Below are positions 1 to 25,257 of a stretch of 25,257 nt of DNA, in pieces. Each line of letters opens with the position of its first letter. The first letter of the stretch is position 1. The stretch spans positions 1-25,257 of IMG/VR virus record IMGVR_UViG_3300025769_000771. One strand, given 5' to 3'. The notes under the pieces were generated by a model. It had not been told where the DNA came from and did not search any database. It saw only the letters and a program-made list of their open reading frames with translations. Position numbers and translations under genes: made by a program. Source of the stretch: a virus.

Positions 1-326
1 CTTATGAAAAAGCAGGCGGTGGTTACAAAGGTGGTAAAGGAAAGAAACAAAAGTCATTAAGCAAATGGACAAAAGAAGAATGGGGAACCAAAAGTGGTAA
101 GCCAAGTACACAGGGCAAGAAGGCTACGGGCGAAAGGTACTTACCAAAAAAAGCAAGGCAGGCACTCTCATCGTCAGAGTATGCGAAGACTACGGCAGCG
201 AAAAGAAGAGGAACTGCAAAAGGAAAACAATTTGTTAAGCAGCCTAAAGCTATAGCTAAGAAGACAGCTAAATATCGTAAAGCAGCAAAAGGTGGTTTGA
301 TAGGTACACATAATAGATTATACTAA
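1..326 (+). CDS. DUF5872-like small basic phage protein, 5' end outside window
   Basis: The frame is open from base 3 to a TAA at 324-326, giving about 107 residues with the N-terminus missing. The protein is rich in Lys, Gly and Ala. It carries the pattern KWTKEEWGTKSGKPS, then GERYLPKKA, then SSEYAKTTAAKRR and GKQFVKQPK, which I recognise from memory as the DUF5872 family, common in marine phages and some large viruses. The function of that family is unknown. The strong positive charge suggests nucleic-acid contact or packaging inside the capsid, but that is inference. It ends in THNRLY, the same tail found on two of the next three genes. The first visible codons (YEKAGGG) are nearly identical to a segment of the next gene, so the two may share ancestry. 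Confidence 0.75.
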   Translation, partial: YEKAGGGYKGGKGKKQKSLSKWTKEEWGTKSGKPSTQGKKATGERYLPKKARQALSSSEYAKTTAAKRRGTAKGKQFVKQPKAIAKKTAKYRKAAKGGLIGTHNRLY

Positions 327-349
327 CATAAACAAACAGGAGAAATAAA

Positions 350-571
350 ATGGTATTAGGATTAGGATTAATTGGACAGGCTGTTAAACAAATAGAAAAA
401 CGTAAAGATAAAAAGAAAAAAAACGCTTTTAACGCTGGTGTTCAAGCTGGTATGGAAAAAGCAGGCGGTGGTGCAGGCATGTCACAACTTAAAAAAGGTG
501 GCATGGTTGGCAAGAAGAAAAAAGCCAAAGCTAAAAAAACTGGAGGCGCTCCGCACAATAGGTTATACTAA
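350..571 (+). CDS. Small lysine-rich protein ending in HNRLY
   Basis: This 73-residue protein has a short hydrophobic N-terminus (MVLGLGLIGQAV), a charged stretch of Lys/Arg, a Gly-rich middle (EKAGGGAG) and a Lys-rich tail ending in PHNRLY. The start at 350 is supported by an AGGAG motif at 339-343. The stop overlaps the next start as TAATG. I recognise no named family. Its charge and place among other basic mini-proteins just ahead of a head-completion gene suggest a minor virion or DNA-associated protein. A membrane or packaging role is possible, but nothing in the sequence decides it. Confidence 0.7.
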   Translation: MVLGLGLIGQAVKQIEKRKDKKKKNAFNAGVQAGMEKAGGGAGMSQLKKGGMVGKKKKAKAKKTGGAPHNRLY

Positions 572-864
572 TGGCAGTAAAGAAAAAAGATTCAAGGTTA
601 GCACGTGCAGGTGTAAGCGGTTTTAACAAACCAAAGCGTACACCTAATCATCCAAAGAAGTCTCACATTGTTGTGGCTAAAGAAGGCGATAAGATTAAGA
701 CTATCCGCTTTGGAGAGAAGGGTGCAAGCACCGCAGGCAAACCAAAGGCAGGTGAGTCAGCACGTATGAAGGCAAAGCGTAAATCATTTAAAGCTCGTCA
801 TGCAAAGAACATTGCTAAAGGTAAAATGTCAGCAGCGTATTGGGCAGACAAGGTTAAGTGGTAA
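571..864 (+). CDS. Conserved basic phage protein (possibly DUF6321)
   Basis: This 97-residue, strongly basic protein contains AGVSGFNKPKRTPNHPKKSH, then VVAKEGDKIKTIRFGEKG, and ends in KSFKARHAKNIAKGKMSAAY followed by WADKVKW. I recall this pattern as widespread in marine phages and in some databases as DUF6321; that label is from memory and not checked. The start overlaps the previous stop (TAATG), and its own stop overlaps the next start the same way, so translation is probably coupled. It lacks the HNRLY tail of its neighbours. The function is unknown. Nucleic-acid binding is plausible from its charge. Confidence 0.75.
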   Translation: MAVKKKDSRLARAGVSGFNKPKRTPNHPKKSHIVVAKEGDKIKTIRFGEKGASTAGKPKAGESARMKAKRKSFKARHAKNIAKGKMSAAYWADKVKW

Positions 865-1031
865 TGGCTATAAGTAGAGCAGCGACCAGTCAGCAGGTGA
901 GCAAACCTGGTACGAAAGGTAGGTGGTCTAATAATAATAAGTCTACTGGCACGGGACGTCCAAGGGGCGCAGGTCAGACGGCTCAAAGGCAGACTGGTCG
1001 CAACCAATCAGGACATAACAGATTATACTAA
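864..1031 (+). CDS. 55-residue basic protein ending in HNRLY
   Basis: This short gene starts at an ATG overlapping the previous stop (TAATG) and runs 55 codons to a TAA at 1029-1031. The product is rich in Ser, Thr, Asn, Gln, Gly and Arg with few hydrophobic residues, so it is probably disordered. It ends in SGHNRLY, the tail shared with two upstream genes, which is the main reason to believe it is real. It fills the gap between the basic-protein cluster and the head-completion gene exactly. The Shine-Dalgarno sequence of the next gene overlaps its stop codon. I recognise no family and propose no specific function. Confidence 0.72.
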   Translation: MAISRAATSQQVSKPGTKGRWSNNNKSTGTGRPRGAGQTAQRQTGRNQSGHNRLY

Positions 1032-1042
1032 GGAGAACATAG

Positions 1043-1708
1043 ATGGCAACGTCAGGTACATATAACTTCTCAATGGACATTGACGAAGTAATTGAAGAAG
1101 CCATGGAAATGATTGGCGGTGAAGCAACGCTTGGTAATGAGCCAAGGTCTGCTCGGCGTTCTATCAACTTGCTTCTCCAAGACTGGCAGAACCGTGGCAT
1201 CCAGCTATGGACTGTCGGAACTACAACTGTTACTGTAACAACCAGTGTTACGTCTTATGTGCTAAGCGATGAGAACATTGACGTTCTCGAAGCGGTAGTA
1301 AATCGTAACGACACTGACGTACAATTAGAACGTATTAGCATGGAAGAATATCTGAAGGTTCCTCGTAAGGGGCAGACGGGTCGCCCTACTCAGTTTGCTG
1401 TACGCAGAGAGCGTGACCAGGCAAGAGTTTATCTGTGGCCGATTCCAGAGAATAGCACAGATGCAATTAAGTTTGAGACTGTAAAGTATTTCCAAGATGT
1501 GTCTAAGTCTTCACAGACTGCTGACATTTCTCGTAGGTTCTATCCTTGTCTTACAGCGGGTACTGCTTACTTCATGTCAATGAAACGCCCTGGTGTTGAT
1601 GCTGGTCGTATTCAAATGATTAAAGGTGAGTATGAAGAAAGATTGTTAAGAGCGCAAGAGGAAGACAGGGAACGTGCAAGTATGTTTGTACTTCCAGGTC
1701 TTAGGTAA
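1043..1708 (+). CDS. Head-completion / tail accessory protein, P22 gp4-like
   Basis: The protein has 221 residues. The N-terminal half is helical, with DIDEVIEEAMEMIGGEA and then a stretch around residues 31-57 ending in LLQDWQNRGIQLWTV. It is followed by a beta-rich part containing SYVLSDENIDVLEAV and RDQARVYLWPIP. This pattern is typical of marine-phage proteins related to P22 gp4, the tail accessory factor that sits under the portal, closes the filled head and docks the tail. The assignment is by pattern from memory. P22 gp4 itself is shorter (about 166 residues). A strong AAGGAG motif at 1030-1035 supports the start. The position before the fibre and tail genes fits a head-tail joining role. 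Confidence 0.72.
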   Translation: MATSGTYNFSMDIDEVIEEAMEMIGGEATLGNEPRSARRSINLLLQDWQNRGIQLWTVGTTTVTVTTSVTSYVLSDENIDVLEAVVNRNDTDVQLERISMEEYLKVPRKGQTGRPTQFAVRRERDQARVYLWPIPENSTDAIKFETVKYFQDVSKSSQTADISRRFYPCLTAGTAYFMSMKRPGVDAGRIQMIKGEYEERLLRAQEEDRERASMFVLPGLR

Positions 1709-1711
1709 GAT

Positions 1712-1987
1712 ATGAGAGCAAAAAGAGTATTAGGTTTATGTGATACCTGTGGTTTTAGGTATGAGTTAAAAACTTTAAAAAAGAATAGCTATGGCATGAT
1801 GGTTTGTCCAGAAGATTGGGAAGGAAGTTATGACTTAAAGAATCATCCACAGAATAGAAATGCAAGATTAAGAGAAAATAATTTTGTTAGGAACGCAAGA
1901 CCTGACCCAAATATTGATAGAAATTTAAACTGGGAAGCTGTAGCTTCTAATTGGGAAGACGTCAACAAGGACTGGAATACTATATAA
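1712..1987 (+). CDS. Small protein with a degenerate zinc ribbon
   Basis: The product has 91 residues. Near the N-terminus it has Cys10-x2-Cys13 and a single Cys32, followed by the sequence CPEDWEGSYDLKNHPQNR. A full zinc ribbon would have a second CxxC pair. Here the fourth position is Asp35 or Trp36, so metal binding may be lost or completed by another residue. I recall similar HPQ-containing proteins lying beside gp4-like genes in many phages, with variable loss of the cysteines; this is from memory. The start is only three bases after the head-completion gene, and the stop overlaps the fibre start (TAATG). A structural or assembly role near the head-tail joint is inferred from its neighbours. 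Confidence 0.62.
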   Translation: MRAKRVLGLCDTCGFRYELKTLKKNSYGMMVCPEDWEGSYDLKNHPQNRNARLRENNFVRNARPDPNIDRNLNWEAVASNWEDVNKDWNTI

Positions 1988-4311
1988 TGACAAATTTAAC
2001 AGGTAAACAAATTGCAAATACATATAAGAGTCTTCTCACAGTTCAAACTAGTGTTGAAAACTCAGGGCTAGATTTAAATCTTAGACCAATTCAATCTGGT
2101 GATGGTACTAATTCATCTATGAAGCTATCGGAAACAAACGCTGCCTTTACTGGTAACGTAAGTGTTAATGGTAACCTAACAGTTGAAGGTACTTTTGAGC
2201 CTAACACAATTAATACTACTGAAGTACAGGCCACTAGAATAGTAGCGACTAGTATTACAACAGACGCACTCACTGCCGATACACTTATTTTTCAAGATGT
2301 AAGTGTAAGCAGCCTACGAACAGGCAACTTATATGCTGTTAATATTAGTGCGGGTACGGTTAGTGCTACGAATATTAATGGTACTAATATTACAGTAAAT
2401 GGTGATAATGTTGTAACATCTGCTGTTGTTGCCTCTGTTAATGCTATCTTTGCTGCTTCAATTGCTGCTAATGCTTCAGCCATTATTGTTAATGCCTCAG
2501 CCATTACAGTTCTTCAGACATCGGTAGCCGCTAACTCTTCAGCTATTGCTGTTAACTCAGCAGCTATTACTTCTATCAATAGCTTTATATCTGCTGGTGC
2601 TTTTGCTAGTGTAGGTACATCAGCTACGTTAGAAACTAGGATTGCAGCTGTAAGCAGCACGATGGCAACGAGCATTGGCAATAGTAATACAAACATCGCC
2701 GCTGTGTCTGCTCTAACAAAAACAAATAAAGATGCCATTACTTCGATTAACGGTATAATTGGAACAGGTGCTTTTGCAAGCGCAGGAACTTCTGCTACAT
2801 TAGAGACTAGAATTAATACAGTATCATCTACAATGGCAACTAGTATTGGTAATAGCAATACTGCAATTACTGCCTTGTCAGCTACGATGGCAACTAGTAT
2901 TGGTAATAGTAATACAAACATTGCCGCTGTATCTGTTCTAACAAAAACAAATAAAGATGCTATTACTTCCATTAACGGTATACTTGCAACAGGTGCTTTT
3001 GCAAGCGTAGGAACTTCTGCTACATTAGAGACTAGAATTAATACAGTATCAGCTACAATGGCAACTAGTATTGGTAATAGCAATACTGCAATTGCTACAT
3101 TATCAGCTACGATGGCAACCAGTATCGGCAATAAAGTATCTAAGTCTGGTGACACAATGACTGGAGACTTGTCGTTTGGTGATAACATCAAGATTAATTT
3201 AGGTGCAGGCTCAGACCTCAACCTGTATCACGATGGCTCTGACAGCATAATCGAGGATACTGGCACGGGCGACCTTATTATTAAGGCTTCTCAAAGAATC
3301 TATATGAAGGGTGTTAATGACGAAACTCTCATTAGGTCTACAGAAGACTCTCAGATTTCGTTATACCATAATGGTTTTGAAAAACTGTCTACTTTAAGCG
3401 GCGGAATCTTAGTCTATGGTAACCTGGCTGCAGTTGGTGGTACGTTTACTGGCAACGTAAGTGCCACTGGCACAGTCACGGCTAATGGGCTTGTTGTTGG
3501 TGGTATAAATTATCCAACATCAGATGGTACGGCTAATCAAGTTATTAAAACAGACGGCGCTGGAACTCTTGCTTTTACTTCAATTTCTGGTGGTGCTGTA
3601 GACAGCGTAAACGGAGAGACTGGCATAGTCGTATTGGATGCGGCTGATGTAGGTGCGCTGGCACTTACTGGCGGCACGTTGACTGGCGATGTGTCATTCG
3701 GCGACAACGACAAAGCCATCTTTGGGGCTGGCTCTGATTTGCAGATTTATCATGATGGGTCTGATAGCTATATCAATGACAGTGGTGTAGGCGACTTAAA
3801 ACTAGGCGGTAATCAACTACAGCTTAATAATGCCGCACAAACAGCAAATTATATTTATGCTGTTGATGGCGCACAGGTTGAATTAAAATACAATAACCTT
3901 CTTAAACTAACCACCACCGCCACAGGCATTGATGTCACTGGCACGGTCACGGCTGATTCAGGTAGTGTCACTGGCGAGTTTATCGCAACAAGTTACAACG
4001 AGACGTATGATGCGCTTTCAGGCACTACCCCAACTGTCGATTGCCACAATGGTAATATGTTCAGCCTGACAACGTCTGGCAACACCACATTCACGTTCAG
4101 CAATCCACCAGCATCAGGCACAGCCTTTGGGTTTACGCTCAAGCTGGTTGCGGGCGGAACGCACACAATCACATACCCAGCCTCTGTTGATTGGGCTGGC
4201 GGCTCTGCCCCTGATGCTCCTGCCTCTGGCGAGACTGATGTGCTTGTGTTTATTACGCACGATGGCGGCACAACTTGGTATGGCTTCCGTGCTGGAGACG
4301 CAATGGCATGA
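1987..4311 (+). CDS. Large repetitive tail fibre protein
   Basis: The product has 774 residues from the ATG at 1987, which overlaps the previous stop. An in-frame TTG start at 1951 would lie inside the upstream gene and is not needed. The N-terminal third is Ala/Ser/Thr-rich with regular MATSIGNSNT repeats, a likely trimeric stalk (residues about 170-385). Residues about 385-640 contain two beta-type units with GAGSDLNLYHDGSDSII and GAGSDLQIYHDGSDSYI, a pattern I know from marine-phage fibres. The C-terminus (TPTVDCHNGNMFSLTTSGNT to WYGFRAGDAMA) looks like a conserved fibre-end domain. GC content rises along the gene: I count 19 of 60 G+C at 2341-2400 and 35 of 60 at 4141-4200. Receptor binding is inferred from family resemblance. 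Confidence 0.85.
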   Translation: MTNLTGKQIANTYKSLLTVQTSVENSGLDLNLRPIQSGDGTNSSMKLSETNAAFTGNVSVNGNLTVEGTFEPNTINTTEVQATRIVATSITTDALTADTLIFQDVSVSSLRTGNLYAVNISAGTVSATNINGTNITVNGDNVVTSAVVASVNAIFAASIAANASAIIVNASAITVLQTSVAANSSAIAVNSAAITSINSFISAGAFASVGTSATLETRIAAVSSTMATSIGNSNTNIAAVSALTKTNKDAITSINGIIGTGAFASAGTSATLETRINTVSSTMATSIGNSNTAITALSATMATSIGNSNTNIAAVSVLTKTNKDAITSINGILATGAFASVGTSATLETRINTVSATMATSIGNSNTAIATLSATMATSIGNKVSKSGDTMTGDLSFGDNIKINLGAGSDLNLYHDGSDSIIEDTGTGDLIIKASQRIYMKGVNDETLIRSTEDSQISLYHNGFEKLSTLSGGILVYGNLAAVGGTFTGNVSATGTVTANGLVVGGINYPTSDGTANQVIKTDGAGTLAFTSISGGAVDSVNGETGIVVLDAADVGALALTGGTLTGDVSFGDNDKAIFGAGSDLQIYHDGSDSYINDSGVGDLKLGGNQLQLNNAAQTANYIYAVDGAQVELKYNNLLKLTTTATGIDVTGTVTADSGSVTGEFIATSYNETYDALSGTTPTVDCHNGNMFSLTTSGNTTFTFSNPPASGTAFGFTLKLVAGGTHTITYPASVDWAGGSAPDAPASGETDVLVFITHDGGTTWYGFRAGDAMA
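2572..3150 (+). repeat. Tandem coding repeats in the tail-fibre stalk
   Basis: Three units begin at 2572, 2743 and 2968 with SIN and continue with GAFAS(V/A)GTSATLETRI and MATSIGNSNT. The middle unit is 225 bases (75 codons). The first is 171 bases (57 codons) because it lacks one 18-residue MATSIGNSNT block. The third runs out near 3150. The DNA copies are nearly identical between units 2 and 3, so copy number could change by recombination. Confidence 0.85.
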
Positions 4312-5087
4312 GTATAGCCAGAGAACTTCAAATGGCGGCGGCTGGCGCAGATACTGGTGGAGGTGGGTTCAGTCCTGCCGACATTGCCGACCTAAAACTA
4401 TGGCTTGACGCTACTGATGGCTCTACCTTGTTTCAGGACACGGCCAAAACAACTAGTGCGTCATCAGATAACGACCCAGTAGGCTGCTGGGAAGACAAGT
4501 CTGGCAATGGGTTTGACTTTGACCAAAGCACATCTGCTAGACGCCCGACCTTGGACACAGGTACAATGAGCTTGAATAGTTTAAATCTTGTACCGACAGC
4601 CGATAGTGGCGGCGGTCAATGGCTTGAAAATTCTACCTGCACCGACACAATTACCTTGTTTCAGGTGTTGCAGTACAACAGTAATAGTGCTGGCGTGTCG
4701 TTTGGTATAGGCGCATCTTATAATGGGTATTTTACATTCAACGCCTCTCTCGGTACAAACTATGTGGCGGCTGCTTTAAGTGGATTTAGAACTGTAGGTG
4801 ATAGTTATAGTCGTATAGCATCAGGAAATGACGCAATTATTAGTGGCGACCTAGTAAACTTTTTACGTGAAAACGGAACTCAGTACGCAGTTAATAGCGG
4901 ATACAACTATACCAGCAATGCAAACAACATTGGCTCTTACATTGGTAGGCGTGGCTTGTCGATTGGCGACCACAAACCATTCGACGGAAATGTCGGAGAG
5001 GTTATCGCTTACGAGAGAAGATTATCAGCAACCGAAATTGGTCAGGTTGAATCTTATTTATCAGACAAATGGAGTATTACAATATGA
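4308..5087 (+). CDS. LamG / concanavalin-like adhesin of the tail fibre
   Basis: The product has 259 residues from the ATG at 4308, which overlaps the fibre stop as ATGA; an earlier start at 4275 would sit deep inside the fibre gene. After a short N-terminus and a Gly-rich linker (GADTGGGGF) comes DLKLWLDATDGSTLF, then a Trp-containing segment ending DKSGNGFDF and ARRPTL. Near the end is GEVIAYERRLSATEIGQVES followed by YLSDKWSI. This start and finish are typical of LamG or concanavalin-like lectin domains in phage and bacterial surface proteins. A role in binding host glycans at the fibre tip is inferred from the fold and from its place between the fibre and its probable chaperone. Confidence 0.78.
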   Translation: MSIARELQMAAAGADTGGGGFSPADIADLKLWLDATDGSTLFQDTAKTTSASSDNDPVGCWEDKSGNGFDFDQSTSARRPTLDTGTMSLNSLNLVPTADSGGGQWLENSTCTDTITLFQVLQYNSNSAGVSFGIGASYNGYFTFNASLGTNYVAAALSGFRTVGDSYSRIASGNDAIISGDLVNFLRENGTQYAVNSGYNYTSNANNIGSYIGRRGLSIGDHKPFDGNVGEVIAYERRLSATEIGQVESYLSDKWSITI

Positions 5088-5512
5088 TTTATGTAAAAAC
5101 AGTTAATGGTGAAGCAAGTGTTTTTCCTTACGACTTACGAAAATTAAAGGAGGAAAATCCAAACACATCTTTCCCGAAAGAGATAAGCGTGGAAATGCTA
5201 GAGGGCTATGGTGTTTTTCCAGTAGTAGAAAACAAGCCTGAGTGCGACCCGTATGTTCAGACATTATCTGCTGGAACTCCAACATTAAGTAATGGTCAAT
5301 GGCAAGTTGATTACACTGCCACCAATATACCTGAAGCGGAAGCTGAAGAAGTTATTAGGAACGCACGATACGAGATGCTTTACGAAACGGATTGGCTTGC
5401 TTTGTCGGATGTAGTTATGTCGGCAGATATGGTTGTGTATCGTCAGGCGCTTCGTGATATACCACAACAGGAAGGGTTTCCCTTCTCGGTTGTATGGCCG
5501 ACGAAGCCATAG
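5084..5512 (+). CDS. Phage tail assembly chaperone-like protein
   Basis: The product has 142 residues from the ATG at 5084, which overlaps the previous stop (ATGA). The C-terminal part, RNARYEMLYETDWLALSDVV then YRQALRDIPQQEGFPFSVVW, matches the pattern I know for the phage tail assembly chaperone domain (Phage_tail_APC), usually found at the end of small genes next to tail fibres. The N-terminal part is not recognised. Such proteins help fold or attach fibres, and the position directly behind the fibre and adhesin genes agrees. It is the last gene before the promoter-bearing gap at 5513-5702. Confidence 0.75.
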   Translation: MIYVKTVNGEASVFPYDLRKLKEENPNTSFPKEISVEMLEGYGVFPVVENKPECDPYVQTLSAGTPTLSNGQWQVDYTATNIPEAEAEEVIRNARYEMLYETDWLALSDVVMSADMVVYRQALRDIPQQEGFPFSVVWPTKP

Positions 5513-5546
5513 TATAGTAATTTAAACCAACAATCGGAGAGTAAAA

Positions 5547-5600
5547 ATGACACCAATATTATGGGGTATTAGCTTAAAATACCAAGCTTATGCCTTATAA
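5547..5600 (+). CDS. Possible 17-residue peptide (MTPILWGISLKYQAYAL)
   Basis: A GGAG motif at 5536-5539 lies seven bases before this ATG, an ideal ribosome-binding distance, and the frame closes after 17 codons. The peptide is mostly hydrophobic. It could be a real mini-protein, a leader peptide, or the remnant of a gene lost from this gap. No comparison was possible, so this is a weak call. Confidence 0.3.
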   Translation: MTPILWGISLKYQAYAL

Positions 5601-5609
5601 TTTAAACGG

Positions 5610-5638
5610 TTGACAAGTTATCTAAACGAGACTAGTAT
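5610..5638 (+). promoter_or_regulatory. Sigma70-like promoter P1
   Basis: TTGACA at 5610-5615 is a perfect -35 box. After exactly 17 bases comes TAGTAT at 5633-5638, which keeps the first two and last two bases of the -10 consensus. It lies in a gene-free gap and points at the holin-like gene and second fibre. Confidence 0.6.
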
Positions 5639-5666
5639 TGTTTAATTAAAGATTTTGTTGTATAAT
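5638..5666 (+). promoter_or_regulatory. Sigma70-like promoter P2, tandem with P1
   Basis: TATAAT at 5661-5666 is a perfect -10 box. Seventeen bases upstream is TTGTTT (5638-5643), which keeps the TTG of the -35 consensus. Its -35 box starts on the last base of the P1 -10 box. A start site near 5673 would leave a leader of about 30 bases before the ATG at 5703. Confidence 0.6.
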
Positions 5667-5702
5667 AAACCAAGCATAACACTGGATATAAGGATAATAA
5701 TA

Positions 5703-5864
5703 ATGGAAGAACCAGATAAACTTATGATGGATGCAGGAGCTTTAGGTATTACGGCTGGAGCTTTATTTGAGATACTGCCTAGCGTTACAGCGCTGGCTTC
5801 GCTTATTTGGGTGTGCATCAGAATTTATGAGACAGATACCGTACAAAAATTACTTGGTAAATAA
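5703..5864 (+). CDS. Small one-TM protein, holin-like
   Basis: The product has 53 residues from the ATG at 5703. AAGGA at 5690-5694 supports this start, while the longer TTG form from 5655 would begin inside the promoter. It has a charged N-terminus (MEEPDK), one hydrophobic stretch of about 25 residues (GALGITAGALFEILPSVTAL onward to WVC) and a basic C-terminus (KLLGK). This layout resembles small class II/III holins such as T7 gp17.5, which also lies near a fibre gene. No sequence signature proves it, so another small membrane protein is possible. A second holin candidate lies at 19538-19906. Confidence 0.55.
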   Translation: MEEPDKLMMDAGALGITAGALFEILPSVTALASLIWVCIRIYETDTVQKLLGK

Positions 5865-7136
5865 AAGGATTAAAAATGGCATCAACATATACTACACGAA
5901 TTGGTTTAGAAAAACAAGGAGATGGCGAGAACGCTAACACTTGGGGTCTTAAGTTAAACTCAAATGTTATTGACCTTGTAGACGAAGCCATTGCTGGTTA
6001 CGAAACTATTGACCTTTCTTCAGGTGCAGTAACTTTAACTGATACTAATGGTGTTCCTAACCAAGCTAGAAACTTTGGATTAAAGTTTACTGGTGCTTTG
6101 ACAGCAGACACAACAGTAACTATTCCTGCTAAAGAAAAAATTTATTATATCTTTAATGACACAACAGAAAACTACACTATTTATATTAAGCCAGCAGGCG
6201 GTACAGTAGTATCAGTAGTTGAGGCTGGTCGTAGCATGATTGCTGCTACTGATGGTTCTAACATTAACTTGCTTGAAAGTGTTGACCCTAATATTTATGC
6301 AACCAAAGTAGAGGTTCAAGCTGTATCGGCTACTATGGCAACAAGTATTAATAACAGTAACGTAGCTCGTGCATCTTTATCAGCTACGATAGCAACAAGC
6401 ATTAATAATTCTAATGTAGCAATTGCTGCAAACACAAGTATTATTGCGGTTGTATCTTCAACAATGGCAACGAGCATCTCCAATACTAACTCACGTATTG
6501 CTGCAACTTCTCTTGCCTTAGCTACAAGTATTTCAAATAGTAACTCAGCTATTACAACAGTATCTGCAACTCTTGAAAGTAGAATTGCAACCGTAAGTGC
6601 AAACTTAGCAAATGGTTCTTTTGTTGTTGCGGCAGCCACAAGTGTTGTTTATCCGTTTCCTTCTGGAACTCGTTTAGTTTTTCAACAAACAACTGCTCCT
6701 GTTGGGTGGACAAAGGTAACAACAGATAATAACAAAGCACTTCGCCTTGTAAATGGAACTGTTGGCTCTGGTGGTACTCAGCCATTCACAACAGCATTTG
6801 CAAGTCAGGCTGTTAATGGTTCTGTGTCTGGTACAGTAGCTAATCACACTCTAACGCTTGCTGAAATTCCAAGTCACACTCACTTTGTAGCAAATAGTGA
6901 TGCAAACTCAACCCCTGTCCTTTCTAATGAATCAGTTACATATGGTAGCGCTGGTGGGCTAGGAAATAGTGATTACGTTTTAGGGGGAACAACATCAACG
7001 CCTAACAGGGGTTTGTCTAGCCCCTCAGGTGGCGGCGGCGCACACAATCACGGATGGTCAGGAAGTTTTTCTGGTACTGCAATTGACATGACTGTTCAAT
7101 ATGTTGACGTAATTATTGCATCAAAGGATTAAAAAT
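5864..7136 (+). repeat. 14-bp direct repeat bracketing the second fibre gene
   Basis: The sequence aaaggattaaaaat occurs at 5864-5877 and again at 7123-7136. Each copy holds the Shine-Dalgarno sequence and runs up to or into the next start codon. The copies bracket the whole fibre gene, so they could be simple conserved ribosome-binding sites or a junction used for cassette exchange. Confidence 0.7.
5876..7132 (+). CDS. Tail fibre with stalk repeats and phage tail-collar domain
   Basis: The product has 418 residues. The N-terminal part (TTRIGLEKQGDGENANTWGL) is a domain I recognise from many marine-phage fibres. Residues about 145-245 form a Ser/Thr/Asn-rich stalk with MATSINNSN and ATSISNSN repeats, closely matching the stalk of the first fibre. 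The C-terminal third is collar-like: GTRLVFQQTTAPVGWTKVTT, then ALRLVNGTVGSGG, LAEIPSHTH and, after a glycine run, AHNHGWSG. The paired His motifs recall the metal-binding tip of T4 gp12-type short fibres. It probably contacts the host surface. AAGGA just upstream supports the start. Confidence 0.85.
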   Translation: MASTYTTRIGLEKQGDGENANTWGLKLNSNVIDLVDEAIAGYETIDLSSGAVTLTDTNGVPNQARNFGLKFTGALTADTTVTIPAKEKIYYIFNDTTENYTIYIKPAGGTVVSVVEAGRSMIAATDGSNINLLESVDPNIYATKVEVQAVSATMATSINNSNVARASLSATIATSINNSNVAIAANTSIIAVVSSTMATSISNTNSRIAATSLALATSISNSNSAITTVSATLESRIATVSANLANGSFVVAAATSVVYPFPSGTRLVFQQTTAPVGWTKVTTDNNKALRLVNGTVGSGGTQPFTTAFASQAVNGSVSGTVANHTLTLAEIPSHTHFVANSDANSTPVLSNESVTYGSAGGLGNSDYVLGGTTSTPNRGLSSPSGGGGAHNHGWSGSFSGTAIDMTVQYVDVIIASKD

Positions 7137-7427
7137 ATGAAAATGGAAGTTGAAAATAATTGTCCAATAAACAAATTTGAACCCTGTAAAAAATTACAGT
7201 GTTCGTGGTTTATAGAGGTTCGTGGTACGCACCCGCAAACTGGAGAAGATATAGCTGAATGGGGTTGTTCAATGGCTATGCTTCCTATGCTTATGATTGA
7301 GAACGCTAGACAATCTTCTCAAACTGGGGCAGCGGTTGAAAGCTTTAGAAATGTTATGGTTGAACAACAAGAAAAAATATTACAGTTAGCACAAGCTGGA
7401 GAGGTTGAAACAAGACTTATTAGATAA
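7137..7427 (+). CDS. Small four-cysteine phage protein
   Basis: The product has 96 residues from the ATG at 7137, ten bases after an AAAGGA motif; the alternative TTG at 7116 overlaps the fibre gene and lacks a site. Cysteines lie at 9, 17, 22 and 44 in the pattern CPINKFEPC, KKLQCSWF and EWGC. The C-terminal half is helical (LMIENARQSSQTGAAVESFR). I recall this pattern as common in marine podoviruses, always uncharacterised. Four conserved cysteines suggest a zinc or iron-sulfur site, which is inference. The stop overlaps the tail-hub start (TAATG), so it may act in hub assembly. Confidence 0.68.
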   Translation: MKMEVENNCPINKFEPCKKLQCSWFIEVRGTHPQTGEDIAEWGCSMAMLPMLMIENARQSSQTGAAVESFRNVMVEQQEKILQLAQAGEVETRLIR

Positions 7428-9280
7428 TGGCATCAACTGACACAAAACCTTTAACGCTTAACTTCTTACCTGGTTTTCACAGAGAGTCTACGCAGTACTC
7501 TGAAGAAGGCAAGTGGTATGATGGTAATCGTGTTCGCTTTCGTGAAGGTAAACCTGAAAATATAAGAGGCTATGAAAAGTTTTCTGATTCTATTGTTGAT
7601 GGAATTCCAAGAGATATCTTAACATGGACAGATAATCAAACAAGACCTTATATTGGTATTGGTACTAACACACATTTGTATGCTTTTCAAAACCAAACGC
7701 AATATGATATTACTCCTATTGTCTGTGTTGTATCTGTATCTGGTAACTTTGAAACCTATACTAATAAAACACTTGTTAGAGTTAGTATAAATAATTTTAT
7801 CACAAGCACAACAGATAGAGTTGAGTTTTCTGGCGTTGCTACTATTGGTGGCAATTTAAACATTAATGGCATCTCTACAGTTGTTAGCATTTCAGGTACT
7901 AATAGTTTTTATATTGATGCTGGCGTTACTGCCGCATCTGCTTCAGCTGACCAAGGTTCAGCAGGTAACATTAGTTTCTTTTTACAGAATGAAGAGTCTG
8001 ATGCTATTCAAGGTTTAGGTTATGGTGCTGGTATTTATAATGCTGGCGTCTCTATATCAGGCGCAAGAGCTTGGAACGAAGAAGCAGCGGAAAGTGCCAT
8101 TACATTCTTGCCATCAATGTGGCAGTTAGATACTTGGGGTGAAGACCTATTAGCTTTACGCAGAGGTGGTCAACTATATGTAGCAGACATTGACGCATCA
8201 ATTGTTCCGACACGTTCTTATGTTATATCAGCTTCACCAACAGCTACAACTTTCTTAGTGTCTCCTAATGATAGACACGCTATTTGTTATGGTGCAAGAG
8301 AGTTTGCAACAACAGTAGGTACTGGAATTAACCCAATGCTTGTGCGTTGGTCAGACCAAGAAGACTACACCAACTGGACACCAAGTGCCATTACTACATC
8401 TGGTGAAGTTGTGCTTGCAGAAGGCTCTAGAATTGTAGGGGCTAATCGTTCACGCAATGCTATTAACATTTGGACAGACAGAGCTATGTATACTCAGTCT
8501 TTTGTTGGTCCTCCTTTTATCTTTAGCTTTACTCAAGTAGGTTCTAACTGTGGTTTGATTGGGCAACACGCACATGTGGATTTTGACGGCGTGTCTTATT
8601 GGATGGGTGATAATAACTTCTATGCCTTTGATGGTAGAGTTCAAGTATTGCCTTGTACTATTAGACGACATCTGTTTGATAACTTTAACATGACAAACAA
8701 AGAAAAAGTATTTGCTGCAATTAACTCAGAGTTTAAAGAAATCATTTGGCTATATCCATCTAGTACTAGCTCTGAGCCAGACTCATATGTTATATACAAC
8801 GTAGAGGAGCGTACGTGGGTATACGGTAAATTATTTGAGAATGGTATAGTAACTCTATTTGCTGATAGGAATGTTTATGATAGTACAATTACAGTTGGCA
8901 AAACATCCCCAAGCAATTCTTATTTTGTATACAATAATGAGCCTGACGAAATCTATACAGGTGATGGACAACCTTTAACTTCGTATCTACAGTCAGCTGA
9001 GTTTGATTTAGACGAGGGTAAGAGCTTAATGTTTATAGATAGAATCATTCCTGATTATTATTTTGACGCTGGTGAAACAGTTAAGATGGAAGTAAACATT
9101 AAACAATATCCAAACTCTACTATGAAAACAAAAGGTCCGTTTACTATATCTCAAAATACAAAGAAGGTAGACCTAAGAGCAAGGGGCCGTCTTGCTGATG
9201 TAAAGGTTACAGCAACTAACTCTGGAGCTTGGAGGTGGGGTTCTGTTAAACTATCACTACAACCTGATGGAGACAGGTAA
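7427..9280 (+). CDS. Tail hub / tail tube structural protein (P22 gp10 or T7 gp12 type)
   Basis: The product has 617 residues and is rich in beta structure. The N-terminus (LPGFHRESTQYSEEGKWYDG, NRVRFREGKPENIRGYEKF) and the middle (WSDQEDYTNWTPSAITTSGE, then IVGANRSRNAINIWTDRAMY) are signatures I know from large tail proteins of marine podoviruses. They are sometimes labelled phage stabilisation protein and compared with P22 gp10. A beta-propeller-like tail hub or nozzle that extends the gp4-like adaptor is the likely role. The assignment rests on remembered patterns, the length and its place. It overlaps both neighbours by TAATG junctions. Confidence 0.7.
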   Translation: MASTDTKPLTLNFLPGFHRESTQYSEEGKWYDGNRVRFREGKPENIRGYEKFSDSIVDGIPRDILTWTDNQTRPYIGIGTNTHLYAFQNQTQYDITPIVCVVSVSGNFETYTNKTLVRVSINNFITSTTDRVEFSGVATIGGNLNINGISTVVSISGTNSFYIDAGVTAASASADQGSAGNISFFLQNEESDAIQGLGYGAGIYNAGVSISGARAWNEEAAESAITFLPSMWQLDTWGEDLLALRRGGQLYVADIDASIVPTRSYVISASPTATTFLVSPNDRHAICYGAREFATTVGTGINPMLVRWSDQEDYTNWTPSAITTSGEVVLAEGSRIVGANRSRNAINIWTDRAMYTQSFVGPPFIFSFTQVGSNCGLIGQHAHVDFDGVSYWMGDNNFYAFDGRVQVLPCTIRRHLFDNFNMTNKEKVFAAINSEFKEIIWLYPSSTSSEPDSYVIYNVEERTWVYGKLFENGIVTLFADRNVYDSTITVGKTSPSNSYFVYNNEPDEIYTGDGQPLTSYLQSAEFDLDEGKSLMFIDRIIPDYYFDAGETVKMEVNIKQYPNSTMKTKGPFTISQNTKKVDLRARGRLADVKVTATNSGAWRWGSVKLSLQPDGDR

Positions 9281-9549
9281 TGGCTACATATCCAGGACTT
9301 CCTAAGTATTACAACATTACTACATTAAGTGAGTTAATGAATGTATTAAATACATATACTAATGAACTAACAAGAGAGCTTGACCTAAGAGACAGACAGC
9401 AAGATAACCTACCTTCTACAAAAGTATATACAGTAACTACAGTTACAGATATAGGTAGACCAGCAGCGGGAGATGTGGCTTATTCTACTAGTTCTGTTAA
9501 ATTTAGGGGATACACAACAACAGCAACAGGGTGGGTAGATTTTAATTAA
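9280..9549 (+). CDS. Small conserved tail-associated protein
   Basis: The product has 89 residues. It begins with ATYPGLPKYYNITTLSELMN, which looks helical, continues with RELDLRDRQQDN and ends in a beta-rich Thr-rich part (VYTVTTVTDIGRPAAGDVAY to GWVDFN). The start overlaps the tail-hub stop (TAATG), implying coupled translation. I recall similar small genes behind the hub gene in marine phages, but know no function. The GDVAYSTSSVKFRGYTTTAT part resembles the connecting strands of fibre or baseplate proteins, so it may attach to the hub. Confidence 0.6.
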   Translation: MATYPGLPKYYNITTLSELMNVLNTYTNELTRELDLRDRQQDNLPSTKVYTVTTVTDIGRPAAGDVAYSTSSVKFRGYTTTATGWVDFN

Positions 9550-9576
9550 GGTCTGGTATATCCACGTAATATATAG

Positions 9577-9582
9577 TATAAT
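9577..9582 (+). promoter_or_regulatory. Possible promoter -10 box before the ejection genes
   Basis: A perfect TATAAT lies in the 59-base gap before the ATG at 9609. The flanking bases (gTATAATaaag) resemble those of P2 (gTATAATaaac). No convincing -35 box is visible at 16-18 bases upstream, so an activator or a phage factor would be needed, or the match is chance. Confidence 0.35.
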
Positions 9583-9608
9583 AAAGAAAATTAAAAGGAA
9601 CATACACT

Positions 9609-10787
9609 ATGGCATATGGACAAAATATGAAAGCACCAATGGCAGGTATTACTGGCCTCGCTGCCCTTAAGGGTAGACAGGGAGATAATACTCTTGTCCA
9701 TGTTAATCCTATGGAACTTAAAGCTTTGGACAACATGGCTCCTGGCGGTCTTACACGTAATCCATATACAGGCTTGCCTGAAGCATTTAAGCTTAAAGAC
9801 ATTCTTCCTACACTGGGAGCTATTGCTGGTACTATATTTCTTGGTCCTATAATGGGTCCTATGTTAGGCAGTGGTCTTGGTGCTGCAAGTGGTACAGCAT
9901 TAGCAGGTGGTAATAAAGAAGAAATTTTAGGGTCTGGTCTTGTATCAGGCGCAACTGCTGGTTTAATGGGTGGGGCTTCCCCTACCGCAGCAGCAGAAGC
10001 AGCAGGGAAAGAAACTCTTAAAAAAGGCGTTGCAGAAGAAACGGCTGGTTCACTATTAAAAGATACTGCTGGTACTAGTTTTATTCCAAAAGGTGTTAAA
10101 AGTTTTGTAAGCGACCCACTTGGAACAACAGCAAATCTTTTACCAGAAAGTATATCTCCTTCAGGTGGTTACTTAGACCCAGCAAAATTAGCCGCCGCAA
10201 CACAAGACACAACCCTTCAAAGTGCTGCGCAAGAAGCAGCAACACAAGCAGGTAGAAAAGCTTTTGTTAAACAAGGTTTAGCAGGCGCTGCAGGGGCAGC
10301 TATGGCTACTCCTGTTAATATGCCAGGAGAATCTGAGTATAAAGGACCAACACAAAGTGCTATTACAGAAATGCAAGCACGTCCAAATCAGCCGCAAGCA
10401 GTTGACGAGTTTATTAGGAAAGGTGGCGCAGTACCACAGTTCTTTGATTACAGAACAGTACAGCCCTACATTGCTGCTGAAGGTGGTCAGTTAGGTGATG
10501 CGCCTCGTGGTGAAATGTTTTCTGGTAAGGTAGAGGGTAGAGGTGATGGTATGTCAGATGAAGTAGCTTTTGATGTAGTAGGCGACCCTGAAGTAGATAC
10601 TGCAATGTTAAGTCCAGATGAATATGTAATAGATGCACACACAGTAGCAGCACTTGGTAACGGGTCTTCCGATGCAGGTGCAGCTAGGTTAGACGAATTT
10701 AGAAAAGCTTTGAGAGAGAAGGTTTATGGCAGAAAAGAACAGCCAAATCAAATTAACCCACAACAGGAACTAAGTAAACTCTCTTAA
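9609..10787 (+). CDS. Internal virion / ejection-type protein
   Basis: The product has 392 residues. Residues about 60-123 are hydrophobic and rich in Gly and Ala (LPTLGAIAGTIFLGPIMGPM onward), suitable for membrane insertion. The middle is Ala/Gln-rich. The C-terminal domain contains GRGDGMSDEVAF, then DTAMLSPDEYVIDAHTVAAL and GNGSSDAGAARLDEF, a variant of a motif I know from many phage tape-measure and ejection proteins. A role in DNA delivery is likely from composition and position, at the head of a block of three such proteins. AAAAGGAAC upstream supports the start. The stop overlaps the next start (TAATG). Confidence 0.62.
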   Translation: MAYGQNMKAPMAGITGLAALKGRQGDNTLVHVNPMELKALDNMAPGGLTRNPYTGLPEAFKLKDILPTLGAIAGTIFLGPIMGPMLGSGLGAASGTALAGGNKEEILGSGLVSGATAGLMGGASPTAAAEAAGKETLKKGVAEETAGSLLKDTAGTSFIPKGVKSFVSDPLGTTANLLPESISPSGGYLDPAKLAAATQDTTLQSAAQEAATQAGRKAFVKQGLAGAAGAAMATPVNMPGESEYKGPTQSAITEMQARPNQPQAVDEFIRKGGAVPQFFDYRTVQPYIAAEGGQLGDAPRGEMFSGKVEGRGDGMSDEVAFDVVGDPEVDTAMLSPDEYVIDAHTVAALGNGSSDAGAARLDEFRKALREKVYGRKEQPNQINPQQELSKLS

Positions 10788-11206
10788 TGACTCAAGAATA
10801 TCATCAGGTACATCCACAAGATGTACAAAATAACTTAGACTTATTTGCTATTTTAATAGATAAGGCGCTAACAAAAAATGACCATGCTGAATATAGTGTA
10901 CGTGGTTGTTGTGAAAAAATAATAAACAATGAGTGGCAGTTGTTTGTAATATTAAAGGATGGGGAATTAGAATATATTATTGTTACTCTTGTAGCCCCAC
11001 ATGAATTATGTTGTGATTTGATTCCTGTTATTATTTCTAAAGTTAATAATAAGAAAGTAGATTTAAATTATATGCACAAGTGTTTAGAAGAAATTGCTGT
11101 TAAATTTAAATGTAATAGAATTGTAGGCGGCGGCAGAAAAGGATGGAAAAAAGTTTTTAATAAATTTGGTTATAAAGACCTTAACTTGGTGGTAAAAGAA
11201 TTATGA
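10787..11206 (+). CDS. Small protein with GNAT-like C-terminus, among ejection genes
   Basis: The product has 139 residues. The N-terminus is polar. The middle has alternating strands (WQLFVILKDGELEYIIVTLV). The C-terminal part reads YMHKCLEEIAVKFKCNRIVG, then GGRKGWKKVFNKFGYK, which recalls the end of an acetyltransferase fold, where a helix is followed by a final strand and a GFxK-type loop. The acetyl-CoA loop is not evident, so enzymatic activity is doubtful. T7 gp13, about the same length, helps assemble internal virion proteins and lies at the matching place; an equivalent role is a reasonable guess. It overlaps both neighbours. Confidence 0.55.
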   Translation: MTQEYHQVHPQDVQNNLDLFAILIDKALTKNDHAEYSVRGCCEKIINNEWQLFVILKDGELEYIIVTLVAPHELCCDLIPVIISKVNNKKVDLNYMHKCLEEIAVKFKCNRIVGGGRKGWKKVFNKFGYKDLNLVVKEL

Positions 11207-13632
11207 TTTTATTTGAAAAGAAAAATAAATACGGTAGCTTTGATGACTTAATGGGTGTATCTATTGAGACAGGGGACAAGTGGCTTGATAAAAAATTAAA
11301 CTCTAATTTATGCTATAGCGCTCTTTTTGGTGGTGGCGGCAGCAGCCCAGCGCCGCAAGATGTTCCAAAAACATTACGTCCTTATGTAACGCAAATTCTT
11401 GATAGAGCCAAAGGTCTTTATGGAAGTTATACGCCTCAAGCACTTTATCAAGGCGAAAGAATTGTGGGCTTTACTCCAACAGAACAAGCAGCGCAAGCTG
11501 GTGTAGCTGGTATGGTTGAGCGTGGTATTTCTGGCGACCCCGCACTAACATCTGCTGGCACTTACTATCAACCAGCATTAGGTTTGTTAGGCGCAGGCGC
11601 ACAACAACAACAAGCAGCTAGTGGATTGCTTGGCGCTATTGCTCCAACATTAGGCGCATCTGGCGCTCAGTTTGAAGGAGCAGCAAGAACTCTTGGTGGC
11701 GTGGCTCCAGCATTACAACAATATCAACAAAGAGTAGGTGGAGCAGAACAAACCTTAGCGGGTGTTAGCCCAGAACTACAAGCATATAGACAGAGATTAA
11801 GAGGTGCTGAAGCTATGCTTGGTGCAACTGCTCCTACATTGTCTCAGTACGAACAACAGCTACAACAAGCAGCGCAAACATACGGTGGCGCACAACAACA
11901 GTTAGGCAGAGCAGAAGAAGCAGCAAGAGCAGGTACTGGTTCTGTTGGTATTGGTGAGTTAGATACTGCTAGATATATGTCACCTTATCAGCAACAAGTA
12001 ATTGATATTGAAAAGCGTCAAGCTAAGCAAGATGCTGTAGAGATTGCTCAAGCTATCGGCGCTAAAGCAGCAGGCATGGGAGCCTTTGGTGGTTCACGTC
12101 AAGCTATTCTTGAAGGCCAAGCTCTATCAGATTTAGGTACTCGTCTTTCAGACATTCAAACACGAGGCTCACAAGCAGCTTATGACCGTGCTTTGCAGAC
12201 AGCTGCACAACAACAACAACTGCAATATGGCGAAGATGTAGCTGCTCTTGGTAGACAATCTACACTTGGTCAGGCTCTTGCTGGATTAGCAGGCGCACAG
12301 ACGGGCATTGGTCAACAGCAGGCAGGTCTTGGCATCTCTGGTTATGGCGGCCTTGCAGGAGCAGGTCGTGAAACCGCAGCACAGCTTGCAGGATTGGGTG
12401 GTCAGTATGGTAACATTGGTCAACAAGTGGGAGCATTGGCTGGACAACAAGCCCAGCTTGGCGGTTTATATGGTGACATTGGACAACAACTTGGTTCATT
12501 AGCTGGGCAACAAGTAGGTGTGGGTCAAGCAGTAGGTCAACTTGCTGGTCAATATGGCGCAGGTGCTGGTGCTATGGGGCAACAAGCAGGAGGTCTTGCT
12601 AGTCTGTCCCAAGCCTTTGGTAATCTTGGTCAACAAGCTCTTGGGCAAGGATACAGAGAACAAGGTTATCTTGCTGGTGTCGGTGAACAAGAACGTGCCT
12701 TGCAGCAACAACGTGCAGACCTTGCATATCAACAGTTTGTTGAGCAACGTGATTATCCAGATGTTCAGCTTCAAAAGTTCTCATCTCTTGTTCAAGGTTT
12801 TCCTTTTAATTTTCAACAAACCCCACAACAACCAAGCGGCTTTCAACAGGCAGCTGGTGGTGCGCTTGCTTTGGGTAGTCTTGGTAAAAACCTTGGCTTC
12901 TTTAATAAAGGCGGTCAGGTTAACGGAGACAGAGAAGACGGTATTAGTGGTACTGTTTACAGACAGGCTGGCGGTCTTCCTGGTTCATCTGGAGGTATTG
13001 CTGGCTTACCTTTCGACTATGATATTGAAGAATTAAAAAAGTACTTAGCTGAAACACGCTTTGATAGGGCAGCCAAAGAAGAAGCTTTAGATGAACGTAA
13101 AAGGGCAGCGCAAGCTCAAGCCTTAGCTCAAGCTGCTCAAGGTGTTCTTGGTGCAGACCCAAGAGCAGGCGGCATTGCTTCTTTAATTTCAGGAGCAGTA
13201 AAAGCACAACCAGCTATGACTCAACTCGCAGAGATACGAGCGGAAAGAAAAGGCATTGGGGCTGAAGAACGTAAAGCTAATATTGCAGATTACTTAACTG
13301 TTAAACAGCTAGAAGACTTAGAAGCTAAAAGACAAAAGGCAATGGCTGAAGCAATTAAAGCAGCAGCGGTAGACCCTGAAAAAGGTACAGATGTAAAGTC
13401 GGTTTTTGATTTGATAACTAGGAAAACTGGATACACAGTTGATGATACGACAGGAACAGTTTTAATAAACGGTCGGGGTGTAACATCAAACGTGCAAGAT
13501 GCAGTATATGATTTTACAAACAAGGCAATAAGAAAGGCAAACACGTTTAGACAGACACACCCGAGAGAGTGGATAGCTAAAACTTCCGAGTGGATAGCTG
13601 AAAATAAACCACAGTTTCCTGAAGAGCAGTAG
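11203..13632 (+). CDS. Gln/Gly/Ala-rich internal virion (DNA ejection) protein
   Basis: The product has 809 residues. The start overlaps the previous stop (ATGA). After a short charged N-terminus comes YSALFGGGGSSPAPQDVP and a conserved segment with YQGERIVGFTPTEQAAQAGV, which I recall from marine podoviruses. Residues 137-220 are four tandem 21-residue repeats, and residues 398-439 two more of a different 21-residue type (LGGxYGxIGQQ). The middle is extremely Gln/Ala/Gly-rich. The C-terminal third is charged and helical. This composition is typical of proteins expelled with the DNA or forming a periplasmic conduit. No enzymatic motif is seen. Confidence 0.65.
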   Translation: MILFEKKNKYGSFDDLMGVSIETGDKWLDKKLNSNLCYSALFGGGGSSPAPQDVPKTLRPYVTQILDRAKGLYGSYTPQALYQGERIVGFTPTEQAAQAGVAGMVERGISGDPALTSAGTYYQPALGLLGAGAQQQQAASGLLGAIAPTLGASGAQFEGAARTLGGVAPALQQYQQRVGGAEQTLAGVSPELQAYRQRLRGAEAMLGATAPTLSQYEQQLQQAAQTYGGAQQQLGRAEEAARAGTGSVGIGELDTARYMSPYQQQVIDIEKRQAKQDAVEIAQAIGAKAAGMGAFGGSRQAILEGQALSDLGTRLSDIQTRGSQAAYDRALQTAAQQQQLQYGEDVAALGRQSTLGQALAGLAGAQTGIGQQQAGLGISGYGGLAGAGRETAAQLAGLGGQYGNIGQQVGALAGQQAQLGGLYGDIGQQLGSLAGQQVGVGQAVGQLAGQYGAGAGAMGQQAGGLASLSQAFGNLGQQALGQGYREQGYLAGVGEQERALQQQRADLAYQQFVEQRDYPDVQLQKFSSLVQGFPFNFQQTPQQPSGFQQAAGGALALGSLGKNLGFFNKGGQVNGDREDGISGTVYRQAGGLPGSSGGIAGLPFDYDIEELKKYLAETRFDRAAKEEALDERKRAAQAQALAQAAQGVLGADPRAGGIASLISGAVKAQPAMTQLAEIRAERKGIGAEERKANIADYLTVKQLEDLEAKRQKAMAEAIKAAAVDPEKGTDVKSVFDLITRKTGYTVDDTTGTVLINGRGVTSNVQDAVYDFTNKAIRKANTFRQTHPREWIAKTSEWIAENKPQFPEEQ
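11611..11862 (+). repeat. Four tandem 63-bp (21-residue) coding repeats
   Basis: Units start at 11611, 11674, 11737 and 11800. The shared pattern is GAExxLxGxxPxLxxYxQxL, clear in the last three units and weaker in the first. They lie in frame without gaps and are probably a helical rod. Confidence 0.75.
12394..12519 (+). repeat. Two tandem 63-bp coding repeats of a second type
   Basis: Units at 12394-12456 and 12457-12519 encode LGGxYGxIGQQxGxLAGQQ. A third, degraded unit follows (VGQAVGQLAGQYG). The period is again 21 residues, although the sequence is unrelated to the earlier block. Confidence 0.75.
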
Positions 13633-13641
13633 TTATATAAA

Positions 13642-16600
13642 ATGGCAATTGCACCACATACACAAGAAATGCAAAAATTAAAACGAGAGTTTGATACTCT
13701 TGTTAGTGCTGGCGCATTACCTGACGATGACACAGGTCTGGATTATTTTCTTAACGAACGTAATGTAGATAGTGAATTATTTAGACAAGCAAAAGAAGAT
13801 GAGTCTAAAATTAAAAAACCTACAAAAGAAAAAACATTTACAGCAACTCCAGAAGGAAACATACAAAGCACTGAACCTTTTTTGCCTCAGTTAATTAAAC
13901 AAGCGCCCGAAACAATTGTTTATGGTTTGGGTAAGGTTGCTGATATTGCTACAAACATTGGTGGTGATATACTTGAAACTTTTGCTGCATCTCAATCTCA
14001 AGTTGCTGCCTTAGAACAACTTCAGGGTCAGCTATATGCTGCAGAAAAAAATCAAAAAGATAAAGAGAGAGCCGATAAGTTAGTAGACAATGCTTTAGAT
14101 TTGCGTAAACATACAGACGCAGGTGAAGACGTTAGGAATGTAACAGCACGTATTAGACAAGATATTCAAAAACAAATTATAAAAACAGACATAGGAAAAG
14201 ATGTAATTAATACTATTGCTTTAATGGTAGACCCAGAACAAGAGGTTGTCTATGAGCAGGACGAAGAAGGAAACATTATTCGAGACGATAAAGGGAAACC
14301 TGTTACTTCTTACAATCCTTCTGGTGTTAATCAAGCTATAGATATGGCTATAGAAAATGCTCCTTTATTTGTTTTGGGAAGTAAGTATGCTAAAGCAGCA
14401 CAAGGCAAAGGTATTTTGTCTAATGTTTGGGCGGCTACTAAATTAGCTTTTGTTGAGAACGCATTGGCTTCTCCTGAAAGAGAAACACTTGCTCCCGATG
14501 TTGGTCAATTAATTGGTTTGATGGCATCTGAATACGGTGTTCCGATTGAGCCAGGAGACGCTGGTGTCTTTGCTGCTTTGGCTTTAAACCCAGATGACCC
14601 CGCTTTAATTAGACGTGCCAAACAAATGGTAGATTCTTTAGCGATTGCAGGCGCTCTTACTGGTGTATTAAAAATTCCTGGTGTTGCTAATAGATTTAAA
14701 AACTTTACTGCTGACCAACTACAACAAGCTTATCAAACTCCAGAAGGAAAGCAACAAATTATTGCTGGGCTTACTGCAGCAGCAGCTACTTCATATGTGC
14801 CTTTAATGCGTGACAAGGAAGCTGTAGATAAAAATCTTTTAGATATTCCAGAAGACACTGAAGATAGTGTGTTTGTTCCTACCTATATTAAAGATATTAA
14901 TAACAAACCAGCTGTGCAAGCAGGATTAATAGTAGATGTTGTATCTCCTGTTTTCGACGGTCTTAAAACACTCAATCAAAAACTAGGAAGAGCTTTAAAT
15001 TCTAAGGCTGGTTTATCTCAACCAATATTTAAAAGATTTTTAAATATGAAGCAGGGTATGGGAGGGCTAGAAAATACTTTAAACAATGAAATAAATACAC
15101 TTCAAAAACTTCAAGCAGATAACGATATACCTGATTCACTTGTTAATGCTTTTTTCACTGGTCAACTTTCTAAAGATGAGGCATTAACTTTAATGCCAAG
15201 AGAGCTTGTAGAAAATATAACACAGCTTAGAACTAACATTGATAATAATACAGATGAAATAGCAAGCCTTTTAAACCTTGACCCAAAAAGTAAACTTGGT
15301 ATTACATTTCAAGAAGGTAAGGGCGCATACTTTACAACAACATATCAAGCTTATTCAAATCCTCAATGGAATAAAAACTTAACAAAAGCTTTAACAGGTA
15401 AGCGTGACCCTAAAACAGGCGACCTTCTTGTAGACCCTAATAAACCAAATAGTGTTAAGACTGCAAAAATTATTAATGAAGCTCGTAGTTGGTTAAAAAG
15501 TTTACCAGGAAATAAACAATTTGATGACTCTCAAATTGACGCCATGCTTGAGGATATTATCAATAAAGGAGACAAAGATAATATATTAGATTCTATTGTT
15601 GACATGATAGAAGGAAAGTTTGGCGTTGATGCTGCTAAAGTATTAAAAGAAAAAAAGAAACTAGACGAGCCATTAGTTCAACTGTTGGGTCGCATAGATA
15701 ATCCTGCTCAAAAATATGCTGAGACAATTAGAAGCCAGCAAAATGTAATTTTAAAAGCTAGATACTTAAAAGAAATTTCTGACCTAGCAAATGCAACAAC
15801 AGGGACAAGGCAAATTATAAGTGATTATAATATTCCTCCTAGTGTAGCGTCAAAGTTATTGAATGGTGTAAAGGTTGACAAGTTAAATCCAGAAGAGCTT
15901 GCGGATATTCCTCCAGAAGCTATTGAACTATTACGTCAACCTCCTAAGACTGTGCCTATTGATGGGTTTTTTCCTGGCCTTAAAAAACGAGGGGAGATTC
16001 TTCGTCAAGCAGAAGGGGGAGCTACAAATAATCTAGGACAACTAGAACAAAAACTTCTTGGAAATTTAGGAGCCGAAGGAAGCCCAATGGGTCTTGACCA
16101 GTTTGTTGTCTCAGATGAATTATTTAAAATGTTTGACACTGGCATTGACACTTTTGAAAACGCAGCGATTGCTAAAGTGCCGACATGGATAAGAAGACTA
16201 TCTGGATATACACAGGCAACAGAAACTATTTACGACCCTAATGCTTATTTTACAAACCTGTATGGAATGTTTCAAGCGGTAGCTGGCAACGGTCATATTT
16301 TTAATCCTAAGCTTATGAAAAAAGCAGGAGAAGGTGGTTCTATGTTATTACAAAGAATCAAACAGAATGACCCTAAAGCTCTTAGAACTTTAAAGCGTTT
16401 ACAAGAGAACGGGGTGCTTGACACAAGTCTTACTCAAAGAATAATAGAAGATAATCTTGATTTAGTAGATAAAGAGTTGGGAGGCTTAGCGGCATCTGAA
16501 GGATTCTTAGGTCTTTCTAATAAACTAACAAATTATACAAAAGATAAATTAAAAAAAGGAGTCAAGATACCAAGTAAACTATATGGTATTACAGATGATT

Positions 16601-18372
16601 GGGGTAAGATTACATCTTATATGATGGAGCTTGACAGCTACAGGTCAGCATTAAAACCTTTTGATGGAATTATTGATGACTTTAATGTGCCGCCTACTAT
16701 TGCTAAAAAATTAAGAAACGGTATAGACTTAGATGAGAAAGACTTAAAAGAACTTTCCCCAGAAGTTATTGAAATGATTGACGTTGCTCAAGAAGAGATA
16801 GAAGACTACGCAATGGAGGTTGTAAGAAACACTATGCCTTCTTACACAAGTGCTTCTCCTATTGTGAGAAATATTTTTTCACGTATTCCTTTAGGGACAT
16901 ATGCTACCTTCCCAGCTGAAGTACTTAGAACACAGTTTAACTCTGCCTTAACAGGGTTTAGAGACCTTGCCAGAGGAACGGCAGAAGGAAATCCACAGTT
17001 AATGAGAACTGGCGCAAGAAGACTTGCAGGAATAACAGGTACTGCTGCCGCAATAGAATATGGAACTAGAGCTAACAATGATGCAGTAGGTCAAACAGAA
17101 ACAAACGAAAGGGCTATTCGTTTACTTGGTCCTGATTTTTTTGCTAACTCTGAACAGTTTCATGCTACTCCTTTAATGGTAGATAAAGACGGAACTTGGA
17201 TGGCTGATTATAATGTTATGGCTAGTTATGATGCCAACCAAAACATTAAAGGAAGTTTGCGTCCATTAATTGCACGTGCTTTAAACGGTGACACAGTAAC
17301 TGAAAGAGAAATTGAAGACGCAACGATGAATGCTTTATTTAATACTTTTGGTTCTTTTGTTTCGACCAAACAATATGTAGACACAATTCGTAAAGTAGGT
17401 TTTAATACTGATAAGTATGGAAATGCTTTTTATGATGGTGTAAACTTTCAAGAAGATTTTACAAAGGCTGCATTCGAGCTTATGAGTTTAGCTAGTCCTG
17501 CAGCATGGGATGATGCCGTTGGCATTAGTGAAGCTTATGAGGCTGAAAAACTTGCAGAGCAAAAAGGAAAGACTATAGCAAGAAGCAGTAAAGGATACCC
17601 CGTAGATTTTATGGATGCTGTTTTAAGATTTGCTGGAGATAAAAGTGTTAAACAAGATATAACAAAATCTGTTGGCTCTTTCATCTATAGAGAAACTTCT
17701 GAGATAGATGAATTGTCAAAAAATCTTTTGACATATTTTAAAAATCTACCAAGTTCTATTAAAACCCAAGAAGACTTAAAAGAAATTCAAGAAAAAATTA
17801 ATTTAAATCTTTCGGAAAGAAAAGAGAAACAAAATAGATTTTATGATGGCCTTCAAATAATTAAAAACATGTCAGGGGTTAAAGACGTTAAAGGAAAACC
17901 TACCGCTGTTACCTTTGGGGTGAACGGATTAGTAAGAGCGTTACAAACACCTGAACGTCTTAAGTATAACGTGCCAGTTAAATCTATTGAGGAGTTAGAA
18001 GCTAACATTCTTCCTGGCTTATTTCCTAATACAAAAGAAGGCCAAAGGATGTACGCAGGCTACAGAAACATGTTAATAAACGAAAAAGGGTTACCACCAG
18101 AGTTTATAGATACTGTTGTGAGAGGCTTGTTTTACCCTCAAACTTTAGAAAGAAAACGCAGAGGACAGTTTGATAGATTAAATGTAGAGCCTGTCTATCA
18201 AACAGATGAAGAGGGCAATACTCTTGTTGACCAAGAAGGAAATCCTATAGAAAAAGAATTAGGAATAACAGAACAGGTTTTAAAAAATGTATTTGGGTAT
18301 GATGTAGATAGAAGATATTCTACTAAAAAAGTAGACTATAGAGGCAGGCCATTGCCAGAGGAAGAGCAATGA
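13642..18372 (+). CDS. Giant internal virion / ejection protein (1576 aa)
   Basis: The product is the largest in the window. It is mostly charged and helical, with a few short hydrophobic segments (SLAIAGALTGVLKIPG; LAGITGTAAAIEYG). I see no lysozyme or transglycosylase motif, unlike the N-terminus of T7 gp16. A 34-37 residue motif, beginning D-x-(N/D)-(I/V)-P and ending P-x-E-x-(I/V)-E, occurs three times, at residues about 493, 728 and 1013. Size, position after two Gly/Gln-rich proteins and composition fit a large ejection protein like T7 gp16 or the giant marine-podovirus equivalents. It starts nine bases after its neighbour's stop, and its own stop overlaps the lysozyme start, so the two are probably made together. 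Confidence 0.66.
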   Translation: MAIAPHTQEMQKLKREFDTLVSAGALPDDDTGLDYFLNERNVDSELFRQAKEDESKIKKPTKEKTFTATPEGNIQSTEPFLPQLIKQAPETIVYGLGKVADIATNIGGDILETFAASQSQVAALEQLQGQLYAAEKNQKDKERADKLVDNALDLRKHTDAGEDVRNVTARIRQDIQKQIIKTDIGKDVINTIALMVDPEQEVVYEQDEEGNIIRDDKGKPVTSYNPSGVNQAIDMAIENAPLFVLGSKYAKAAQGKGILSNVWAATKLAFVENALASPERETLAPDVGQLIGLMASEYGVPIEPGDAGVFAALALNPDDPALIRRAKQMVDSLAIAGALTGVLKIPGVANRFKNFTADQLQQAYQTPEGKQQIIAGLTAAAATSYVPLMRDKEAVDKNLLDIPEDTEDSVFVPTYIKDINNKPAVQAGLIVDVVSPVFDGLKTLNQKLGRALNSKAGLSQPIFKRFLNMKQGMGGLENTLNNEINTLQKLQADNDIPDSLVNAFFTGQLSKDEALTLMPRELVENITQLRTNIDNNTDEIASLLNLDPKSKLGITFQEGKGAYFTTTYQAYSNPQWNKNLTKALTGKRDPKTGDLLVDPNKPNSVKTAKIINEARSWLKSLPGNKQFDDSQIDAMLEDIINKGDKDNILDSIVDMIEGKFGVDAAKVLKEKKKLDEPLVQLLGRIDNPAQKYAETIRSQQNVILKARYLKEISDLANATTGTRQIISDYNIPPSVASKLLNGVKVDKLNPEELADIPPEAIELLRQPPKTVPIDGFFPGLKKRGEILRQAEGGATNNLGQLEQKLLGNLGAEGSPMGLDQFVVSDELFKMFDTGIDTFENAAIAKVPTWIRRLSGYTQATETIYDPNAYFTNLYGMFQAVAGNGHIFNPKLMKKAGEGGSMLLQRIKQNDPKALRTLKRLQENGVLDTSLTQRIIEDNLDLVDKELGGLAASEGFLGLSNKLTNYTKDKLKKGVKIPSKLYGITDDWGKITSYMMELDSYRSALKPFDGIIDDFNVPPTIAKKLRNGIDLDEKDLKELSPEVIEMIDVAQEEIEDYAMEVVRNTMPSYTSASPIVRNIFSRIPLGTYATFPAEVLRTQFNSALTGFRDLARGTAEGNPQLMRTGARRLAGITGTAAAIEYGTRANNDAVGQTETNERAIRLLGPDFFANSEQFHATPLMVDKDGTWMADYNVMASYDANQNIKGSLRPLIARALNGDTVTEREIEDATMNALFNTFGSFVSTKQYVDTIRKVGFNTDKYGNAFYDGVNFQEDFTKAAFELMSLASPAAWDDAVGISEAYEAEKLAEQKGKTIARSSKGYPVDFMDAVLRFAGDKSVKQDITKSVGSFIYRETSEIDELSKNLLTYFKNLPSSIKTQEDLKEIQEKINLNLSERKEKQNRFYDGLQIIKNMSGVKDVKGKPTAVTFGVNGLVRALQTPERLKYNVPVKSIEELEANILPGLFPNTKEGQRMYAGYRNMLINEKGLPPEFIDTVVRGLFYPQTLERKRRGQFDRLNVEPVYQTDEEGNTLVDQEGNPIEKELGITEQVLKNVFGYDVDRRYSTKKVDYRGRPLPEEEQ
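15118..16779 (+). repeat. Three dispersed copies of a 34-37 residue motif in the giant protein
   Basis: Copies lie at 15118-15219, 15823-15933 and 16678-16779. They share D-x-(N/D)-(I/V)-P-x-(S/T), then a helix ending (T/N)G, then an acidic turn and P-x-E-x-(I/V)-E. Copies 1 and 3 have equal length; copy 2 has three extra residues. Copies 2 and 3 are clearly alike; copy 1 is more distant. Confidence 0.6.
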
Positions 18373-18791
18373 AGTATAATAGGGAAGAATTAATTGACCA
18401 GCTTATCGACCACGAAGGAATGGAGCTAGAAGTATATGAAGATAGTCTCGGCATTGCAACGATTGGTATTGGTCGTAACCTCGTGGACAGAGGCATTACT
18501 GAAGACGAAGCCCGTTTTCTATGCAACAACGATATTGATATTGTTGAGCGTGAGCTTGTGGCAGAGTTTCCTATTGTTGCTGAGCTTGATAGTATTCGCC
18601 AGCGTGTCCTTATTGATATGGCTTTTAATGTCGGTGTCCCTCGTCTTACAGGCTTTCGAAAAATGTGGGCAGCAATACACTGCGGAGATTACTCAGAAGC
18701 AGCAGTCGAAATGTTAGATAGTAAATGGGCAAGACAAGTAGGCAGACGTGCTGAACGGTTGTCATCAATGATGGAGTTAGGAGTAGAGTAA
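18369..18791 (+). CDS. T4-type lysozyme (GH24 muramidase)
   Basis: The product has 140 residues. It cleaves the beta-1,4 bond between N-acetylmuramic acid and N-acetylglucosamine in peptidoglycan. The catalytic triad of T4 lysozyme (Glu11, Asp20, Thr26) is matched with identical spacing by Glu16 (in IDHEGMELEVYEDSLG), Asp25 and Thr31 (in IATIGIGRN). Further family marks are LIDMAFNVGVPRLTGFRKMW and SKWARQVGRRAERLSSMME. There is no signal peptide or anchor, so export would need a holin, or the enzyme could ride in the virion. The start overlaps the stop of the giant ejection gene (ATGA). The stop overlaps the next start (TAATG). Confidence 0.92.
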   Translation: MKYNREELIDQLIDHEGMELEVYEDSLGIATIGIGRNLVDRGITEDEARFLCNNDIDIVERELVAEFPIVAELDSIRQRVLIDMAFNVGVPRLTGFRKMWAAIHCGDYSEAAVEMLDSKWARQVGRRAERLSSMMELGVE

Positions 18792-19528
18792 TGGGTAAGT
18801 ACGCTTCAATTACAAGAACAGGTAGAAACGAAGACTTTAACCTACACGTTAAGCGTGGCTTTGTAGAGGGTCACGAACACATACATAAGTTTGGATACAA
18901 CCCTACAGTAAGCACGACTGAACGTCCTGTTTGGGATGGTGCTATTGAATATGTTTATCCAACATCAGCTGGCCCTTGTCTTGTTGCAAGTACTACGGCA
19001 GTAGATACAGGAAGTAAGATTACTGTTCAAGGGCTTGACCAAGACTACAACCAGATAACAAACATTGTAACTCTTAACGGCACTACAACTGTAGCAACTA
19101 GTGGTACTTTTTTACGTGTGTTCCGTGCCTTTATTAGTAATGACGTAAGTTGCGTAGGTGATGTAAACATTAATCTTGATGGTAACTTAAATGCTCGTAT
19201 TGACCAAGCAGAAGGTCAAACACTTATGGCTATTTATACTATACCTGCTGGATATACAGGTTATCTGCAGCAAATGAACATGGCTACTGGAACTGAGCTT
19301 GCGAATAAATATATTACAGTAAGCTATAAACAACGTGAGCCAGGGGGTGTGTTTAGAACAAAAGCTAAGTACACTCTTGCTAATCAATTTGCAGAGGAGA
19401 CTTATCCTTATCCACTAGAAATACCAGAAAAAACAGACGTTCAAATTAGAGCAAGGTCAAGCAGTGGTGAAGACGAAATGTCTGCTTTGTTTGATATACT
19501 GCTTATTAAAAACGAATACACCGTTTAG
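18791..19528 (+). CDS. Conserved marine-phage virion structural protein
   Basis: The product has 245 residues. The N-terminus contains NEDFNLHVKRGFVEGHEHIH, then PVWDGAIEYVYPTSAG. The middle is beta-rich (TVQGLDQDYNQITNIVTLNG, with TLMAIYTIPAGYTGYLQQMN) and the end reads RARSSSGEDEMSALFDILLI. I have seen this pattern in many marine phages, annotated only as structural or hypothetical. The beta-rich make-up suggests a head decoration or fibre protein. The start overlaps the lysozyme stop, so it belongs to the same transcript. Ten bases later the holin gene begins. Confidence 0.68.
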   Translation: MGKYASITRTGRNEDFNLHVKRGFVEGHEHIHKFGYNPTVSTTERPVWDGAIEYVYPTSAGPCLVASTTAVDTGSKITVQGLDQDYNQITNIVTLNGTTTVATSGTFLRVFRAFISNDVSCVGDVNINLDGNLNARIDQAEGQTLMAIYTIPAGYTGYLQQMNMATGTELANKYITVSYKQREPGGVFRTKAKYTLANQFAEETYPYPLEIPEKTDVQIRARSSSGEDEMSALFDILLIKNEYTV

Positions 19529-19537
19529 GAGAATACT

Positions 19538-19906
19538 ATGTGGCAATCATTACTATCACCAATCAGCAGTCTTGCTGGCAAGTGGATGGAGGGGCGTCAG
19601 CGTAAGACAGAACTGAAAGGCAAGCTTGAAGAAGCAAAGCTAAAGGGACAAATCAAACGTGCTTCTAGCGATGCGGCATGGGAAACCAAAGCTATGGAGG
19701 CTTCTTCTGATTCTTGGAAGGACGAGCTTTGGACACTTTTTTTCGTTGGCTTGCTGTGTGCCTGCTTCTATCCTCCAGCACAACCATACATTGCAGACGG
19801 GTTTAGATTCCTAAGAGAGGATTGTCCTGAGTGGCTATCGTGGGGCATACTTGTAAGTATTGGTGCAAGCTTCGGTGTTAAATCAATCGGTGCGCTTAAG
19901 AAGTAA
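19538..19906 (+). CDS. Holin of the gene-transfer-agent 3TM type
   Basis: The product has 122 residues. The N-terminal half is a charged helix (KWMEGRQRKTELKGKLEEAK to AKLKGQIKRASSDAAWETK). The C-terminal half contains DELWTLFFVGLLCACFYPPA, then FLREDCPEWLSWGILVSIGA and SFGVKSIGALKK. This is the pattern of the GTA_holin_3TM family, made by alphaproteobacterial gene-transfer agents and many phages, which holds membrane segments separated by a Pro-rich loop. It would let the lysozyme reach the wall. GGAG at 19529-19532 supports the start. The stop lies inside an inverted repeat shared with the convergent gene. Confidence 0.8.
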   Translation: MWQSLLSPISSLAGKWMEGRQRKTELKGKLEEAKLKGQIKRASSDAAWETKAMEASSDSWKDELWTLFFVGLLCACFYPPAQPYIADGFRFLREDCPEWLSWGILVSIGASFGVKSIGALKK

Positions 19907-19911
19907 GCGCA
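19891..19911. terminator. Possible bidirectional terminator on convergent stop codons
   Basis: TGCGCTTA and TAAGCGCA form a perfect 8-bp inverted repeat with a 5-base loop (agaag). It contains the stop codons of the holin gene (plus) and of the dehydratase gene (minus), which overlap by 11 bases. There is no long T-run on either side, so terminator strength is uncertain. Confidence 0.45.
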
Positions 19912-20939
19912 GACTCCATCATCTCTTCAATCAAAGTAGTAAAGGTATAGTTAGGTTTCCAGCCAAGGACTTCACGTGCCTTGGTAGAATCACCAAGCAG
20001 CAAGTCAACTTCGGCTGGTCGGTAGAACTCAGGGTTGATATTGACTACCATGTTTTCATTCTCATCGTAGGCTTTCTCAAAGATGCCTTCACCTTCCCAG
20101 CGGATACGCATGTCTACCTTTCTAAAACAAATCTCTACTAGCTCACGTACTGAATGAAGCTCACCTGTAGCTAACACGTAGTCATCTCCGTGGTCATGCT
20201 GCACCATACGCCACATGCCTTCGACATAATCCTTAGCATGTCCCCAATCACGTTGGGCATCTAAGTTGCCAAGGCTAATATACTCCTGTTTACCACGTGC
20301 AATGTTAGCTACACCCTGTACAATCTTCTGTGTAACAAACTCTGAGCCACGCCAAGGTGACTCGTGATTAAATAAGATACCATTGGATGCGTGTATGCCA
20401 TAGCTTTCACGATAGTTCTTTACTGTCCAGAATCCAAACTGCTTAGCTACCCCATAAGGAGAGCGTGGATAGAAGGGTGTAGTCTCTGATTGTGGTGTCT
20501 CAACAACCTTACCATAAAGCTCAGAGGTGGACGCTTGATAGAATCTGGTGTAATCCTCCATACCAAGAGAACGAATGCACTCCAGCAGCCTTAATACCCC
20601 CATACCGTCCACGTCAGCAGTGTATTCTGGTACGTCAAAAGACACTCTGACATGTGACTGTGCTGCTAGGTTGTATACTTCATCGAATAAGTGGGTATCA
20701 AACAGACGCATAAGGCTACCTGAATCAGACAAGTCACCATAGTGCAGTGTAAGATTAGGGTTCTTTATCAGGTGTGCTATACGAAAGGATGGTTCTGAAG
20801 ACACACGACGACACAAGGCGTGTACTATGTAGCCCTTCTCAAGCAATAGCTCTGCTAGATAGCCGCCGTCCTGTCCTGTAATGCCTGTAATTAGAGCAGT
20901 CTTTTCTCTAAACTTATTCACTGGTGGCATCTTCATCAT
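19896..20939 (-). CDS. gmd: GDP-mannose 4,6-dehydratase
   Basis: The product has 347 residues, close to the usual length. It converts GDP-mannose to GDP-4-keto-6-deoxymannose, the precursor of GDP-fucose, GDP-rhamnose or GDP-perosamine. The Rossmann motif is GITGQDGGYLAELLLEKGY (residues 19-37), which binds NADP. The catalytic residues known for E. coli Gmd (Thr132, Glu134, Tyr156, Lys160) appear here as Thr138, Glu140 (QASTSELYG), Tyr162 and Lys166 (SPYGVAKQ), offset by a constant 6. The NNHESPRRG-type loop reads NHESPWRG. The start overlaps the upstream gene by 26 bases; AAGGAG lies 4 bases before the first ATG and 7 before the second, which may be the true start. No following reductase is in the window. 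Confidence 0.92.
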   Translation of the reverse strand: MMKMPPVNKFREKTALITGITGQDGGYLAELLLEKGYIVHALCRRVSSEPSFRIAHLIKNPNLTLHYGDLSDSGSLMRLFDTHLFDEVYNLAAQSHVRVSFDVPEYTADVDGMGVLRLLECIRSLGMEDYTRFYQASTSELYGKVVETPQSETTPFYPRSPYGVAKQFGFWTVKNYRESYGIHASNGILFNHESPWRGSEFVTQKIVQGVANIARGKQEYISLGNLDAQRDWGHAKDYVEGMWRMVQHDHGDDYVLATGELHSVRELVEICFRKVDMRIRWEGEGIFEKAYDENENMVVNINPEFYRPAEVDLLLGDSTKAREVLGWKPNYTFTTLIEEMMESALTS

Positions 20940-21426
20940 CTAGCTCCTTGAGTATATCGTAATCTTCTTCATCAGCATATTCTTCTTCTGGTTCTTCGTA
21001 GTCTTCATCGAAGTCTTCTGGGAATGTTTGCATGAGTAATTCATACATCTTTTCTTTGCCAATGATTTGCATTGATGCACAGATGCGACCCTCAAGTCCT
21101 TCAATGTTCTGTGGTGCATCGTCATCGGCACTATTGCCACGTATACGAGATAGAATCTCAAGGGCTTTAAGTGCCGTAGCACCATTGCCATTTGCTTTAG
21201 CTGCTTCATACTGCTTTTCAAGCTCTGTGATAACGTCTACATCTGTGTTGTACTCAGACTCAAGTTCTGCTAGGCGCTCTACAATCTGTGGTTCTTTTAG
21301 AAGCCTCCAGCCTTGGTTGTGTGCTGAGCGTTCAGAGTATCCTGCTGAGATGGCAGACTGCGTAGCGTTCTTACTAATAAGATACGACTGGCAGAATTTT
21401 TCCATACGTTTATTTAGAACGGGCAT
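20914..21426 (-). CDS. Terminase small subunit
   Basis: The product has 170 residues. The N-terminal part, MEKFCQSYLISKNATQSAIS followed by AGYSERSAHNQGWRLLKEP and ERLAELE, is the pattern of the Terminase_2 small-subunit family, with a helix-turn-helix that recognises the phage packaging site. The C-terminal 45 residues are extremely acidic (Asp/Glu-rich), possibly a regulatory or large-subunit contact region. The large subunit is not in the window. AAGGA lies at a good distance before the ATG at 21426, which overlaps the upstream gene by 17 bases. It is unusual to find it between sugar-modification genes and on the strand opposite the structural genes. Confidence 0.82.
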   Translation of the reverse strand: MPVLNKRMEKFCQSYLISKNATQSAISAGYSERSAHNQGWRLLKEPQIVERLAELESEYNTDVDVITELEKQYEAAKANGNGATALKALEILSRIRGNSADDDAPQNIEGLEGRICASMQIIGKEKMYELLMQTFPEDFDEDYEEPEEEYADEEDYDILKELDDEDATSE

Positions 21427-23722
21427 TCATATATTCCTTGAATGTTTGAGAGTTCTTGCTGTAGTGAGACATGTCCCACACACCACGAGCCAGGCTGTTC
21501 TCACCGTAAAACTTTAAGTTAAGTCCCAAGTCTTTTTTCTCTAGCATCTTCTCCAAGTCTTGAGCTAATGCAAGAAGCTCACCAGTAGTCCAGTAGTTTA
21601 CATCGTCAATCTCAACGTGCATGTACTTAGGATTACCTGCTTCATCTTTAGAGTCTTTGTTTTTCTTTGCCACTTTCTCTGAGACAGAGCAATCAAAGCC
21701 AAACATGTGGATGTTCCTGTAGCCAAGAGTTTCAAGCAGCCCTAGCGTACGAGTAGCTGATGCCGTACCACCTGACACTAATGATGTGCCATTTGGAATA
21801 GGTAGGGACGGGTCGATAACAATTTTATCTTTAATGCTTTCGTCTCTGATGCCATCAGTAAAGGCGTGGAAGCCCATAACATTATCTGTCTTGTCCATAA
21901 TGTAGTTGACAACAGATGTGTCAGTCATAGAAGCAATGATAAATAATGTACTTGGGTCAATCTCTTTAAACAACTCTGTTCGCACGATGCCATGTGTGCT
22001 TGTGCCTTTGATAGGACGTGGGTCAAGAATGACACAGGCATACGGCTTAATACCTTCAGCTAACAAGCGTGGGTATGCGTGTTTAACACACCAGATTTTA
22101 CCACCTGTTTTCTTTTGAACTTTTCGAATCTCTTTGAAATCTAATGTACCACCCGACACTACAATCGCATGGTCGTTGGTTGGCTTATAGTTTTTAACCC
22201 AATCAAACTCACCAATCTTAGGTACATTGTGTCTAATGTTATCTTTGATATGTTCTTGTGGCATAGAATCTTTAGGCTTAACAATAATAGGCACACGTGA
22301 TAGTTCTTTGGGAATATCTTTTACATCTGGTTTGGTTACAACAGCTAAGTGTACGTTACCACCTAATGCCATACCGTCTTGAGAAGGCAGTACCTTTTTG
22401 TTTCGGTCTTTAATCTCTTCAATAGTTTTGATAATGCCCTTGTGTTCCTCTGGCATTTCTTTGTCCTTCTCCACAGAGTAGAAGTCATCGAAGACAACAA
22501 CGTCTACGTCACGTAAGAAGCCGTAGTCATTCTGTACTGTATCGTATGAATGCCCACCATCAATGAAAGCAAAGTCAACCTTATCAAAGCTAACCTGCTC
22601 CATTGTTTCGTTGGTGTTACCAGCATACAAGCTCCAGCTAAATGTTTTACCATTTTCTAACATCTTCTGTGAAAAGTCATCAAGTCTTTTGTTAACCAAG
22701 TCTTCTGAGTTGTGTGCCTTGATGTTAAGCTCAAGCTTGTCTGTCTCATCAGTCGCTTGCTCAAACAAATCAAAGCCCATGTAGTGTACTTCGTCTACGT
22801 TATCGTAAGCAGCAAGCGCCATTTCAATAGCACGTCCGCCGTTCCATGTCCCAGTCTCTGCAATAATAAATACTTCTTTATCTTCTGAGTAGTGACGTAC
22901 AAGAGTAGCTAGTTGCTTGTATCTTTCTGGTCCAGTAACATCTTGTGATACACTGTTTGCCTTTTCTTTTACAGCAGCAACATCAAACTTTAAGTTGCCC
23001 TTGTTATGTACAAAGTATTCGTCCAACATGCACTGGTCAAAGACAGATAGACCACGTACACCTTCTGAAAGGTTACGAACTTTGGCTCCATGTGCTTCGT
23101 AGATTTTAAGTAGACGTGTAAAGATAAAGGCATCAGTCCACTCACGATAACCAAACACTTCATCTGTGTCATAAGCACCACGTAAATCAATCAGCAAAGA
23201 TGCTGCATTGTGGTACGCCATATTGAATGCCATGAAGCCTGTCTCGCTATAGTCAATATCAATACGACCAAGGTGTACAATGTCTACCTCTGGAATCATA
23301 ATCTTAGCAGCATCTTCTGCCTTAAACATTTTCTTTGTAACTGTGTCAGCATCAATCCATGCAAGCCATCCTTGGTCTTGGTTGTTTAGCATCTCAAGGG
23401 CTACGTCTGTCAGTGCATATACTTTATGGCAAAAGCGAAGCGCATCCATACGGTAATTGTATGGGGCTTCAGCGTAGTTACCATTCTTATCCTTGTTGCG
23501 TTCAATAAAGTTATTACGTGCATCAATACTTTCAATGTGTCGATACTCAATGACACCATCTAAATCATTTAAAGGAAGTTCGTCAAGGCTGTCATAGCCC
23601 TCAACGTAAGCGATAAGCTTGGTGTCACTTGGCTTCCAGTTCTTAGCTACAGACTCAAGCATCATACGTGCATAGACATCCTCGTGTTTCTTATGAAAGC
23701 TTGTTACAAAGGTGTATGTCAT
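21410..23722 (-). CDS. Glycosyltransferase / methyltransferase / DUF115 fusion protein
   Basis: The product has 770 residues from the ATG at 23722, which overlaps the upstream stop (TAATG) behind GGAGA. The earlier start at 23776 lies inside the previous gene. Three domains are visible. Residues 1-250 look like a GT-A glycosyltransferase with a D124-A-D126 motif (WLAWIDADT). Residues about 260-465 look like a class I SAM methyltransferase of the Methyltransf_24 type, with AETGTWNGGRA (288-298), IDGGHSYD (387-394) and VFDDFYS (410-416). Residues about 515-745 match DUF115 (MptE/Maf-like), with AIVVSGGTL (519-527), VILDPRP (564-570) and a helix and strand ending MFGFD (673-677). Maf proteins transfer nonulosonic acids to flagellin. 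A phage protein or the host surface could be the target here. The domain calls are from remembered motifs. Confidence 0.8.
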   Translation of the reverse strand: MTYTFVTSFHKKHEDVYARMMLESVAKNWKPSDTKLIAYVEGYDSLDELPLNDLDGVIEYRHIESIDARNNFIERNKDKNGNYAEAPYNYRMDALRFCHKVYALTDVALEMLNNQDQGWLAWIDADTVTKKMFKAEDAAKIMIPEVDIVHLGRIDIDYSETGFMAFNMAYHNAASLLIDLRGAYDTDEVFGYREWTDAFIFTRLLKIYEAHGAKVRNLSEGVRGLSVFDQCMLDEYFVHNKGNLKFDVAAVKEKANSVSQDVTGPERYKQLATLVRHYSEDKEVFIIAETGTWNGGRAIEMALAAYDNVDEVHYMGFDLFEQATDETDKLELNIKAHNSEDLVNKRLDDFSQKMLENGKTFSWSLYAGNTNETMEQVSFDKVDFAFIDGGHSYDTVQNDYGFLRDVDVVVFDDFYSVEKDKEMPEEHKGIIKTIEEIKDRNKKVLPSQDGMALGGNVHLAVVTKPDVKDIPKELSRVPIIVKPKDSMPQEHIKDNIRHNVPKIGEFDWVKNYKPTNDHAIVVSGGTLDFKEIRKVQKKTGGKIWCVKHAYPRLLAEGIKPYACVILDPRPIKGTSTHGIVRTELFKEIDPSTLFIIASMTDTSVVNYIMDKTDNVMGFHAFTDGIRDESIKDKIVIDPSLPIPNGTSLVSGGTASATRTLGLLETLGYRNIHMFGFDCSVSEKVAKKNKDSKDEAGNPKYMHVEIDDVNYWTTGELLALAQDLEKMLEKKDLGLNLKFYGENSLARGVWDMSHYSKNSQTFKEYMNARSK

Positions 23723-24486
23723 TACATGTTCTCCAGTATTAGTTGTGTTGTTATTTCTGCTTCGGCTTGTTCCCACTCTTCAACGTAGGCTTCTTCAACA
23801 GGGCGGCTGGCCTTCCACTTATCAAACCAAGGACCTCCTGTAGTAAAGTGTACGTTCTTAGCCTCGACTTGTGGGTCAGAGAAACCGTCTAGCCAGTTCC
23901 ACTCAGGATGGATAGCACCAATCTCCTCGTCGTCTAGCCATCCAAAAGAATGGAGCCACCCACCAGTCCGAAGATTAACATCGTCTACTGTAAGCTTTAA
24001 GTTAGATGGGTGACTACAATTAAATAACATAAAGCTAGACCAGTTCTTTCTGTGGTATCTCGTCTGAGCTACACCGTCCATCTTAATAGAGGACTCTGGT
24101 TCATACTTATGTTGTACGCACTGTACTGCATACTCTTCGTTCTTTCCATAGACATCAAAGATACCTGCTATGTCTGCACGTACAAACATATCGGCATCCA
24201 TAAACAAAGCTAAGCCATCGTACTGGTTTAGTGCGGGTACTAGGAAGCGTGTGAAGGTAAAGTCTGTACTGAATGGGCGTCCATCAAACACATCATAGCG
24301 TTGATTAGGTTCGTGTAGGAAGACACGAGAGGCTCTGCGATACAAACCATTGCGGCGTAGTGCAGGCTCCATAAGTGGGATGATGTCATACTCTTTATTG
24401 TACTTACGAATAGAATGTGCCAGAACCTCAAAGGCTCTATGGTCACGGTCATCGTATCCAATATAAATTACGGGTCTTTTCTTCAT
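23722..24486 (-). CDS. GT-A (GT8-like) glycosyltransferase
   Basis: The product has 254 residues. It begins with PVIYIGYDDRDHRAFEVLAH, typical of bacterial and phage transferases of the nucleotide-diphospho-sugar type. The metal-binding D97-A-D99 lies in LALFMDADMFVRADI. Later motifs are SSFMLFNCSH and FTTGGPWFD, as in GT8 and related families. The donor and acceptor sugars cannot be told from the sequence. It is the first gene of a four-gene minus-strand operon that also makes a 6-deoxyhexose precursor. The start has GGAG five bases upstream. The mRNA leader carries a strong hairpin (24505-24557). Confidence 0.8.
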   Translation of the reverse strand: MKKRPVIYIGYDDRDHRAFEVLAHSIRKYNKEYDIIPLMEPALRRNGLYRRASRVFLHEPNQRYDVFDGRPFSTDFTFTRFLVPALNQYDGLALFMDADMFVRADIAGIFDVYGKNEEYAVQCVQHKYEPESSIKMDGVAQTRYHRKNWSSFMLFNCSHPSNLKLTVDDVNLRTGGWLHSFGWLDDEEIGAIHPEWNWLDGFSDPQVEAKNVHFTTGGPWFDKWKASRPVEEAYVEEWEQAEAEITTQLILENM

Positions 24487-24491
24487 TACAT

Positions 24492-24495
24492 CTCC
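24492..24495 (-). promoter_or_regulatory. Ribosome-binding site of the glycosyltransferase operon
   Basis: GGAG on the minus strand lies five bases before the ATG at 24486. The loop of the upstream hairpin contains CUCC, so the two could pair and block translation. Confidence 0.5.
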
Positions 24496-24504
24496 AAATA
24501 AATA

Positions 24505-24557
24505 ATGGTGGTGAGCTAGAGGGATTGAGAGAGAAAGGAGGTTTAGCCCACCACCAT
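24505..24557 (-). promoter_or_regulatory. Hairpin at the predicted 5' end of the operon mRNA
   Basis: On the minus strand the arms are 24557-24544 and 24518-24505. They give a 14-bp stem with no mismatch and one G-U pair, and a 25-base loop (24543-24519). The predicted transcription start (about 24554-24556) falls at the outer end of the stem. The loop is pyrimidine-rich and contains ACCUCCUUUCU, which is like the 3' end of 16S rRNA. Protection of the mRNA end or translational control is inferred. Confidence 0.65.
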
Positions 24558-24561
24558 ATAT

Positions 24562-24590
24562 ATTATAGTAAATAAATTACTAAATGTCAA
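24562..24590 (-). promoter_or_regulatory. Consensus sigma70 promoter of the sugar-modification operon
   Basis: Read on the minus strand, TTGACA (24590-24585) is followed after exactly 17 bases by TATAAT (24567-24562). Both boxes match the consensus perfectly. It lies in the 112-base gap before the glycosyltransferase and points at it. Such a strong site suggests use by the host RNA polymerase. Confidence 0.85.
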
Positions 24591-24598
24591 GAAGTTTT

Positions 24599-25222
24599 TT
24601 AGAAGTAGATGACAGCCGTATTAGAAAAAGAAAGCAAAGCTCCGTGGCCTTGTAGTGTTATTCTAGTTTGTCCTTCTTTAAACGGAATTGGATTTGCAAT
24701 TCTGTGTAAGAACAGACCACTACTTATGTATATATTTCCTACGGTGTACGGCTTGTATTGTTCTTGTCCTTCTTCGTCAACATAATCTAAACCTCCGATG
24801 TTATCAGGAAGAGATAAGGGAACTGTAAAACTAAAGGGGGACGAGAACGGTTCGGGCCATCTTACGTTTTGAAAGGCTAAATCAAAATGCCAGTCTGCTT
24901 GTGCGCCATTAGCTCTGTCATCAAACACATGGAAGCCCACCCGTCCTGCGTTAGGTAAGTCTACAACTGGCACATTAAACAACGAAGACAGTTTGTTTTT
25001 GGTTGCTGTTATCAAATCATAAAAGTTATTATCAATTACTGGGTTTGTTTCAGAATACTTTTCTACGTAATCATTAAGGAAATCTAAATAAGCAGATGCT
25101 CCCAGCGTTGAGAACTTATTTCCTCCCCTTTCATAGAAATAATTACTTAACGATAGAACTTTATCGGCCTCTTGTTTAGCAGCTTCTGGCGATAAGAGTT
25201 TTTCTTCTTCAATAATATTCAT
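24599..25222 (-). CDS. 2OG-Fe(II) oxygenase-like protein
   Basis: The product has 207 residues. His112-x-Asp114 (ADWHFDLAFQ) and His173 (SGLFLHRIANP) form the expected iron-binding triad, with Arg187 (QTRITLQGHG) placed as the 2-oxoglutarate anchor 14 residues later. Such enzymes hydroxylate proteins, nucleic acids or small molecules using oxygen and 2-oxoglutarate, and are frequent in marine phages. The substrate is not evident. It begins directly after the stop of the partial upstream gene (TAA then ATG). It ends nine bases before the promoter of the glycosyltransferase operon, so it is on a separate upstream transcript that may read through. The fold call rests on spacing of these residues and is not checked. 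Confidence 0.6.
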   Translation of the reverse strand: MNIIEEEKLLSPEAAKQEADKVLSLSNYFYERGGNKFSTLGASAYLDFLNDYVEKYSETNPVIDNNFYDLITATKNKLSSLFNVPVVDLPNAGRVGFHVFDDRANGAQADWHFDLAFQNVRWPEPFSSPFSFTVPLSLPDNIGGLDYVDEEGQEQYKPYTVGNIYISSGLFLHRIANPIPFKEGQTRITLQGHGALLSFSNTAVIYF

Positions 25223-25257
25223 TTACTTGTGCCACATACCCTTCAGTCTTTGTTTAG
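25223..25257 (-). CDS. 3' end of a gene cut by the window edge
   Basis: Read on the minus strand, the frame encodes KQRLKGMWHK and a TAA at 25225-25223, placed directly against the ATG of the oxygenase-like gene. The tight junction supports a real gene in the same operon. Eleven codons, the last of them the stop, are too few to assign a family. Confidence 0.55.
   Translation of the reverse strand, partial: KQRLKGMWHK

Follow-up and report, generated by a model that had tools for sequence, protein, structure and literature searches.

A shared HNRLY C-terminus on unrelated small basic proteins of an uncultured phage group, a candidate docking tag for the phage head

To our knowledge, how tailed phages choose the small proteins of their heads is known in few models only, chiefly T4. 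The capsid targeting sequences (CTS) of T4 are short terminal peptides on the divergent small basic internal proteins IPI-III; they are N-terminal, about 10 residues long, and are cut off by the prohead protease (PMC9026906). Encapsulin cargo-loading peptides are short, C-terminal and linker-borne, and the encapsulin shell is a relative of the HK97-fold capsid (PMC7355545). The chlorovirus PBCV-1-specific basic adaptor domain is found on the virion DNA-associated proteins A278L and A282L (PMC3281028).

We have analyzed a complete IMG/VR record of 25,257 bases (the window), itself a phage genome fragment, together with its relatives. An uncultured, mostly marine phage group puts the end HNRLY on many unrelated small basic proteins. 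Like the T4 CTS, HNRLY is a short terminal peptide common to divergent small basic proteins encoded with head genes, and the cargo varies between related phages; unlike the CTS, it is C-terminal and five residues long, with 113 C-terminal occurrences and no internal or N-terminal ones. The analogy is one of function, no homology is claimed, and incorporation of the cargo is putative here. With the encapsulin loading peptides it shares a C-terminal position behind a linker, predicted to be flexible, on several non-homologous proteins, and the tagged genes lie among head genes much as encapsulin cargo genes lie beside the shell gene. However, encapsulin cargo consists mostly of enzymes and ferritin-like proteins, with a known binding pocket, whereas the HNRLY cargo is small and basic, and the counterpart of the encapsulin shell is the capsid protein of this phage group (phrog_371, PF25209). 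HNRLY resembles no cargo-loading peptide known to us, those of encapsulins included. The PBCV-1 basic adaptor is alike by analogy only, as a small basic module on proteins that associate with virion DNA; unlike the pentapeptide it is a domain, and it comes from a eukaryotic algal virus. On these analogies, the best-supported reading is that HNRLY would work like the T4 CTS or the encapsulin loading peptides while being a member of neither.

In the window, HNRLY followed by a stop closes three + strand ORFs (3-326, 350-571 and 864-1031 in the ORF reading of the window). The features of the cluster are:

3-326, + strand: small basic protein 1, C-terminal 107 aa; phrog_14910 domain, E 2.7e-33
309-326, + strand: HNRLY tag 1 and stop, CATAATAGATTATACTAA; codons CAT AAT AGA TTA TAC TAA
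350-571, + strand: small basic protein 2, 73 aa; linker KKGGMVGKKKKAKAKKTGGAP, then HNRLY
554-571, + strand: HNRLY tag 2 and stop, CACAATAGGTTATACTAA; codons CAC AAT AGG TTA TAC TAA
571-864, + strand: untagged neighbour, phrog_7595 protein, E 2.7e-43; ends AYWADKVKW
864-1031, + strand: small basic protein 4, 55 aa (MAISRAATSQQV...); ends RNQSG-HNRLY
1014-1031, + strand: HNRLY tag 3 and stop, CATAACAGATTATACTAA; codons CAT AAC AGA TTA TAC TAA
1043-1708, + strand: tail adaptor, SU10/Pam1-type; PF24175, E 3.3e-11

An initial annotation of this DNA had claimed that three small proteins, ending at 326, 571 and 1031, finish with the same five residues, and that the protein at 571-864 lacks this tail. 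The DNA bears out the three tails, and the fourth protein does end differently, in ..DKVKW; the description as three small proteins needs one amendment, since the first ORF is incomplete, cut by the window edge. Its start lies beyond that edge, and the full-length relative (L004:2655-3098) has 147 aa, with a phrog_17747-like part upstream of the phrog_14910 domain. The phrog_14910 profile covers ORF 3-326 at profile positions 4-80 of 80, and behind the domain stands a C-terminal extension, AAKGGLIGT-HNRLY. Profile searches gave no match for ORFs 350-571 and 864-1031. The 350-571 family has HNRLY-ending relatives in L007 and L020, in the latter at a different slot. No exact HNRLY tail beyond these three is present in the 25,257-base window. 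Pairwise comparison of the three tagged bodies gave at best E 0.05-0.09 over 7-21 residues, or no match; the bodies are not duplicates, and simple gene duplication as the source of the shared tails was rejected on this lack of significant homology.

The first relatives were fetched from IMG/VR by means of the tail adaptor and the untagged phrog_7595 protein, i.e. not by the motif. Among the ORFs of the window and of relatives fetched by similarity, HNRLY is the commonest C-terminal 5-mer (108 of 19,297 ORFs). A DNA-motif scan added many more unrelated basic ORFs with this end, their bodies falling into ~22 credible clusters. Over all proteins of the phage group, at least 19 body families end in HNRLY, and the second most frequent C-terminal 5-mer ends 4; the figure of 19 takes in loci found by motif search and is biased in that respect, while the single-linkage grouping of bodies lumps Lys-rich proteins and makes family counts if anything low. 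Enrichment in related phages, a check proposed with the initial annotation, is strong by this measure. As a positional control, 5-mers taken 10-30 residues inside the C-terminus reach at most 3 body families. In the motif-independent subset (71 families from adaptor-fetched loci), HNRLY is found on 5 families, any other tail on at most 2, and internal 5-mers on at most 2. With such positional controls the family counts reject chance as the source of the shared tail. The scan of 254,865 residues placed HNR[LI]Y at the C-terminus of 113 distinct proteins and in the interior of none. In whole-record searches of larger contigs, tagged records have 1-4 HNRLY tails each, on a single strand and up to ~23 kb apart.

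The three tails of the window use different synonymous codons for His, Asn and Arg, as originally noted, and across the group the variation extends to all six codons of the tag, stop included (TAA/TAG), while the peptide stays constant. Thus selection acts on the peptide. The codons of the residues before the tag (QSG, ISG, GAP or CS) vary silently as well. Codon use in the tag is skewed: AGG makes up 48% of the Arg codons in tags versus 8% genome-wide, and TAC 63% versus 27%. The Arg skew arises because AGG doubles as the Shine-Dalgarno sequence of the next gene: of the 35 tails with a stop that overlaps the next ATG, 30 have AGG, versus 18 of the 59 others (Fisher p 1.7e-7), and all 37 tails with AGA are followed by a separate ribosome-binding site. 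The window fits this pattern. The stop of tag 2 overlaps the next ATG (571-573), with its AGG (560-562) positioned as the Shine-Dalgarno; the other two tags have AGA, and the gene after tag 1 has its own ribosome-binding site, CAGGAG, while an own GGAG site stands directly after tag 3. The remaining skew suggests that some tails have also spread by copying. A nucleotide-level element was rejected on the codon variation and on the ribosome-binding cause of the Arg skew.

The tag comes and goes on related bodies. Outside the group, and in some phages within it, the phrog_14910 domain ends in KKTAKYRK, while the tagged members have ~12-23 extra residues after the domain, e.g. AAKGGKISGHNRLY. HNRLY closes the 864-1031 family proteins of some phages; in other phages their end is RRP, RRK, KNRLY or RGKS. 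The proteins L280:12179-12628 and L080:3838-4269, 83% identical over 125 aa, carry different tails, GGAPHNRLY in L280 and RGMGVALRGGGAVSKR in L080. A tag swap was also considered for the 350-571 family of the window (L051:3756-4079, RG tail), and was dropped for too weak a body match. Cargo is exchanged behind the tag as well. Between the phrog_7595 gene and the adaptor gene, L375, L377 and L378 encode a protein with a SAP-like N-terminus, and L380 and L381 one whose N-terminus is unrelated to it; both kinds carry the same tagged C-terminal half (KKSAGMSVGRANYPGKKK..HNRLY), of which L382 has a more divergent copy. HNRLY is thus a modular, exchangeable add-on, strictly C-terminal and selected as a peptide. 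The family counts, the codon variation and these swaps of tag and cargo give strong support to the earlier claim that unrelated proteins bear a C-terminal tag under selection. A constant tail on a variable body looks like a targeting signal for changing cargo.

Tagged genes occur only among head and late structural genes, and only in a single lineage of head modules. In the larger contigs the gene order is TerL, (tag), portal, GroES, scaffold-like, capsid, adaptor-like, (tags), phrog_14910, phrog_7595, (tag), tail adaptor, where the name scaffold-like is based on gene position only. Tags stand mostly between TerL and the tail adaptor. One slot separates TerL from portal, another comes behind the adaptor-like gene downstream of capsid, and another precedes the tail adaptor, which in nearly all relatives bounds the tagged cluster downstream; a further tagged slot, between lysozyme and a conserved phrog_8198-type protein, is outside the head block proper. 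All of the 232 located HNR[LI]Y copies are on the strand of the head genes and none on the opposite strand. Of the 61 group loci that extend 1.5 kb or more upstream of the adaptor, 53 have 1-3 tags near it; the other 8 have no HNR[LI]Y there, so that individual members of the families can do without the tag. HNR[LI]Y was found in none of 79 phrog_7595 loci without the head genes of the group, and in none of 80 loci with a DSL-LC04-type capsid. This position and this restriction to one head module support the original suggestion that the tag serves the head, and the restriction, read from sequence, favours a receptor encoded by the phage. Where read, the capsid proteins of the group share 80-89% identity with the one from L280, against 57% for the nearest isolate. 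A presence/absence search for the receptor singled out no protein: the nearest relatives lacking the adaptor-side tag keep the same capsid protein (86-89%) and bear other tags. The untagged phrog_7595 neighbour (571-864), a protein widespread in phages outside the HNRLY group, may also be a head protein.

Several minor features of the window may be recorded here. The 571-864 protein weakly matches an internal stretch of the minor head protein/DNA pilot profile phrog_220 (E 1e-5). A long structural ORF at 1987-4311, with repeated TMATSIGNSN / TKTNKDAITSINGI units, is probably a tail fibre. The terminase small subunit (20914-21426, - strand) lies on the opposite strand amid sugar and glycan genes, its neighbours being a GDP-mannose dehydratase (19896-20939) and an MptE-like plus methyltransferase protein (21410-23776).

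The tagged proteins are basic, with a median net charge of +0.21 per residue versus +0.02 for other small ORFs. A full-length model of a phrog_14910 protein has pLDDT of about 85-92 in the body and below 50 at tail residues 135-147, and the tail is accordingly predicted to be disordered and flexible. The fold of this domain has no credible match in the PDB, and its good matches among viral models are only to uncharacterised or unnamed proteins; the capsid, portal and scaffold-like proteins of the group have no sequence match in the PDB. The cargo N-terminus L375:342-668, outside the window, gave no match in a Pfam search and weak fold matches (best Z 4.9, model pLDDT 66), mostly SAP/LEM-like: CDNF/MANF C-terminal domains, Tho1, SLX4, emerin and FAN1.

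We propose, with a probability of roughly 0.6, that HNR[LI]Y-COOH is a flexible docking tag, bound by a component of the head module, that brings changing small basic proteins to the forming head. A linker rich in Lys and Gly (typically ..GGK[VI]..) would connect the tag to the small basic proteins, a set that changes from phage to phage and is produced along with the head genes. Its free C-terminus would be bound by the group's own head-module component, in the capsid interior, the scaffold or the portal region, and the binding would bring the tagged proteins into the forming head. The basic bodies, some with folds that may resemble those of DNA-binding proteins, would contact the packaged DNA and may be delivered with it. 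A head protein as receptor, packaging of the cargo and an action of the cargo on DNA are what we infer from these observations; procapsid loading or attachment to portal or terminase, as put forward in the initial annotation, we likewise infer. The tag could instead bind the terminase/portal packaging motor or the DNA-entry vertex, which would make the tagged proteins packaging or connector accessories and not shell cargo. Some genomes do have a tagged gene exactly between TerL and portal, and many tagged genes adjoin the tail adaptor, but most slots come after the capsid gene, and the number and identity of the tagged proteins vary freely among close relatives, unlike essential parts of a motor; we regard this as rather unlikely.

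Variable cargo with a constant terminus, and bodies of which some look nucleic-acid binding, would also fit docking of phage proteins onto a host factor, e.g. after ejection into the next cell. Since the tag goes with one head module and is missing from all 159 related loci that lack this module, we consider such docking improbable. The tag might otherwise be a stability or processing signal for a phage or host protease (a degron, an anti-degron or a maturation site). Short fixed C-termini are typical of such signals, and T4 head proteins are trimmed in maturation (PMC9026906). However, the occurrence of the same body with a quite different terminus speaks for docking, although it would also be compatible with a protease signal, which we consider quite doubtful. 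The polar/aromatic ..RLY end, which follows varied residues (G, P, S, T), is moreover unlike the bacterial C-degrons that we know of, which also counts against it. Finally, the shared ends could be a by-product of recombination at a DNA hot spot, or a DNA or RNA signal (promoter, terminator or translational coupling). The skewed codon use of the tag and the probable spread of some tails by copying would agree with this, but the Arg skew has its cause in ribosome binding, all six codons vary where the peptide does not, and junctions formed at random would not leave the motif at the very end of 113 proteins and inside none; this reading is very improbable and largely refuted.

There were no HNRLY tails in the regions read of the isolated relatives HTVC023P, CRP-901, DSL-LC04, Pag-Yong1 and 023Pt_psg01, nor in those of isolated relatives among Alcaligenes and Caulobacter phages, and a search of five whole records gave 0. 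Megablast of the first 12 kb of the window against phage genomes and tblastn of one tagged protein against phages (E 10) found no match, and an adaptor scan of bacterial and archaeal genomes, run to trace a host, found no relative. The phage collection contains no isolates of the HNRLY group, the closest capsid protein being 57% identical. A full-text search for HNRLY, in which most subscription journals were outside coverage, returned no paper, and neither did one for small basic proteins of virions that carry C-terminal motifs. We found no published description of the tag, and with this coverage its novelty is provisional. A five-residue tag would allow many unannotated small ORFs in a group of uncultured phages to be recognised by sequence. 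It would also direct attention to a defined head module as the place of a receptor, and would serve as a minimal signal to load foreign proteins into phage capsids.

HNRLY may be one of several tags. The end GxGxAxRGxGKAMK is found on at least 8 unrelated families, after the capsid gene, and ERNPYGxNYQKLI on 4 families, just after the portal. A GGx[IV] linker precedes the end in 99% and 100% of these, respectively, and in 76% for HNRLY, versus 5% of other small ORFs. The RG-type end and HNRLY replace each other on one body, that of the L280/L080 pair. It is possible, if speculative, that at least three tags (HNR[LI]Y, GxGxAxRGxGKAMK and ERNPYGxNYQKLI) make up an address code by which interchangeable basic cargo is directed to the head or to different sites within it; if so, tags would be exchangeable on one body and cargo exchangeable behind one tag. 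Examples of GxGxAxRGxGKAM(K) are L281:10040-10846, L286 (reversed) 3333-4439 and L288 (reversed) 6266-7797, among many others. Ends of the type [EK][RK]NPYxxNYQK[ML]I occur on larger post-portal proteins (L280:6687-7322, L288 (reversed) 286-1257 and L290 (reversed) 34-1697), and L290 has two unrelated proteins with NPYxxNYQK[ML]I-type ends in tandem. In DSL-LC04-type phages small basic post-portal proteins have [VT][KR]I[YC] ends (L277:5398-6003, L295-L374), and in Pelagibacter phage HTVC023P (L275:2141-2878 and 12966-13349) ends of the form GAAxRGxxFxGV[FK] are seen near the portal and the adaptor.
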